From Rhodospirillaceae bacterium (GTDB taxonomy: Bacteria; Pseudomonadota; Alphaproteobacteria; Rhodospirillales; Rhodospirillaceae), in NCBI GenBank assembly GCA_947476695.1, contig CANJRD010000001.1, positions 1 through 64,000 on the forward strand: DNA of 64,000 bases. The letters run 5' to 3'. Of this stretch, positions 1 to 64,000 are shown in pieces. A program made the translations under genes and the position numbers. Position 1 is the first letter of the stretch; the number at the start of each line of letters is the position of its first letter. Below the pieces are notes generated by a model that was given only the letters and a program-made list of their open reading frames with translations, did no database searches and had not been told where the DNA came from.

Positions 1-1
1 A

Positions 2-73
2 CAGGAACGACACCGCATCAAACAAAAAACCATCGAGCATCGTCGCTTGCTTCACCGCAAGCTCGCCGCCTAA
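2..73 (+). CDS. C-terminal tail of an unidentified protein (partial)
   Basis: An open plus-strand frame enters from the left edge of the window and ends at a TAA at 71-73. It encodes about 23 residues rich in Arg, Lys and His and ending in KLAA. Such a basic C-terminal tail is plausible for a real gene, and the following 290 bases look intergenic, which fits a gene end here. The visible part is too short to assign a family. The alternative is that this is chance open frame. Confidence 0.35.
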   Translation, partial: QERHRIKQKTIEHRRLLHRKLAA

Positions 74-366
74 GATCGACCAACCAGATGAGGCCAGCAC
101 TCCGCTAAATCACGACCGCATCTGTCCCAAATGATCTGACGACGCACACTTTCCAGCCGCCACCCGTTCCGGGCGCAGCTTCCCCATAACCCTTCGCATA
201 TTAACGCATTTACGCGTGAAAGCAGTAAGACGTTCAAACCCGGCTCAAACAATGCGAGTATAATAGGTGTGAAATTACGCCCGAAAGCCTTCCATTTCCG
301 GCGGCGAATCAAGGGGTTATGCTTTAGTATGATGCATGGTGCGAGACCAGCTCGGGACGACGTGGG
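74..366. other. Intergenic region upstream of the pilin-like gene
   Basis: No convincing gene is present. Composition drops relative to the neighbourhood, with an AT-rich stretch near 190-270, as expected for a promoter region of the plus-strand prepilin-like gene that starts at 367. I could not pick out a confident -35/-10 pair. An open minus-strand frame runs through here, but its codons do not show the strong G/C third-position bias of the real genes. Confidence 0.5.
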
Positions 367-1242
367 ATGAATCGCCTCGCTCGCGGCTTCACGCTGATCG
401 AGATGTCGCTGGTTATCGCCATTGTCGGCTTCTTCGTCGTCAGCGTGATCAACGTCACCAAGTCGACGCAGAGTGGTACCGGGGTCGTAGAAACCAGAAC
501 CCGCATGGATCAGATCCAGCGGGCGCTGCAGGCCTATGTCACACAGCATAGCTGTTTGCCCTGCCCCGCGGACGGCACCCTCGTCTCCACGGATGCCACG
601 GCCGGCCACGCGCTCGCCGGCGGCGCCTATGTCAGCGGCACGACGTTCTGCGCCTCGGCCGATTGCACAATTACGGCCGACGGCGTCGTGCCGTGGTTGG
701 ACATCGGGCTCTCCGAAGACGATGTGACCGACGCCTGGGGCAGTCGCATGCGCTATGCGGTCGGTGGGTGCTCCGCCCTCACAGCCAGCTGCGACGGCGC
801 GACGACCAGCCAAACCTACCAGGTTACCCTTGTCGACGGGATGCGAGCCGCGACGCTCGGCACCTATCCGTCGAACGGGCTCTATATCGCCGATTTCGAT
901 ACGACGACGCCGTTGACGAACGCGACGACCAAGACCACTGCGGTTTATGTGGTGAGCAGTACCGGCCCTGATCGGTCCTTCGCTTACGTGAAGGGGGCTG
1001 GCCGGACAGGGCCGACAGCATTCAAGGACGAATACGCCCAGGCCAACACGAACGCCGGCCAGGACGTGAACGCGCGCGCGCCCACACAGACCTACGCCAC
1101 GGGCAACACGTACCGCACCTTCGCGCGGGGCAGCGTGAACTCATTGTCGTCGACCGCGTACTTTGACGACATCGTCGCGTTCACCAGCGCATCGACGATG
1201 GTTTACAAGTGCGGCGCGGGTGCGTGCGGCAACCCGAACTAG
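367..1242 (+). CDS. Prepilin-like protein (type IV pilin / type II secretion pseudopilin family)
   Basis: 291 residues. The N-terminus MNRLARG/FTLIEMSLVIAIVG is the class III signal of type IV prepilins: a short basic leader, cleavage after Gly7, Phe at mature position 1 and Glu at position 5, followed by a hydrophobic helix. The globular part carries four cysteine pairs (HSCLPC, FCASADC, GGCSALTASC, KCGAGAC), suggesting a disulfide-stapled periplasmic domain. It should be processed by a prepilin peptidase (PilD) and assemble as a minor pilin or pseudopilin. No PilD, secretion ATPase or secretin gene lies within the window, so it is either an orphan or the first gene after machinery encoded to the left. 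The start ATG is clear from the leader peptide. The product class is well supported, but the specific system is unknown. Confidence 0.82.
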   Translation: MNRLARGFTLIEMSLVIAIVGFFVVSVINVTKSTQSGTGVVETRTRMDQIQRALQAYVTQHSCLPCPADGTLVSTDATAGHALAGGAYVSGTTFCASADCTITADGVVPWLDIGLSEDDVTDAWGSRMRYAVGGCSALTASCDGATTSQTYQVTLVDGMRAATLGTYPSNGLYIADFDTTTPLTNATTKTTAVYVVSSTGPDRSFAYVKGAGRTGPTAFKDEYAQANTNAGQDVNARAPTQTYATGNTYRTFARGSVNSLSSTAYFDDIVAFTSASTMVYKCGAGACGNPN

Positions 1243-1260
1243 CCCGCGCCGGCGCGCGTT

Positions 1261-1686
1261 TTACTTTACCGTCACCGTGATCTTTTCCGACACCACCGCC
1301 GGCGTATGCGGCTTGTGGTCCATGTCGGCGAACACCAGCTGCAGCGTGTGCTTGCCCGGCGCGAGCTTCAGCTCGACCTCGGTCTGGCCTTTGCCGAAGT
1401 GCATGACGTGCGTCGGATTGTCCGTCGGCAGATAAGTGTTCAGCGGCGGCGTATCGGCATCGACGACAAGATGATGGTGCCCGGTCGCCGGCACGTCCAC
1501 ACCGGCGGGCGCGATGCCCATGCCGCTCAGGCCGAAGTGCACGACGACACTTTGGCCGACCTTGTCACCGTTCTTCAGGCCGATGAAATACACCTTGGCG
1601 CCGGCGGGCGACGGCGTGTCGGCCGCGAACGCCGGGACGGCGGCAGCGATGTTGATGGCGAGAAGCGCGGATGCGAGGCGCAGCAT
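1261..1686 (-). CDS. DUF4399 domain protein, exported
   Basis: 141 residues from the ATG at 1686, which is preceded by a GGGAGG ribosome-binding site. A cleavable signal peptide spans about residues 1-22 (hydrophobic stretch ending in AFAAD). The mature part resembles the DUF4399 family: V-F/Y-F-I-xLKNGDxV near the start, a central GHHHLVVD motif, then a segment ending in APGKHTLQLVFAD that looks like an immunoglobulin-like beta fold. The role of this periplasmic family is not established. The histidine cluster at about residues 70-72 could bind metal (inference). A longer open frame extends upstream, but it lacks a signal peptide and runs into the dinB-like gene, so I use the internal start. 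Confidence 0.8.
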   Translation of the reverse strand: MLRLASALLAINIAAAVPAFAADTPSPAGAKVYFIGLKNGDKVGQSVVVHFGLSGMGIAPAGVDVPATGHHHLVVDADTPPLNTYLPTDNPTHVMHFGKGQTEVELKLAPGKHTLQLVFADMDHKPHTPAVVSEKITVTVK

Positions 1687-1769
1687 GGGTGGGACCTCCC
1701 GGGTCACAGTCATAAAAACCGTGGCGAAGGTAGGATGCCGCGCACATGGCTGGCAAGGCTCAGCCCTCC

Positions 1770-2291
1770 TCAAAAGAAGAGGAACAGGTCGGTATCGCCG
1801 GGCTGCTGGCCCGCGGCGGTCAGCATCGCATGCACCTGGCCGCGATGATGGGTTTGGTGATTGAAGAAATGCGCGACCAGCTTCGACTTGGCCATTGTGA
1901 TCTCGCGATTGGCCGCGCCGCTGAACCACACGAGATCGCCCACCAGCCAATCCGCCGTGACGCGCCCCGCCCAATCGGAAATCCTTGCATCGGCCGCAAA
2001 GCGCGCCGCCGTCATCGCCGCGAAATCCGGAAAGAGAGCGCCGCTATCCTTCAGCGCCACCGGCGGCTTTTCCCAGCCATCGAAGCGCGACATCCATTGG
2101 GTGTCGCCCCACAGGATATGCGCGAGCGTGCCGTGGATGGACGACCAAAATGCGCCACGATCCTTCAGGCGCTCATCGGTCGAAAGACGCCCCGTGGCTT
2201 CATAAAGCCGGCGATTCATCTCGGCATTGTAGACCGCCATCGTTTGCGCGAAGGCGGGCGTCACCAGAACATCGGTAGATGTCAAAGGCAC
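1770..2291 (-). CDS. DinB/YfiT-like family protein, putative metal-dependent enzyme
   Basis: 173 residues with the DinB four-helix-bundle pattern. There is an N-terminal Y-N-x-x-M-N-R-R-L-Y segment, a first metal-ligand histidine in HGTLAHI (about residue 54), and the C-terminal HHRGQVHAML motif (about residues 147-156) supplying two more histidines. This family includes thiol-dependent S-transferases (mycothiol or bacillithiol) and DNA-damage-inducible proteins. The substrate here is unknown. The start overlaps the start of the divergent methyltransferase gene by 13 bases, so both promoters must lie within the neighbouring coding sequence, or one of the two genes starts further in. Confidence 0.85.
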   Translation of the reverse strand: MPLTSTDVLVTPAFAQTMAVYNAEMNRRLYEATGRLSTDERLKDRGAFWSSIHGTLAHILWGDTQWMSRFDGWEKPPVALKDSGALFPDFAAMTAARFAADARISDWAGRVTADWLVGDLVWFSGAANREITMAKSKLVAHFFNHQTHHRGQVHAMLTAAGQQPGDTDLFLFF

Positions 2292-3013
2292 ACTCCAGCG
2301 AACCTCAGCGGGAACCCTTCATCCTCGCGCGAAACTTAGATGAGGGGGTCGTGCCCCGGAAGCCGGCGTGTTATCGAAAAGGTCCGCAAAACGTGGACCC
2401 TGATATGCGCGACTATCAACGCTTCGACAGTTTCCTGAACGGCTTGAGCGGGGACGTGTACCCCGAGGAGCCGATCGAGCCGCATATCTCGATCACGCAC
2501 GACATGATCACCAGCCTGCACCAGGACGGCAAAATCCGCGCCGGCATGCGCGTGCTCGACATCGGCTGCGGCCAGGGGCTCGCACTCGAACACTTGCGCG
2601 CACTCGGCCTCGATGCGGTCGGCATCACGCTCGGCCAGGATGCCGAGACCTGCCGCGCGAAGGGCTTTACCATCCACGAGATGGATCAGAACTTCATGAC
2701 CTTCGCCGATCATGAGTTCGATGTGCTGTGGTGCCGCCATGTGCTGGAGCACAGCGTCGCACCGCTGTTCACGCTGTCGGAGTACCGCCGCGTTCTGAAG
2801 CCCGGCGGATTTCTCTATCTTGAGCTGCCGGCGCCGGATACGTCGGCGAAGCATCAGCTCAATCCCAATCACTACTCCGTCCTTCCGGTGTCGGCGTGGG
2901 ATCATCTGATCCGTCGCGCGGGCTTTACGTCGGAAGGCACCGCGACTCTGAATCTCAATCTGCTGTCCGGCCCGGACACCTACTGGATCTTCCATCTGCG
3001 CAACCCCGCCTGA
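2279..3013 (+). CDS. Class I SAM-dependent methyltransferase
   Basis: 244 residues. The Rossmann-fold SAM-binding motif VLDIGCGQG lies at about residues 91-99. It is followed by a post-I acidic position, by FDVLWCRHVLEH (motif for the substrate/SAM pocket, about residues 150-161) and by LKPGGFLYLELP. This is the Methyltransf_11 pattern typical of small-molecule or lipid/sugar methylation. There is no clear neighbour to suggest the substrate. The start at 2279 overlaps the dinB-like start, and a downstream start near 2405 (MRDYQRF) would still keep the whole catalytic domain. Confidence 0.82.
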   Translation: MSKAHSSEPQREPFILARNLDEGVVPRKPACYRKGPQNVDPDMRDYQRFDSFLNGLSGDVYPEEPIEPHISITHDMITSLHQDGKIRAGMRVLDIGCGQGLALEHLRALGLDAVGITLGQDAETCRAKGFTIHEMDQNFMTFADHEFDVLWCRHVLEHSVAPLFTLSEYRRVLKPGGFLYLELPAPDTSAKHQLNPNHYSVLPVSAWDHLIRRAGFTSEGTATLNLNLLSGPDTYWIFHLRNPA

Positions 3014-3056
3014 GCGCCGTAACGCTCGCGCGCCGATATGGTGCAGAATACCGGCG

Positions 3057-3320
3057 ATGATCATCGACGTAGACGCCATCAAGCCGCTGCTCGCCGGGGG
3101 CCAGAACAAAATCGTCACCGTTGCGATGGGGGACGCGCCCAACACAAGCGCGCCGCTGGGCCTGCTGATGCGACGCGGGCACATCGTCGTGCGCGATCGG
3201 TTCGCGCTGCCGGTTGTCGACAATCATACATCGGTGATGCTGTTCGAGGACTGGGTGCCCGGAAAGGTCGCGGAAAGCTGCGATACCTACTCAAGACTAT
3301 TGATCCAACAGCGTCGGTGA
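3057..3320 (+). CDS. Unrecognised small protein, possibly truncated at a genomic junction
   Basis: 87 residues starting at an ATG. I do not recognise the family. The first 75 or so codons show the strong G/C third-position bias of the local genes. The last 11 codons (tac tca aga cta ttg ... ) lose it, exactly where the sequence turns lower in GC. This suggests the C-terminus has been replaced by inserted DNA, or that the stop lies just inside an insertion. No signal peptide or membrane helix is present. It could instead be a complete small protein with a divergent tail. Confidence 0.4.
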   Translation: MIIDVDAIKPLLAGGQNKIVTVAMGDAPNTSAPLGLLMRRGHIVVRDRFALPVVDNHTSVMLFEDWVPGKVAESCDTYSRLLIQQRR

Positions 3321-3714
3321 CAGTCGAGGGGAAGCGCATCCCGCTTTCTAGGTTGGCCGGAGTTAGGCCGAAGGAACCTTCACGCATTACGAAAGGACGG
3401 AGAACCGGTACTAGCGAATTGCTAGCTAAAGGTTTCCGAGCAAAGTCCCTGTTATCGTTGATGTACTAGCAAGATGAGATTGCAAAAAAGGCTCAACATC
3501 AGGCCGAAGCAGAATACGGCAGTCGTAACGATTTGCTCGGTTAGGTGCTGACGCAGTCTAGAAGTGCACTTAACGATTGTGCGCTCTATAGCCAGCCCAA
3601 GTACGCTACATGCTGCTGGTCGAAATATAAATGTCACGGTAAAATTTTGGCCAAGCCCCACAAAAGGGGCCCAGTCATAGTTCGGTCAACAGTCATTTAT
3701 CTCACTTCCACCGT
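3321..3714. other. Lower-GC intergenic stretch upstream of the TerB-like gene
   Basis: I see no supported gene here. By hand count GC is about 50% in 3541-3600 and 45% in 3601-3660, against about 64-68% in the core genes. A hairpin GCCCC-acaaaa-GGGGC occurs at 3655-3670 without a T-tract. Overlapping open frames in several phases all have random-looking codon use. This is the left part of a probable acquired segment that ends at tRNA-Arg. Confidence 0.55.
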
Positions 3715-4230
3715 ATGGACATTGACGACACCACTTCAGCGAAAAAGGGCCCAACCCCCGACTCAATACTTGATGGGGTTATTACCCGCGCTTTGGCCTT
3801 CCTTCGGGGTGATGCTGGGGTCGCGGATTTTGCCAAACCCGGTGACCCGCGAGCGGCGGTCGCGGCGCTGCTGGTGGAAGCGGCTCTGCAAGACGACAGA
3901 TTCGTGCCAGAGGAGCGGGCCTGTATCACCTACCTGCTTATGAAACATTTTGCCCTCTCGACAACTGCAACGCAGGAGCTGTTAACAGCGGCCGAAAGCG
4001 CGAATGCCTCAACTCATGCCCTGTTTGGGCACGTCGGCCTCTTGATTAAGCACGTGGATATGAAATCGCGGATTACGCTGGTAGAAATGCTTTGGGAGGT
4101 GGCTTACGCTGACGGTGAGTTGAAGCTGGCGGAGCGGTCGTTGGTGGAGAAACTTACGGAGATCCTGTCGGTATCTCAGTATGACTCTGCTGAGGCTCAG
4201 GTGCGGGTGAGAGCGCGGACACGAGTATGA
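3715..4230 (+). CDS. TerB-family (COG4103-like) protein
   Basis: 171 residues, all helical by appearance. The pattern AAVAALLVEAALQDDRFVPEERACI, then LLMKHFALS..., then MLWEVAYADGELKLAERSLVEKL matches the duplicated acidic TerB fold. Each half carries the characteristic D-x-x-(F/L)-x-x-x-E-R/E motif that in TerB-type proteins can bind divalent metal. TerB proteins are linked to tellurite resistance and envelope stress, but lone COG4103 proteins have no defined role. The last 15 residues (VRVRARTRV) differ from the usual ending, consistent with a changed terminus. The gene sits alone in a lower-GC segment beside tRNA-Arg, which hints at horizontal acquisition. Confidence 0.75.
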   Translation: MDIDDTTSAKKGPTPDSILDGVITRALAFLRGDAGVADFAKPGDPRAAVAALLVEAALQDDRFVPEERACITYLLMKHFALSTTATQELLTAAESANASTHALFGHVGLLIKHVDMKSRITLVEMLWEVAYADGELKLAERSLVEKLTEILSVSQYDSAEAQVRVRARTRV

Positions 4231-4569
4231 ATCCACATCTTTCTTGGCTGACACCTCAGCAAGTCAGTCCCGGGAGATCACGTCCTCTCAAGAGCGATCC
4301 AGGAAGATGTCGTAGTCCTTCGGAACGCTGCGGCGGCGGGCTGGACTACAATCGCTCAAGGCGCTCGCTGGCACGATGGATCGGCTCTAGGGTCAAAACC
4401 CAATAGATCTATTGAGCTGGGAATCGGTTAGTGATTCTTTGAGTCCCACCTTTGTTACTGAGGTGGATGATCCGGAAGACTTTTCGAAAAGTACGAATTC
4501 TGGTACGATTTGTTGGCCGATCGACAACCGGACCTTGGAAAGGCGCAGGCTTTTCTGGCTTGAAAAAAA
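4231..4569. other. Non-coding stretch between the TerB-like gene and tRNA-Arg
   Basis: No gene is supported. The stretch holds a cluster of three adjacent inverted repeats (4390-4437, listed separately) and an AT-richer run at 4470-4520. It separates the TerB-like gene from the 3' end of the oppositely oriented tRNA-Arg. It is the right half of the low-GC segment. No integrase or transposase remnant could be read in any frame. Confidence 0.5.
4390..4437. repeat. Three tandem inverted repeats, possible IS end or MITE remnant
   Basis: Three palindromes follow each other with almost no spacing. GGGTCAAAACCC is at 4390-4401 (4-bp arms). CAATAGATCTATTG is at 4401-4414 (a perfect 14-bp palindrome). 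GAATC-GGTTAGT-GATTC is at 4421-4437. The block is preceded by CTAG at 4387-4390, a target sequence favoured by some IS5-family elements. Its form resembles the terminal region of an insertion sequence, but no transposase is present, so a solo end or a small non-autonomous element is the likely reading. Confidence 0.4.
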
Positions 4570-4646
4570 TGGCGCGCCCGAAGGGAGTCGAACCCCTGAC
4601 CTTCGCCTTCGGAGGGCGACGCTCTATCCAGCTGAGCTACGGGCGC
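4570..4646 (-). tRNA. tRNA-Arg (anticodon CCG)
   Basis: Read on the minus strand, all cloverleaf parts are present. The acceptor stem is GCGCCCG/CGGGCGC and the D-arm is GCTC...GAGC. The anticodon stem is TCGCC/GGCGA around the loop CTCCGAA, giving anticodon CCG, and the T-arm is AGGGG-TTCGACT-CCCTT. The discriminator is G and the CCA end is encoded (TGG at 4570-4572 on the plus strand). Total length is 77 nt. Its 3' end faces the lower-GC TerB segment, the usual orientation for tRNA-targeting integrative elements. Confidence 0.96.
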
Positions 4647-4733
4647 GCGGACGACGGTCAGTACGCCGCCGATATGGTCGGAACATAGGCCAAGCAGCGC
4701 ACCCGCGCAATTAGCCTTCCGGGCCGCCAACGC

Positions 4734-5759
4734 TTAGTAATTGCCGCGTTTTTTCTTTGCGGCGTCTTGGAGGCGGGCCAGCGCGTCGGTGCTGGCGCCC
4801 GAGGGCAGCGCGGTGGTCGCGGGGTTGTCCACGAAGGCGGCGATGTCGCCCAGCACAGCAGGGCCGTTCTTGTCGCGCTCCAGCATGTGCCAGCCGTTGT
4901 CATAATACGCGGCGCGCGCTTGGGGATTTAGGGTGAGCACTGCGGTCATCGCCTCGGCGGTGGCTTTGGCCGGGATGATCTCGTCGTTGCGGCCGTAGAG
5001 GTACAGGATCGGTCCGCGCAAGGTTCCGGCCACCTCGTACGCACGATCCATCAGGTTGGCCAGGCCATAGACCGCATCGATGCGCGTCTTCTTGATGAAC
5101 AGCGGATCGCGGCCGTTGTCGCGCAGCATTGCGATGTTGTCGCTAGCCATGCGGCCGAGGCTCTGCCCGGTCGGACGCCAGCCCGGCACGACCCGCGCGC
5201 CGATCCACAACGCGACGCGATAGATCGCCGGCATGGTCGCGCGCGCCCAAACCGCCGGGGCGGATAGGATGGCGCCATCGAGTTGCGGCGCATCTGTGCT
5301 GGCCATCGCGCCCATCACCACCGCGCCGCCCATGCTTTCGCCGAGACCATATACGGGCACGCCAGGATGCTTCGCGCGGACAATGCGCACGAAGGCGCTG
5401 AAGTCGGCCATCATTGTCTCGCCGCCCGGCCACAGCCCCGCGTAGGGCGCAGCGCCGAAGCCGCGCTGGTCGTAAGCGTAGACGGCGACGCCGCGCTCGC
5501 GCAGAAACGGGCCGAGGCCGATAGCATCGGGCACTTTGTCGAAAGCTTTGCTGTAGTCATTGAAGCCATGCAGCGCGACCACGACAGCGCGCGGGCTATC
5601 GTCCGGTAGCCAACTGCGCAGCGGCAGCTTGAGGCCGTCAGCGGTAGTGAATGTCTCGCCGGCGATCTGCGGCGGCACTTGCGCGGTGCCCGGCGGCGCG
5701 GTCAGCGACGCGCAGGCGCCGAGGATCCACGCCAGGACAATGACCGCGCTGATCCTCAC
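4734..5759 (-). CDS. Alpha/beta hydrolase lipoprotein (monoacylglycerol-lipase-like)
   Basis: 341 residues from a GTG at 5759 that overlaps the stop of the upstream ABC ATPase gene (GTGA), indicating translational coupling. The N-terminus is a short hydrophobic lipoprotein signal ending in the lipobox LGAC, so the protein should be lipid-anchored. The catalytic motifs are an oxyanion segment ALHGFND, a nucleophile elbow GLGESMGG (Ser at about residue 145), an acidic residue in LYGRNDEIIP, and the base His in NGWHMLERD. This is the Hydrolase_4 / lysophospholipase (PldB-like) arrangement. The substrate is probably an acylglycerol or lysolipid, by family only. A longer open frame upstream reads through the ATPase gene and is rejected. 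Confidence 0.85.
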   Translation of the reverse strand: MRISAVIVLAWILGACASLTAPPGTAQVPPQIAGETFTTADGLKLPLRSWLPDDSPRAVVVALHGFNDYSKAFDKVPDAIGLGPFLRERGVAVYAYDQRGFGAAPYAGLWPGGETMMADFSAFVRIVRAKHPGVPVYGLGESMGGAVVMGAMASTDAPQLDGAILSAPAVWARATMPAIYRVALWIGARVVPGWRPTGQSLGRMASDNIAMLRDNGRDPLFIKKTRIDAVYGLANLMDRAYEVAGTLRGPILYLYGRNDEIIPAKATAEAMTAVLTLNPQARAAYYDNGWHMLERDKNGPAVLGDIAAFVDNPATTALPSGASTDALARLQDAAKKKRGNY

Positions 5760-6733
5760 GAGGCCGCGCGCTCCGCCGGGGCGGGGGCGCGCGTGAGCTG
5801 AAGGAAGATATCCTCGAGGTCGACTTCCTCGGTGCGGATATCGACGATCGGCAGGCCGCACCCGCGCGCCGCATCGAGGATTTCCATCATCGCGCGGCTA
5901 CTGGGGCGATAGTTAATGTGCAGCTCCGTCGGCTGCGGCAGGGTCGGACTGAAACGCTGCAGCGCTTCGGGAATCTCGGTCAACGGCTGCGACAGGATCA
6001 GCGTCACCGACTTGTTGTCGAGCTGACGCAACAGCGCGTGCGTCGTGTCGCAGGCGACCAACTGGCCGTGATTGATGATGGCGATGCGGTCGCAGAGTTC
6101 CTCGGCTTCCTCGAGGTAGTGCGTGGTGAGGACGACCGTGGTGCCGCAACGGTTGAGCTTGCGGATGTATTCCCACAGCTGCTGGCGCAGTTGTACGTCC
6201 ACGCCCGCCGTGGGCTCGTCCAACACCACCACTGGCGGCGCATGCACCAGGGCCTTGGCCACCAGCAAACGCCGCCGCATGCCGCCCGACAGCGTGCGCG
6301 CATAGGCATCGGCCTTGTCGGCGAGACCGACCGCTTCGAGGATTTCCTGCGTATGGCGTTCCGGCTTCGGCACCCCGTAAAGACCCGCCTGCACTTCCAG
6401 CGCCTCGCGGGCGGTGAAGAACGGATCGAGGTTCAATTCCTGCGGTACGACGCCAATGGCGCACCGCGCGTTGCGGACCTCGGCATCGATGTCGTGATTC
6501 CAGATGCGGACCGTACCGCTGCTCTTGTTCACCAGCCCGGCCATGATGTTGATCATGGTCGACTTGCCCGCCCCGTTCGGACCCAGCAGGCCGAAGAAGC
6601 TGCCGCGCGGGATCTCCAGCGAGAAGTCCTTCAGCGCCTGCTTCGGCTTTCGCTTGCCGGAACCGCCATAGACCTTGTTGAGGCCGACGATTTCGACGGC
6701 CAAATCCGGGAGGGGACGCGGGGCGGAACTCAT
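5756..6733 (-). CDS. ABC transporter ATP-binding protein (ABC-2 / YadG type)
   Basis: 325 residues. All ATPase motifs are intact: Walker A GPNGAGKS, Q-loop VPQEL, signature LSGGMRRR, Walker B VVVLDEP and H-loop LTTHY. The C-terminal extension, ending in EEVDLEDIFLQL, is typical of ABC-2 exporters (DrrA/YadG/CcmA-like). The partner membrane protein is missing: the next gene downstream is a hydrolase and upstream lies an intergenic region. The permease must be encoded elsewhere, or the ATPase works with another transporter. I chose the second Met (MSSAPRP) as start; the frame begins five codons earlier. Confidence 0.88.
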   Translation of the reverse strand: MSSAPRPLPDLAVEIVGLNKVYGGSGKRKPKQALKDFSLEIPRGSFFGLLGPNGAGKSTMINIMAGLVNKSSGTVRIWNHDIDAEVRNARCAIGVVPQELNLDPFFTAREALEVQAGLYGVPKPERHTQEILEAVGLADKADAYARTLSGGMRRRLLVAKALVHAPPVVVLDEPTAGVDVQLRQQLWEYIRKLNRCGTTVVLTTHYLEEAEELCDRIAIINHGQLVACDTTHALLRQLDNKSVTLILSQPLTEIPEALQRFSPTLPQPTELHINYRPSSRAMMEILDAARGCGLPIVDIRTEEVDLEDIFLQLTRAPAPAERAAS

Positions 6734-6895
6734 GCGGGCTCTGAACACGGTTTACGCGCGGGGCCAGGGACTTAAGGCGGGCCTACCGGCAGGGTTATAC
6801 CCCTGCCCCCGGCCGGTCAACGAGCGCTTGAAACCGCGCGCCCCGCGCCGCATAAACACCCCATCGATTGCATTCATTTAGGGACGCGCGCGGCC

Positions 6896-7084
6896 ATGGC
6901 CCAACCGTTCGAGACCATTCAAGTCGACACGACCCAGGTGTCCTGTGACGGCGGCGGCGGCCAGCTCGGCCATCCGCGCATCTACATGACCATCAAGGGC
7001 GATGAGCGGCATGTCGAATGCCCCTATTGCAGCCGCCGCTATGAGCTGAAGGCGGACGCGCTGGCCGGCGCCCACGGCCACTGA
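6896..7084 (+). CDS. Zinc-finger protein, NDUFS6-like (zf-CHCC)
   Basis: 62 residues. Metal ligands Cys17, His26, Cys42 and Cys45 lie in the arrangement C-x8-H-x15-C-x2-C. The intervening GHPRIYMTI and the CPYCSRRYEL end are hallmarks of the bacterial relatives of the mitochondrial complex I subunit NDUFS6. In alphaproteobacteria the family is small, cytosolic and probably associated with complex I assembly or function. The gene ends 5 bases before the polA start, so they are likely cotranscribed. Confidence 0.9.
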   Translation: MAQPFETIQVDTTQVSCDGGGGQLGHPRIYMTIKGDERHVECPYCSRRYELKADALAGAHGH

Positions 7085-7089
7085 GCGTC

Positions 7090-9879
7090 TTGGCTAAACC
7101 CCAGCGCCTCTACCTGATCGACGGCTCGGGATACATTTTCCGGGCCTTCCATGCCCTGCCGCCGATGACCCGCGCCGACGGGACGCCGGTGAACGCCGTC
7201 TATGGCTTTTGCAGCATGCTGTCGAAGCTGCTGGACGAGCTGCGCGCCGACGACGGCGTTGAGGAACTGGTGGCGGTGATCTTCGACACCAAGCGCGACA
7301 CCTTCCGTAAGGCAATCTTCGACGCCTATAAAGCAAACCGGCCGCCGCCGCCGGACGACCTGATCCCGCAGTTCGCGCTGATCCGCGACGCCACGCGCGC
7401 CTTCAACGTGCATTGCCTCGAGCTCGAAGGCTATGAGGCCGACGACCTGATCGCGACTTATGCGAAGCAGGCGTTCGAGAAGGGCGTCGAGACGGTCGTC
7501 ATCTCCGCCGACAAGGACCTGATGCAGCTGATCCGGCCGGGCGTGTCGATGCGCGACCCGATCAAGAACAAGCCGATCGGTCCGGCGGAAGTGCAGGAGA
7601 AGTTCGGCGTCACGCCAGACAAGGTGATCGATGTGCAGGCGCTGGCCGGCGATTCGACCGACAACGTCCCGGGCGTGCGCGGCATCGGTGTCAAAACAGC
7701 CGCCGAGCTGATCAACACCTATGGCGATCTCGAAACGTTGCTGAAGCGCACAGCTGAGATCAAGCAGCCCAAGCGCCGCGAAGCGCTGGAGACGAACGCC
7801 GAACTGGCCCGCATCTCCAAGCAGCTGGTCACGTTGAAGGACGACGTGCCGGTGCCGCAGATGCTGGCCGACCTGACATGGCAGGAGCCCGATCCGCAGC
7901 GATTGCTCGACTTCGTCACCGCGCAAGGCTTCCGCAGCCTGGCGACACGGCTGGGCGGCACGGTGACGGCATCCGCGACAACAGGCGGCGCGGCGCCCAC
8001 CGCCAAGGCCGCCGAGCCCGAAAAGATTCCCACCGACGCCGGCGTTTACGAAACCGTCACGACCATTGCCGACCTGGGCAAATGGGTCGACGCCGCGCGC
8101 GCTTGCGGAGTCGTCGGCGTGGCGCTCGGCATGACCGGCGCGGACCCGTGGCAGGCCCGCCTTGTCGGCATCGGCCTCTCGGTCGCGCCGGGCAAAGGAT
8201 GTTACGTGCCGCTGCGCCACGTGTCGCAGTCCGCGCAAGGCAGCTTGCTGGAAGCCGGCGACGATGCGCCGCCACAAGCGCCGTACAACGAGGCCATTGA
8301 ACTGCTGCGACCGCTGTTCAGCGACACGAGCGTGTTGAAGATCGGCCACGACATCAAGCGCGCCATGCATGGCTTGGCCGCCGGCGGGATCGAGAACGTG
8401 GCGTCCATCGATGACGTCGAGATTCTCTCCTATGTGCTCGATGGCGCGAAAAACAAACACGATCTCGATACGCTGGCCGAGCAGCACTTCGGCTTCCAGA
8501 CCACGACGCTGGAAAACGTCTGTGGCAAAGGCAAGGACAAGATCGGGTTCGAGCGTTGCGCGCTGGACAAGGCCACCGGCCTCGTCGCGCAGAATGCCGA
8601 CTTCGCGCTGCGCCTGCACCGCACCCTGCGCCCGCGTCTGGTGCACGAGCGCGTGACCAACATCTACGACGGCCTGGAACGGCAGATGATCCCCGTGCTG
8701 CGCGACATGGAAGCCGCGGGCATCGTGGTCGATCCGCGCGTCCTGAAAACCATGAGCGCAGACTTCGGTAAGCGCATGGCGGAACTGGAAACCCAAATTC
8801 ACAAGCTGGCGGGCACCGAGTTCAACATCGGCTCGCCCAAGCAGCTGGGCGAGATCCTGTTCGACCGCATGAGCCTGCCGGGCGGCAAGAAGGGCAAGAC
8901 CGGCGCCTATGGCACCGGCGCCGATGTGCTGGAGGAACTGGTGGGCCAGGGCCACGACCTGCCGGCGCGCGTACTCGACTGGCGCCAGATCTCCAAGCTC
9001 AAGAGCACATACACCGACGCGCTGCAGGAAGAGATCAACCCGAACACCGGCCGCGTGCACACGACCTTCGACATGGCCGTCGCTAGCACGGGGCGTTTGT
9101 CCTCGACCGATCCGAACCTTCAGAACATCCCGATCCGCACCGAGGAAGGCCGTAAGATCCGCACGGCGTTCGTCGCGCCCAAAGGCAAAGTCCTGTTGTC
9201 GGCCGACTACAGTCAGATCGAACTGCGGCTGGTCGCCCATGTCGCCGATATCAAGGCGATGAAGAAGGCGTTCAACGAGAACGCCGACATTCACGCCGCT
9301 ACGGCATCGGAGATGTTCAACGTGCCCGTCGCCGGCATGGACCCGTCGATCCGCCGGCGCGCCAAGGCGATCAACTTCGGCATCATCTACGGCATCTCGG
9401 GCTTCGGCCTGGCCAACCAGCTCGGCATCGAGCGCGGCGAAGCGCAGGATTACATCAAGCGCTATTTCGAGCGCTTCCCCGAGATCCGCACCTATATGGA
9501 CCGCACGAAGGAAGAGGCCAAGAAGCACGGCTTCGTCTGGACCCCCTTCGGCCGCAAAGTCTGGATCCCGTACATCGCCGACAAGAATCCGGCGATGCGC
9601 AGCTTCGGCGAGCGCGCCGCGATCAACGCGCCGATCCAGGGCGGCGCGGCCGACATCATCAAGAAGGCGATGATCCGTCTGCCGAAAATCCTGCGCGACA
9701 AGAAGCTCTCGGCGACCATGCTGCTTCAAGTCCATGATGAACTGATCTTCGAGGTACCCAGCACCGAAGTCGAAGAGACGAAGTCTGTGGTCAAGAAGGT
9801 CATGGAAAGCGTGGTGCAGATCGACGTGCCGATCGTGGTCGATGCCGGGGTCGGCGACAGCTGGGCCCAGGCGCACTGA
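7090..9879 (+). CDS. polA: DNA polymerase I
   Basis: 929 residues from a TTG start (LIDGSGYIFRAFHAL follows at once, as in other PolA proteins). Residues 1-290 form the 5'-3' exonuclease with its acidic cluster (EGYEADDLIAT, DKDLMQL, GDSTDNVPGVRGIG). Residues about 310-520 keep the fold of the 3'-5' exonuclease but lack its catalytic acids. The usual DTET is ALGM at 345-348, the Asp of the KYD motif is absent (KIGHDIKRAMH), and the last EDAD reads QNAD. Residues about 540-929 are the intact polymerase (ADYSQIELRLVAH, RRRAKAINFGIIYG, VHDELIFEV). It therefore should fill gaps and remove RNA primers without proofreading. It lies 5 bases after the zinc-finger gene. Confidence 0.97.
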   Translation: MAKPQRLYLIDGSGYIFRAFHALPPMTRADGTPVNAVYGFCSMLSKLLDELRADDGVEELVAVIFDTKRDTFRKAIFDAYKANRPPPPDDLIPQFALIRDATRAFNVHCLELEGYEADDLIATYAKQAFEKGVETVVISADKDLMQLIRPGVSMRDPIKNKPIGPAEVQEKFGVTPDKVIDVQALAGDSTDNVPGVRGIGVKTAAELINTYGDLETLLKRTAEIKQPKRREALETNAELARISKQLVTLKDDVPVPQMLADLTWQEPDPQRLLDFVTAQGFRSLATRLGGTVTASATTGGAAPTAKAAEPEKIPTDAGVYETVTTIADLGKWVDAARACGVVGVALGMTGADPWQARLVGIGLSVAPGKGCYVPLRHVSQSAQGSLLEAGDDAPPQAPYNEAIELLRPLFSDTSVLKIGHDIKRAMHGLAAGGIENVASIDDVEILSYVLDGAKNKHDLDTLAEQHFGFQTTTLENVCGKGKDKIGFERCALDKATGLVAQNADFALRLHRTLRPRLVHERVTNIYDGLERQMIPVLRDMEAAGIVVDPRVLKTMSADFGKRMAELETQIHKLAGTEFNIGSPKQLGEILFDRMSLPGGKKGKTGAYGTGADVLEELVGQGHDLPARVLDWRQISKLKSTYTDALQEEINPNTGRVHTTFDMAVASTGRLSSTDPNLQNIPIRTEEGRKIRTAFVAPKGKVLLSADYSQIELRLVAHVADIKAMKKAFNENADIHAATASEMFNVPVAGMDPSIRRRAKAINFGIIYGISGFGLANQLGIERGEAQDYIKRYFERFPEIRTYMDRTKEEAKKHGFVWTPFGRKVWIPYIADKNPAMRSFGERAAINAPIQGGAADIIKKAMIRLPKILRDKKLSATMLLQVHDELIFEVPSTEVEETKSVVKKVMESVVQIDVPIVVDAGVGDSWAQAH

Positions 9880-9887
9880 GCGCCAAG

Positions 9888-11459
9888 ATGATTTCCCTGC
9901 TCGGCGCACTGGCGTTACTTGCGACCGAGGCACAAGCCGACGACAAGCTCGATTGCTTCAGCCCTACCACGGCCACACCAGCGCGCGCCATCGCCTGCGG
10001 CGCGGTGGCGAACGACAGCGCCCTGCCCGCCACGATGCGGGCCGATGCCCTGATCGCGCGCGCGGCAATTTCGGACGGCACCCAGGCCTTGCGCGACTAC
10101 GACGCGGCGCTGCGTCTCGTGCCGGACGATGTGCCGGCGCTGGTCGCACGCGGCAAGCTGCGCGAGGCGGCGAACGACCTCACTGGCGCGGAAGCGGACT
10201 ATTCTGCGGCGCTCGCCAAGCAGCCCGCGTTGGGGGAGGCGCTCGCGCGGCGCGGGGCGTTGCGCATCAAGCAGGGCAAGACCGAGGCGGGGCTCGCCGA
10301 CCTGGGCGATGCGCGGCGCTATGCACCCAACGATCCTGTGCCGTTCCGCATTCGCGGGCGCATGCTGCTCGATCAAGGCAAGATAGCCGAGGCGCGCGCG
10401 GAGTTGGCGCAGGCTATCGCGCTTGATCCGGGCGACGCTGAAAGCACGACGCTTCTGGGCACCGCCGACCTTCGCGGCAATCAGTCGGCTGAAGCAATCG
10501 CGGCGTTCAGCGCTGTCCTCGCGCGCGATCCCACGCATGTCGAAGCCTTGCGCGGGCGCGCGACCGCCTATGGCCGGCAGGAAAACTTTGCCGCCGCGAT
10601 CGCCGATCTCGACGCGCTGTTGAAGCGCGCGCCGAACGATGTCCCAGCCCTGAAAGCGCGGGGAGTCGCACGGCTCCAGTCCGGGGGCCCTGCGGAGGCC
10701 ATCCCGGATTTTACGCGCCTGCTCGAAAGCACGGATGACATCGAAGCGCGCTTCTTCCGCGCCACCGCCTACTTCCGCAATCGCCAACCGCACGAAGCCG
10801 AAAGCGATTTCAGCGCCGTCCTTACCCAAGCCCCGGGCGAGCCCGATGCCTTAAGCGGCCGCGGCCTCGCGCGCCTGATGCAGGGTGAACTCGCCGCGGC
10901 GGAAGCGGATTTCACCGCGGCCCTCGCGGCCAAGCCCGGGGCCGGCGACATCCTGGGCAATCGCGGGCAACTGCGCCTGCTGCGCGGCGACTTCGCCGGC
11001 GCGGACGCCGATCTCGGCCTGGCATTGAACACCGATGCCGCCAATCTCACGCTGGCGCTGTGGCGCAGCATCACCGGCCTGCGCGCCGGACGTGAAGCCC
11101 GGGTGGTGCGGGCCGAACTCGACACCGTATCGCGCCGGCTCGGCCGGAGCACTTGGCCATCGCCCGTTGTCGCCCACAGTCTCGGTGCGCTGAGCGACGC
11201 CGAGCTGCTGGTGGCCGCGCGACAAGGTGAGGCCGACGCCGACCTGCGTCTTTCGGAAACCTATTTCTATCTCGGAGAAGAGGCGCTAATCCGCGGCGCG
11301 AAACCAGAAGCTGAACGCATGTTCCGGCAAGCGCTCACGCGCGGTGTGCACGGCAGCTTCGCGGACATCGGCGCGCAGATCGAGTTAGCCAAATTGGGCG
11401 CACGCGTCGCGCCGGAAAGTGGGAACCGGTTTCCGGATAACGCGACGCGCCAACCATAG
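9888..11459 (+). CDS. Tetratricopeptide-repeat protein, exported
   Basis: 523 residues, beginning 8 bases after polA stops. The N-terminus (MISLLGALALLATEAQA) is a short signal peptide. From about residue 60 to 350 the sequence is a run of roughly nine TPR units with the A-x-x-x-L/Y ... P ... A pattern (for example AEADYSAALAKQP and AEADFTAALAAKPG). The C-terminal 130 residues contain an E-x-x-Y-F-Y-L-G-E segment and are less repetitive. TPR solenoids act as protein-binding scaffolds in the periplasm; the partner is not evident. The distance to polA suggests readthrough from the polA promoter. Confidence 0.83.
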   Translation: MISLLGALALLATEAQADDKLDCFSPTTATPARAIACGAVANDSALPATMRADALIARAAISDGTQALRDYDAALRLVPDDVPALVARGKLREAANDLTGAEADYSAALAKQPALGEALARRGALRIKQGKTEAGLADLGDARRYAPNDPVPFRIRGRMLLDQGKIAEARAELAQAIALDPGDAESTTLLGTADLRGNQSAEAIAAFSAVLARDPTHVEALRGRATAYGRQENFAAAIADLDALLKRAPNDVPALKARGVARLQSGGPAEAIPDFTRLLESTDDIEARFFRATAYFRNRQPHEAESDFSAVLTQAPGEPDALSGRGLARLMQGELAAAEADFTAALAAKPGAGDILGNRGQLRLLRGDFAGADADLGLALNTDAANLTLALWRSITGLRAGREARVVRAELDTVSRRLGRSTWPSPVVAHSLGALSDAELLVAARQGEADADLRLSETYFYLGEEALIRGAKPEAERMFRQALTRGVHGSFADIGAQIELAKLGARVAPESGNRFPDNATRQP

Positions 11460-11472
11460 ACTTCGAAAAGCA

Positions 11473-11502
11473 AAGGGCCCGGTGTGACGGCGCCGAGCCC
11501 TT
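11473..11502 (-). terminator. Intrinsic terminator of pckA
   Basis: The arms AAGGGC-c-CGG (11473-11482) and CCG-a-GCCCTT (11493-11502) pair with one mismatched position. Read on the minus strand, the hairpin is followed by TTGCTTTTCG, so it fits termination of the leftward pckA transcript. It also lies just after the convergent TPR gene and may stop that transcript less efficiently. Confidence 0.65.
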
Positions 11503-11525
11503 CGCAATCTCACTGAGCGTGAAGA

Positions 11526-13130
11526 TTAAGCGGCGGCGCGAATGGCCGCGGCCTTCACCTTCTGATCGACATGGCTGTCGAACTGCTCGAAGTTCTTTTC
11601 GAAACGGCGCGCGACATCCTGCGCGGCGACGTCGTAGGCCTTTTTGTCCGGCCAAGTGGCCTTCGGCTGCAGGACTTCCGCCGGTACGCCGGCGCAAGCC
11701 TTCGGCACGAGCAGGCCGAAGTTCGGATCGGCGACGAACTCGCCCTTCGTCAACGTGCCGTCGAGCACGGCCTTCAGCATGGCGCGGGTGTAGGCGATCT
11801 TCATGCGGCTGCCGACGCCGTAGCCGCCGCCGGACCAACCGGTATTTACCAGCCAGCAATCGGCGCCGTACTTGTCCATCAGCTCACCGAGCAGCTTCGC
11901 GTAGACGGTCGGGTGACGCGCCATGAACGGCCCGCCGAAGCAGCTGGAGAAGGTGGCCTGCGGCTCTTTCACGCCCTTTTCGGTGCCCGCGACGCGCGCG
12001 GTGTAGCCGGACAGGAAATGGTACATCGCCTGTTCCGACGTCAGCTTGGAGATCGGAGGCAGAACGCCGAAGGCATCGGCGGTCAGCATGACGATGTTCT
12101 TCGGGTGCGGACCCTTGCCGGTTTCCGAGGCGTTCGGGATGAACTCCAGCGGGTAGGACGCGCGGGTGTTTTCCGTCAGCGAACCGTCGTTGAGGTCGAG
12201 CGTGCGCTTGACCGGGTCCATCACGACGTTCTCGAGGGTCGTGCCGAAGCGTTCGGTGGTGGCGTAGATTTCCGGCTCGGCTTCCTTCGACAGGTTGATC
12301 ACCTTGGCGTAGCAGCCGCCTTCGAAGTTGAACACGCCGGTCGGGCCCCAGCCGTGCTCGTCGTCACCGATCAGGGTGCGCGAGGCGTCGGCGGACAGGG
12401 TGGTCTTGCCGGTGCCGGACAGGCCGAAGAAGATCGCGCTTTCGCCGTTGGCGCCGACATTGGCGGAGCAGTGCATCGGCATCACGCCCTTCTCGGGCAG
12501 GATGTAGTTCAGGAACGAGAACACCGACTTCTTCACTTCGCCGGCGTAGATGGTGCCGCCGATGATGACGACCTTCTTGGCGAAGTTCAGGACGATGAAG
12601 CATTCGGAATTCGTGCCGTCGACCTTCGGGTCGGCCTTCATGTACGGCGCATGCAGGACGGTGAAGTCCGGATCGAAGTTCTTCAGCGCCTCTTCGGGCG
12701 GCTGGATGAACATGTTGGCGGCGAACAGGTTGTGCCACGCCTTCTCGTTCACGATGCGCGCCTTCAGGCGATAGGTCTCGTCGGCGCCGGCGTAAACGTC
12801 GCGCACGAACAGTTCCTTGCCCGACAGGTACTGCAGCACCTTGGCGTGCAGCTTGTCGAAGTTCTCCGGAGTCATGCCGACGTTGACCTTGCCCCAGTTG
12901 ACCGAGGTTTCGGTCGAGGCGTCGCGCACGATGAACTTGTCGTTCGGGGAACGGCCGGTGTGTTGGCCGGTGATGCTGACGAGCGCGCCGTCCTTGGAGA
13001 GCTTACCGTCGCCGTTCTTGACGGCGTGTTCGATCAGCTCGGCACGGCCGAGGTTCCAGTTAACTTTTCCGGTCGGCTTCAGGCAATGTTTGTCGAGGCC
13101 GATGGAACTCTGCGTATGACTCGTCTGCAC
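11526..13130 (-). CDS. pckA: Phosphoenolpyruvate carboxykinase (ATP)
   Basis: 534 residues. Converts oxaloacetate plus ATP to PEP and CO2, the first committed step of gluconeogenesis. Visible motifs are [11 protein letters not shown] near residue 58, the kinase-1a P-loop [11 protein letters not shown], the adjacent metal site [10 protein letters not shown], and a C-terminal [17 protein letters not shown] segment. The GTG start at 13130 is chosen because AGGAG lies 7 bases upstream and the length then matches the family. The open frame continues 34 codons further but without such a site. pckA is divergent from chvI, the arrangement known from Agrobacterium and relatives, where ChvG-ChvI influences pckA expression. 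Confidence 0.97.
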
Positions 13131-13459
13131 CTTATGACTCCTGGGGGGTCCGATTTTTTGGGTGATTGCGGATAGAAAATGCGACGCAAGGTCGCTGTGC
13201 CACGGGGGTAAACTCGTAGCGGAATTGGTCATAGCGGCATTTCATATCGGTTCAGCCCTCGCTGCGCAACGGCTGGACGAGATCAAATATGCCCATTAAA
13301 GCCTTGTTTGCACTGCAATATCGACCTGCCCGGCTGCCGGAATGAACTAACCCATCCCGAGGGCTAACGCTTCGCTAGCAGGTGGCTTCACTTTCGCCAT
13401 AATGCAGCAGGCACAATGCACTATCGGCGCTTCGGCGCCTTTTTCGAGCGAGGCCCGCC
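13131..13459. other. Divergent pckA/chvI regulatory region
   Basis: This 329-base region separates the two divergent starts and must carry both promoters. An AT-richer stretch runs from 13230 to 13330. CATAAT at 13398-13403 could serve as a -10 element for chvI. The chvI side ends in a hairpin with a T-run (13426-13444, listed separately). The pckA ribosome site lies just outside the left edge. No small gene is supported within it. Confidence 0.55.
13426..13444 (+). terminator. Terminator-like hairpin in the chvI leader
   Basis: GGCGC (13426-13430), loop TTCG and GCGCC (13435-13439) form a perfect 5-bp stem with the extra-stable UUCG tetraloop, followed directly by TTTTT. It stands only 15 bases before the chvI GTG and just ahead of the GAGG ribosome site. 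No plus-strand gene lies upstream that would need terminating, so it may attenuate chvI transcription (inference). Confidence 0.6.
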
Positions 13460-14167
13460 GTGACCTACAAAGTTGCTCTGGTTGATGACGACCGCAACAT
13501 TCTCACCTCCGTGTCCATGATGCTGGAGGCGGAGGGGTTCAAAGTTGTCACCTATCGCGACGGCACCGAGGCCTTGCGCGGCCTCCAGGCCGAACCGGCG
13601 GATTTGGCCGTTTTCGACATCAAGATGCCCCGGATGGACGGCATCGAGCTTCTTCAACGTGTGCGCGAAAAAAGCAGCATGCCGGTCATCTTCCTGACCT
13701 CGAAGGACGACGAGGTCGACGAACTCATGGGTCTGCGCATGGGCGCGGACGACTACATCAAGAAGCCGTTCAGCCAGCGCCTGCTGATCGAGCGCATCCG
13801 GGCGGTGTTCCGCCGGCTGGAAGCCCAGAAGGCGGGTGCGGCCGGCTCGTCGGCCGCGTCGGTGAAGCGCGGCGAACTGGTGCTGGACCCGGCGCAGCAT
13901 CTTTGCCTGTGGAAAGGGCTGCAGGTGAACCTGACCGTCACCGAGTTCCTGATCATCCAGGCGCTGGCCCAGCGCCCCGGCCACGTAAAGAGCCGCGACC
14001 AGTTGATCGACGCCGCCTACGGCGAACACATCTATGTCGACGACCGCACCATCGACAGCCACATCAAGCGGCTGCGCAAGAAATTCCGTGAAGTCGACAC
14101 CGAGTTCTCGCACATCGAAACGCTGTACGGCGTTGGATACAAATATAACGAGACCGGCAATCCCTAG
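13460..14167 (+). CDS. chvI: Response regulator ChvI, OmpR family
   Basis: 235 residues from a GTG start with GAGG upstream. The receiver domain at residues 1-120 shows the acid pair VDDD, the phospho-acceptor Asp in [14 protein letters not shown] in FLTSKDD, and Lys in DYIKKPF. The C-terminal winged helix (about 135-230) has the OmpR wing and [12 protein letters not shown]-like recognition segment (here [12 protein letters not shown]). ChvI is the output of the ChvG sensor in alphaproteobacteria, controlling acid response, exopolysaccharide, motility and envelope genes. chvG follows 38 bases later. Confidence 0.95.
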
Positions 14168-14205
14168 CTAAATTCGCGCCCGATACCATTCGCGAAAGGA
14201 CGTCC

Positions 14206-15930
14206 GTGCCGGACGATGTCGAAGGACCAGCGCGGAGCATGACGGATCGGCCCTTGTCCGACTTCCGCCCGCCTGCGCGTCCATCGGCGGAATACGATGA
14301 GCCGCTGCGGCGGCGGATGTTCTCGCCGCTCACCACGCGAATCCTGGCGGTGAACCTGACGGCGCCAGTGTTGCTGGTGCTGGGTCTGCTGTTCCTCGAC
14401 CGCTATGCCGACACGCTGATCGCGACGGAGATCGAGGCGCTGACCACCCAAGGTTCGCTGATCGCAGCCTCGGTCGGCGAAGGCGCCGTTGTCGTCGACA
14501 ACGAAGCCGGCGAGTTCCCGGTATTCACGCCCAACGGCGCGCAACGCAATATCGATGCCGACAACGCGCGTCCGCTGGTGCGCCGGCTTGCCGCACTCGC
14601 TCAATTGCGGGCACGCCTGTTCGACCGCAACGGCGGCCTCCTGGCCGACAGTCAGTTGCTACAAGGAACGGTCGGACAAATTCAGGTGCTCGACCTGCCG
14701 CCGGCCGAGAGCTTCCTCAGCCGCATGTTCCGCAGGGTCTACGGCGCCACCATCGGCCGCTTCTCCTACGAACGACGCCTGCCGCCCTATCGCGAACCCG
14801 ACAACCCACAAGATGCCGTCGCTTTCCCCGAAGTGCGCCACGCCCTCGACGCCGGCGAAGCCGACGCGGCGGTGCGTCTGCGCGCGGACGGCCAGAAGAT
14901 ACTGACAGTCGCGATCCCAGTGCAGTTCTACAAACAAGTCGTCGGCACGGTACTTGTCTCGCGCGACGGCCGCGCGGTCGATCAGCGCCTGTTCGCCGTG
15001 CGCCGTTCGATCCTGGGCATGTTTGCCTGGGTGCTGGGCGTAACGGTGCTGACATCACTCTATCTTGCCGGCACCATCGCGCGGCCGATCCGCAATCTGG
15101 CGGCGGCGGCGGAACGCGTGCGTTTGAGCAAGCGCCGCCAGCACACCATTCCCGACCTCACCGGCAGATCCGACGAGATCGGCGAATTATCGGCCGCGTT
15201 GCGTGAGATGACGGAATCGCTGTGGTCGCGCCTCGACGCCATCGAACGCTTCGCCGCCGATGTCGCGCACGAGCTCAAGAACCCGCTGACCAGCTTGCGC
15301 AGCGCGGTCGAAACCGTGTCGCGGATCAAGGACCCCGAAGCGCAGAAGCGGCTGATGACCATCATCGTCGACGACGTCGGCCGGCTTGATCGCCTGATCT
15401 CGGATATCAGCGACGCCTCGCGCCTGGATGCGGAACTCTCGCGCGCCGAGAACGCGCCGGTGAATCTGCACAAGCTTCTCTCCGCGCTCGCCGAACTGAC
15501 GAACGCCAACGACAAGGCCGATGCGCCGCGCGTGGCTGTCGTCGCCGCCGGTAACGATCACTTCGAAGTGCCGGGTCTTGAAGGACGCCTCGGTCAGGTG
15601 TTCCGCAACTTGATCGGCAACGCGGTGTCGTTCAGCCTGCCGAACGGCACGATCACCGTGCGCATCGAACGCGAAGGCAATCGCGTGCGGATCGCGGTCG
15701 AAGACCAAGGCCCCGGCATCCCCGCCGGCAAGGAGCGCGATATCTTCGAGCGCTTCTACAGCGAACGTCCCGAAGGCGAAAAATTCGGCACGCACTCGGG
15801 CCTGGGATTGTCGATCTCGAAGCAGATCGTCGACGCCCACCGTGGCACGATCTTCGCCGAGAACATCACGGATGCCACCGGTCGCGTTCAAGGCGCGCGC
15901 TTCGTGGTGCGCCTGCCGGGATCGCGCTAG
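14206..15930 (+). CDS. chvG: Sensor histidine kinase ChvG
   Basis: 574 residues. A first membrane helix lies at about 43-65 (LAVNLTAPVLLVLGLLFLDRY), then a periplasmic sensor domain of some 200 residues, and a second helix near 270-290. HAMP follows, then the dimerisation/phosphoacceptor box DVAHELKNPLTSL (His near residue 351). The ATPase has the N-box NLIGNAVSF, G1 DQGPGIP and G2 GLGLSIS. In other alphaproteobacteria the periplasmic regulator ExoR holds ChvG inactive until acid proteolysis; exoR is not in this window. The GTG at 14206 gives the longest form, and ATG at 14239 is an alternative. Its stop overlaps that of the convergent carrier gene by 4 bases. Confidence 0.94.
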   Translation: MPDDVEGPARSMTDRPLSDFRPPARPSAEYDEPLRRRMFSPLTTRILAVNLTAPVLLVLGLLFLDRYADTLIATEIEALTTQGSLIAASVGEGAVVVDNEAGEFPVFTPNGAQRNIDADNARPLVRRLAALAQLRARLFDRNGGLLADSQLLQGTVGQIQVLDLPPAESFLSRMFRRVYGATIGRFSYERRLPPYREPDNPQDAVAFPEVRHALDAGEADAAVRLRADGQKILTVAIPVQFYKQVVGTVLVSRDGRAVDQRLFAVRRSILGMFAWVLGVTVLTSLYLAGTIARPIRNLAAAAERVRLSKRRQHTIPDLTGRSDEIGELSAALREMTESLWSRLDAIERFAADVAHELKNPLTSLRSAVETVSRIKDPEAQKRLMTIIVDDVGRLDRLISDISDASRLDAELSRAENAPVNLHKLLSALAELTNANDKADAPRVAVVAAGNDHFEVPGLEGRLGQVFRNLIGNAVSFSLPNGTITVRIEREGNRVRIAVEDQGPGIPAGKERDIFERFYSERPEGEKFGTHSGLGLSISKQIVDAHRGTIFAENITDATGRVQGARFVVRLPGSR

Positions 15931-16811
15931 CTCAACACATAGGCGAGCAATAGCGGCAGCAGCGCGAACGCGATCAACGTCGACACCACGACCATGCCGG
16001 CGACCTCGTCGGGCCGGTTGCCGTAACGCAGCGCGAACAGATAGTTGAACACCGCCGTCGGCATCGACGACTGGATGATCGCCGCACCGCGCACCGGGCC
16101 GGTGAGATCGAGGACGTTCACGATCCCCAGCGCGACGACGAAGCCGGCCCCGAGACGAAACACTGCGAAACCGAAGCTGCGGCTAAGCGTGCCTTTCGAG
16201 GGCTTCAAGCGCGCAAGCGATACGCCCAGCGACAGCATCATCAGGGGGATCACGACGCCGGAAAGCACCTGGACGGTGTTGCCGATCCAGTCCGGCAATC
16301 GCAGATCGAGGCCGATCATCGCGAAGGCCACCACCATCGCCCAGATCACCGGGCTGCCGACGACCTCGCGCCAATGCAGCCGTCCGCTGGAAACGGCGAT
16401 CCCCAGGCTGAACTGCAATACCGACATCGTCGCGAAATAGGCAACCGCCGCCGCCAGGCCGGCATCGCCAAACGCGAACATCGATAGTGGAATGCCCATG
16501 TTGCCGGCGTTGGGGAACATGATGCTCGGCAGATAGACCGGGATGGGCTGGCGCAGCAGCCGCAAAAGCCCCGCGCCTAAAAGCCCCGTGATCACGACCA
16601 GCAACGTCGCCGCGGCGACCATGTCGAGCATCTCGGAGATTTGCGGTCGCCGTTCCAGGATCGTCGCGAGCAGCAGGCAGGGCGCGCCCACGTTGCTGGC
16701 GAGATAGGTGACCATCGCCGTGTCGAACGGCAGGCGGCGCTTGTCCCAGAAATAGCCCAGGGCCGCGATCAGGAAGACCGGTGCGATGACTGTAAATATC
16801 TGCTGCAGCAT
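15927..16811 (-). CDS. AEC-family transporter (auxin efflux carrier type)
   Basis: 294 residues with about ten hydrophobic helices arranged as two halves. The N-terminus is ...FLIAALGYFWDKRRLP, followed by the family-typical polar kink region SNVGAPCLL and, in the second half, VIPLMMLSLGVSLA. Relatives export or import small organic acids such as malate or malonate; the substrate here cannot be read. I start at the Met of MLQQIF (16811); an ATG 13 codons earlier is possible. It is on the opposite strand to the conserved chvG-hprK pair and therefore looks inserted between them. Confidence 0.85.
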   Translation of the reverse strand: MLQQIFTVIAPVFLIAALGYFWDKRRLPFDTAMVTYLASNVGAPCLLLATILERRPQISEMLDMVAAATLLVVITGLLGAGLLRLLRQPIPVYLPSIMFPNAGNMGIPLSMFAFGDAGLAAAVAYFATMSVLQFSLGIAVSSGRLHWREVVGSPVIWAMVVAFAMIGLDLRLPDWIGNTVQVLSGVVIPLMMLSLGVSLARLKPSKGTLSRSFGFAVFRLGAGFVVALGIVNVLDLTGPVRGAAIIQSSMPTAVFNYLFALRYGNRPDEVAGMVVVSTLIAFALLPLLLAYVLS

Positions 16812-16955
16812 GACGGCCCGCGCACCCCTTTCCGCGAGTCTAAGAGACATACGCTAGAACCTGTTGAGCGAAAAGCCACGGGCATAAATTGCGTGGGCGT
16901 TCAGCTGCGTGCTGAGCGCATTGACGGACGGCCCTCAAGACGCCACCCTTCGTTC

Positions 16956-17399
16956 ATGATCCTCCTGCATGCTTCATGCGTCGCCATCGACGGCCTCGGC
17001 GTCCTGATCCGCGGGCCCTCGGGCGCGGGCAAGTCCGACCTCGCCCTGCGCCTGATCGATGAAGGCGCCGAACTCGTCGCGGACGACTACTGCGAAGTTG
17101 AAGCCGTCGACGGCATCCTTTTCGCCAAAGCGCCTGCGCTGATCGCCGGCCGCATGGAGGTGCGCGGCCACGGCATCGTACCCATGGCCCACCGTGGACA
17201 CGCCCCGATCGGCGCGGTGATCGACCTCGCCCCCTGGCGTGAGATCGAGCGCCTGCCGCGCGAGAGCGAAACCGCCGTCGCCGGCGTCACGCTGCCCTGG
17301 ATCCAGCTCGATCCCACCACCGTTTCCGCCACCGCGCGCGTGCGGCTGTTGCTGCGCCTCGCCGCCGCGACACCGGCAACGACTTCGGCGACCGGCTGA
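16956..17399 (+). CDS. hprK: HPr kinase/phosphorylase, short alphaproteobacterial form
   Basis: 147 residues covering only the catalytic C-terminal domain of the classical 310-residue enzyme, as is usual in alphaproteobacteria. The P-loop is GPSGAGKSD (about residues 22-30). The HprK signature appears as EVRGHGIVPM, and LVADDY precedes it. It should phosphorylate or dephosphorylate the regulatory Ser of HPr, whose gene lies 1.6 kb downstream. The start is the ATG at 16956; a long upstream extension lies antisense to the carrier gene and is not credible. Its TGA overlaps the rapZ ATG by one base. Confidence 0.9.
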   Translation: MILLHASCVAIDGLGVLIRGPSGAGKSDLALRLIDEGAELVADDYCEVEAVDGILFAKAPALIAGRMEVRGHGIVPMAHRGHAPIGAVIDLAPWREIERLPRESETAVAGVTLPWIQLDPTTVSATARVRLLLRLAAATPATTSATG

Positions 17400-18367
17400 T
17401 GGCGACGAAAAAGCCCAAGCGCGTGGCCAGGAAAGCCGCTCCGAAAGGCAAAGCGCCTGCGAAGGGCGGCCCAAAGAAGAACGCCAAAGCGGCGCATCAG
17501 ATTGTCGTCGTCACCGGCATGTCGGGCGCGGGCAAGAGCCTGGCCTTGCGCGCGCTCGAGGATGCCGGCTTCGAGACGGTCGACAATCTGCCGGTCGCGT
17601 TGCTGCATGCGGTGGTGGCCGCCGGCGGCGGCACCGAGCGTCCGCTGGCCGTCGGCATCGATGTGCGCACACGCGATTTCGATGCCGCCGAACTGCTGGC
17701 CGCGCGCGAGGCGATGCGCCGCCATGCCGGGCTTGTCACCAACATCGTGTTCCTGGACGCGGACAGCGAAGTACTGGGTCAGCGCTACACGGAATCGCGG
17801 CGCCCCCATCCACTGGCGGAAGATCTGCCCGTCTCCGTCGGCGTCGAGACGGAACGCCGCCTGCTCAGCGCGCTGCGCGAGCACAGCGACGTGGTGCTCG
17901 ACACCACACGGCTCGCGCCCGCGGACTTGAAGCGCATCCTGGTCGGCCAGTTCGGGCAGGACAAACGCCGCAAGATGCACGTGTTCCTGATGTCGTTCGC
18001 CTATCGCAACGGCCTGCCGCGCGATGCCGACTTGGTGTTCGACGTCCGCTTCCTGAAGAACCCGCATTATGTGCCGAACCTGCGCGCCAAAACCGGGCTC
18101 GACGCCGCGGTCGGACGCTACATCGAGAAGGACCCCGCGCTCGGCACCTTCCTCGAACGGGTCACGGCAATGCTGAAACCCCTGCTGCCGCTCTACGCTC
18201 AGGAGGGGAAGAGCTACCTGACCATCGCCGTGGGATGCACCGGCGGCCAGCACCGCTCGGTTTACGTTACGGAACGGCTGAAGACCTGGTTGAGCGGTCA
18301 GAAAGTGGCTTTCGACGTCCGCCACCGCGACATCCCCGGTCGCGCCACAACCCGGCGGAATGGCTGA
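17399..18367 (+). CDS. rapZ: RNase adapter RapZ (YvcJ/YhbJ family P-loop protein)
   Basis: 322 residues. A Lys/Ala-rich tail of about 34 residues precedes the core. Walker A GMSGAGKS is followed by ALEDAGFETVDNLPV, and LVFDVRFLKNPHYVPNLR lies near residue 222. The C-terminal GCTGGQHRSVY segment is the most conserved part of the family. In E. coli RapZ presents the sRNA GlmZ to RNase E and so sets glucosamine-6-phosphate supply for the cell wall; in alphaproteobacteria the target is not established. It is cotranscribed with hprK (one-base overlap) and sits inside the PTS cluster as in many proteobacteria. The basic N-terminal extension is longer than usual and could contact RNA (inference). 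Confidence 0.93.
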   Translation: MATKKPKRVARKAAPKGKAPAKGGPKKNAKAAHQIVVVTGMSGAGKSLALRALEDAGFETVDNLPVALLHAVVAAGGGTERPLAVGIDVRTRDFDAAELLAAREAMRRHAGLVTNIVFLDADSEVLGQRYTESRRPHPLAEDLPVSVGVETERRLLSALREHSDVVLDTTRLAPADLKRILVGQFGQDKRRKMHVFLMSFAYRNGLPRDADLVFDVRFLKNPHYVPNLRAKTGLDAAVGRYIEKDPALGTFLERVTAMLKPLLPLYAQEGKSYLTIAVGCTGGQHRSVYVTERLKTWLSGQKVAFDVRHRDIPGRATTRRNG

Positions 18368-18545
18368 ATTCCGCCAATTCCCCACCCTCGCTTTAGGGGG
18401 GCATTTGGACTAATCTCCGCCGCCGCGAAGCCTTGGGAGAGGCTTCGTGGCACCCAAACCGCCGGCTTTTTTGGCATCCGCGACGGGGCGCGGACCCCAA
18501 TTTCCGGTGTTCGGCGTCAACAACCGCTTCGAATTCGCAACCCGA

Positions 18546-18968
18546 ATGTCGCAATCGAAACCACTGATCGGGCTGGTCCTGGTCACCCACGGGCGCCTCG
18601 CCATCGAGCTGGTCGCCGCCCTTGAGCATGTGGTCGGACCACAAGCGCAAGTCGTCAGCGTCTGCATCGGGCCTGAGGACGATATGGAGCAGCGCCGCGC
18701 CGATATCGTGAAGGCGGTGCAGGCGACCGATGCCGGCGAAGGCGTCGTGGTCCTGACCGATATGTTCGGCGGCACGCCGTCGAATCTAGCGATCTCCATC
18801 ATGGAGACCGCGCCGATTGAAGTGATTGCGGGCGTCAATCTGCCGATGCTGATCAAGCTTGCCTCCGTGCGCGGTACCGAGACGCTGCGCAACGCGGTCG
18901 CCCAGGCCCAGGAAGCCGGCCGCAAGTACATCAACGTCGCCTCGGCGCTGTTGGGCCAAGACCGCTGA
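18546..18968 (+). CDS. PTS system mannose-type EIIA domain protein
   Basis: 140 residues from the ATG at 18546. Phosphoacceptor His15 lies in LVTHGRLA, and VVLTDMFGGTPSN matches the EIIA-Man dimer-interface loop. It accepts phosphate from HPr. No EIIB, EIIC or EIID gene follows, so it probably signals rather than transports, as in other alphaproteobacterial PTS clusters of this layout. The frame is open for 33 more codons upstream, but that part has no family resemblance. ptsH begins 18 bases later. Confidence 0.92.
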   Translation: MSQSKPLIGLVLVTHGRLAIELVAALEHVVGPQAQVVSVCIGPEDDMEQRRADIVKAVQATDAGEGVVVLTDMFGGTPSNLAISIMETAPIEVIAGVNLPMLIKLASVRGTETLRNAVAQAQEAGRKYINVASALLGQDR

Positions 18969-18986
18969 ACCCGCGTTGAGGATGTT

Positions 18987-19262
18987 ATGAGCGAACCGCT
19001 GCGCGGCACGGCCGAGATTCGCAACGCCAAAGGCCTGCATGCGCGGGCAGCGGCCAAGTTTTGCAAGACCTGCGAGCGCTTCGATGCCGAGGTGCTGGTC
19101 GCGCGCAACGGTACGGAAGTCTGCGGCACGTCGATCATGGGCTTGATGATGCTGGCCGCCGGCACTGGCACGACGATTGAGATCACCGCGAGCGGCCCCG
19201 AGGCCGCCGGTGCGCTGGAAGCGGTGATGAAGCTGGTCGCCGACAAATTCGACGAAGAATAG
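18987..19262 (+). CDS. ptsH: Phosphocarrier protein HPr
   Basis: 91 residues. His18 in KGLHARAAAKF is the site phosphorylated by enzyme I. Ser49 in GTSIMGLMMLA corresponds to the regulatory Ser of HPr and is the expected HprK target. The fold pattern and length match the family. HPr passes phosphate to the EIIA encoded just upstream. ptsI starts 8 bases downstream, so EIIA, HPr and EI form one transcription unit. Confidence 0.95.
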   Translation: MSEPLRGTAEIRNAKGLHARAAAKFCKTCERFDAEVLVARNGTEVCGTSIMGLMMLAAGTGTTIEITASGPEAAGALEAVMKLVADKFDEE

Positions 19263-19270
19263 GTTCCCGC

Positions 19271-21058
19271 ATGGCCAAGGGCCGCAAGCGCGCTGAGAGT
19301 GAAAAGACCGAGCGCGTGTTTGTCGGCAGCCCGGTGGGCGACGGCATCGCCATCGGCATCGCGCGCTGCCAGGACAGCCGCGCGGCTTTCAACGTGCGTG
19401 AAATCACCATCCCGCCGACCAAGGTACGCAGCGAGCAGCACCGCCTGCTCGAAGCCGCGGCCAAGGCCTCCGGGCGACTGGAAAAGCTGCATGGCCAAGC
19501 CACGCGCATGGGCAACGCTGCCGGCGAAGAACTTGGATACATCATCGAGGCCTATCAGCAGATGCTATCCGGCTCGCGGCTGATCCGCGGCGTGCAGCGG
19601 CGCATTGCGTCCGACAACATCAATGCCGAGGCCGCGGTGCTGAAAGAGATCGGCGCGATGTCGGAAGCTTTCGCGTCGATGGACGACGCTTATCTCTCCG
19701 CGCGCATCGCCGACATCCGCGAAGTCGGACGCCGGCTGGTCGAAGCCCTGAGCGCCGACGCCCCGAAGGCCAGCAAAGCCCTGCCGCGCAACGCCATCAT
19801 CATCGCCGATGAATTGTCGCCGGCCGACACGGCGTTGCTCGATCCGCGCCAGCTGGCGGGAATGGCGACCATGTTCGGCGGCGTGGAGAGCCACACCGCC
19901 ATCGTCGCGCGCTCGCTGGGCATCCCGGCCGTGGTCGCCGCCGCCAACATGATGGACGGCGTGCAAAGCGGCGACACCATCATCATCGATGGCTCGACCG
20001 GCCAGGTGATCGTCTCGCCGACCGAAGCGACGCTGAAGGCTTATCGCCACAAGCAGACGACCTTCCTGAAGGCGCAAAAATCGCTGAAGAAGCTCAAGAC
20101 CGTGCCCGCGGTCACGCGTGACGGCTTCAAGATCAAGCTGCAAGCCAACGTCGAACTGCCCACCGAACTGGAAAGCGTGCTGGCCTCCGGTGCCGAAGGC
20201 ATCGGCCTGTTCCGCAGCGAGTTCATGTTCATGAACCGCGCGGAACTGCCCGGCGAGGACGAGCAGTTCGAGGTGCTGGCCCAGGTCGTGAAGACCATGG
20301 CGGGGCGTCCCGTGACGATCCGCACGCTCGATGCCGGCGCCGACAAGCTGGGCGATGTGGTCGGCCTCAAGCCCGGACCGAACCCGGCGCTGGGCCTGCG
20401 CGCGATCCGCTTCTCGCTGAGCCGCCGCAAGCTGTTGATGACGCAGCTGTCGGCCATCCTGCGCGCCAGCGCCCTGGGGCCGGTGCGCATCCTGCTGCCG
20501 ATGGTGTCCAGCGTGGAAGAAATCCGCGAGGTGCGCCGGATCATCGGCCGTCTCAGCGCCCGGCTGAAGGCCAAGGGCGTGAAGGTCCCCGATCCGATGC
20601 CGCCGATCGGCGCGATGATCGAGATCCCCGGCGCGGCGCTGACCGCCGACGCCCTGGCGGCGGAATCCGACTTTTTCGCCATCGGCACCAACGACCTGAC
20701 CCAATACACCCTGGCGATCGACCGCACCGACGAGCAGGTGTCCTACCTCTATAACCCGCTGCACCCGGCGGTCCTGCGGCTGATCCAGTTCTCGGCCGAG
20801 GCCGCCTCGGCGGCGGGGATTCCCGTCTCGGTCTGCGGCGAAGTGGCGGGCGACGACCGCCTGACGCCCCTGCTGCTGGGTTTCGGCATCACCGAACTCT
20901 CGATGGCCCCGGCCAGTGTGCTGAAGGTGAAGAAGCGCATCCTCGATCTCAACCTGACGGCCATCACCGGCCGTGTGCGGCGGATCACCGCCGAGTCCGA
21001 TCCCACCCGCATCCGCGAGTTGCTGGATACCCTGTCGCCCAGCGACAGCCGGGCCTGA
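19271..21058 (+). CDS. ptsI: Phosphoenolpyruvate-protein phosphotransferase (enzyme I)
   Basis: 595 residues. The N-terminal HPr-binding and phosphohistidine domain shows [21 protein letters not shown] with the active His. The C-terminal PEP-binding TIM barrel shows [33 protein letters not shown] and a Cys in VCGEVAGD. There is no N-terminal GAF domain, so this is classical PtsI rather than the nitrogen-type PtsP. About 15 extra basic residues precede the usual start. It takes phosphate from PEP, linking the cluster to the PEP made by PckA. Confidence 0.95.
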
Positions 21059-21083
21059 ACCACCCCCGGCGACCCGCCCAAGG

Positions 21084-21112
21084 TTGCCCGATAAGGGCCT
21101 GGCTGGTATACG
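21084..21112 (+). promoter_or_regulatory. Candidate sigma-70 promoter of ahcY
   Basis: TTGCCC at 21084-21089 and TATACG at 21107-21112 are separated by exactly 17 bases. They lie about 40 bases ahead of the ahcY ATG, within the 95-base gap after ptsI. An AGGAG ribosome site lies at about 21140. The motif match is reasonable but not decisive. Confidence 0.5.
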
Positions 21113-21153
21113 GCCCACGCGCCCCGCCGCCCCTCTCAGGAGACGTTCGTCCC

Positions 21154-22545
21154 ATGACCGATTACATCGTTAAAGACATCAGCCTGTCCGATTGGGGCCG
21201 CAAGGAAATCAACATCGCCGAGACAGAGATGCCGGGCCTGATGGCCCTGCGCGCCGAGTTCGGCAAGAAGCAGCCGCTGAAGGGCGCGCGCGTCGCCGGC
21301 TCGCTGCACATGACCATTCAGACCGCCGTGCTGATCGAGACGCTAAAGCATCTCGGCGCAGACGTGCGCTGGGCCTCGTGCAACATCTTCTCGACGCAGG
21401 ACCAGGCCGCCGCTGCGATCGCCGCCGCCGGCACGCCGGTGTTCGCCGTGAAGGGCGAGAGCCTGGAAGATTATTGGGATTACACCCACAAGATCTTCGA
21501 GTGGGCCGACGGTGGCTATCCGAACATGATCCTCGACGACGGCGGCGACGCGACGCTGCTGATCGTGCTGGGTTCGGAAGCCGAGAAAGACCCGTCGCTG
21601 ATCTCCAAGCCGACCAATGAAGAAGAGACCATTCTGTACGCCAGCATCAAGAAGCGCCTTGCCGCGCAGCCGGGCTGGTACTCGAAGGTGAAGGCCAGCC
21701 TCAAGGGCGTGTCGGAAGAGACCACCACGGGCGTGCATCGCCTTTACGAAATGGCCAAGAAGGGCCGCCTGCCGTTCCCGGCGATCAACGTCAACGACAG
21801 CGTCACCAAATCGAAGTTCGACAACATCTACGGCTGCCGCGAAAGCTTGGTGGACGGCATCCGCCGCGCCACCGACGTGATGATGGCCGGCAAGGTCGCG
21901 ATGGTCGCGGGCTTCGGCGACGTGGGCAAAGGCTCCGCCGCTTCGCTGCGCATGGCCGGCTGCCGCGTGATGGTGTCGGAGATCGATCCGATCAACGCGC
22001 TGCAGGCCGCGATGGAAGGCTATGAAGTGACGACGATGGAAGATGCGGCGCCGCGCGCCGATATCTTCGTCACCGCGACCGGCAACCTCGACGTGATCAC
22101 GGTCGATCACATGCGCAGCATGAAAGACCGCGCCATCGTCTGCAACATCGGTCACTTCGACACCGAAATTCAGACCGAAGCCCTGAAGAACTTCAAGTGG
22201 CACAACGTGAAGCCGCAGGTCGACGAGATCGAGTTCCCGGGCGGCAAGCGTATCATCCTGCTCGCCGAAGGCCGCCTCGTGAATCTGGGCTGCGCCACCG
22301 GCCACCCGAGCTTCGTGATGAGCGCCTCGTTCTCGAACCAGGTGCTGGCCCAGATCGAGCTTTGGGTGAACAACGCGAAGTACGAAAAGAAGGTCTACGT
22401 GCTGCCGAAGCACCTCGACGAGAAGGTCGCCGAACTGCATCTGGCGAAAGTCGGCGCCAAGCTGACCAAGCTGTCGGAGCGCCAGGCGTCCTACATCGGC
22501 GTGGCGGTGCAGGGCCCGTACAAGCCCGAGACCTATCGCTACTAG
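21154..22545 (+). CDS. ahcY: Adenosylhomocysteinase
   Basis: 463 residues. Hydrolyses S-adenosylhomocysteine to adenosine and homocysteine, removing the product inhibitor of methyltransferases. Motifs present are the substrate segment [13 protein letters not shown], the DDGGDAT stretch, [18 protein letters not shown] with the active Lys/Asp, the NAD-binding [12 protein letters not shown], and the C-terminal PYKPETYRY that reaches the neighbouring subunit. The 40-residue insert typical of proteobacterial enzymes is present around residues 150-190. A clear terminator follows at 22580. Confidence 0.97.
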
Positions 22546-22579
22546 CTCGCGCGCGCGTCGAAACGAGCCGTGAATGATG

Positions 22580-22614
22580 GCGGCGGAAACTGCGAGAGCA
22601 GTTCCGCCGCTTTT
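22580..22614 (+). terminator. Rho-independent terminator after ahcY
   Basis: A 13-bp GC-rich stem, GCGGCGGAAACTGC / GCAGTTCCGCCGC, has one bulged A and a GAGA tetraloop. It is followed by TTTT at 22611-22614. It lies 35 bases past the ahcY stop and closes the PTS-ahcY unit. The remaining bases to 22827 hold no gene; a small GTAAGC-TCGC-GCTTAC hairpin occurs at 22782-22797. Confidence 0.88.
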
Positions 22615-22827
22615 CATTTCAGCAGGGTCTGCCAGCCGTCGCGAGGCGGGGAAATCGGGACATCGACGCCCCGGCACCCGCCGTACGTGCATCCGCAAGG
22701 GGGCAAACCGCCCTCTCACATTTTCACAAAAAAGGCTGGTACCTCAGGCGTTACGCCCGATGCTTCGGGGGGGGCTTTCGGGTAAGCTCGCGCTTACGTC
22801 GAGGGGTTAGCGGGGCGGTGCCGAAAG

Positions 22828-25296
22828 GTGCCATTTGGGTTTATGCAGATCAGCCAGGCCGTCGATTTTTTGACGGCGCCATGGGTCGCGGTAACGCTGG
22901 CCGTGGTGCTGATTGGGCTGCCTGGCCTCCTGCTCCTCGTGCGCCAGCACAAGCATTGGCTTCGGGCCGAACAGGCGCGTGACAGCGCCAGTTATGCCCG
23001 GGTGGCCTTGGAGTCCGCGCTCGAGACCGCGCCGGAAGGCTACTTCACCTGGTTCGTGCGGCCCGTCAATCCCAGCGACGATGGGTTGCCGGCAAGCTGG
23101 CGTGGCGGCGGCGACGCGCCGATCGGGGTTTGCTCGCGCCGGCTCGCGGTGTTGCTCGATCTTTTCCACGGCCTTGAAGCCAACTTCGATCAGGTGGTGG
23201 AAGGCTTCGACAAATCGTCCCAAGACACCCTGCGCGCTGCGGTGAATGCCTTACGCACCGACGGCGATGGCTTCCAGATCGCCTTGACCCACGCCGCCAC
23301 GCGGCGGCGCATCCAGGCCCGTGGCTTACGCGCCGTCGATAACGACGGTCGCACCATGGCGGATGTGGTGTGGATGGGCGACGTGACCGAAGGCGTCGCC
23401 GCGGTCGACACGCTGACCCAGGAAACCTCGGAGCTGCGCCGCGAGCGCGACCTGTTGAAGGCCGCGATGGACGGCGTGGCGGAACCGATCTGGGTGCGCG
23501 ACGACGATCTGTCGCTGATCTATTGCAACGCCTCCTACGTCCGCGCCGTCGACGGCCGGGATGCGGATGACGTCGTGGCCCGTGGCCGCGAGCTGGCCCC
23601 GCGCGTTTCGGTGCGCGAGGCCCGCGCACTGGCCGCCGCCGCCCGCGCCTCGTCCGAAACGCGCCGCGCCCCGTTCCACATGGTCATCGACGGCAGCCGC
23701 CGCCTGATGGAAGTGACCGAAGCTGCCGTGAACCTGAAAAGCACCGCCCGGCCGGAGCGCGGCGATGCGCCGCTGTTCTCGGATGGCAGCGGTCGCCTGA
23801 CCACGGGCATCGCCTACGACATCACGCGCCAGGAAGAACTCGAAGTCCGCCTGAAGCGCGAAGCCGCCTCGCATGCGGACGTGCTGGAGCGTCTCGGCAC
23901 CGCCATCGCGGTGTTCGGGCCCGACACGCGGCTGGCCTTCTTCAACACCGCCTTTGCGAAGCTGTGGAACCTCGACCGCAGCTGGCTGCACGAAGCCCCG
24001 ACCTACGCCACGGTGCTCGATGCCCTGCGCGCCGAACGCCGCCTGCCGGAAGTGCCCGACTTCCCGGCGTATAAGGAAAAGGAAGTCGCGCGCTTCAATT
24101 CGTTGATCGAGCCGATTGAAGACCTGCTGCATCTGCCCGACGGCGGCACGTTGCGCCGCGTGGTCGCCCCGCATCCGATGGGCGGCTTGCTGACGACCTA
24201 TGAGGACGTCACCGACAAGCTGGCGCTCGAACGGTCGTACAACACCCTGATCGCCGTGCAGCGCGAGACCATCGACAACCTTCAGGAAGCGGTTGCCGTG
24301 TTCGGGGCCGATGGGCGCCTGCGCCTGGCCAACCCGGCCTTTGCCGGCCTGTGGGAGTTGAGCCTCGACGCCCTCAACGACAACCCGACAATGGGTGAAG
24401 TCATCGATGCCTTCCGCGGCTTCTTCGACGACATCGGCGTTTGGGCGCGTCATCAGAGCGTGATGTTGACCACGCTCGACGCGGATCGCGAACGCGCGAC
24501 CCAGCAAGGCCGCGTGATCCGTCGCGACGGCTCGGTGCTGGAGTTCATCTCCGTGCCGCTGCCCGACGGCGGCGTGCTGTTCTGCTACAACGACGTCTCC
24601 GCCCCGGAGCGCGTGGCGCAAAATCTGCGCGGCAAAGCCGAATCACTCGCGCTGATGGACAAGCTGCGCACCGGCTTCATCATTCATGCCGCCGAGGAAG
24701 TGCAAGGCCCGCTGGGCGCCATCGCGCGGCTGGCCGGCAAGCTGGCCGCCCGCGCCGAGCCTGGGTTGCGCTCCACCGCCGCCGAGATCCTCGCCGCCGC
24801 GGAAGATATCAAAGCGCTGTTCGACGACATGAACGATCTCGCCGAACTGGAAGCCGGGCAAAGCACGCTGCGCCTGGACACGGTCGATCTTGCCGCCGTC
24901 ATCGCCCGGGTCGCGGTGATGACCCGCGAGACTGTGCGCCGGCGCGGGGCGCCGCTGACCATCGATTGCCCGCCACACGCCGGTTGGGTGGTGGGCGACG
25001 TCGTGCGCCTGAAGCAGGCGCTTTATCATCTGGTGATGACCGCGCTGACCGCAGCGGGCACGAGCCCGGTCGCCTTGAACGTGCGCGGCGGCGCCGATCC
25101 CACACAGATCGAATTGAGCCTGCGCTATATCGCCGATCCGGCGCTCGACCCGGGACCGCAGGCGCTGGGCCTTCAGTTCGCGCGCCGCATGGCGGAACTG
25201 CACGGCGGCGGTGTCGATGTGAATACCAACGGCGTCGAGGCCCTTGTCGCCTGCCGCCTGCCGGCGGGCCCGCTGCGCGCCGTCTCGGTGGGCTGA
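22828..25296 (+). CDS. DivL-like multi-PAS pseudo-histidine kinase
   Basis: 822 residues. A single N-terminal membrane helix (about 14-38) is followed by a coiled linker and several PAS-type regions. Recognisable PAS cores lie near 210-330 (AMDGVAEPIWVRDDDLSLIY), 350-470 (RLGTAIAVFGPDTRL) and 480-600 (NLQEAVAVFGADGRL). The HisKA-like region reads FIIHAAEEVQGPL, so the phosphorylatable His is Glu623. The ATP-binding half lacks the N-box Asn and the DxGxG loop. In alphaproteobacteria the gene in this position, between ahcY and tsaE, is the DivL type, whose Caulobacter member has Tyr at this site and tunes CckA/DivK signalling. The protein is probably a scaffold or allosteric regulator without kinase activity (inference). 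The start is GTG 22828 or ATG 22843. Confidence 0.82.
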   Translation: MPFGFMQISQAVDFLTAPWVAVTLAVVLIGLPGLLLLVRQHKHWLRAEQARDSASYARVALESALETAPEGYFTWFVRPVNPSDDGLPASWRGGGDAPIGVCSRRLAVLLDLFHGLEANFDQVVEGFDKSSQDTLRAAVNALRTDGDGFQIALTHAATRRRIQARGLRAVDNDGRTMADVVWMGDVTEGVAAVDTLTQETSELRRERDLLKAAMDGVAEPIWVRDDDLSLIYCNASYVRAVDGRDADDVVARGRELAPRVSVREARALAAAARASSETRRAPFHMVIDGSRRLMEVTEAAVNLKSTARPERGDAPLFSDGSGRLTTGIAYDITRQEELEVRLKREAASHADVLERLGTAIAVFGPDTRLAFFNTAFAKLWNLDRSWLHEAPTYATVLDALRAERRLPEVPDFPAYKEKEVARFNSLIEPIEDLLHLPDGGTLRRVVAPHPMGGLLTTYEDVTDKLALERSYNTLIAVQRETIDNLQEAVAVFGADGRLRLANPAFAGLWELSLDALNDNPTMGEVIDAFRGFFDDIGVWARHQSVMLTTLDADRERATQQGRVIRRDGSVLEFISVPLPDGGVLFCYNDVSAPERVAQNLRGKAESLALMDKLRTGFIIHAAEEVQGPLGAIARLAGKLAARAEPGLRSTAAEILAAAEDIKALFDDMNDLAELEAGQSTLRLDTVDLAAVIARVAVMTRETVRRRGAPLTIDCPPHAGWVVGDVVRLKQALYHLVMTALTAAGTSPVALNVRGGADPTQIELSLRYIADPALDPGPQALGLQFARRMAELHGGGVDVNTNGVEALVACRLPAGPLRAVSVG

Positions 25297-25303
25297 GCGT
25301 CAC

Positions 25304-25795
25304 TTGCCCGGCCCGCGCGCCTTTTTCCTTGCCGACGAGACCGCGACGATCGCGCTGGGCGCGGCCCTGGCCCGCCTCGCCGGCCCCCGCGTTGTGTTCG
25401 CGCTGAACGGGCCGCTGGGCGCGGGAAAAACCTGCCTCGCGCGCGGCCTGATCGAAGCGCTGCAACCTGTCGATGCGGAGGAGGTCGTCAGTCCGACGTT
25501 CACGTTGGTCCAGACCTATCCCACCGCCGCTGGGGCGGTTTGGCATTTCGATCTCTACCGCCTAAAACATCCCGACGAGGTTCTGGAACTCGGCCTGGAA
25601 GATGCGCTGGCGGAAGGCATCGCCGTGATCGAATGGCCGGAGCGGCTGGGTCCGTGGCTGCCCCGGAACCGCATCGATGTTACCTTGGCGCAGGATGGCA
25701 CGGGCCGGCACGCGACGGTGACCGGGCACGGAAAATTGGCCGATGCGGTCGCTGCCTGGCAGCCGCGTCTGCCGGAGACAAGTGGGGCGACGTGA
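25304..25795 (+). CDS. tsaE: tRNA threonylcarbamoyladenosine biosynthesis protein TsaE
   Basis: About 163 residues. Walker A GPLGAGKT, then VSPTFTLVQTY and HFDLYRLKHPDE, and later VIEWPERLG are the TsaE signature blocks. This ATPase drives turnover of the TsaB-TsaD-TsaE complex that makes t6A37 in ANN-decoding tRNAs. The most likely start is TTG 25304, eight bases after the preceding stop; an upstream ATG lies inside the DivL-like gene. The stop overlaps the amgK start (GTGA), so these genes are translationally coupled. Confidence 0.9.
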   Translation: MPGPRAFFLADETATIALGAALARLAGPRVVFALNGPLGAGKTCLARGLIEALQPVDAEEVVSPTFTLVQTYPTAAGAVWHFDLYRLKHPDEVLELGLEDALAEGIAVIEWPERLGPWLPRNRIDVTLAQDGTGRHATVTGHGKLADAVAAWQPRLPETSGAT

Positions 25796-26796
25796 GCGAA
25801 CGCGAAGCGCTGATCGCGCAGTTTCTGAAGACGAACGGCTGGAGCGATGCGGCACGCAAGCGCATCGCCGGGGATGCCTCGTTCCGCAAGTACGACCGCC
25901 TGACGCGCGGGACCGAGACGATCATCCTGATGGACGCACCCCCGCCGCAGGAGAACGTGCGACCCTTCATCGCCATCGGCAAACATCTGCATGAGCTGGG
26001 CTTCTCAGCACCCGCGATCCTCGCCGCCGACGTCGAGGCCGGCCTGCTGCTGCTCGAAGACCTGGGCGACGACACCTACACCCGCCTGCTCGCGCGCGGC
26101 GTTTCGGAAGAGCGGCTCTATGCGCTCGCCATCGACGCCCTGATCGCGCTGCATCAATTGCCGCCGGACAAGGCTGTTGCACCAGGCGTGATCCCTTACG
26201 GCACGCCGCGACTGCTGGAGGAAGTGAACCGCCTGCACGTGTGGTATCTGCCGCTGGTCGGCGCCGCGCCGTTGAGCGAGGCGGCCAAGACCGAATACGA
26301 AGCGATCTGGTCGCGCCTGTTGCCCGCCGCCTGGGATGCGCCGACGTCGATGATCCTGTTCGACTATCACGTCGACAATCTGCTCGGCCTATTCGACCGC
26401 AACGGCGTGAAGGCCTGCGGTCTGCTCGACTTCCAGGACGCCGTCGCCGGCCCCGTGACCTACGACTTGATGTCGCTGTTGGAAGACGCACGTCGCGATA
26501 TCGACCCGGCCTTGGTCGCGCGGATGAAGGACCGTTACCGCGCCGCGTTCCCGAACATGGGCGATGGCTTCGACCGCTCCTGGGCGGTGATGGCCGCGCA
26601 ACGCCACGTACGCGTGCTTGGCACCTTCGCGCGCCTCAAGGTCCGCGATCACAAGCCGCACTACCTCGTGCACATCCCACGCCTGTGGCGCTACATGGAT
26701 GAGTGCCTGGCGCATCCGCATCTCGCGGAACTAAAGGACTGGCTTACCGCGCATGTGCCGGCCGCCGCGCGCAGCATTCCGGCGGAAGCCGCTTGA
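25792..26796 (+). CDS. amgK: N-acetylmuramate/N-acetylglucosamine 1-kinase (AmgK-like phosphotransferase)
   Basis: 334 residues from a GTG overlapping the tsaE stop. The aminoglycoside-phosphotransferase fold is clear. The catalytic loop reads FDYHVDNLL (Asp kept, but the usual preceding His is Phe), and the metal loop is GLLDFQDAVAGPVTYDLMSLLEDARRD, which is characteristic of the AmgK group. The next gene encodes a MurU-like nucleotidyltransferase starting on the amgK stop, and that pairing supports a MurNAc-1-phosphate-forming kinase in cell-wall recycling. Without that neighbour it would only be called an APH-family kinase. Confidence 0.83.
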   Translation: MSEREALIAQFLKTNGWSDAARKRIAGDASFRKYDRLTRGTETIILMDAPPPQENVRPFIAIGKHLHELGFSAPAILAADVEAGLLLLEDLGDDTYTRLLARGVSEERLYALAIDALIALHQLPPDKAVAPGVIPYGTPRLLEEVNRLHVWYLPLVGAAPLSEAAKTEYEAIWSRLLPAAWDAPTSMILFDYHVDNLLGLFDRNGVKACGLLDFQDAVAGPVTYDLMSLLEDARRDIDPALVARMKDRYRAAFPNMGDGFDRSWAVMAAQRHVRVLGTFARLKVRDHKPHYLVHIPRLWRYMDECLAHPHLAELKDWLTAHVPAAARSIPAEAA

Positions 26797-27524
26797 TGGC
26801 GGCACATCCCACCACCGCGATGCTGCTGGCGGCCGGGCTTGGCACGCGCATGCGGCCGCTGACGCTGACGATGCCGAAGCCGCTGGTCGAGGTCGCGGGC
26901 AAGCCGTTGATCGACTGGACGCTGGATCAGTTGGCAGCGAGCGGCGTGACGGAAGCCGTGGTCAATGTGCACTATCTCGCCGATCTCTTGCGCCGTCACC
27001 TGGCGCACCGGCAGCGGCCCGGCATCGTCATTTCGGATGAGACGGAGCGCCTGCTGGACACCGGCGGCGGCGTGATCAAGGCGCTGCCGCTGCTGGGCGC
27101 CGCGCCGTTCTTCACGTGCAATTGCGACGCCATCATCGTCGATGCGCCCGGCCAGCCCAACGCGTTCACGCGTCTGGCGACGGCGTGGAACGACACACAG
27201 CATGACGTCGTGATGCTGCTGCATCCGACTGACACCGCCCATGGCTTCGATGGCCCGGGCGACTTCTTCGCTGATGACGATGGCCGCATGCGCCGCCGCG
27301 CCGGCGCCGCGAGCGCGCCGTATGTATACGCCGGCGCCTATCTCATGCACCCGCGTGTGCTGGCCGGCGAGACCGCCGAGCCTTTCTCAATGAACCGCAT
27401 CTGGGATCGCGCGATTGCCGCCGACCGCCTGCGTGCGGTGATTCACAGCGGCGACTGGTATCACGTCGGCACCCCCGAAGCCGTGCCGGAGACGACCGCA
27501 TTGCTCGGCCGGAGCGCGGCGTGA
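26796..27524 (+). CDS. murU: N-acetylmuramate-1-phosphate uridylyltransferase (MurU-like)
   Basis: 242 residues from the ATG at 26796 (one-base overlap with amgK). The nucleotidyltransferase signature MLLAAGLGTRMRPLT is followed by MPKPLVEVAGKPLI. The acidic pair in FFTCNCDAII (Asp at about 110) and a C-terminal metal-binding Asp region (SGDWYHVGTPE) are present. MurU converts MurNAc-1-P to UDP-MurNAc, bypassing the fosfomycin target MurA. Annotation pipelines often call this family mannose-1-phosphate guanylyltransferase. Coupling to amgK favours the recycling role. Its stop overlaps the addB GTG. Confidence 0.83.
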   Translation: MAAHPTTAMLLAAGLGTRMRPLTLTMPKPLVEVAGKPLIDWTLDQLAASGVTEAVVNVHYLADLLRRHLAHRQRPGIVISDETERLLDTGGGVIKALPLLGAAPFFTCNCDAIIVDAPGQPNAFTRLATAWNDTQHDVVMLLHPTDTAHGFDGPGDFFADDDGRMRRRAGAASAPYVYAGAYLMHPRVLAGETAEPFSMNRIWDRAIAADRLRAVIHSGDWYHVGTPEAVPETTALLGRSAA

Positions 27525-30508
27525 CCAAGACCTGGCGCGCCCTGACGCGGGCCGGACAGGCGAATGTCTTCACCATCCCGCCGCGGGTTGCCTTCGTCGA
27601 TGCGCTGGCGCAAGGCCTGCTCGACGATGCGGGCGACGACCCGCTGGCGCTCGCTTCCGTCACCGTGCTCCTGCCGACACGTCGCGCGGGACGGGCGTTG
27701 CGTGACGCATTCCTGCGCCTGACCGAAGGCAAACCGCTGCTGCTGCCGCGCTTGATGCCGCTGAACGACGTCGACAGCGACGAGGCGCTGTTCGGCAGCT
27801 TCACCACAGGCGTCAACGCCGATCTGCCACCGCCGATGCCGCCGCTGCGCCGCCAACTGATGCTCGCCAAGATGATCGCGGCTGTCCCTGCGGAGAACGG
27901 CTTGCCGCCGCGCCCGGAGCAAGCCATCGAGCTTGCGGCCGAACTCGCGCGTCTGCTCGATCAGGTACAGACCGAGCAACTCGACTTCGCACGCCTGCGC
28001 AATCTGGTGCCCGATGCCTATGCCGCACACTGGCAGATCACGCTGAAGTTCCTGGAGATCGTCACCGAGACCTGGCCGAAAATTCTCGCCGGCGAAGGCA
28101 CCATCGATCCCGCCGCGCATCGCAACGCCATCTTCGCCGCCCAGGCCAAGATCTGGGCCGCCGGTGCGCCGGGACCGATCATCGCGGCAGGGTCCACGGG
28201 CAGCATTCCCGCCACGGCGGATCTGCTGGCCGCCATCGCGCGCCTGAAAGATGGCTGCGTGCTTCTGCCCGGTCTCGACACCGCGCTCGATACCGAGGCT
28301 TGGGAACAGCTGGATGAATCCCACCCGCAGTTCGGCTTGAAACATCTGCTGTCGCGCATCGGGCTGGAGCGCGACCGCGTGCAGCTGTGGCCGACGGTCG
28401 ATGACCCCGCGCCCTCGCCGCGCGAACGGTTGATTTCCGCCTGCATGCGGCCCGCGGCGACGACGGAAGCCTGGACGCAGGATATATCCCTTCAACAGCT
28501 TGGCAGCGCCGCCGTCAAAGAGCTCACGCGCCTCGATTGCCCGGGTCCGCGCGAGGAAGCCGAAGCCATCGGGCTCATCATGCGGGAAGCGGTCGAAGTT
28601 TCCGGACGCACTTGCGCGCTGGTGACACCCGACCGCGCGCTGGCCGAACGCGTGGCGGCCGAGATGGAACGCTGGGGCATCGTGCTGGATGACTCTGCCG
28701 GCCGCCCGCTGGCGCGCACGCCGACGGGCGCGTTCCTGCGCCTGACCGCCGCGATGGTCGCCGACGACTTCGCCCCGGTCGCTACATTGGCGGTTTGCAA
28801 ACATCCCCTGGCCGCCGGCGGTGCCGACCCGGGCTATTTCCGCTACATCAGCCGCAGCGCCGAAATCGAAATTCTGCGCGGCGCGAAGCCGGCAGCTGGT
28901 CTCGACGGCCTCGCGGAACTTACCGCCCGCGCCAAGGACGACGATACGGCCCCCTGGCTGACGCTGCTGACCGTCGCCTGCCGCCGTTTCGCCGCGTTGA
29001 TGCGCGAGGAACGCGTACCCCTCAGCACCTTGCTCGCCGCCCATATGGAGATGGCCGAGGCGCTGGCGACGACAAGCGATCAGCCCGGGCCGCTGCGCCT
29101 ATGGGCCGGCGATGCGGGCGACGTGGGAGCTGCCTTTATCGCCGAACTCGCGCGCGATGCCGACGTTCTGGCGCCAATCGCACCCAGCGCCTATGTCGGC
29201 GTGCTCGAGACGTTGATGGCCGGCGTGACCGTGCGCCCGCATTACGGTCGCCACCCGCGCCTCGCCATCCTCGGCCCGCTGGAAGCACGCTTGAAGCGCT
29301 TCGACGTATTGATCCTCGCCGGACTCAACGAAGGCACTTGGCCCGCCGAAGCGCGTCCCGATGCCTGGATGAGCCGGCCGATGCGCAAGAGCTTCGGCCT
29401 GCCGTCGCCCGAACGGCGTATCGGTCTGGCCGCGCACGATATCGCACAAGCGCTCTGCGCGCCGCGCGTGATCCTGACGCGGTCCTTGAAAGTCGACGGC
29501 ACGCCCACGGTGCCGTCGCGCTGGTTGATGCGGCTGGAGCGCGTGATCGAGGCGGCCAAGCTCGGCAGTCGCTGGCGCGACGAATCCCACACATGGTCGT
29601 CCTGGGCCCGTGCGCTCACCCGGCCTGACGCGGTGCGCGCCTGCGCGCCGCCCGCGCCAGCACCGCCGGTTGCCGCAAGGCCACGACGCCTTTCGGTGAC
29701 CGAGATCGAGAAGTGGATGCGCGATCCCTACAGCATCTATGCGCGCCATGTCTTGGGCTTGCGTCCGCTTGACCCTCTGGAGCAGGACCCGGGCGCCGCC
29801 GACTACGGCAACCTGATCCACGACGCGCTGCAGGAATTCATCCAACAGCATCCCACCGGACGACTGCCGACAGAATCGGAAGCGAAGCTGATCGCGATCG
29901 GCCGCAGGAAGTTCGCGACCGAAGTGCTGCGCCCCGGCATCACCGCCTTCTGGTGGCCGCGTTTCGAGCGCATTGCCCGTTGGTTCATCGCAACTGAAAT
30001 CGACCGCCGCGATGCGCTGGTGCAAGCGCATGCCGAAGTGAAAGGCGAAATGACCCTGAACGGCCCAGCGGGTCCGTTCCGTCTGCACGGCCGCGCCGAC
30101 CGCATCGATCAGCTGAAGAACGGCCTGGCCATTATCGACTACAAGACCGGCGCGCCGCCGACTGCCCGGGAAGTACTCGCCGGCTTTGCGCCGCAGTTGC
30201 CGCTGGAAGCGGTGATGGTCGCGGCCGGCGCCTTCGCCGACATCCCGCGCCGCATGGCGACGGAACTCGCGTTCTGGCGCCTGCATGGACGCGGCGACGG
30301 TGGCGAAGTCGCCATCATCAAAGGCGCACCGGAAGATATGGCCAAAACGGCGGCGGACAATCTGGCGCAGTTGATCGCGACATTCGACAAACCCGAGACG
30401 CGTTATGAGTCGCGGCCCAATCCGGAGGCCGCGCCGACGTACAGCGACTACCTGCATCTCGCGCGCGTGAAGGAATGGGGCGCCGTCGCCGACGAGGGCG
30501 GCTCATGA
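27521..30508 (+). CDS. addB: Double-strand break repair protein AddB
   Basis: 995 residues from a GTG coupled to murU. This is the alphaproteobacterial type of AddB (about 1000 residues). It has a degenerate helicase-like N-terminal half and a C-terminal RecB-type nuclease with GLAIIDYKTGAPP (the metal-binding Asp and catalytic Lys). The iron-sulfur cysteines of the Bacillus AddB nuclease are not obvious here. With AddA it processes broken DNA ends to 3' tails at Chi-like sites for RecA. Its TGA overlaps the addA ATG (ATGA). Confidence 0.95.
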   Translation: MTKTWRALTRAGQANVFTIPPRVAFVDALAQGLLDDAGDDPLALASVTVLLPTRRAGRALRDAFLRLTEGKPLLLPRLMPLNDVDSDEALFGSFTTGVNADLPPPMPPLRRQLMLAKMIAAVPAENGLPPRPEQAIELAAELARLLDQVQTEQLDFARLRNLVPDAYAAHWQITLKFLEIVTETWPKILAGEGTIDPAAHRNAIFAAQAKIWAAGAPGPIIAAGSTGSIPATADLLAAIARLKDGCVLLPGLDTALDTEAWEQLDESHPQFGLKHLLSRIGLERDRVQLWPTVDDPAPSPRERLISACMRPAATTEAWTQDISLQQLGSAAVKELTRLDCPGPREEAEAIGLIMREAVEVSGRTCALVTPDRALAERVAAEMERWGIVLDDSAGRPLARTPTGAFLRLTAAMVADDFAPVATLAVCKHPLAAGGADPGYFRYISRSAEIEILRGAKPAAGLDGLAELTARAKDDDTAPWLTLLTVACRRFAALMREERVPLSTLLAAHMEMAEALATTSDQPGPLRLWAGDAGDVGAAFIAELARDADVLAPIAPSAYVGVLETLMAGVTVRPHYGRHPRLAILGPLEARLKRFDVLILAGLNEGTWPAEARPDAWMSRPMRKSFGLPSPERRIGLAAHDIAQALCAPRVILTRSLKVDGTPTVPSRWLMRLERVIEAAKLGSRWRDESHTWSSWARALTRPDAVRACAPPAPAPPVAARPRRLSVTEIEKWMRDPYSIYARHVLGLRPLDPLEQDPGAADYGNLIHDALQEFIQQHPTGRLPTESEAKLIAIGRRKFATEVLRPGITAFWWPRFERIARWFIATEIDRRDALVQAHAEVKGEMTLNGPAGPFRLHGRADRIDQLKNGLAIIDYKTGAPPTAREVLAGFAPQLPLEAVMVAAGAFADIPRRMATELAFWRLHGRGDGGEVAIIKGAPEDMAKTAADNLAQLIATFDKPETRYESRPNPEAAPTYSDYLHLARVKEWGAVADEGGS

Positions 30509-33500
30509 GTTCCTCTCTTCCCCCGCCTTCGGTGAGCGTCGTCGACGCTGCAACAATCAATCAGCGCTCCGCAACAAATCCGGAAGCAAGCGCTTGGGTT
30601 AGCGCCTCTGCTGGCTCCGGCAAGACGCGTGTTCTCAGTCAACGCGTCCTAACATTGCTGCTCGAAGGAACACTTCCCAGCCGCATTCTGTGCCTGACCT
30701 TCACAAAGGCCGCGGCGGCAGAAATGGACAACCGCATTGTTCGCAGCCTATCCGAGTGGGTGACCTCATCGGAAGATGAGCTACTTAAAGACTTGCAAGA
30801 GATACTGGGCAGTCGCCTCAAACCGATCCATTTCAAGCGAGCGCGCCAACTATTTGCACAGGTTCTGGATAGTCCGGGCGGCCTACAAATATCGACGCTG
30901 CATGCGTTTTGCCAGTCGCTGCTTCGACGGTTCCCGTTGGAAGCAGATATCGCGCCGCATTTCACGCTGATTGATGAGCGCGACGCCAACGAGACGTTAG
31001 CCCGGGCGTTGGAAGCGACGTTGGCAGACGCGCCGCAGGACGATTCTTTGCGGAATGCCATGAAGGTGATTACCGCACGCGTGCATGAGATCAATTTCGC
31101 CGATCTGATGGATGAGATGGTGAGCGCTCGTGCGAAACTCACTCGAATGTTGGCAGCTTATGGCGGTCAAATCGATGTCGCCTCCGAAGCTATCGCTGCT
31201 TGCCTCGATGTGACCGTGACAATGACGGATGAGCAGGTTGTCGCGGCAGCCTGTGAGGAAAACGCATTCCATCGCACCGACCTCGAACGCGCCGTCTCGG
31301 CTATGGAGCGTGGTTCGAAAAATGATCAGGACCGCGCTTCCATTATCCGTGCGTGGCTCACGACCGAAGACAGAGCCGCAGCTTTTGAAAAATATCTGCG
31401 AGCGTTTCTGACCGTAAAAGGTGAACCCCGCGCACCTAATACGCTGGTCACCCAAACGACATCCAAGGCATTCCCGGACGTACGCGCCGTTATCGAGAGC
31501 GAATACGATCGAATCATAGCCGTGAGGCGCAAGCGGTGCTCAGTCGAGGTTTGTGTCGCTAGCTGCGCGCTGTTACGCGTCGGCACAGAAGTTCTCGCCC
31601 GCTATAAGCGGGAAAAGTCCCTGCGCAACTGGATCGACTATGACGATCTGATCCAGACCGCGCGTCGGCTGCTGGAGCGCCCCGACTTCAGTGCCTGGGT
31701 GCTCTACAAGCTCGACGGCGGCATCGATCACGTGCTCGTCGACGAGGCGCAGGATACTAACCCCGATCAGTGGGCGATCCTGACCGCGCTGACGGATGAG
31801 TTCTTCGCCGGTGAAGGTGCGCGGGCCCAAACCCGCACGGTGTTCGCCGTGGGCGACCGCAAGCAGTCGATCTACAGCTTCCAGGGCGCCGACCCGGACT
31901 CCTTTGACCGCATGCAAGCGCGCTTCGCCGCGCATGTGGGCGCGGCCGATGCGAAGTGGGAGTCGGTCGAACTGAACGTCTCGTTCCGCTCGGTGCCTGC
32001 CGTGCTTGATGCCGTCGACGCCGTGTTTGCAACGCCTGCCGCGCGTGCCGGCGTGGTGATCGGTGGCACGACACTGAAACATCTTGCAGCGCGCCAGAAC
32101 GACGCGGGCCTGGTCGAGATATGGCCGCCAATCGCACCCGCCGCCGAAGACGAACCGCAGCCCTGGAAGCCGCCGGTCGAACGCGTGGCCGGCGATGTCC
32201 CGGCCTTCCGCCTCGCCGCTTTGATCGCGAAAAAGATCGCGCATATGGTCAACAGCGGCGAACGTCTGATCGCGAAAGACCGCCCCATCCGTCCCGGCGA
32301 CATCATGATCCTGGTGCGCCGCCGCACCGGCTTCGTCGAAGAACTCGTGCGGCGTTTGAAGCAAGCCAATATCGCCGTCGCCGGTGTCGACCGCATGGTG
32401 CTGACCGAGCAGCTGGCGGTGATGGACCTGATGGCGCTGGGCCGGTTCCTGCTGTTGCCCGCCGACGACCTGACACTCGCCACCGTTCTGAAAGGCCCGC
32501 TTATGGGCCTCACCGAGGAGGAACTGTTCATCCTCGCGCACGGGCGTGACGACCAGAGACTATGGGATGTGCTGAAGGTGCATGCCGGCAGCACGTCGCG
32601 CTTCGGCGAGGCGCATGCCTGGCTGGAAGACTTGCTCAAGCGCACCGACTACGCGACGCCGGCGGAACTTTACGCGCATGTATTGGTCGCCCAACACGGC
32701 CGGCGCAAGATTCTCAGTCGCCTCGGCGAGGAAGCCGACGACCCCATCGATGAATTCCTGCGTCTCGCGCTCGCCTATCAGGAGACGCATCCGCCGTCGC
32801 TGGAAGGCTTCCTGCACTGGCTGGAACGCGGTCAGACCGAGATCAAGCGCGACCTCGACCAGACCGGCGCCGATGCGGTGCGCGTCATCACCGTCCATGG
32901 CGCCAAGGGTCTGCAAGCACCCATCGTGTTCCTGCCGGACACGACGCAAACACCGCTGGGTCGCCAGCGTCTCTATTGGACCGATGACGATGCCGGGTTG
33001 CTGCTGTGGCCGCCGCGCAGCGCGGACATGGAAGACGTCTGCACCGCACTGAAAGATTCCGCCGACGCCGCGCGCGATGAGGAATATCGCCGCCTGCTCT
33101 ACGTCGCGATGACCCGCGCCGAGGATCGCCTGTACGTCTGTGGCTGGCACACCCGCCGCCCCGCCGCGCCGGAGAAAACGTGGTACGGCATGATCGCCGC
33201 CGGTCTGCAGGACTTGGCGCAGCCAATCACGGATGAATTCCTGGCGCGCGAAGGTTCGCTGCCTGGCGGCACGGTGCTGCGCCTGGAAAGCGCGCAACGC
33301 GTACCCCCGAAGACGCCGGATGCACCGCCCGTGACTCCGGCGGTCGAGCCCTTGCAGCCCTGGGCGACGACGCCCGCGCGCGCCGAGGAAACGCCGCCGC
33401 GTCCGCTGGCCCCGTCGCAAGGACCGCTGCCCGACCCACCGGCCACCTCGCCGCTGGCGGAGGGCGCTTTGCGCTTCCAGCGCGGCCTGATCATCCATCG

Positions 33501-33972
33501 CCTGCTGCAAAGCCTGCCCGACTTGCCGCCGGCCAAGCGCGCGGCCGCCGCGACCGCCTTCGCCAAGCGTCCGGCCTGGGGTCTGGGCGCGGATCAGCAA
33601 CAGGCCGTCGTCGCCGAGACGCTGGCGGTGCTGGAGGCCCCCGCCTTCGCCGCCCTGTTCGGCCCCGGCTCGCGCGCCGAGGTGCCGATCACCGGGCTCG
33701 TCGGTGGCCATGCCATCGCCGGCCAGGTCGACCGGCTGGCCGTGACCGAGACCGACGTCTTTATCGTCGACTACAAGACCAACCGCCCGCCGCCGCGCGC
33801 CGCCGCCCAGGTCGACCCCGCTTATGTTTTCCAGATGGCGGCCTATCGCGCGGCGCTGTCACGGATTTATCCCGGCCGCACCATCCATTGCCTCTTGCTG
33901 TGGACCGACGGGGCCTTCACTTTGGAGCTCTCGCCCGAACAACTCGACTTAGCGTTAGCCCCCATCACATGA
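30505..33972 (+). CDS. addA: Double-strand break repair helicase-nuclease AddA
   Basis: 1155 residues. UvrD-like helicase motifs are in order: SASAGSGKTRVL (Walker A), LTFTKAAAAEM, TLHAFCQSLLRRFP, VDEAQDTNPDQW (Walker B), VGDRKQSIYSFQGA, VITVHGAKGLQAPIVFLPD and RLLYVAMTRAEDRLYVCG. The C-terminal nuclease contains GQVDRL and FIVDYKTNRPPP. From about 30,510 to 31,610 the DNA is markedly poorer in GC than the rest of the gene (47% in two lines I counted, against 68% further on), while the protein motifs stay intact. The downstream HAD gene overlaps its stop by 4 bases. Confidence 0.96.
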   Translation: MSSSLPPPSVSVVDAATINQRSATNPEASAWVSASAGSGKTRVLSQRVLTLLLEGTLPSRILCLTFTKAAAAEMDNRIVRSLSEWVTSSEDELLKDLQEILGSRLKPIHFKRARQLFAQVLDSPGGLQISTLHAFCQSLLRRFPLEADIAPHFTLIDERDANETLARALEATLADAPQDDSLRNAMKVITARVHEINFADLMDEMVSARAKLTRMLAAYGGQIDVASEAIAACLDVTVTMTDEQVVAAACEENAFHRTDLERAVSAMERGSKNDQDRASIIRAWLTTEDRAAAFEKYLRAFLTVKGEPRAPNTLVTQTTSKAFPDVRAVIESEYDRIIAVRRKRCSVEVCVASCALLRVGTEVLARYKREKSLRNWIDYDDLIQTARRLLERPDFSAWVLYKLDGGIDHVLVDEAQDTNPDQWAILTALTDEFFAGEGARAQTRTVFAVGDRKQSIYSFQGADPDSFDRMQARFAAHVGAADAKWESVELNVSFRSVPAVLDAVDAVFATPAARAGVVIGGTTLKHLAARQNDAGLVEIWPPIAPAAEDEPQPWKPPVERVAGDVPAFRLAALIAKKIAHMVNSGERLIAKDRPIRPGDIMILVRRRTGFVEELVRRLKQANIAVAGVDRMVLTEQLAVMDLMALGRFLLLPADDLTLATVLKGPLMGLTEEELFILAHGRDDQRLWDVLKVHAGSTSRFGEAHAWLEDLLKRTDYATPAELYAHVLVAQHGRRKILSRLGEEADDPIDEFLRLALAYQETHPPSLEGFLHWLERGQTEIKRDLDQTGADAVRVITVHGAKGLQAPIVFLPDTTQTPLGRQRLYWTDDDAGLLLWPPRSADMEDVCTALKDSADAARDEEYRRLLYVAMTRAEDRLYVCGWHTRRPAAPEKTWYGMIAAGLQDLAQPITDEFLAREGSLPGGTVLRLESAQRVPPKTPDAPPVTPAVEPLQPWATTPARAEETPPRPLAPSQGPLPDPPATSPLAEGALRFQRGLIIHRLLQSLPDLPPAKRAAAATAFAKRPAWGLGADQQQAVVAETLAVLEAPAFAALFGPGSRAEVPITGLVGGHAIAGQVDRLAVTETDVFIVDYKTNRPPPRAAAQVDPAYVFQMAAYRAALSRIYPGRTIHCLLLWTDGAFTLELSPEQLDLALAPIT

Positions 33973-34577
33973 CCATCGACACGGTCGTCTTCGACCTCGG
34001 CAACGTCCTCGTTCAGTGGGACCCGCGGAACCTCTATCGCAAACTCATCTCCGATGAGCGCGAGATGGAAACGTTCCTGAACGAGGTCTGCACGACCCCC
34101 TGGCACGTGCGCCAGGACGCCGACGGAAAGCGCGCCGACGCCACCGCCGAATTAATCGCAAAATTTCCCGACAAGCGCGATCTCATCAGTGCGTTCTACG
34201 ATCGCTTCGATGAGATGATCGCGGGCGAGGTCCCGGGCATGGCGCAAATCGTCATGGGCCTGAAAGCGCGCGGCATCATGGTCTACGGCCTGACCAACTG
34301 GCCGGGCGACATGTTCCATCACAGCAAGAAGTTCGACATCCTGTCGCACCTCGACGGCATCGTCGTCTCCGGCCACGAGGGCATCAAGAAGCCCGATCCG
34401 CGGCTGTTCCAGATTCTGTTCGCGCGCTACAACATCAAACCCGCGCGGTCGATGTTCGTCGACGATATCGCCGAGAACGTGGCCGCGGGAATGGCCATGG
34501 GAATGTATGGCCATCTGTTCCAAGATGCGCTGCATCTGCGCACGGCGCTCAAGGGCTATCACCTGCTGACGAGCTGA
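33969..34577 (+). CDS. HAD-superfamily phosphatase (YihX-like)
   Basis: 202 residues. Motif I is VVFDLGNVLVQWD (nucleophile Asp near residue 8, with Gly at the usual second-Asp position as in the YihX group). Motif II is GLTNWP, motif III the Lys in GIKKPDPRLF, and motif IV MFVDDIAENVAAG. Relatives dephosphorylate sugar phosphates such as glucose-1-phosphate, but the substrate here is unproven. The start ATG overlaps the addA stop (ATGA), and its stop overlaps the next start by one base, so it is part of the addBA transcript. Confidence 0.88.
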   Translation: MTIDTVVFDLGNVLVQWDPRNLYRKLISDEREMETFLNEVCTTPWHVRQDADGKRADATAELIAKFPDKRDLISAFYDRFDEMIAGEVPGMAQIVMGLKARGIMVYGLTNWPGDMFHHSKKFDILSHLDGIVVSGHEGIKKPDPRLFQILFARYNIKPARSMFVDDIAENVAAGMAMGMYGHLFQDALHLRTALKGYHLLTS

Positions 34578-35668
34578 TGAACGCACCGCTGACCGAAACA
34601 ATGACAACAGAAACCACGGACGATGTCGCCGCCGTCAAAGGTGTGATGCTGCGCGACGCGTGGTACTACGCGCTGGCCTCAGCGGACTTGCGCGCCGGCA
34701 CCACCACGCATCGCACGCTGCTGGGTGAGCCGGTACTGATCGGGCGCGACGCGGGCGGAAAAATCTTCGCGCTGCGCGACACTTGCCCGCATCGCGGCAC
34801 GCTATTGTCGCGTGGACCCTTCGACGGCAAGGAAGTCGCCTGCCCGTATCACGGTTGGCGCTTCGCCACGAACGGCCAGTGCACCGCGATCCCGTCGCAG
34901 ACGGCGGATCAGCGCCCGCAGCCGGCCGACATCCGCGCGCAAACGTTTCCGGCACACGAAGCCGCCGGCAACATCTGGGTGTTCGTCGGCGCGCGCAACG
35001 CGACGCCGCCGCCCCTGCCGGCGCTGCCCGAGGCGGCCAAGCGTCCGCAGCTGCATCTGGTCATGCGGTTCCCCTGCAATATCGATCTTGCGGTGATCGG
35101 CCTGATGGATCCGGCGCATGGCGCTTTCGTGCACAAGTCCGCGGTCTGGCGCAGCGAGCAAAGCATTCACGAGAAGCGGAAAAGCTTCTCACCAGCGCCC
35201 GGTGCGCTGGGCTGGCGCATGGATAAACATCGGGCATCGTCCAACAGCCGCGCCTATCGCCTGTTCCTCGGCGGTCAGCCGGAGACGGAAATCACCTACA
35301 CATTGCCGTCGGTGCGCATCGAGCATGCGAGTACCGGTCGTTATAACTATGTTGGCCTCACCGCCTGCACGCCCGTCACCGCCGACGCCACCGACGTGCA
35401 TCACGTCATGTACTGGGACATTCCCGGCGGCGCGCTGTGGCGGCCGGTCGTGCGCCAGGTGGCGCATCGATTCCTCGATCAGGACCGCGTGGCCGTGATC
35501 GCCATGCAGGAAGGTTTAGCCTTCTCGCCCTCCACCATGCTGGTGCGCGACGCCGATACGCAGGTGCGGTGGTATTACCGTTTAAAGCGCGAGTGGCTGG
35601 CCGCGGCGGCGGAAGCCCGAGCGCCGGAGAATGCTTTGACGCCAACGGTGCTCACCTGGCGAAGCTGA
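34577..35668 (+). CDS. Rieske [2Fe-2S] aromatic-ring-hydroxylating-type oxygenase alpha subunit
   Basis: 363 residues. The Rieske cluster motif CPHRGTLL ... CPYHGW lies at about residues 69-93. The mononuclear-iron site has DPAHGAFVH (about 178-186), and a C-terminal helix-grip domain follows. The layout is that of single-component PobA/VanA-type oxygenases, for example O-demethylases. No ferredoxin or reductase gene is nearby, so electrons must come from elsewhere. It lies between addA and trxA, genes usually adjacent in this group, and overlaps the HAD gene by one base. The substrate is unknown. Confidence 0.87.
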   Translation: MNAPLTETMTTETTDDVAAVKGVMLRDAWYYALASADLRAGTTTHRTLLGEPVLIGRDAGGKIFALRDTCPHRGTLLSRGPFDGKEVACPYHGWRFATNGQCTAIPSQTADQRPQPADIRAQTFPAHEAAGNIWVFVGARNATPPPLPALPEAAKRPQLHLVMRFPCNIDLAVIGLMDPAHGAFVHKSAVWRSEQSIHEKRKSFSPAPGALGWRMDKHRASSNSRAYRLFLGGQPETEITYTLPSVRIEHASTGRYNYVGLTACTPVTADATDVHHVMYWDIPGGALWRPVVRQVAHRFLDQDRVAVIAMQEGLAFSPSTMLVRDADTQVRWYYRLKREWLAAAAEARAPENALTPTVLTWRS

Positions 35669-35685
35669 TTCTCCCGCCGGTTGTC

Positions 35686-35694
35686 TGTGGATAA
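35686..35694 (-). promoter_or_regulatory. Single consensus DnaA box
   Basis: TGTGGATAA, the complement of the consensus TTATCCACA, lies in the 122-base gap between the Rieske gene and trxA. A lone perfect 9-mer may bind DnaA and affect trxA transcription, but it may equally be chance. There is no cluster of boxes, so this is not an origin. Confidence 0.3.
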
Positions 35695-35790
35695 CTGGCT
35701 CCCCCGTCGCTTGACGCCAGGGGGACCCCTCCCTAGATTCGAGGGCGAAGCGCGCGAGGCTCACCCCCGCGCCAGTGAAGGAATTCCCAC

Positions 35791-36105
<315 letters not shown>

Positions 36106-36149
36106 AGATCGCCTAACCCTTTCGTCTCGCGACGATTTTAAGAGCCTCG

Positions 36150-36172
36150 GCACCCCGGCGCCGGGGCTTTTT
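36150..36172 (+). terminator. Rho-independent terminator after trxA
   Basis: The self-complementary block CCCCGG-CG-CCGGGG (36153-36166) is extended by a flanking G/C pair and followed by TTTTT at 36168-36172. It lies about 45 bases downstream of the trxA stop. Confidence 0.85.
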
Positions 36173-36241
36173 CATCGGCCGGTGTTTCCGTTTCGGTAAC
36201 CCGCTTGGTTTAACCCTGCTTTAAATCACGCGGGAATTGCC

Positions 36242-37831
36242 ATGCCAGGCGCCGACACCGCCGCCTCCAAGACGGGCGGATATATCGCTGACACGTCTTA
36301 CGTCGCCGAGTTCTACGGCGATCATGCACCGACGCATCTGAACCTGATCGCGGCGGCGAACGGATTCCGTCCGCGTCCCTTAGATGACGGGTTCACGTGG
36401 TGCGACTACGGCTGCGGCAACGGCGTCACCGCCAATGTGCTCGCCGGCTGCTATCCGCAAGGCAAGTTCTACGGCGTCGACTTCCTGCCGGCGCATATCC
36501 GCACGGCGGAAATCCTGTCCACCCGCGGTGGCCTCGACAACACCACCTTCCTGCAGAAGCCCTTCGGCGATCTGAAGGAAGACGATATTCCGCCGCTCGA
36601 CTTCGCCGTGATGCACGGCGTGCTGAGCTGGATCGACGACGCCACCCGCGAGCAGGTCCTTAAAGATGCCGTGAAGCGGTTGAAGCCGGGCGGCATGCTG
36701 ATGACCGGCGTCAACGCCATGCCCGGCTGGGCGGCGAAGATTCCCATGCGCAACATGGTCTACTCGCTGACCAAGGACACCGACAACGCGCTGCACCGCG
36801 CCGAGGTCGGCCTGAAATGGCTGCAAAGCCTGAAGACGGCCGACGTCAAATACTTCCGCGACAACCCGGCGCTGGCCGCGGCGGTCGATGAACTCGCGCG
36901 CCTGGATCCGCGCTACATGGCGCACGAATACTTCAACGTGAACCTGCGCGCGTTCTATTTCCACGAACTGAACAGCGCGCTGGAATCGCACGGCATGCAC
37001 TTCGCCGGCAGCGTGACCATGTTCCTGAACATGGTCGACCTCGCCGTACCGGCGGCCCTGCAGCCGGAATTCCGCGCGGCCAAAAGCCGCAACGAACTCG
37101 AAGCCAAGCGCGACTTCATCCGCAACGAAACCTTCCGCCGCGACCTGTGGATCAAGGGCGAGCCTCTGAAGACCGAGGACGAATGGCTTGAGGTCAATCA
37201 GCAGCTGATCTTCGGCACGCTGAAGTCCTTGGGTGAGATCGACCGCAAGGTGTCGTTCGGCGATATCCAATTGAGCTACGAGAACGGACCGCTGGCGCGC
37301 ACGCTGGAAGTCGTTTCGGAACGCGCGATCAGCATCGGCGATATGAACGACGTGGCCGGGCTCGACACCTTGTCGCCGTGGACGCGCCTGGATGCCGCGC
37401 GCCTGCTGGTGGCCGGCGGCGAAGTCCAAAGCTTCGCCACCCGCACGACACCGGTGCAAGTGCCGCCGAACGCCAAGCTGACCATGCCCCCGATCAATCG
37501 CGGCATGATCAAGGGCATCGGCCTGCGCACGCCCAAAGTGGCGCTGGCCGCCCCGGCGGCGGGTACAGGCATCGAACTGCCGAACGTCGACGCGATGCTG
37601 TTGCTCGCGCTGTGCGACAAGGGCTGGGGCGATCAGGGCTTGGGCACCTCCGCACACGGCGGGGCGATACCGTCCGCCGCGCGTCTGATGGCAGCCGAAG
37701 GCGGCGATGTCATCGTCGGCGGCAAAGCGCTGCAGCCAAAAGAGATCGAAGCCATGCTGGCCGGACGTTTGAAGAAGCTCGAAGCCCAGCTTCCGAAGCT
37801 GGTCGAGATCGGCGTGGTCGGGCTGGCTTAG
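36242..37831 (+). CDS. SAM-dependent methyltransferase with methyltransferase regulatory domain
   Basis: 529 residues. The N-terminal class I methyltransferase domain shows WCDYGCGNGVTANVL (SAM motif I, about residues 53-67), GVDFLPAHI, and later LKPGGMLMTGVNAMPGWAA. The middle portion (about 210-330), with YMAHEYFNVNLRAFYFHEL, matches the 'methyltransferase regulatory domain' (PF10119-like) found beside such enzymes. The C-terminal 150 residues are less conserved and have an Ala/Gly-rich linker. The target could be a protein or a small molecule. It ends overlapping the convergent hypothetical gene by 4 bases. Confidence 0.85.
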   Translation: MPGADTAASKTGGYIADTSYVAEFYGDHAPTHLNLIAAANGFRPRPLDDGFTWCDYGCGNGVTANVLAGCYPQGKFYGVDFLPAHIRTAEILSTRGGLDNTTFLQKPFGDLKEDDIPPLDFAVMHGVLSWIDDATREQVLKDAVKRLKPGGMLMTGVNAMPGWAAKIPMRNMVYSLTKDTDNALHRAEVGLKWLQSLKTADVKYFRDNPALAAAVDELARLDPRYMAHEYFNVNLRAFYFHELNSALESHGMHFAGSVTMFLNMVDLAVPAALQPEFRAAKSRNELEAKRDFIRNETFRRDLWIKGEPLKTEDEWLEVNQQLIFGTLKSLGEIDRKVSFGDIQLSYENGPLARTLEVVSERAISIGDMNDVAGLDTLSPWTRLDAARLLVAGGEVQSFATRTTPVQVPPNAKLTMPPINRGMIKGIGLRTPKVALAAPAAGTGIELPNVDAMLLLALCDKGWGDQGLGTSAHGGAIPSAARLMAAEGGDVIVGGKALQPKEIEAMLAGRLKKLEAQLPKLVEIGVVGLA

Positions 37832-38580
37832 CTCTTCTGGAACTGCGCCATCCGCGTGAGCGAGTCCGCGGATGCGCCCGCGTCGCGGCCCTCGATGATC
37901 TTCAGCTCCACCAGTTCATAGGTCTGGCTCAGCAGATCCCAGCGCAGACGCACGGGGATCGCGTCTTCGCCTGTCATCCAGACCACCACGGGCGGTGGCG
38001 GCGGTGTGCGACGCAGGAACCAATCCTCGAAGTGCCTGGTCGCGAACGTGCCGGCCGGCGTCGTGATCGTCTCCTCGCCGATGTACTTCACGTTCACATT
38101 CACCGCCGAGGCGATGGGGCCCGAACCGCCATGCGGTAACGGCGACGATGTGGCCGTGCGCAGCAAGTACTCAGATGGATCACCGCGCCGCAGATCGGCG
38201 GCCTTGGCATGCCAGGTGTCGCAGCACGACGGATGCGCGCCGAATGACGGCAGGGGCGCGTCGATGGGCAACACCTGACGCACACGACCTTCCGTGACGG
38301 TTTGGACATCGCTTTCAATACGATCGTCGAAAAAGCGGAACAGCGCGCTGCCGACAAACTTTTCGCGCTGGGTCAGCCGCACGAAGCATTCCTGCGGCAT
38401 CCAGTTCGGACCGAGCGAATAGGTCACATCACGGATCAGGGCATCGTTGTCCATCTCGCACACGGCGCGCAGCGTGCGCGAGCCGTCGGACTGGACGGTG
38501 ATGTGAAAGTATTCACGTCCCTCCTCGCGGACGCCGTCCGTGAGGTAGGCCAGCTTGCCGATGATCGTGCGATGGCGCAT
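37828..38580 (-). CDS. Conserved hypothetical protein
   Basis: 250 residues from the ATG at 38580, which shares one base with the folC stop, so it is the last gene of the trp-accD-folC run. I do not recognise the family with confidence. The sequence looks beta-rich, with a CC pair in SCCDTWHAKAADL at about residues 118-130, a conserved-looking TPAGTFATRHFEDWF segment and an acidic C-terminal half. There is no signal peptide or membrane helix. It has some resemblance to proteins that measure or bind a lipid-like ligand in a beta barrel (for example DUF3108), but this is speculative. Confidence 0.68.
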   Translation of the reverse strand: MRHRTIIGKLAYLTDGVREEGREYFHITVQSDGSRTLRAVCEMDNDALIRDVTYSLGPNWMPQECFVRLTQREKFVGSALFRFFDDRIESDVQTVTEGRVRQVLPIDAPLPSFGAHPSCCDTWHAKAADLRRGDPSEYLLRTATSSPLPHGGSGPIASAVNVNVKYIGEETITTPAGTFATRHFEDWFLRRTPPPPPVVVWMTGEDAIPVRLRWDLLSQTYELVELKIIEGRDAGASADSLTRMAQFQKS

Positions 38581-39857
38581 CAGCCGTTCTCTTTCAGAAT
38601 CTCGCCGGCGAGATAGAGCCCGCCGCAGATCAGCACACGGGCGCGCGCTGCGTCGCCGAAATCGGTCAGCACCCGTGCAAGCGCTTGTTGCGCTGTGTCG
38701 GCTTCGTGCACGGCATCGTAGCCCACGCGACGCGCAGCCGCACTCAGGTCCGCCGGCGTGAAGGCAATCGCGCTGCCCGGAATGGGAATGACCGTGAGGC
38801 TGGCCGCATACGGGATCAAAGGGCGCAGGAAGTCGTCCGCAGCTTTTGTCGACAACATGCCGACGATGAGATGCAGCGGGGCATCGTTCCATTGATCCGC
38901 CGCGAGATGAGCGAGCACCTCGCCGCCACCGGCGTTATGACCCCCGTCGAGCCAGAGCTCCCAGGCGTTCGGCAACGACTGGCGCAGCGGCCCCTTGGCC
39001 AGCTTCTGGGCCCGGGCCGGCCACGCGATGTTGCGCAGACCGTTCTTGAGGGCGAAGGGCGGGATCGGCAGGCCGGTTTGCTCCAGCGCCGCCAGTGCCG
39101 CGCCGGCGTTGTCGAACTGGTGCCGGCCCGGCAACGACGGTTGCGGCACTTTCCATTCGTTGTGCGCGCCCTTGAAGAGGAGCGAGCCGCCGGGAGTCGG
39201 CTCAATGCTCCAGTCGCGGTTCTGCCATTTGAGAGGCGCGCCGATGCGTGCCGCCACGGCCTCGATCACGGCGGCCGCTTCCGGCACCTGCGCGACACTG
39301 ACGCAGGGCACGCCGGGCTTCATGATCTCGGCTTTCTCGCCCGCGATCTTACCGACCGTGTCGCCGAGGAACTGCATGTGATCCATCGAGATGGATGTCA
39401 GCACGGTCGCGAGCGGCTTCTTGACGACGTTGGTCGCATCCAGTCGCCCGCCCATACCGGTTTCCAGCAGCGTGATGTCGGCGGGGATTTGCGCGAAGGC
39501 GACGAAGGCGGCGATGGTCGTCACCTCGAAGAAGGTGATCGGCCGGCCGGCGTTGACCGCTTCGACGTGCTCGAGGATGTGGATCAGCAGATCCTCGTCG
39601 ATCAGCGAACCGACAAGGCGGATGCGCTCGACGAAGCTGACGAGATGGGGCGACGTGTAGACGTGCACCTTGTAGCCGGCGGCTTCGAGCACCGCGCGCA
39701 TGGTGGCGATGGTCGATCCCTTGCCGTTGGTTCCGGCGACATGGATCACCGGCGGCAGCTTGTCTTGCGGATTGCCAAGGTCTTCGAGCAGGCGTCGCAC
39801 GCGATCGAGCGACATGTCGATCAGCTTCGGATGAAGCTTCGTCATGCGGTCGAGCAC
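38580..39857 (-). CDS. folC: Bifunctional folylpolyglutamate synthase / dihydrofolate synthase
   Basis: 425 residues. The ATP loop is HVAGTNGKGSTIATM, followed by YTSPHLVSFVERIR, then ETGMGGRLDATNV and the C-terminal LDGGHNAGG with the nucleotide-binding Asp. It adds glutamate to dihydropteroate and to folates. It lies directly downstream of accD, 34 bases apart, on the same strand, as in many alphaproteobacteria. Confidence 0.96.
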   Translation of the reverse strand: MLDRMTKLHPKLIDMSLDRVRRLLEDLGNPQDKLPPVIHVAGTNGKGSTIATMRAVLEAAGYKVHVYTSPHLVSFVERIRLVGSLIDEDLLIHILEHVEAVNAGRPITFFEVTTIAAFVAFAQIPADITLLETGMGGRLDATNVVKKPLATVLTSISMDHMQFLGDTVGKIAGEKAEIMKPGVPCVSVAQVPEAAAVIEAVAARIGAPLKWQNRDWSIEPTPGGSLLFKGAHNEWKVPQPSLPGRHQFDNAGAALAALEQTGLPIPPFALKNGLRNIAWPARAQKLAKGPLRQSLPNAWELWLDGGHNAGGGEVLAHLAADQWNDAPLHLIVGMLSTKAADDFLRPLIPYAASLTVIPIPGSAIAFTPADLSAAARRVGYDAVHEADTAQQALARVLTDFGDAARARVLICGGLYLAGEILKENG

Positions 39858-39891
39858 GAGGTCGACCGGCGCGAGCGGCGTGTCGGTCAGG

Positions 39892-40851
39892 CTAGGGCTC
39901 GTAATCGTCGGGCACCGACGGATCGGGCGGCGCGCTTGTGCTGCGCTCCAGCGCCTTGCGGCGGCGGCTCGAGGCCGGCAGGTCGCCGACTTCGGCGGCC
40001 GGGTTGGTGTGCAACAGCAACCCCAGCAGCTGGATCAGACGCGCGCGCAGTTCGTGGCGCGGCACGACCATGTCCACCATGCCGTGATCCATCAGGTATT
40101 CGGACCGCTGGAAGCCTTCCGGCAGCTTTTCACGGATGGTCTGTTCGATCACGCGGCTGCCGGCGAAGCCGATGATGGCGCCCGGCTCGGCCAGCGCCAC
40201 GTCGCCCAGCATCGCGAAGGATGCGGTGACGCCGCCCGTGGTCGGGTCGGTCAGCACGACGAGATAGGGCAAGCCTTTCTCGCGCACCTTGTCGACGGCA
40301 ACGGTGGTGCGCGCCATCTGCATCAGCGACAGGATGCCTTCCTGCATGCGCGCGCCACCCGACGACGGGATGACGATCAGCGGCGCTTCCTGAAGGACGG
40401 CGAGTTCGGCGGCGGCGATCAGAGCCTCGCCAACGGCGGCGCCCATCGAACCGCCCATGAAATCGAATTCGAAGGCTGCGATGACAACGCCGAGGTTGCC
40501 CATCGTGCCGTGCCCGACGACGACCGCATCCTTCAGGCCGGTCTTGGCCTGCGATTCCTTTAGGCGGTCCGAGTAACGCTTACGATCCTTGAAGCGCAGC
40601 GGGTCGACGGCGACGGCGCGGATCTCGATCTCGGTCCACTGCGCGTTGTCGAACAGCATGCGCAAACGATCGCGCACCGGCATGCGCATGTGATGGCCGC
40701 AATGGGTGCAGACGCGCAGGTTCTTTTCCAGCTCGCGATGGAAAACCATCTCGCTGCACTTCGGGCATTGATGCCAAAGGTTGTCCGGCACCTCTTTCGG
40801 GCGGACAAGTTTCTGGATCTTGGGGCGGACGAAATTGGTCAGCCAATTCAT
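39892..40851 (-). CDS. accD: Acetyl-CoA carboxylase carboxyltransferase subunit beta
   Basis: 319 residues. The N-terminal zinc ribbon CPKCSEMVF ... CTHCGHH supplies four cysteines. The crotonase-fold core follows, with FEFDFMGGSMGAAVGEA and IPSSGGARMQEG. With AccA it transfers carboxyl from biotin to acetyl-CoA for fatty acid synthesis. It lies 70 bases downstream of trpA in the same direction. The C-terminal tail is acidic and Pro-rich (PPDPSVPDDYEP). Confidence 0.97.
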   Translation of the reverse strand: MNWLTNFVRPKIQKLVRPKEVPDNLWHQCPKCSEMVFHRELEKNLRVCTHCGHHMRMPVRDRLRMLFDNAQWTEIEIRAVAVDPLRFKDRKRYSDRLKESQAKTGLKDAVVVGHGTMGNLGVVIAAFEFDFMGGSMGAAVGEALIAAAELAVLQEAPLIVIPSSGGARMQEGILSLMQMARTTVAVDKVREKGLPYLVVLTDPTTGGVTASFAMLGDVALAEPGAIIGFAGSRVIEQTIREKLPEGFQRSEYLMDHGMVDMVVPRHELRARLIQLLGLLLHTNPAAEVGDLPASSRRRKALERSTSAPPDPSVPDDYEP

Positions 40852-40921
40852 GCCGGAAGGTCCTTCATCGCGGGCCGGATGCCCATGATACGTAATGCCC
40901 GTTGCGCCGTCACGCCAGGCG

Positions 40922-41758
40922 TTAGCCCTGGCCGCCGTGGACGGCCTGGGCCATGGATTTCACGAACGCCAGCACCTTTTGCGCAAGCCCCGCCTCGGGC
41001 TGACCGCTCTGGTTGAGGCCCTTGGCGATCACATCGACAATGGCGGAACCGACCACCGCCGCATCGCAATGGGCGGCAATGGTGCGGGCGGCTTCGGGGG
41101 TCTTGATGCCGAATCCGACCGCGACCGGCAGGTTCGTGTGACGGCGCAGACGCGCGACCGCCGCCTTCACCGCGCCCTCTTCCGCCGATTTGGTGCCGGT
41201 GATGCCGGCGACCGCGACGTAGTAGAGGAACCCGGACGCGCGCGTAACAATCGCCGGCAGGCGCTCGTCGCTCGATGTCGGCGCGGTCAGGAAGATGAAG
41301 TGCAGATGGTTGGCTTTCAGATGCACGTCGAGTTCGTCGGCTTCCTCGGGCGGCAGATCGACGATGATCACACCGTCGGCGCCGGCCTCGGCCGCGGTCG
41401 CGGCGAACTTCGCCGGGCCCATGCGATAGATCGGATTGTAGTAACCCATCAGCACGATCGGCATATCGGCGTCGGTCTTGCGGAATTCGCGCACCGCCGC
41501 GAACACGTCTTTCAGCGACGTGTTGAACTTCAACGACCGTTGGCTGGACAGCTGGATCGACGGGCCGTCTGCCATCGGGTCAGAGAACGGCATGCCGATC
41601 TCGATCACGTCGACGCCCGCGCCGGGAAGCCCGTGGAAAATCTCATGGAAGACGTCAGGCGTCGGATCGTTCGCGGTGATGAAGGCGACGAAGCCGGTGC
41701 GCTTCTCGGCCTTGAGCTTGGCGAAGCGCCGCGTGATGCGCGACGACACGTCGGTCAT
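40922..41758 (-). CDS. trpA: Tryptophan synthase alpha chain
   Basis: 278 residues from the ATG at 41758, five bases after the trpB stop. Catalytic Glu lies in DVIEIGMPFSDP and catalytic Asp in GVIIVDLPPEE. YNPIYRMG and the phosphate loop VAVGFGIKTPE complete the TIM barrel. It cleaves indole-3-glycerol phosphate and channels indole to TrpB. An upstream extension of the frame lies within trpB and is rejected. Confidence 0.97.
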   Translation of the reverse strand: MTDVSSRITRRFAKLKAEKRTGFVAFITANDPTPDVFHEIFHGLPGAGVDVIEIGMPFSDPMADGPSIQLSSQRSLKFNTSLKDVFAAVREFRKTDADMPIVLMGYYNPIYRMGPAKFAATAAEAGADGVIIVDLPPEEADELDVHLKANHLHFIFLTAPTSSDERLPAIVTRASGFLYYVAVAGITGTKSAEEGAVKAAVARLRRHTNLPVAVGFGIKTPEAARTIAAHCDAAVVGSAIVDVIAKGLNQSGQPEAGLAQKVLAFVKSMAQAVHGGQG

Positions 41759-41763
41759 CGCGT

Positions 41764-42984
<1,221 letters not shown>

Positions 42985-43397
42985 GACGGTGTGCCCAAGT
43001 GAGCGCGCTTTATACGCGGGCCGGGGAACCGGCACAAACTCTATCCGCACGCGATAAGCTATTGGTGTTATTCATCTTTATGATCTCCAGCGCACACCGA
43101 TACCCGAACCGTTCACCTGTTAATTCAGGGAAATAACAGGCACCGCTTCGCCGCCGGCCCCACCCGATGCAGGGCCTCCGTCTTAAGGCCGGTCGTCGCG
43201 ACCCGGTATTTAAATTCGCGAACGCGGCGGCGCGAATAAGCTTTTGAGTGACTGACGGCCGGTTGTAGCGTTGTACTCTGCAGACATCGGCTTGGATCAC
43301 ACGCCAGCCCTTCCCGACCCGACATGCGACACCTGACCGAGATGGCCCCGCCATCTCGCGATCCCGCGCGCATCCACCCAGCTAGGAATTCAACGGC
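42985..43397. other. Intergenic region between divergent trpB and the small basic protein gene
   Basis: 413 bases with no supported gene. It is locally richer in A/T (43060-43140 and 43200-43240), consistent with promoters for leftward trpB and rightward 43398. CCTGTTAATT-caggg-AAATAACAGG at 43116-43140 is an inverted repeat with 10-base arms and one mismatch, a possible operator. No leader peptide with Trp codons was found on the trpB side. Confidence 0.5.
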
Positions 43398-43571
43398 ATG
43401 GCTAAAAATCAAGAAGCGCACAAGACCGGCGGCGGAATCGGCGGGAAGGCCAAGGCGGAGGGCAAGGACGCAAAGAAGGCGCGCCGGGCCGGCAACCTGG
43501 CGGCACGCGCGGACGCGAACCGTTCGCGGCAAAAGGGCAGCCACGCGGCGCCGAAACCCGTCAAGAAATAG
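43398..43571 (+). CDS. Small basic protein of unknown function
   Basis: 57 residues with AGGA 9 bases before the ATG. Composition is extreme: about a quarter Lys/Arg, many Ala and Gly, and no hydrophobic segment (MAKNQEAHKTGGGIGGKAKA at the start, PKPVKK at the end). It is probably disordered and may bind nucleic acid, like H1-type or ribosome-associated tails (inference). I do not recognise a family. It interrupts the conserved trpF-trpB junction on the opposite strand. Codon third positions are G/C-biased like the neighbouring genes, supporting a real coding sequence. Confidence 0.6.
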   Translation: MAKNQEAHKTGGGIGGKAKAEGKDAKKARRAGNLAARADANRSRQKGSHAAPKPVKK

Positions 43572-43581
43572 CGGCACGCCG

Positions 43582-44232
43582 CTAGGGCGCGTGGGCTGCG
43601 TCGACCGCGGCGATGAACGAGCGGATCTTGGCCGGACTTTTCTGGCCGGGACTGCTTTCAACGCCGGAGGATACATCGACCAGGCGCGCGCCCGAGGCCG
43701 CGATGGCCGCCACCACGTTGGTGCGCGTTAGGCCACCGGCGAGGCCCCAGGGCAGGCGCCCGGTGTAGTGACGCGTCAGCGTCCAGTCGAAAGACACCGC
43801 ATTGCCGCCAGGGCGCGTGGCGTCCGGGGCCGGCTTGGTATCGAACAGCAGGAAGTCGGCGACCTGATCATAGGCACCGGCCGCAATCACATCGCGCGCG
43901 GTGGAAACACCGATGGCTTTCATCACCTTCAGGCCGGTCAGCGCGTTGACGGCGGCGACACGCTCCGGCGTCTCGTTGCCGTGTAGCTGGATCACGTCGA
44001 GATAGACGCGGTTGTTGACGATCTCGAGATCGGCGTCGGTAGGATCGACGAACAGGCCCACGCTGCTCACGCCACGCGGCACAACATTGGTGAGCTTGGT
44101 CGCGGTTTCGAGGTCGATGTAACGCGGCGAGCGGCGGAAGAAGACGAAGCCGACATATGCCGCGCCCGCATCGACAGCCGCCTTCAAGCCGCGCGTTTCG
44201 GTGAGGCCGCAGATTTTGACGGCAACAGTCAT
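43582..44232 (-). CDS. trpF: Phosphoribosylanthranilate isomerase
   Basis: 216 residues. KICGLTETRG at the N-terminus carries the catalytic Cys, and Asp lies in LLFDTKPAPD. WGLAGGLT and VDVSSGVESSPGQK form the phosphate-binding end of the TIM barrel. It performs the Amadori rearrangement in tryptophan synthesis. Its stop lies 10 bases from the convergent small-protein gene, and upstream lies a palindromic repeat element that separates it from pyrF. Confidence 0.96.
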   Translation of the reverse strand: MTVAVKICGLTETRGLKAAVDAGAAYVGFVFFRRSPRYIDLETATKLTNVVPRGVSSVGLFVDPTDADLEIVNNRVYLDVIQLHGNETPERVAAVNALTGLKVMKAIGVSTARDVIAAGAYDQVADFLLFDTKPAPDATRPGGNAVSFDWTLTRHYTGRLPWGLAGGLTRTNVVAAIAASGARLVDVSSGVESSPGQKSPAKIRSFIAAVDAAHAP

Positions 44233-44253
44233 GCGATGGCGTCTTCATACTGT

Positions 44254-44363
44254 GTCATCCCGGACGAGCGGAGCGAGATCCGGGATCCAGGGTAGCAAAT
44301 GCCGGTGCCTGCAGCCCTGGACCCCGGATCGCGCATCGCTTTGCGATGCTTGTCCGGGGTGAC
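44254..44363. repeat. Intergenic palindromic repeat element (about 110 bp)
   Basis: The element begins GTCATCCCGGACGAGCG and ends GCTTGTCCGGGGTGAC. Its two ends are imperfect inverted copies, and the centre holds a second nested inverted pair (GATCCAGGG ... CCCTGGACC). The whole could fold into a long hairpin. Such elements with the 'GTCATCCCGGACGAGC' start are widespread between genes in alphaproteobacterial genomes. It sits in the trpF-pyrF gap and would be transcribed with them. Only one copy was noticed in this window. Confidence 0.75.
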
Positions 44364-44377
44364 GATAAAATTGACGC

Positions 44378-45112
44378 TCATGCCTGCGGCCCGAGCTCCG
44401 AGGCAATGCGCGCGGCGGCTTCGGCGGGGTTGGCCGCGCCGGTAATCGGGCGGCCAACGACGAGATAGCTGGCCCCGGCCGCCATGGCTTCGGCTGGTGT
44501 CATGATGCGTTTCTGGTCGTCCGCCGCCGACCACGCGGGCCGCACGCCCGGCGTGACGAGCAGGAAATCGGGCCCCAGATCGGCGCGCAGCACCGCGGCT
44601 TCTTGCGGGCTGCAGACGACGCCATCGAGGCCGGACGCCTTCGCCAGTTCCGCCAGCCGGCGCACTTGATCGAGCACCGCGCCGCCGACACCCACCTCGC
44701 CGAGGTCCTTGTGGTCGAAGCTGGTCAAGACCGTGACCGCGACCACCAAAGGCCGCGAGCCGACGACTTCGTAGGTTGTATCCGTGGCCGCTTTCACCGC
44801 CGCTTCCATCATCGCGCGGCCGCCGCCGGCATGAATGGTGATCATGTACGGGTTCAGGGGGACGATGGAGCGCACGGCGCTCGCCACCGTGTTCGGGATG
44901 TCATGGAACTTGAGGTCGAGGAAGACGGGAAGGTCGGAGGCTTTCTGGACCTCCTGGATGCCTTTCGGCCCATGCGCGCCGAAGAACTGCAGGCCCAGTT
45001 TCACGCCACCGATACTGTCGGCCAACTTGGCGGCCAAACTGGTCGCCACGCCAACCTCGGCGGTGTCCAAGGCACAGAAGACCGGATTGCGGAGCGCGGC
45101 GATGTTCATCAT
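44378..45112 (-). CDS. pyrF: Orotidine 5'-phosphate decarboxylase
   Basis: 244 residues. The catalytic tetrad appears in LDLKFHDIPNTV (Asp-Lys-x-x-Asp), with GGRAMMEAA, TPGVRP and a phosphate-binding VVGRPIT end. It decarboxylates OMP to UMP. It is transcribed leftward between lapA and trpF. A second Met one codon later is an equally good start. Confidence 0.96.
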   Translation of the reverse strand: MMNIAALRNPVFCALDTAEVGVATSLAAKLADSIGGVKLGLQFFGAHGPKGIQEVQKASDLPVFLDLKFHDIPNTVASAVRSIVPLNPYMITIHAGGGRAMMEAAVKAATDTTYEVVGSRPLVVAVTVLTSFDHKDLGEVGVGGAVLDQVRRLAELAKASGLDGVVCSPQEAAVLRADLGPDFLLVTPGVRPAWSAADDQKRIMTPAEAMAAGASYLVVGRPITGAANPAEAAARIASELGPQA

Positions 45113-45218
45113 GGCTGCGTTCTAGCACGGGCCATGGAAGACGGAACAGCGGCGGCGGGCACACAACGAAGGGCGTCCCCCTTCTCACAACCCGCGCAGA
45201 CTTCGGCTTCGCCTGGTC

Positions 45219-45503
45219 CTAGCGCTTGCTGCTGTCGTGAATCCGCAAGCTGTCCTCCAGGTCCTTCACCCGACCACGCAAACGCTTACGTTCGCGCCGG
45301 TTGGCCCCCTGCATCAGCCAGGTGGCGATCATGCCGCAGAGAATGCCGATCAGCACAGCGAGCAGCACGACGGCGTAAACGCCCATCGTCGCCTGGAAGG
45401 GGAACGGCCAGAGGGTGATATCGACGTCGGTCCGGTTCGACACCGCGAACAGGATCACCAGCAACGCGAAAACAACCGCTAGAACGGTATTGAGGGTGCG
45501 CAA
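45219..45503 (-). CDS. LapA-domain (DUF1049) inner-membrane protein
   Basis: 94 residues with two membrane helices (about 4-24 and 41-64) and a basic, coiled C-terminal tail (RRERKRLRGRVKDLEDSLRIHD). This matches LapA/YciS, which in E. coli works with LapB in control of LPS synthesis through LpxC. Position between ihfB and pyrF is conserved in alphaproteobacteria. No LapB homologue is adjacent. Confidence 0.88.
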   Translation of the reverse strand: MRTLNTVLAVVFALLVILFAVSNRTDVDITLWPFPFQATMGVYAVVLLAVLIGILCGMIATWLMQGANRRERKRLRGRVKDLEDSLRIHDSSKR

Positions 45504-45539
45504 ATTGCCTCGAAAGCCCGATTAAGGGCGCGGAGAGTA

Positions 45540-45851
45540 TCAGGACGCGTCGTCGTCGCCTTCGCCGTCGTCGCCGCCATTCAGCTGATCGCGCAGCTGC
45601 TTGCCGGTCTTGAAGTACGGCACGGCCTTTTCAGACACTTCAACGGACGCACCGGTACGCGGGTTGCGACCCACGCGAGAATCACGGTGCTTGACGGAGA
45701 ACGCGCCGAAGCCACGCAGTTCGACACGATCTCCACGGCCCAGGGCCTTTGAAATCTCATCGAAAATATTGGTGACGATGCGCTCGACGTCGCGCTGATA
45801 CAGGTGCGGATTGCGCTCGGCGATGCGAGCGATCAATTCGGACTTAGTCAT
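45540..45851 (-). CDS. ihfB: Integration host factor subunit beta
   Basis: 103 residues from the ATG at 45851. The DNABII fold is seen in [27 protein letters not shown], and the DNA-intercalating arm [12 protein letters not shown]. It ends with an acidic tail (DGEGDDDAS). It bends DNA as a heterodimer with IHF-alpha. A longer frame upstream is intergenic. The 290 bases upstream, to 46141, hold only its presumed promoter. Confidence 0.95.
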
Positions 45852-46141
45852 ACGCGCCCTCTCCCCAGGAGATGCCGGTCCCCGCCCGACACAACCGCAT
45901 CGGGTCCGGCGCCCTGACCTGCATCCTGCAAGGCGCCGCCCCCGAGAGTCAAGGGTAACTCCCTGGAAAATGGGCCTTATTCGGGAAGACCCACAGGCCA
46001 AGTCGCCGGCGATGGGGCCTGAGCCAGGGGTCAAAATGGCCACTTCGCGAACAAATAGGGACGAGAACCGCCCGGGCGGTTCCGCGCGGGGGTTGTTGGC
46101 GGCGTCCCGGTCAGAAAGCGCCCCACCCTAAGGCCATGTTT

Positions 46142-46927
46142 TTACCAGGGTTGTTCTTTGCCGTCGTAGCTGAGGGGCTTGGCCGTATTGGCCAGGGTCA
46201 TTCCTTCGATAACCTTTCGCATGCTGGCGATGGCGATCTCCGGCCGCTCGTCCTTGGCGGCCAGATCGCCGACCAATTGATGCCGCATATCGGTCTCGAC
46301 CGTGCCCGGGGACATCAGGGCAACGATGATGCCGCGCGGATTCAAATCCGCCGCCATGTTCTGCATGCCCTTGTTCACCGCCGCCTTGCTGATCCCATAG
46401 AAGTAGAGGGATGTCGGGCCCACGCGCCGCGTGATCGCGCCAATACCGCTGGTGATGGTGACGATCTTCTTCTGCGCGCTGGCGGCGACGTTGTCGCGCA
46501 GCGCCTCGCTCACGGCCAAGGCGCCGAAGACATTGGCGCCCATGACCTGCTGGAAGTTCGCGTAGTCGAAAGCGCCGAGCGCCTGGGTCTTCAAGTCGCC
46601 GAGCACGCCGGCGTTGTTGAGCAGCACGTCGATCGGCTGGCCCTTGAGGTCGCGGGCAAGCGCTGCGACCTGACCCGCATCGACGATATCCAGCTTGCGC
46701 ACCGACAGGTTCGGATGCTTCGCCGCCAGCGCGTTCAGGTCTTTCGCCTGATCGGGATTGCGGGCGGTGGCGATCACCGTCCAGCCGGCGCCAGCGTATT
46801 GCTTGGCGAACTCCAGGCCGATGCCGCGATTGGCGCCGTTGATCAGCACCGTTGCAGCCTGAGCTGCCTGAGCTTGCGCGATCGTCAGGCCCAAGGCCGT
46901 GAAGATTGCGAGCATAAGTCTGTGCAT
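46142..46927 (-). CDS. Short-chain dehydrogenase/reductase with a signal peptide
   Basis: 261 residues from the ATG at 46927, preceded by GGGGAGG. Residues 1-26 form a typical Sec signal (MHRLMLAIFTALGLTIAQAQ, then AAQA). The mature protein is a classical SDR: TVLINGANRGIGLEF (nucleotide loop), VLLNNAGVLGD, ITSGIGAI and the catalytic YFYGISK. Cofactor-dependent SDRs are normally cytosolic, so an exported one is odd; either the signal is an uncleaved anchor or the start is misplaced. It occupies the slot between rpsA and ihfB where many relatives carry another gene. Confidence 0.85.
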   Translation of the reverse strand: MHRLMLAIFTALGLTIAQAQAAQAATVLINGANRGIGLEFAKQYAGAGWTVIATARNPDQAKDLNALAAKHPNLSVRKLDIVDAGQVAALARDLKGQPIDVLLNNAGVLGDLKTQALGAFDYANFQQVMGANVFGALAVSEALRDNVAASAQKKIVTITSGIGAITRRVGPTSLYFYGISKAAVNKGMQNMAADLNPRGIIVALMSPGTVETDMRHQLVGDLAAKDERPEIAIASMRKVIEGMTLANTAKPLSYDGKEQPW

Positions 46928-47003
46928 GTCGGTCCTCCCCGCGTTGCAGTCCTTACGTTCCGGTGTCCCGGGCCGTCTGGCAAGGCACCGCAGGGCAAGC
47001 CCC

Positions 47004-47040
47004 AAAAGAAAACGCCCGCTGGGAAAACCCAGCGGGCGTT
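47004..47040 (-). terminator. Rho-independent terminator after rpsA
   Basis: A 12-bp perfect stem ACGCCCGCTGGG / CCCAGCGGGCGT with an AAAA loop lies at 47012-47039. On the minus strand it is followed by TTTCTTTTGG (plus-strand A-rich run 47004-47011). It ends the leftward aroA-cmk-rpsA transcription before the SDR gene. Confidence 0.88.
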
Positions 47041-47085
47041 TCGAGCGAGCTTCGGGATGGCTGACGGGCCATCCGCGAATGCAGT

Positions 47086-48783
47086 TTACTTCTTGTCGTT
47101 CTTGGCCTTGAGGGCCGCGCCCAAGATGTCGCCCAGCGAGGCGCCCGAATCGGCAGAGCCGAATTCGGCCATCGCCGCTTTCTCTTCCTCGACTTCACGC
47201 GCCTTGATGGACAGCGTGAGCTTGTGCTTCGAGTCGATGGCGATGATGCGCGCATCGACCTTCTCACCAACGGCGAAGCGGTCAGGGCGCTGTTCAGAAC
47301 GCTCCTTGGCCAGCTCGTTGCGCTTGATGAAGCCCTGGAGGCCGTCGTTGACGGTGACTTCGATACCGTTCTCGACAACCTGACGCACCACGCAGGTGAC
47401 GATCTGACCCTTCTTGAGGTCGCCGGCGGCGGCCGCATGCGGATCTTCACCCAGCTGCTTGATACCGAGGGAGATACGTTCCTTCTCCACGTCGACGTCG
47501 AGCACCTTGGCCTTCACGATCTGGCCCTTGGTGAAGTTCTTCAGCGCGGCTTCGCCATCCTGGTCGTACGAGATGTCGGACAGGTGCACCATGCCGTCGA
47601 TGTCGCCATCGACGCCAACGAACAGACCGAATTCGGTGATGTTCTTGATCTCGCCTTCGAGCGTCGAGCCGACGGTGTGCTTGTCGCGGAAGGACTGCCA
47701 CGGGTTGTCGAGGCACTGCTTCAGGCCAAGCGAGATACGGCGCTTTTCCGGATCGACGTCGAGCACCATCACTTCCACTTCCTGCGAAGTGGAGACGATC
47801 TTGCCCGGGTGCACGTTCTTCTTCGTCCAGCTCATTTCGGAGACGTGGACGAGACCTTCGACACCGGCTTCCAGCTCCACGAAGGCGCCGTAGTCGGTGA
47901 TGTTGGTGACGCGACCGGTGTACTTCGCACCGACCGGGTACTTGGCGGCGACGCCTTCCCACGGATCGGCTTCAAGCTGCTTCATGCCGAGCGAGATGCG
48001 CTGGGTTTCCGGGTTGAAGCGGATCACCTGCACCTTCACCTGCTGTCCGACGGACAGGGCTTCGGTCGGGTGATTGACGCGCTTCCACGAGATGTCGGTC
48101 ACGTGCAGCAGGCCGTCGACACCGCCGAGGTCCACGAACGCGCCGTAGTCGGTGATGTTCTTGACCACGCCGTCGAGCACCTGACCTTCCTTGAGGTCTT
48201 CCATGAGCTTGGAGCGCTCATGCGCGCGGGTCTCTTCGAGAACCGCACGGCGCGAAACGACGATGTTGCCGCGCGCGCGATCCATCTTCAGGATCTGGAA
48301 CTGCTGCGGGCTGCCCATCAGCGGCGTGATGTCGCGGACGGGACGGATGTCGACCTGGCTGCCCGGCAGGAAGGCCACGGCGCCGTTGAGGTCGACGGTG
48401 AAGCCACCCTTCACGCGGCCGAAGATCGTGCCTTCGACGCGGCTGTTCTTGGTGGACATCTCTTCGAGCACGTTCCACGCCTCTTCGCGGCGCGCCTTGT
48501 CGCGCGAGAGGATGATGAGACCGTCACGGTCTTCATAGCGCTCGACGTAAACGTCGACGCGATCGCCGGACTTCAGCGACACGTCGCGACCGCCGCGGCC
48601 GAATTCCTTCAGCGCGATGCGACCTTCGGACTTCAAGCCCACGTCGACGAGAATGTAATCGTCATCCAGACGGATGACCGTGCCCCGGATGACGGAGCCT
48701 TCGATGGTTTCGTTGTTGGCGAACGATTCGTTCAGCAGCGCGGCAAAGTCTTCTTTGGACGCGGCGGTTTGTGCTTCAGACAT
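47086..48783 (-). CDS. rpsA: 30S ribosomal protein S1
   Basis: 565 residues from the ATG at 48783, the usual length. Six S1/OB repeats are evident, for example GTVIRLDDDYILVDVGLKSEG, GVVKNITDYGAFVDLGG and GRVTNITDYGAFVEL, each ending with a RISLGxKQ-like block. S1 binds mRNA leaders and is essential for initiation on structured messages. The C-terminal tail is Ala/Lys-rich. The gene follows cmk, the standard neighbour. Confidence 0.97.
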   Translation of the reverse strand: MSEAQTAASKEDFAALLNESFANNETIEGSVIRGTVIRLDDDYILVDVGLKSEGRIALKEFGRGGRDVSLKSGDRVDVYVERYEDRDGLIILSRDKARREEAWNVLEEMSTKNSRVEGTIFGRVKGGFTVDLNGAVAFLPGSQVDIRPVRDITPLMGSPQQFQILKMDRARGNIVVSRRAVLEETRAHERSKLMEDLKEGQVLDGVVKNITDYGAFVDLGGVDGLLHVTDISWKRVNHPTEALSVGQQVKVQVIRFNPETQRISLGMKQLEADPWEGVAAKYPVGAKYTGRVTNITDYGAFVELEAGVEGLVHVSEMSWTKKNVHPGKIVSTSQEVEVMVLDVDPEKRRISLGLKQCLDNPWQSFRDKHTVGSTLEGEIKNITEFGLFVGVDGDIDGMVHLSDISYDQDGEAALKNFTKGQIVKAKVLDVDVEKERISLGIKQLGEDPHAAAAGDLKKGQIVTCVVRQVVENGIEVTVNDGLQGFIKRNELAKERSEQRPDRFAVGEKVDARIIAIDSKHKLTLSIKAREVEEEKAAMAEFGSADSGASLGDILGAALKAKNDKK

Positions 48784-48906
48784 GTAATTCCTTTTTGGGA
48801 ACGCCTCTTCGCGGGCGTGTGACGATGTATCCGGCCAGCCGGTGCGGTTCCGGCGGTCTAAAACCATCGGGGCCGGACCATTCCGGCTTTACCGACGCAA
48901 AAATGG

Positions 48907-51044
<2,138 letters not shown>

Positions 51045-51071
51045 CTAAGGCGGGGCTGGCTGTTTTTGCTT

Positions 51072-51105
51072 TTGACAGGCGCCCGTCGAAAATGGCAAAT
51101 GCCAT
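51072..51105 (+). promoter_or_regulatory. Candidate promoter and palindrome upstream of the TIGR02300 gene
   Basis: A perfect -35 hexamer TTGACA lies at 51072-51077. Seventeen bases on, the -10 position overlaps the palindrome ATGGCA-AA-TGCCAT (51092-51105), which could be an operator. The -10 match itself is poor (GCAAAT). The region lies between divergent aroA and the TIGR02300 gene. Confidence 0.4.
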
Positions 51106-51201
51106 CCGCATTTCCCTGCAGTGGGCTGATCGCCCGCCGCCCGGAAAGCAACCTGCACAACCGGGGACGCGTTTTTCCCCGGCGGCACGACGGAGGATGT
51201 C

Positions 51202-51546
51202 TTGGGCAAAGTCGAACAATTGGGCATGAAGCTCACCTGCGAGAGCTGCGGGGCGCGCTTCTATGATCTCAACAAGACGCCATCGAATTGCCCGAAGTGC
51301 GGGGCCTCGAACAATCGTGCGGTGGTTTTCAAGACGCGTAGCCGCTCGGCTGCCGCGGCCGCCGCTGAAGAACGCGAGGCAAAGCGCGCCGCCGCCGCCG
51401 CCGCCGCCGCGAAGCCCGCCGAAGAGGATGAAGACGCCATCCCCGAGAGCGATGACGACGATGATGACGAGGCCGTGATCGAGGACACCTCCGACCTCGG
51501 CGACGACGACGTCGAAGTCGTGGTCGAGAAAGATCAGGAAGTCTGA
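51202..51546 (+). CDS. TIGR02300 family protein (zinc-ribbon head, acidic tail)
   Basis: 114 residues from a TTG start with GGAGG 6 bases upstream. A zinc ribbon CESCGARFYDLNKTPSNCPKCG at residues about 13-34 is quoted here only by its ligands Cys-x2-Cys ... Cys-x2-Cys. An Ala/Glu/Arg-rich helix and a strongly acidic tail with a run of Asp follow. The family is restricted largely to alphaproteobacteria, lies next to aroA and tRNA-Ala, and has no known function. Segments of repetitive GCC and GAC codons make the region low in complexity. Confidence 0.88.
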   Translation: MGKVEQLGMKLTCESCGARFYDLNKTPSNCPKCGASNNRAVVFKTRSRSAAAAAAEEREAKRAAAAAAAAKPAEEDEDAIPESDDDDDDEAVIEDTSDLGDDDVEVVVEKDQEV

Positions 51547-51704
51547 TCCACGACATCTGCGGGGACGCGGACGGTCTTTTTCGATCGTGCGCGTTTCTTG
51601 CTTGATGGGTACCCGGGAAAATCCTAATTTCCCGGCCTTCGCGCGAGGGCTGCTGTCCCAACACCGGCAGACACGAGAGAAGCGCGAAACCGTTCCGATG
51701 GCGC

Positions 51705-51780
<76 letters not shown>

Positions 51781-51790
51781 TCGAAATCAA

Positions 51791-51813
51791 AGGGCGCCGG
51801 TGGCGCCCTTTTT
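51791..51813 (+). terminator. Rho-independent terminator after tRNA-Ala
   Basis: AGGGCGCC-GGT... pairs with GGCGCCCT (51791-51798 with 51802-51809), followed by TTTTT. It ends the tRNA transcript. Confidence 0.88.
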
Positions 51814-51899
51814 GATTCCGATCTCCAAAAATCCATCATCGCGTTCCGGTATGCGCCGCACGCGCGCGATTAAATGAAGTCGCGGCCGTCGGCCTCTCC

Positions 51900-51919
51900 A
51901 ATGTACGAAACCGTACATT
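51900..51919. repeat. Perfect inverted repeat, candidate operator
   Basis: AATGTAC-gaaacc-GTACATT has 7-base perfect arms and a 6-base spacer. It lies in the 160-base gap between the tRNA-Ala terminator and the 3' end of a tiny minus-strand gene. It is AT-rich compared with its surroundings. It has no T-tract, so it is not a terminator; a protein-binding site is possible. Confidence 0.35.
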
Positions 51920-51973
51920 CGGGTCCGCAGGCCTTGTCTCTGAAAACGCGTCGCTGAATTTGCGCGGGACGGC

Positions 51974-52165
51974 TTAAGTCGCGTCGCGCGTGCCGTCGTA
52001 GACGCGCACACCTTCGCGCCACAGCTCAACGCGTTCCAGCGACGTCATCATCGCGAGAAGTTTGTGCGCCTTAGCCACGGCGTCGCTGAGCTCGTTCGCC
52101 GCAACGGTGTCGGTCGCCCGCACAATGCCGTCGCGATCGAAGAAGAGGCAGACATAATCCGGCAC
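51974..52165 (-). CDS. Small protein related to the one at 56929
   Basis: 63 residues from a GTG at 52165 with AGGGGGG seven bases upstream. The sequence (PDYVCLFFDRDG near the start, VELWREGVRVYDG near the end) has an alpha/beta look without membrane helices. It aligns end to end with the 68-residue product at 56929: YVCL-x2-x-RD, a central A-x-A-x-x-A-H-x-L helix, then ELW-x-x-G-x-x-(V/I). No function is known to me. The frame stays open for another 63 codons upstream, but that part has no Shine-Dalgarno-led start or family similarity. Confidence 0.7.
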   Translation of the reverse strand: MPDYVCLFFDRDGIVRATDTVAANELSDAVAKAHKLLAMMTSLERVELWREGVRVYDGTRDAT

Positions 52166-52205
52166 GATCGTCCCCCCCTGCGGACGGTCTTTTCGCGGGC
52201 TGAAT

Positions 52206-52214
52206 TTATCCACA
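52206..52214 (+). promoter_or_regulatory. Single consensus DnaA box
   Basis: A perfect TTATCCACA lies 40 bases upstream of the tiny minus-strand gene that starts at 52165. A lone box may modulate that promoter or titrate DnaA, or be chance. There are no neighbouring boxes and no AT-rich unwinding element. Confidence 0.3.
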
Positions 52215-52369
52215 GGCCCGGCACGCATCGGCGCGAAAATCTCGCGGTTTACCCGCGCGTAAAAGTGGCGCACCTTCGGAGCGGAACGACGGACTACGAG
52301 AAAGGTTCCGCACTGCGGTAGATGAATGTCGGGGACTTTCAGGCACACCGGCAAGGACCCTTACGCGAC

Positions 52370-52665
52370 ATGTCGAAGTCGAAATCCGAAATTCTGGACG
52401 ACATCCAAAGCTACATCACCAAGCACGGCAACAACGCGCGCGCCTTTGGTACGTGGGCACGTCGGCCACGCCGCGCGAGACGATGTTCAGTCAGCACAAG
52501 TTCAAGAAGGGCGACATCGGGCTGATCCGCCAGGCGCCGTCTGAATTGCAGGCGGCGGAAATCACCGAGTTCTTCACCGGCATGGGCGCGAAAGGCGGCG
52601 CGGTCATCAAATCGGGTAACGACTTCGTTTACGCGTACAAGATCGCGAGCCACACCAAACAGTGA
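52370..52665 (+). pseudogene. Small gene split by a frameshift in a CG-repeat
   Basis: Two overlapping frames together spell one coherent protein of about 97 residues. Frame A gives MSKSKSEILDDIQSYITKHG then NNAR; frame B gives WYVGTSATPRETMFSQHKF and continues to the TGA at 52665. The switch lies at the tract CGCGCGCG at 52435-52442. Removing one CG pair joins the halves as NNAR-LWYVG, with good codon bias throughout. The WYVG-T-x-x-P-R-x-x-(L/M)-F pattern resembles a GIY-YIG-like small-protein family (tentative). Either the gene is broken or slips in phase, or this is a sequencing error. Confidence 0.7.
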
Positions 52666-52707
52666 GCGTCGTACCGTCCGCTTGCCCCGGAACACCGTGC
52701 TCCTCGA

Positions 52708-53490
52708 TTAGTACTCTTCGAGCAGACGGCCGAAACCGTAAATCTTGTCGTTGATGCCGGTGGCGCGCAGCGCGTGCCAGAGGGTCGCGGCGTTCACCGG
52801 GATCACCGGTTTGCCGAGCCACTGCTCCGCGGCCACCGCGAGATCGAGCATGTTGGCATTGGTGCCGCTTTGCACGATGGCGTCGACGTCCGGGCCGTCG
52901 ATGTGCTTCAGCGCGTCGCGCAGACGGCTGACGGGAATTTCCGCGATACCCAGCCAGCTCGGCGCCTGAAGCGCGACGTCACGCACCACCTCGAAGCCTT
53001 CTTCGGTGAAGAAGCGGCGAATGTTGGTGTTGGTCACCTGGTAGTACGGCGTCAGGAACGAGATGCGCTTCGGGCTGCCGAAGGCGCGCAGCGCCGCGGC
53101 GAGCGACAGCGCGCCGGTGCTGATGCCCACGCCCGCTTCCACCTGCATCTTGTCGCGGAAATTATACGCGCCTTTCTGGCCGCCGCGGAACGAGTTGGCC
53201 GACGTCGCAACCATGATGTGGTCCGGCACGGTCGTCATCAGCGTGGCGATCGCGGTCTTGATGTTCTGGCCCAGCTCGGCGATCTGCTGGTTCTCGTCCA
53301 GCACATACTGTTTGGACGAGGCCGCGTAGTAGGCCGCCTCGTCCACCGCCTGTTCGTTGACCGTAAAGCTGCGTCCGTAGTGGATGCTGACGCCTGGCAC
53401 ATGCATCCGCTTCATGTCCATTTCGACCATGGAGTTGGTCGACGGCATGAGGACGCCAAGGCGTTTGCGGCGCCCGACAATGTTCGACAT
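52708..53490 (-). CDS. Asp/Glu-racemase superfamily protein (maleate-isomerase/arylmalonate-decarboxylase-like) lacking cysteines
   Basis: 260 residues from the ATG at 53490 (a GTG four codons earlier is possible). The N-terminal LGVLMPSTNSMVEMDM is the maleate cis-trans isomerase signature (P-S-x-N-x-x-x-E). The two positions that normally bear catalytic cysteines read VATSANSF and VQSGTNAN, so both are replaced (about residues 95 and 209), and the entire protein contains no cysteine. It may be a binding protein, or use another mechanism. It lies 67 bases downstream of a same-strand MFS carrier gene, suggesting a small-acid uptake and conversion pair. Confidence 0.82.
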   Translation of the reverse strand: MSNIVGRRKRLGVLMPSTNSMVEMDMKRMHVPGVSIHYGRSFTVNEQAVDEAAYYAASSKQYVLDENQQIAELGQNIKTAIATLMTTVPDHIMVATSANSFRGGQKGAYNFRDKMQVEAGVGISTGALSLAAALRAFGSPKRISFLTPYYQVTNTNIRRFFTEEGFEVVRDVALQAPSWLGIAEIPVSRLRDALKHIDGPDVDAIVQSGTNANMLDLAVAAEQWLGKPVIPVNAATLWHALRATGINDKIYGFGRLLEEY

Positions 53491-53569
53491 GAGCTGGTTC
53501 ACTGCGAAAAATTACTAAGAGTGTCGCGGCGTACCACCCACGGCTAAGGGGTTCAAGTCCGAGTCCGAC

Positions 53570-54808
53570 TTAGTGATGCAAATCCGATTCAAAAACCGGC
53601 GGCTTACCCATGGCGGCGATGATGCCGGCGCCGATCAGCAGCAGCGGGATCGTGGCATAGAGGGCCAGCATGTAGCTGCCAGTGACGTCGAACACCTTGC
53701 CGTAGAACACCGGGCCGATACCGACGCCGACGTAGAAGATAACATAGATCAATCCATACGCTTTACCGTAGGACTTCAAGCCGAAGAAACGGGCGGTGAG
53801 GTACGGGATCAGATCGATCTCCGACCCCGCGGCGAGGCCAAAGATGATGACGGCGATCACCATCGCCCAGATGGGCAACGCGCCGATCGTCAACAAAGCC
53901 GCGCCGAGCGCCGGGATCGCGAGGAAGACACCCGCCACATAAGGCGGATGGAAGCGATCGACGAGGAAGCCGGTCCCGAGGCGACCGAGCATGATCGCGA
54001 CGCCTTGCACGCCGGCGATGGCCAGGGCGGTGTTGCGATCAAGTCCGATATCGGAATCGGTCAGCATCGGGACGAGATGGAGGTTGAAGGCCGAGATCAC
54101 GCCGCCAATCAAGAAGAAGCCCGTGACGATCTGCCAGAACTGACGCGAACGAATGATCTCCGGCAGTTCCTGGCCGCTGAACACGAGCTTCTTTTGCTCG
54201 AGGTCCCGCTTGTCCTTGCTTGCGCCGCGCTCGTAGAAACACGGCACGATGATGACAAGGGAAAGAAGCGCAATGGCGCCCATGCCGTAATAAGCGCCTT
54301 GCCATCCGTAGGAAACGATCAGAACGCCGAGGAACGGCGGCGCGATCATGCCGGCGATACCCGAGCCCGTGGTGGCGATGCCCAACGCCAGACCGCGCTT
54401 CTTCTCGAACCAGGTGGCGACGCCGCGCGTCCAAGCCAGCGGCGTCGTGCCGCAACCAAGTGCCGCGATCATGAAAGACCCGAGATAGTAGGTCCAGATG
54501 TTGGCGGTCATCTGACTGAGACTGGCCACCGTGATGGCGAAGGCCACCATCGACCAGATCGCGAGTTTCCGTACGCCGAAACGATCGGCGACGATGCCCA
54601 CAAGCGGCGCAATGCCGGCGATGGCGAAGACCTGGAACGTCTTGGCGGCGGAGATTTCCGTACGGCTCCAGCCGAACGCGTCGGCCAGCGGATTGAGAAC
54701 GATGCCGAAACTGTAGTTGGCGATGCCGGTGACACCAACGCCGATGCCGATCGAGGCGGCCAGAAGCGGTGGCCATCCCTTTTGAAACTCTGCGTAATCG
54801 CCCTTCAT
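53570..54808 (-). CDS. Major facilitator superfamily transporter (OFA/monocarboxylate-like)
   Basis: 412 residues from the ATG at 54808, preceded by GGGGGG. It has twelve hydrophobic helices with a basic central loop (YERGASKDKRDLEQKK). The MFS motif A-like segment GIVADRFGVRKLAIW lies between helices 2 and 3, and GRLGTGFLVDRFHPP lies in the second half. The layout resembles oxalate:formate or monocarboxylate carriers. Its pairing with the racemase-fold gene suggests an organic acid substrate (inference). Confidence 0.88.
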   Translation of the reverse strand: MKGDYAEFQKGWPPLLAASIGIGVGVTGIANYSFGIVLNPLADAFGWSRTEISAAKTFQVFAIAGIAPLVGIVADRFGVRKLAIWSMVAFAITVASLSQMTANIWTYYLGSFMIAALGCGTTPLAWTRGVATWFEKKRGLALGIATTGSGIAGMIAPPFLGVLIVSYGWQGAYYGMGAIALLSLVIIVPCFYERGASKDKRDLEQKKLVFSGQELPEIIRSRQFWQIVTGFFLIGGVISAFNLHLVPMLTDSDIGLDRNTALAIAGVQGVAIMLGRLGTGFLVDRFHPPYVAGVFLAIPALGAALLTIGALPIWAMVIAVIIFGLAAGSEIDLIPYLTARFFGLKSYGKAYGLIYVIFYVGVGIGPVFYGKVFDVTGSYMLALYATIPLLLIGAGIIAAMGKPPVFESDLHH

Positions 54809-54986
54809 GCATCCCCCCGGGAAGTCGCTGCGTTGAGCCCCCGCCAAACTGCAGCGACTTGAATTTTCAGGATCGAATATGCGGGGGCCCGGCGCAACGC
54901 CGATTTTCGTGTCCCCGCCGATAGATAGCGGGAACCGCGCCCCGTCGTCACGACAATGTGAGGGTTGCCCTTAAATCCCGCTGGCG

Positions 54987-56705
54987 TCAGATCCGGCTCA
55001 AGTCAGGCGGCTTCGAACCCGACCAGGCATTGGCGAACAGCTTGCCGTATTGCGCCGCGCCCAGACTATCGCCGGTCATCGCAGCGGCTTTCTGAAGCGC
55101 GAACAGAACCCAGCCGTTGTTGGGCGTGTCGATCAGCGCCTGACGCAACACGGGGATGGCTTCCGCCGCGCGGCCGTTCTGCAGCAGCACGATGCCGAGC
55201 GCCTGACGGATCGGGTAATGCCACGCCGGCGGATCGCCGCGCCAGTAGCCCTCCTTGTCGCCGACGGCGATGGCGGCTTCCAAAGCCTTCTGCGCCGTCG
55301 CGATATCGTTCTGCGCCAGCGCGACCCGCGCCGCGATCATGTTGTCAGCGACCTCGAGGACTTTCGTCTTCGCTTTGTCCTTGCGCAGCGCCGTCAGCGC
55401 GTCGCGTTCGGCGCGCGCCGCGTCGAAGTTCTTCTGCCAGGCGAAGGCGGAGGCGCGGGCGTAGTGCCACATGCCGACCGCGAACGGCATGCCGTCGGCC
55501 GGCCGCGGCAGCGCCAGGATGTCCTGCGGCGTATCGAAACGTACGTGCGCCACGATGCTCTTGGCGGTGTACTGCTCATCGCGGAAGCGGCCCGGCACGA
55601 CCTGTGCCAACAGCCGACGCGACATATCGAGCGCGATCGCCGGCTCGCCGGCCATCTCGGCGGAAGCCATCGCCATGTCGACGTTATGCGGGTAGTAGCC
55701 GAAGCGATAGCGATCCGTCGCCGTGGGCAGGTCTTTCAACAGCGCTTCGTCGGCTTGCACAGCCGCGACATTGGACGCCACCGCATCCTTATACCGACCG
55801 ATGCGGAAATAGGTATGCGAGGGCATATGGATCATGTGCCCGGCCGCCGGCATCAGGCCCGCGAGGGTGTCGGCGTAAGGCGCTGCTTTTTCCGGCGTCG
55901 CCGTCTGCTCCATGATGTGGATGTAGAAGTGCACCGCGCCCGGGTGATCGGGACGTTTGGCCAGCACCTTCTCGATCGTGGCGACGACGTCGCCGCTGCG
56001 TCCCATCGGGGTCGCGCCGTCCTTGCTCCACCACGGACGCGGCGACGCATCCATCGCGGCTTCCGCATACAAGGTCGCGACATCCATATCGTCGGGATAG
56101 TTTTTTGAGACCTTGGCCATGGCATCGGCGTAAGCGCTGTCGAGCTTGGCACGGTCCTCGACCTTACCGGTGGCGTAGCGTGCGGCGAGTGCGGCGATAA
56201 ACGCACGCTCCTTGGCCGGAGCGTGATGTGTCAGCGCCTGCGCCTTACGGATGGCCTTCAGCGCCGCGACGTTGCCTTCGTCGGTCATGCGCTCGTTGAT
56301 GTTGGGCCCGAGCACGAGGGCTTCGCCCCAGTAACACATCGCACAGGTGGGATCGATCTCCTGCGCCGCGCGGAACGAACGCGCGGCTTCGCCGTGATTG
56401 AAGCCGTAAGACAGCCGCAGGCCCTGATCGAAATACGCCTGAGCCTCGCGCTTGCGCGTGGAGATCTTGAAGGTCCAGTTGCCGAGGCCGGGCCACAGCG
56501 GCGCGCGGGTGGCCGTGTCGGCCGGCAACGCGGCCAGCTGCGTGTAGTCCTCGCGGGGCATCGTGGCGTCGGCGCCGCAAATCTCACGCGTGAGTATCGC
56601 GGGATCGAACAGATCGGAAACGTCGCGGTCTTTGGCTTGCGCAGCCGTTGCAAGCATCAACGCGCACGTGGCGATCGCGAACTTGCCGGCCGAAAATACT
56701 GTCAT
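54987..56705 (-). CDS. Exported tetratricopeptide-repeat protein
   Basis: 572 residues from the ATG at 56705, with GGGAGG upstream. Signal peptide at about residues 1-24 (FAIATCALMLATAAQA). The mature part has TPR-like helical hairpins, for example YFDQGLRLSYGFNHGEAARSF and RQALGIVLLQNGRAAEAIPVL. Conserved islands typical of this family are present: PTCAMCYWGEALVLGPNIN, with its CxxC, and HPGAVHFYIHIMEQ with MIHMPSHTYFRIG, His-rich and possibly metal-binding. Proteins of this kind are common in proteobacterial periplasms without defined function. It stands alone, with an intergenic gap on both sides. Confidence 0.84.
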   Translation of the reverse strand: MTVFSAGKFAIATCALMLATAAQAKDRDVSDLFDPAILTREICGADATMPREDYTQLAALPADTATRAPLWPGLGNWTFKISTRKREAQAYFDQGLRLSYGFNHGEAARSFRAAQEIDPTCAMCYWGEALVLGPNINERMTDEGNVAALKAIRKAQALTHHAPAKERAFIAALAARYATGKVEDRAKLDSAYADAMAKVSKNYPDDMDVATLYAEAAMDASPRPWWSKDGATPMGRSGDVVATIEKVLAKRPDHPGAVHFYIHIMEQTATPEKAAPYADTLAGLMPAAGHMIHMPSHTYFRIGRYKDAVASNVAAVQADEALLKDLPTATDRYRFGYYPHNVDMAMASAEMAGEPAIALDMSRRLLAQVVPGRFRDEQYTAKSIVAHVRFDTPQDILALPRPADGMPFAVGMWHYARASAFAWQKNFDAARAERDALTALRKDKAKTKVLEVADNMIAARVALAQNDIATAQKALEAAIAVGDKEGYWRGDPPAWHYPIRQALGIVLLQNGRAAEAIPVLRQALIDTPNNGWVLFALQKAAAMTGDSLGAAQYGKLFANAWSGSKPPDLSRI

Positions 56706-56928
56706 GGTCGCCTCCCCAGGCTGGCCCATCTTACCCGGTTGGCGCGGCCGGATCAGTTGAAAAAAGATTCCGGAGTTCAGCTTTGCTTCCCGCCGGCACC
56801 ACAACCGGGCCCTACCCCGCTGTCCGGCAGCAAATCCTGCCTTGCCACAACTAGGTCACAACCTCACCGGACCTCCGCCTGAAACGAACCGTTTATCCCT
56901 TAGAGAACCACCGCACATGGGAGGTCCC

Positions 56929-57135
56929 ATGGATGTATATGTGTGCTTGATTATGAGTCGCGACCGTCAGATTTTGACGGTGGCGGCCCTGCCCGCCGAA
57001 ACCGACGCCGAGGCGCGCCAGCGGGCCCATGAACTGACATCGGCCACGGAGCATGCGACGAACTTCGAGCTGTGGCTGAAGGGTCATAAGATCACGCAGG
57101 CGACGCTGCGGGCCGAGGACGGCAAAGTCGCTTAG
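56929..57135 (+). CDS. Small protein related to the one at 51974
   Basis: 68 residues from the ATG at 56929, with GGGAGG four bases upstream. Sequence blocks MDVYVCLIMSRDRQ, ARQRAHELTS and FELWLKGHKI match the 63-residue protein at 51974-52165 in order and spacing. No signal peptide or membrane helix is present. Its stop overlaps that of the convergent glycosyltransferase gene by 4 bases. Function unknown. Confidence 0.72.
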   Translation: MDVYVCLIMSRDRQILTVAALPAETDAEARQRAHELTSATEHATNFELWLKGHKITQATLRAEDGKVA

Positions 57136-58688
57136 CGGGGCACGTAGATGTTAAACGTCTGCATTTCGCCCCCGATCATACGCGCGAGAACGTAATCCTT
57201 AGCCAGTGCGCGATTCAGCATCTCCTCCGCGACCGGATCGGTCTCGGAGGTGATGGGGATGCGCACCAGCAGCACCGGTTTGGTCGCCAACACGCGCGCG
57301 AATTCCGTCAACGCGTCGTCCGGCAGCGCGTGCAGCTCCGACCCATCGTTGAGATGGTTGGGGAATGGATAGCGCGTCGGAATGCAGGCTTGCGTAAGGT
57401 GATAGAAAATCGGCACGCGGTTAAAGACGTAAAGGCATCGCCCCTGCAGTCGATCCTTCAAAACGTCAGCAACGCGATTGATGAGCGCCGGCGATCCCCA
57501 ATGCACTTCGGTATCGTGCACGATAACGAAGGACGCGACCGGCGGCAGGCCAAGCATCAGCGCCGCGACAATGGTGAGATCGACGCGGCGCGGCCATTGC
57601 GGAATGAATTGCACGATGCGCCCGAGCGCAAACAAGCGCTGGAGCGCGATCGCGCTTAAGATCGCGAGCGGCATGACGGTGGGCAGAAAATAGTGAGGCG
57701 CCGGCTTGCCCATGATCATCGCACCGGCGAAGGTGGCGAACAGCCAGACGCCAAGACCGGACAACATCCAGCGTTCACGCGCAGTGAAGCTGCGGTGGCG
57801 AAGGGCGACCTCGACGCCGAGCAAGGCCGTCGGCACCAAAAGGTGAAGCACCATCCGCGTGACGGTGAAGAACTGCCACACATACGCGCCGAAGGTCTGG
57901 CGCCAGCTGTCCTTGGCGAGGATCGACAGGAAGTTCGCGAAGACGAAATCCTGCCAGTGGCCGATAGCCGCGTAGGCCGCCCCCACCGCGACCGTGGGCG
58001 CAAGACCGCAGACCATCATACCGAGCGCCAGAGTCACGAGTGCCTTCGCATGCCAATCGTGACGCCGCGCCAGCGCGAAGAGAGCGAACAGCGACAGGCC
58101 CGCGGCCTCGAACACGACGGAGTATTTGACCTGGAGACCAAGGCCGAGCAGCAGGGCGGCGCCGAGCGCGGGAAACGCAGCGCCCTTGCGCGTATCGTCG
58201 AGCGCAAATCCGATCAAAAGGTAAGCCGCCGCGGCCACCAGAAAATTGTAGAACACCGGCGACTGACCGCCCTGCCCGTCCATCAGCATGATCGACACGC
58301 AGTAGAACAGCGCCGCAAACAAGCCGACCGTGCGGCCCCAGACGCGCGACGTCAGCGCCCACAGCAGGAGCGCGGTGCCGATCACGCAGAGTAACGCGAT
58401 CACCTGATAGCCAATAACCGGATCGCCCAAGATCTCGCCGACGGCGTAGATCACGAAGATGCCGATCGGCTTGCGATCCCAGATATCGATGTAGGGGATC
58501 AGGCCGTCATGCAGCCAGCGGTCGGCAGCGAGCAGATAGAACTGTTCGTCGATGTAGATCGCGGGATTGCCGAAGTACGGCAGGCGCAGCGCCGCGGCGA
58601 AGGCGACAATCGCCAGCACATGCAGGATCGCAACGTTACGTGCCGACAAGGTGCCAAACACGGCGGGCACGGCGCGGGATTCGCTCAA
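57132..58688 (-). CDS. GT-C type membrane glycosyltransferase (ArnT/PMT-like)
   Basis: 518 residues with about eleven membrane helices. The first periplasmic loop has NPAIYIDEQFYLLAADRWL with the acidic pair expected for GT-C catalysis, then PYIDIWDRKPIGIF, a signature of the PMT/ArnT superfamily. The C-terminal 120 residues are soluble and periplasmic. It would transfer a sugar from a polyprenyl-phosphate donor to a lipid, polysaccharide or protein acceptor. The start overlaps the stop of the upstream heavy-metal-sensor-like gene (ATGA), so the two are coupled. Confidence 0.86.
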   Translation of the reverse strand: MSESRAVPAVFGTLSARNVAILHVLAIVAFAAALRLPYFGNPAIYIDEQFYLLAADRWLHDGLIPYIDIWDRKPIGIFVIYAVGEILGDPVIGYQVIALLCVIGTALLLWALTSRVWGRTVGLFAALFYCVSIMLMDGQGGQSPVFYNFLVAAAAYLLIGFALDDTRKGAAFPALGAALLLGLGLQVKYSVVFEAAGLSLFALFALARRHDWHAKALVTLALGMMVCGLAPTVAVGAAYAAIGHWQDFVFANFLSILAKDSWRQTFGAYVWQFFTVTRMVLHLLVPTALLGVEVALRHRSFTARERWMLSGLGVWLFATFAGAMIMGKPAPHYFLPTVMPLAILSAIALQRLFALGRIVQFIPQWPRRVDLTIVAALMLGLPPVASFVIVHDTEVHWGSPALINRVADVLKDRLQGRCLYVFNRVPIFYHLTQACIPTRYPFPNHLNDGSELHALPDDALTEFARVLATKPVLLVRIPITSETDPVAEEMLNRALAKDYVLARMIGGEMQTFNIYVPR

Positions 58689-59164
58689 TCCAGCAGTCTC
58701 CGCAGGTAAGACCAGCGATAACGCTGTTCGAACCGGCTGCCGGCCGGCGGAGAATTCGCAATGACGTCCGCCACCGCATCGCGGTTCTGGGGATCGAGCT
58801 TCGCCGCCGCCGAGCGCAAGGCGCGGTGTGTGGCCGTCAGCAGAGCCGTATCGCCCGCACGCACGCGCCCCAGCGCCTGGTCCAATCGATCGAGATCGAG
58901 CGGATCGCTACGCACGATCGCCGCAGCGTCGTCCTGGGCTTGGCGCGTATCGCGCAGCGCATCGTTCAGCGCCCCGCGTTCGGTGTCGAACGCCGCCGTC
59001 ACCACCGTGTCGAGAGGCGTCTCCGCGCTGCTGATGTCCTGTGCGCGCCGCAGTGCCGCGCGCTCGAATGCTTCGCCGCGCAATTGGCCCAGAAGGAACC
59101 CAAGCAGCAGCGCGTTGAACACCAGCGACACGATCAGGAGCCTGGTCTTGCCACGCTCGGTCAT
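58685..59164 (-). CDS. Periplasmic heavy-metal-sensor-type protein (CnrX/CpxP-like fold)
   Basis: 159 residues from the ATG at 59164, with GGGAGG upstream. A single N-terminal membrane helix (LLIVSLVFNALLLGFLLGQL) is followed by a helical domain with paired long helices (AFDTERGALNDALRDTRQAQ and LDRLDQALGRVRAGDTALL), as in the metal_resist/periplasmic heavy-metal sensor family. The histidines and cysteines that bind metal in CnrX are sparse here, so metal sensing is doubtful. No anti-sigma or sigma factor or efflux gene accompanies it. It is instead coupled to a GT-C glycosyltransferase. Confidence 0.78.
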   Translation of the reverse strand: MTERGKTRLLIVSLVFNALLLGFLLGQLRGEAFERAALRRAQDISSAETPLDTVVTAAFDTERGALNDALRDTRQAQDDAAAIVRSDPLDLDRLDQALGRVRAGDTALLTATHRALRSAAAKLDPQNRDAVADVIANSPPAGSRFEQRYRWSYLRRLLD

Positions 59165-59386
59165 GACGTCCTCCCAGAAATTTTGCACTGTCGCTCCGGC
59201 GCAACGCCGCGGAGAGATTGCAGTGCCCGATCAGCAAATCGAAGTTGAAATGACCATAGGGGTAGCGACCGTCGGCGACACCTGCGACTGGCATCCATGC
59301 TCCCCCCCTATAGGGAGCGCACGGTACCAGCCCGCCCGTAAGCGTCAACAGTTAAGGCGGGCATTTTAGCCGCGCCGTGGAACGCT

Positions 59387-60976
59387 TTATCGTCCCGCGC
59401 GCTGGGCCTTGAGATCGAGCACGAAACTCAAGACCACGCCCTGGCGGCTGACCTCCACCACGCGATTGCGCGTCATGTCCGCCATCCAGGAACAAGGGCT
59501 CGGCACATCGGAGAAGAGGTAGTCGGCCTCTTCGAGGACCCATGTGAACTGAGCCGTCTGCGGCAGGAAGGCCATCGCCGAGAGTTGGTTGCCGCAGACG
59601 AAGATTTTCGGCGCGGTCTCGCCGGTCTGCTGGAGATGCGCCGTCAGCTTGCGTGCACCTTCCGCATAAGACACATCCCAGTAGTCCATCTCGAAACGGT
59701 TGGCGGCCCCGGGCAGGCCGCCGAGCAACGCGTTGTATGCGACGTATTGATACGGATGCAGCAGCACCATCTGGCGTATTTGCAGCGCGCACAGACCCGC
59801 GACCACCGCCAGAGCGGCCCACGCCAGTTTCGCGGAGCGCTGCCCGAGGAAGGTCAGTGCGGCATCCCATCCGAGCGCGGCCAGCATGCCGAGCGCGGGC
59901 ATGATGAAGAGAAAGTGCCGCAAGCCGTTGTAGATGGTCGGCCTGAGGAGCGAGAAGCCGACCAGCGGCACGACGCTCGCGGCGATCAGCATCAGGATCG
60001 GCAAGCAGCGCGGATCGGCCAGCAAGCTCAAGCGGCGACGCGCGAAGACTGCGAGGCCGGCGACCATCGCCATCGCCAGGCCTACAAGCATGTGCTCCGG
60101 CAGCTGGTACCAGAACAGCAACAGCAGGTAGGTGCGCGGCAAGGCGCCGGAGGGCACCATCTGCCCATTCCACAGGATCAGACCGCTCCACGGAAAGTTG
60201 GCGAACTCGTGCATGGCGGTGAACGGGTTGAACGGCTTCTGCACCGACCAGGGCCAGCACAGCGCCATCACCGCGTAGGCCAGCGGGATCGCCGCCACGA
60301 AAGCCAGCGCCGGGCGGCGTACCGACGGATTGGCGCGGTCGTAGCGATGCGCCAGCGCGCCGACCACCAGCGCGCCGAGAACGTAGCCGAACACCGGCGC
60401 CGCCATGATGCGGGTGCCGAGCGCCAGACCGCCGCTGACCGCGAAGCCGAGGATCGTCGAGGTGCGCGGGCTTCCTTCGATGAAGGCGCGCGAGGCGAAG
60501 TAGATCACCCACAGCATCATCCAGCCGAGCGGCGAGTCCTTCGGGTTGATGAAGCCGTGTCCGTACATCAAGGATTGGATGCCGAGCATCACCACCGCGA
60601 AAAATCCGGCGCGCGCGCTGGCCAACAGCGCACCGAGCCGATAGGCGCCGATCAGACCGATCAGTGACAGCACCGCGCCCCAGAGGTGGCGCGTGTCCCA
60701 GACGCTGAACGGGGTAATGTGGTTCAGCGAGGCGGCGACCATGTCGAAGAAGCCGCCGTAGAAGAATAGGTTCATAAAGGCGAGAGCGTCGCGATCCGCG
60801 CCGCCGGTCGCGTAAAAGGCGATGAGATCGTCGCCGTAGATCTGCTGGACCAGCTCGTCCCACGAGATTCCGTAATCGCGGAACGTGAACGCGATGGCCA
60901 CCAAAAGGCCAAGCAGCACCAGGGCGGCAAGGCGGCGCCAGATTACGGATGGAATGGACGACACAGGACTGGACAT
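59387..60976 (-). CDS. GT-C type membrane glycosyltransferase
   Basis: 529 residues from the ATG at 60976. About eleven helices. The first periplasmic loop reads DYGISWDELVQQIYG, with the Asp-Glu pair typical of this dolichol/undecaprenyl-phosphate sugar transferase group. A later NPKDSPLGWMMLW loop and the soluble C-terminal domain, with PTIYNGLRHFLFIMPAL between, fit bacterial GT39-like enzymes. Long intergenic spaces on both sides make it a single-gene unit. The acceptor and sugar cannot be told. Confidence 0.85.
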   Translation of the reverse strand: MSSPVSSIPSVIWRRLAALVLLGLLVAIAFTFRDYGISWDELVQQIYGDDLIAFYATGGADRDALAFMNLFFYGGFFDMVAASLNHITPFSVWDTRHLWGAVLSLIGLIGAYRLGALLASARAGFFAVVMLGIQSLMYGHGFINPKDSPLGWMMLWVIYFASRAFIEGSPRTSTILGFAVSGGLALGTRIMAAPVFGYVLGALVVGALAHRYDRANPSVRRPALAFVAAIPLAYAVMALCWPWSVQKPFNPFTAMHEFANFPWSGLILWNGQMVPSGALPRTYLLLLFWYQLPEHMLVGLAMAMVAGLAVFARRRLSLLADPRCLPILMLIAASVVPLVGFSLLRPTIYNGLRHFLFIMPALGMLAALGWDAALTFLGQRSAKLAWAALAVVAGLCALQIRQMVLLHPYQYVAYNALLGGLPGAANRFEMDYWDVSYAEGARKLTAHLQQTGETAPKIFVCGNQLSAMAFLPQTAQFTWVLEEADYLFSDVPSPCSWMADMTRNRVVEVSRQGVVLSFVLDLKAQRAGR

Positions 60977-61086
60977 AGGCCGGAGTGGCCGTAACGCGCG
61001 AAAATTGGCGGGAGCACCACCTTGCGCCAGCCTCTCCGGGACATCAAGCGCGTGCACAGCCGAGCGCTGCAAAAAGACGCCAAGGC

Positions 61087-61121
61087 AAAAAGAGGGAGCG
61101 GCTTCCGATGAAACCGCTCCC
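61087..61121 (-). terminator. Rho-independent terminator for the leftward GtrA-side transcript
   Basis: GGGAGCGG (61094-61101) pairs perfectly with CCGCTCCC (61114-61121). On the minus strand the stem is followed by TCTTTTTG. It ends the transcript coming from the GT2-gtrA pair, about 200 bases after gtrA, before the next glycosyltransferase gene. Confidence 0.8.
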
Positions 61122-61315
61122 CAAGGTTTGCAATCTGCCGAACCGACGCTGACGAGCATCGGTCCGTCATGGGAGATGGGTCGCACCCCTATAGCGCGGT
61201 AGCGCAGGCTTGCCCCGAAGGTTAAGTCCGCGCCGCCGCCATTCGATCATCGCGACCCGCAGGGCTTACGCTTCATTTCGAAGATCGGTTGCGGGGCGCG
61301 GCGGTTCAGCGCCGA

Positions 61316-61750
61316 TCAGATCGCGGATGGACGCGTCCGGCGAAAAACCACCAGCTTGCTGGCGGTAAAGTTGAAGAACAGGCCGGCGATGGAGCCGGCC
61401 GCGACGCCCAGCACCGGCGTCTGCGCCACCGCATCCACAAACGTCACGAGCGTGGCATAGACGGCGTAATTGACCGCACCGCCAAACGCGTTCGCGGCCA
61501 GGAAGGCGATCCATTGGCGGAAGGGTGGCCGCGTGTCGGCGAAGGTAAAGCGCCGGTTCATCGCCCAGGTGAAGGTCGCCGCGACGAACCACGACGCCGC
61601 ACGCCCGCTGTAGTGATCGAGCCCGACCACACCCATCACGAAATAGAGCACTGAGGTATCGACGACGAAGCCGCCGGTACCGATCAGGCCGAAGCGCAGG
61701 AACTGACGGGCGGTTTCGGTCCGCGCGAGGGATTTGACGGCATCCAACAT
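61316..61750 (-). CDS. GtrA-family membrane protein
   Basis: 144 residues with four membrane helices: FLRFGLIGTGGFVVDTSVLYFV, then a second with NRRFTFAD in the following loop, then two more. RF-x-x-x-G and the N-R-R-(W/F)-T-F motif are the GtrA signature. GtrA proteins are thought to flip or help present undecaprenyl-phosphate sugars made by a GT2 partner. The gene starts 3 bases after the GT2 gene ends, so the two form a classical pair. Confidence 0.92.
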   Translation of the reverse strand: MLDAVKSLARTETARQFLRFGLIGTGGFVVDTSVLYFVMGVVGLDHYSGRAASWFVAATFTWAMNRRFTFADTRPPFRQWIAFLAANAFGGAVNYAVYATLVTFVDAVAQTPVLGVAAGSIAGLFFNFTASKLVVFRRTRPSAI

Positions 61751-61753
61751 GCG

Positions 61754-62644
61754 CTATCTCCGCGGTGCCGCGAGCGACAGGTAAGCGAGCCGTTTCATCT
61801 CCCGCCGGCCGCGCGTGACCGTGTCGAGGATGAGGCCGCAGACCAGAGACAGGAAGGCGAGCAGCATAAGGCCGGTCGCCAACACGGCGGTCGGCAGGCG
61901 CGGCACCAGGCCCGTCTCCATATATGTGCGGAACACCGGCAGGGCGATGATGACGGAGATCACCGCCAAGATAAGTGCGCCGATGCCGAAGAACTGCACC
62001 GGCCGCTCCTCTTTCACCAGCTTACTGATGAGCCACAAAATACGGAACCCGTCGCGGAACGTGGACAGCTTGCTGACGGAGCCGACGGGACGTTCTTTAT
62101 AGGGCGTGGGCACCTCGGCCAGCGGCATGCGCAGTTCGAGGGCATGGACCGTCAACTCCGTCTCGATCTCGAAGCCGGCCGCCAGGGATGGGAAGCTTTT
62201 GACGAAGCGCCGCGAGAAAACGCGGTAGCCAGACAGCATGTCCTCGGTGCGATGGCCGAAGATGGCCGTGACCAGACCGGTCAGCAGCACATTGCCGAAG
62301 CGGTGGCCGGGCCGATACGCAGCCTGGACACTGCTGACGCGCGCGCCGTTGACCATGTCGAGTTGCTCGTCGATCAACTTGGCGACCAGGTCCGGGGCGC
62401 TGGCCGCATGATAGGTGTCGTCGCCATCCACCAACACATACACGTCGGCCTCGACGTCGGCGAACATACGGCGCACGACGGCGCCCGCGGCCGTCGCCAC
62501 CTCAACCGTGCGGTCGCGCGAATTGTTGTCGTAGACATAGACCGTCGCGCTCGGCAGGGCCGCCTTGAAGTCGGCAACCACGCGGGCGATGGCGGCTTCC
62601 TCGTTGTAGCAAGGAACAAGGACAGCGATGGTGGGCGAAACCAT
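61754..62644 (-). CDS. Glycosyltransferase family 2 (GtrB/DPM1-like) with C-terminal membrane helices
   Basis: 296 residues from the ATG at 62644. The catalytic GT2 domain starts IAVLVPCYNEEAAIARVV, has the metal site DGDDTYH, and an acceptor loop near GHRTEDMLSGYRVFSRRF. Two C-terminal helices (about 225-245 and 260-285) anchor it. It should transfer a sugar to undecaprenyl phosphate, which GtrA and the neighbouring GT-C enzymes would then use. An 80-residue upstream extension of the frame is not family-like and is excluded. Confidence 0.92.
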   Translation of the reverse strand: MVSPTIAVLVPCYNEEAAIARVVADFKAALPSATVYVYDNNSRDRTVEVATAAGAVVRRMFADVEADVYVLVDGDDTYHAASAPDLVAKLIDEQLDMVNGARVSSVQAAYRPGHRFGNVLLTGLVTAIFGHRTEDMLSGYRVFSRRFVKSFPSLAAGFEIETELTVHALELRMPLAEVPTPYKERPVGSVSKLSTFRDGFRILWLISKLVKEERPVQFFGIGALILAVISVIIALPVFRTYMETGLVPRLPTAVLATGLMLLAFLSLVCGLILDTVTRGRREMKRLAYLSLAAPRR

Positions 62645-62705
62645 GGGCACTCGGCGGGGGCGAGAAACTGTATCCTTGGTACCTAAACTGCGGCGTCCGC
62701 GTAAG

Positions 62706-64000
62706 CTAATTCTGGCGGGTGACGCCACACCAGCGGGCATAGGCGTCGAGGTTGGACACCACCGGCACACAACTGGCGATGTCGAGCCCGAGACCGTAGG
62801 CCTCCAGGGACGATTGCGCCGAGGCCAGTTCGTAGCTGGGGAACAGGATGAACATCGGCCCGTCATGCGCCGCGATGCGCTTGCGGGCGATTTCGTTCAG
62901 CCCGATGCCGCCTTGCTGCGGATTGTTGAGATAGCCGTGGATCCGGAGGAAGGGAATCTCGGGCGGGAAGCTTGGAACCAGCCATGAAACGGGGTTGGTG
63001 CCGGTGATGAAGGCCAGCGTCTGCGCGGGGGCGTCGATCCGCGGCGCTTTCGTGCTGACGAACGGGCCGTCCTGCCAGGGCACATGTTCCCAATCGCCGC
63101 GTTGGGTTGTGACCGTGAGCACGGTCAGAACCGCCACGATGGCGGCGCGACGGACATTCACCGGCAACGGCCAACGCGCGAGCAGCACGACCGCCACCAC
63201 CGGCGCCAGCATCTCCAGCGTGACGATGTAACGATAGATTCCGAAGATCGCCAGCCAGGGGAGATAGCTGAACGCCGCCGCCGCGATGACGTAACGCGCC
63301 GACGTGCTCAGCAACGGGCCTTCCGCCGGGGCCCGCCGGCGGCGCAGAAGCGCCACGCCCGCGGTCGCCCACAGCAGGACGTAAGCCGCGAGCAGGCGAT
63401 AGTCGGTGAAGACGATCTCGCCGCCATACTTGGAATCAAGCGCCAGGGTCAGCGGACGCCCCAGGAAGCCCAGCACACTCTGCGGCAGGAAGCGCATGTC
63501 GCGGAAACTGTCCGGCGGGCTCATCGGCGAATGGAAGAAGCCGTTGAAGTAGGGGAACAGCGGATTGGCGTACTCGCGCCACAACACCGTCATCCACGGC
63601 GCGCCGGCCAGGATGAAGCCGGCGACCACACCGAGCCCGAAGATGAACGCCTGCGCGAACCGTCGCTGCATGCCGCCGCCGACACAGAGGAAGGCGATGC
63701 AGAAGCCCACGGCGAACGGCGCGGTGGGCAGCTTCGCACCCACGGCGATACCGATCAGCGCACCGGCGGCCGCCAACGGCACCGCTTCGGCAGCGCCCGG
63801 CCATGCGCCGGTGTCGGCGAACAGGCGCGCGGCGCGACGCAGGATGAGGATGGCCGCCGCGAGAATCGCGAGACTGACGAGGTTGTCGTTGAAGGTCGTG
63901 CCGACCAGCGCCAGATGTTCGCCGCCGACAACGCCGACCAGCGCGACAATGGCGGCGACGCCCCGGCGTGCCACCGGCGGCACCACCTCGGGCGCATCCA
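62706..64000 (-). CDS. GT-C type membrane glycosyltransferase, partial at the window edge
   Basis: At least 430 residues; the frame is still open at the right edge, so the N-terminus lies outside. Multiple membrane helices follow each other, with long loops such as NPLFPYFNGFFHSPMSPPD and FGIYRYIVTLEMLAPVV, a pattern of bacterial GT-C (GT39/87-like) enzymes. The C-terminus is a soluble domain ending near ARWCGVTRQN. It lies 61 bases upstream of the GT2 gene on the same strand, so it probably leads the GT-C/GT2/GtrA transcription unit. The first catalytic loop is not visible, so the assignment rests on topology. Confidence 0.78.
   Translation of the reverse strand, partial: DAPEVVPPVARRGVAAIVALVGVVGGEHLALVGTTFNDNLVSLAILAAAILILRRAARLFADTGAWPGAAEAVPLAAAGALIGIAVGAKLPTAPFAVGFCIAFLCVGGGMQRRFAQAFIFGLGVVAGFILAGAPWMTVLWREYANPLFPYFNGFFHSPMSPPDSFRDMRFLPQSVLGFLGRPLTLALDSKYGGEIVFTDYRLLAAYVLLWATAGVALLRRRRAPAEGPLLSTSARYVIAAAAFSYLPWLAIFGIYRYIVTLEMLAPVVAVVLLARWPLPVNVRRAAIVAVLTVLTVTTQRGDWEHVPWQDGPFVSTKAPRIDAPAQTLAFITGTNPVSWLVPSFPPEIPFLRIHGYLNNPQQGGIGLNEIARKRIAAHDGPMFILFPSYELASAQSSLEAYGLGLDIASCVPVVSNLDAYARWCGVTRQN

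Follow-up and report, generated by a model that had tools for sequence, protein, structure and literature searches.

The divL gene of a Rhodospirillaceae bacterium, located in the 64,000-nucleotide stretch of DNA analysed here (the window), encodes a pseudokinase whose two halves have fared very differently: the PAS half is conserved, and the DHp-CA module has lost its phospho-acceptor, its ATP-binding motifs and two of the residues that dock DivK in Caulobacter crescentus. We put the probability at roughly 65% that this protein acts as a PAS-driven regulator of CckA that is uncoupled from canonical DivK docking. Glu623, which occupies the phospho-acceptor column, is probably one accidental state of a decayed half that, judging from its sequence, lost the features for sensing DivK. 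DivL is the textbook example of a kinase turned sensor of a response regulator. In Caulobacter, the control of CckA by the PAS array and the reading of DivK~P are hard to separate; a clade in which the sensor half has decayed while DivK survives would separate them, and it offers a testable order of events for the dismantling of the DivK arm of the CtrA pathway.

Results

The gene at the conserved divL position encodes a degenerate pseudokinase

This gene is its genome's DivL orthologue. Among solved structures, the best match is Caulobacter DivL (phmmer, 4q20, E 6.6e-12; the next at 0.0014), and within its own 3.9 Mb genome the next match to DivL reaches only 37.5 bits, inside another kinase. 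The reading frame starts with GTG and is open across all 822 codons. As the preliminary description had noted, the gene keeps the DivL genomic position between ahcY and a TsaE reading frame (Table 1), and the order ahcY-divL-tsaE is also seen in relatives.

Table 1. Features of the divL locus, in window coordinates.
Feature	Position	Strand	Basis
divL orthologue, degenerate pseudokinase, 822 aa	22828..25296	+	ORF reading, alignment to 4q20, profiles
N-terminal hydrophobic, membrane-anchor-like segment, residues 13-37	22864..22938	+	Sequence; membrane location inferred
PAS array, residues 71-595	23038..24612	+	Pfam, predicted structure, invariant columns, PAS profile
Decayed DHp helices, residues 596-675	24613..24852	+	Profile score, rates, docking columns, model
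Glu623 codon, phospho-acceptor (Caulobacter Tyr550) column	24694..24696	+	Sequence, 4q20 alignment, orthologue alignment
Gln626, column of DivK-docking Arg553	24703..24705	+	Alignment; Arg553 role from accessible text of PMC4211667
Leu635, column of DivK-docking Tyr562	24730..24732	+	Alignment; Tyr562 role from accessible text of PMC4211667
CA-like domain without N-box Asn, G1 loop or ATP lid, residues 684-815	24877..25272	+	Sequence, model
ahcY, upstream neighbour in conserved DivL position	21154..22545	+	Pfam/NCBIfam
TsaE ORF, downstream neighbour	25244..25795	+	Pfam/NCBIfam; listed TTG start, true start probably later

Four PAS families were matched by Pfam, with the best stretch of PAS_7 at residues 482-595, and neither HisKA nor HATPase_c was matched at E up to 0.1. 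The C-terminal kinase fold is recognisable from weak matches of NCBIfam kinase models to residues about 591-754 (best 48.4 bits, cut-off 725), and 219 residues are retained beyond the PAS array, so that the protein is not the short PAS-only form. The predicted structure is of moderate quality (mean pLDDT 65, pTM 0.34). It has a long helix at residues 17-66, three clear PAS-like strand sets and one poorly modelled set at about 217-340, and DHp helices followed by a CA-like fold without an ATP lid, where pLDDT is mostly 73-86; the first DHp helix is broken just past Glu623. Among the fold matches of this model, 4q20 ranks 23rd.

The phmmer alignment to 4q20 pairs residue 623 with the Tyr of NVSYELRTPL, and the placement of the acceptor column is therefore independent of the eye of the earlier reader, who had assigned Glu to it. 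The reader's further observation that the N-box Asn and the DxGxG loop are gone is borne out by comparison with intact DivLs. Since the acceptor His and the ATP-binding motifs are both missing, the protein is not an active histidine kinase.

The acceptor residue drifts among orthologues

Glu at the acceptor site of DivL is not conserved. The site was surveyed in the window's sequence and 136 other orthologue sequences, leaving out duplicates and four low-scoring loci that are other kinases (L002, L003, L005, L008); without four fragments (L035, L088, L099, L139), 133 rows were kept for the tree, 122 of which have a residue at the column. These read Y in 41, A in 30, E in 11, D in 6, F in 6, V in 5, H in 4 and T in 3 rows, the remainder being C (3), R (3), S (2), N (2), G (2), P (2), Q (1) and K (1). 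The three genomes of the window's genus have E, E and D; across the 33 sequences of the clade around it, the residue is A, E, D, V, S, T, F or N. On the gene tree, 6 changes between acidic and non-acidic residues are needed. Within the window's own family, the 12 loci with Tyr all lie outside the window's clade.

The preliminary description had taken it as a given that DivL proteins swap the His for Tyr. This is true of most loci sampled in other orders (23 of 31 with a residue at the column) and of few in the other families of the window's order (6 of 32), frequencies that come from loci of our own choosing and not from a random sample. Tyr-for-His replacement is no fixed trait of DivL in Rhodospirillales, the order to which Magnetospirillum also belongs. 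According to the accessible text of PMC4211667, the Tyr is conserved throughout except in Magnetospirillum magneticum, whose DivL has Ala and is likewise non-Tyr and non-phosphorylatable; the exceptions are far more numerous than this text states. Loci sampled from families f22 and f4 have Ala in a module that is otherwise intact (247-332 bits), unlike that of the window's DivL.

The whole DHp-CA module has decayed beside a conserved PAS half

The window's DivL scores 559 bits against a PAS profile of Tyr-type DivLs and 91 bits against a DHp-CA profile built from 22 Tyr-type DivLs. Full-length members of its clade resemble it, with 526-564 bits for the PAS half and 36-136 bits for the kinase part where present, and the nearest outside genus, g2, reaches 532-552 and 316-320 bits. 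The decay concerns the whole module and not the acceptor alone: orthologues classed as intact, including loci with Ala, Val or Cys at the acceptor, score 247-386 bits with the DHp-CA profile. In 21 sequences, 220 of 600 positions are invariant up to window residue 600 and 12 of 222 beyond it.

Substitution rates follow the same division. In simple counting estimates from hand-picked disjoint pairs (dN values copied by hand), the median dN(DHp)/dN(PAS) is 1.79 for the clade (8 of 11 pairs above 1, DHp being slower than PAS in the other 3) versus 0.64 for intact DivLs (0 of 10 above 1), and the median dN(CA)/dN(PAS) is 2.31 versus 0.89 (Mann-Whitney p 0.03 and 0.002, respectively). The disjoint pairs were taken from 24 decayed pairs (medians 1.37 and 2.09) and 15 intact-side pairs (medians 0.55 and 0.98; three with intermediate modules). 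Within the window's genus, dN/dS is 0.15-0.18 for DHp, 0.15-0.34 for CA and 0.11-0.13 for the PAS half; as these values lie well under 1, the DHp-CA remnant is constrained, only less so.

Outside the clade, decayed DivL differs in part. Three f29 sequences (L117, L118 and L119, from G227, G248 and G100) have Arg at the acceptor in genomes without a DivK match, and in f29 pairs DHp and CA evolve far more slowly than PAS; this module has perhaps been separately repurposed.

DivK-docking residues are lost in the clade

In Caulobacter DivL, mutation of Arg553 or Tyr562 disrupts binding of DivK~P (PMC4211667, accessible text). Both residues are replaced in the window's DivL, by Gln626 and Leu635, and the equivalent of Ala601 is retained as Ala672. 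Arg is found at the 553 column in 8 of 33 clade sequences versus 51 of 56 intact ones, and Phe or Tyr at the 562 column in 0 of 33 versus 51 of 56, with columns 562 and 601 lying near gaps for part of the clade. Glu replaces the docking Arg in 15 of the 33, which at the level of the alignment looks like a shared derived state. On the side of DivK, the first helix is the usual docking surface. This helix is nearly identical between the window's genome and Caulobacter (alignment to 1m5t), so no compensating change is visible there.

DivK persists in most of the clade

The window's genome encodes the partners CckA (5idj match, E 4.6e-65), ChpT (PF10090, 37.5 bits, cut-off 22.9), CtrA (NF045991, 400 bits, cut-off 350) and DivK (1m5t match, E 2.7e-52). 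A kinase encoded about 8 kb past the window's end matches DivJ best among the NCBIfam models, with a score far below the cut-off of that model. All three genomes of the genus have a full-length divK, the other two with 91 and 94% identity to that of the window's genome, and a dN/dS of 0.029-0.037 indicates strong purifying selection on it. A scenario in which DivK was lost first is rejected for this genus, as the gene is full length in every one of its genomes.

The wider clade comprises 35 rows (SH-aLRT 100) in a gene tree of the PAS region, built by a quick method; branches beyond the family are long. All 34 rows that allow a judgement show a decayed or missing module, and the remaining locus, L067, is cut by a contig end. 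Among 36 clade genomes classified for both proteins, 26 have a full-length DivK, 4 a broken one and 1 a DivK deprived of its phospho-accepting Asp; it was not found in 4 and lies at a contig edge in 1. The four broken genes, single breaks of a kind that could be assembly errors in draft genomes, carry reading-frame breaks (G020, G069, G043) or a stop and an internal deletion (G008). Three of the four genomes in which no DivK was found (G011, G054, G071) are under 90% complete, G067 being the exception. In G068 (L234), a full-length DivK with Asp53 replaced by Asn stands beside a decayed DivL, and the partial DivK of G052 appears to be cut by a contig end. G010, which was left unclassified since a contig end truncates its DivL, likewise has no DivK match. 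Outside the clade, the nearest genus (g2) combines Tyr at the acceptor with an intact module and DivK.

The simplest account would place the decay of the module in the ancestor of the clade, at a time when DivK was present, and the breakage of divK later, at several tips. We lean, by little more than even odds, towards an order in which the half of DivL that reads DivK was the first to decay, in the common ancestor, with DivK strongly selected for another task and lost afterwards at separate tips. If true, the order would be reversed relative to that proposed for Rhodobacterales, and the living genomes would amount to a natural experiment: DivL-CckA signalling and DivK would coexist in them, yet uncoupled.

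The statistical association of decayed modules with a lost DivK is no more than suggestive. In the raw table of 98 rows, each at least 90% complete, full-length DivK stands to broken, missing or Asp-less DivK as 45 to 3 with an intact module and as 29 to 21 with a decayed or absent one (Fisher p 1.9e-5, before corrections). Counted in independent tree pairs, the association is 2.6-2.8 to 0 (median p 0.25; intermediate modules of 175-240 bits, the contig-edge case and one unclear DivK omitted), and we do not claim a significant link, since it is non-significant once kinship is allowed for. The DivK tables omit G010, G061 (unmapped; DivK match of 88%) and G364 (a fragment), and G307, G309 and G294 were outside the DivK query; completeness and DivK states were copied by hand from search output. 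Genomes outside the family were chosen by us from the matches listed, partly for short matches, so that frequencies over orders and classes are not those of random samples.

Some relatives have lost the kinase half outright

In G020, a genome of the window's family, the divL frame stops after the last PAS domain and tsaE follows 91 bases further; the 1.5 kb downstream, read in its three same-strand frames, gave no histidine kinase match. The frame likewise stops behind the PAS array at eight more loci from five further groups (G033, three in f77, one each in f103 and f108, and two in f178), and the tree needs 5 changes for the PAS-only form. A further candidate, L135 (G455), was rejected and assigned to the intact class: its histidine kinase part is intact in a different reading frame (340 bits).

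Brilli et al. 2010 (PMC2877005) state, on data not shown and in the text accessible to us, that kinase-less DivL is always accompanied by absence of DivK. The PAS-only DivL of f178 (G507 and G599; L137, L138, L232 and L233), found together with a divK-pleD-like pair, is an exception to this rule and resembles the horizontal DivK case described in accessible text of PMC9430884. This family was not used for the order of events. G599 has a second DivL-like match.

Occurrence of DivL and CckA

A DivL orthologue is present in 66 of 73 genomes of the family, and 261 of 297 sampled genomes of the order have a DivL match at E up to 1e-40; a 2021 survey (PMC8116508, accessible text) lists divL in only 27-36% of Rhodospirillales genomes and suspects divergence. 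CckA is matched in 63 of the 73 family genomes (E up to 1e-60) and in 26 of 26 genomes of a second set (E up to 1e-50), and all 9 genomes with a PAS-only DivL are among these matches. Seven of the ten family genomes without a CckA match (G006, G007, G011, G036, G043, G049, G061) are under 90% complete, the others being G018, G019 and G060; the last, 97% complete, has DivL.

Discussion

What distinguishes the window's DivL is best appreciated against that of Caulobacter crescentus (4q20; Childers et al. 2014, PMC4211667, accessible text). Both proteins consist of a PAS array followed by DHp-CA, and CckA, ChpT, CtrA and DivK occur in both organisms. Caulobacter DivL, however, keeps Tyr550 together with the H, N, G1, F and G2 boxes and docks DivK~P, whereas these motifs and the two docking residues are gone here. 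Decay or loss of the DivL pseudokinase is in itself a known kind of change: in Rhodobacterales with a PAS-only DivL, and in Oceanicella and Albimonas with their degenerate long DivL, the pseudokinase half is likewise decayed or lost, and the PAS half and CckA are kept (PMC9430884, accessible text). In those lineages DivK is absent, with one horizontal exception, and its loss is placed before the decay; in the window's clade, by contrast, full-length DivK is mostly kept and decay appears first. Several Rhodospirillales lack DivJ and DivK according to work cited in the same 2022 mBio paper. A decayed DivL beside a vertically kept DivK, or decay preceding the loss of DivK, was not found in the accessible portions of the literature searched.

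We infer a loss of DivK binding and a control of CckA by the PAS array alone, in addition to the order of events given above. The C-terminal half, in Caulobacter a dead kinase fold that reads DivK~P, has lost its acceptor, two docking residues, its ATP site and much of its constraint, and Glu623 would be the drifting state of a residue that no longer matters. Signals would pass from a membrane-bound PAS sensor to CckA and on to ChpT-CtrA via the conserved PAS half. The DHp-CA remnant would serve as a dimer stalk at most and would take no orders from DivK by canonical docking; selection on DivK in the genus would presumably concern its kinases, of DivJ/PleC type, or another target. PAS-only DivL reportedly regulates CtrA in Rhodobacter capsulatus.

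The chief competitor of this reading is a module that has been re-tooled and not lost, its derived DHp-CA still binding DivK, or a new partner, through a changed interface. In its favour, the fold is predicted to persist, dN/dS of the kinase part stays at or below 0.34 in the genus, and DivK is conserved in the same genomes with a dN/dS of about 0.03; DivK and a decayed DivL coexist in 26 clade genomes, which makes a new docking mode conceivable, and the change of the docking Arg to Glu in nearly half of the clade sequences would fit one. The altered f29 module, with Arg at the site and no DivK match, is under strong constraint, which suggests that repurposing has happened elsewhere in the order. 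Nevertheless, we hold re-tooling to be a tentative alternative, with perhaps one chance in a handful or so, as the first helix of DivK is nearly unchanged, substitution in the clade's module runs at about twice the rate of the PAS half, and G020 has dispensed with it altogether. Uncoupling from canonical DivK docking stays the preferred account. That the decayed C-terminal half announces the loss of the whole gene, a pseudogene in the making, is very improbable given the low dN/dS of the PAS half, its 220 invariant positions and the presence of an orthologue in nearly all family genomes.

As for Glu623 itself, the preliminary description had proposed that the negative charge mimics phosphorylation and locks the scaffold in one signalling mode. 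That acidic residues occupy the site in all three genomes of the genus and all seven of genus g22 would suit such a lock, yet the clade's other genera mostly have A, S, V, F, T or N with equally decayed modules, the site has crossed between acidic and non-acidic states repeatedly on the tree, the loss extends to the neighbouring docking residues and to the ATP residues, and within the clade the module mostly outpaces the PAS half in substitution rate. Phosphorylation of the DHp is, moreover, not required in Caulobacter (PMC4211667, accessible text). We regard the lock as a long shot, if slightly less so than a pseudogene; no paper on a Y550E mutant was found in the literature searched for one. 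Whether close relatives share the Glu, as the preliminary description had asked, depends on the congener: G002 (77% identity) does, and G001 (75%) has Asp. With E and D in the same column of congeners and a frame open over its full length, we rule out a sequencing or assembly error at this codon, a reading of negligible probability that has nothing to recommend it beyond the draft state of the assembly (31 contigs).

Further observations concern the surroundings of the pathway. In the window's genome, a CheY-like single-domain regulator directly follows chpT (L212; G000 contig 12, 68500-74500). Within the window, a receiver domain encoded at 13472-13801 (+) belongs to a response regulator of about 250 aa that seems to resemble ChvI. 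Four small genomes of the family (G006, G007, G018 and G019; 1.3-1.7 Mb) have no match for DivL, CckA, ChpT or DivK, an apparent loss of the whole pathway. Finally, several divL loci up to 77% identical to that of the window (L011, L013, L014 and others) come from records titled 'Candidatus Marinimicrobia', and these titles look wrong.
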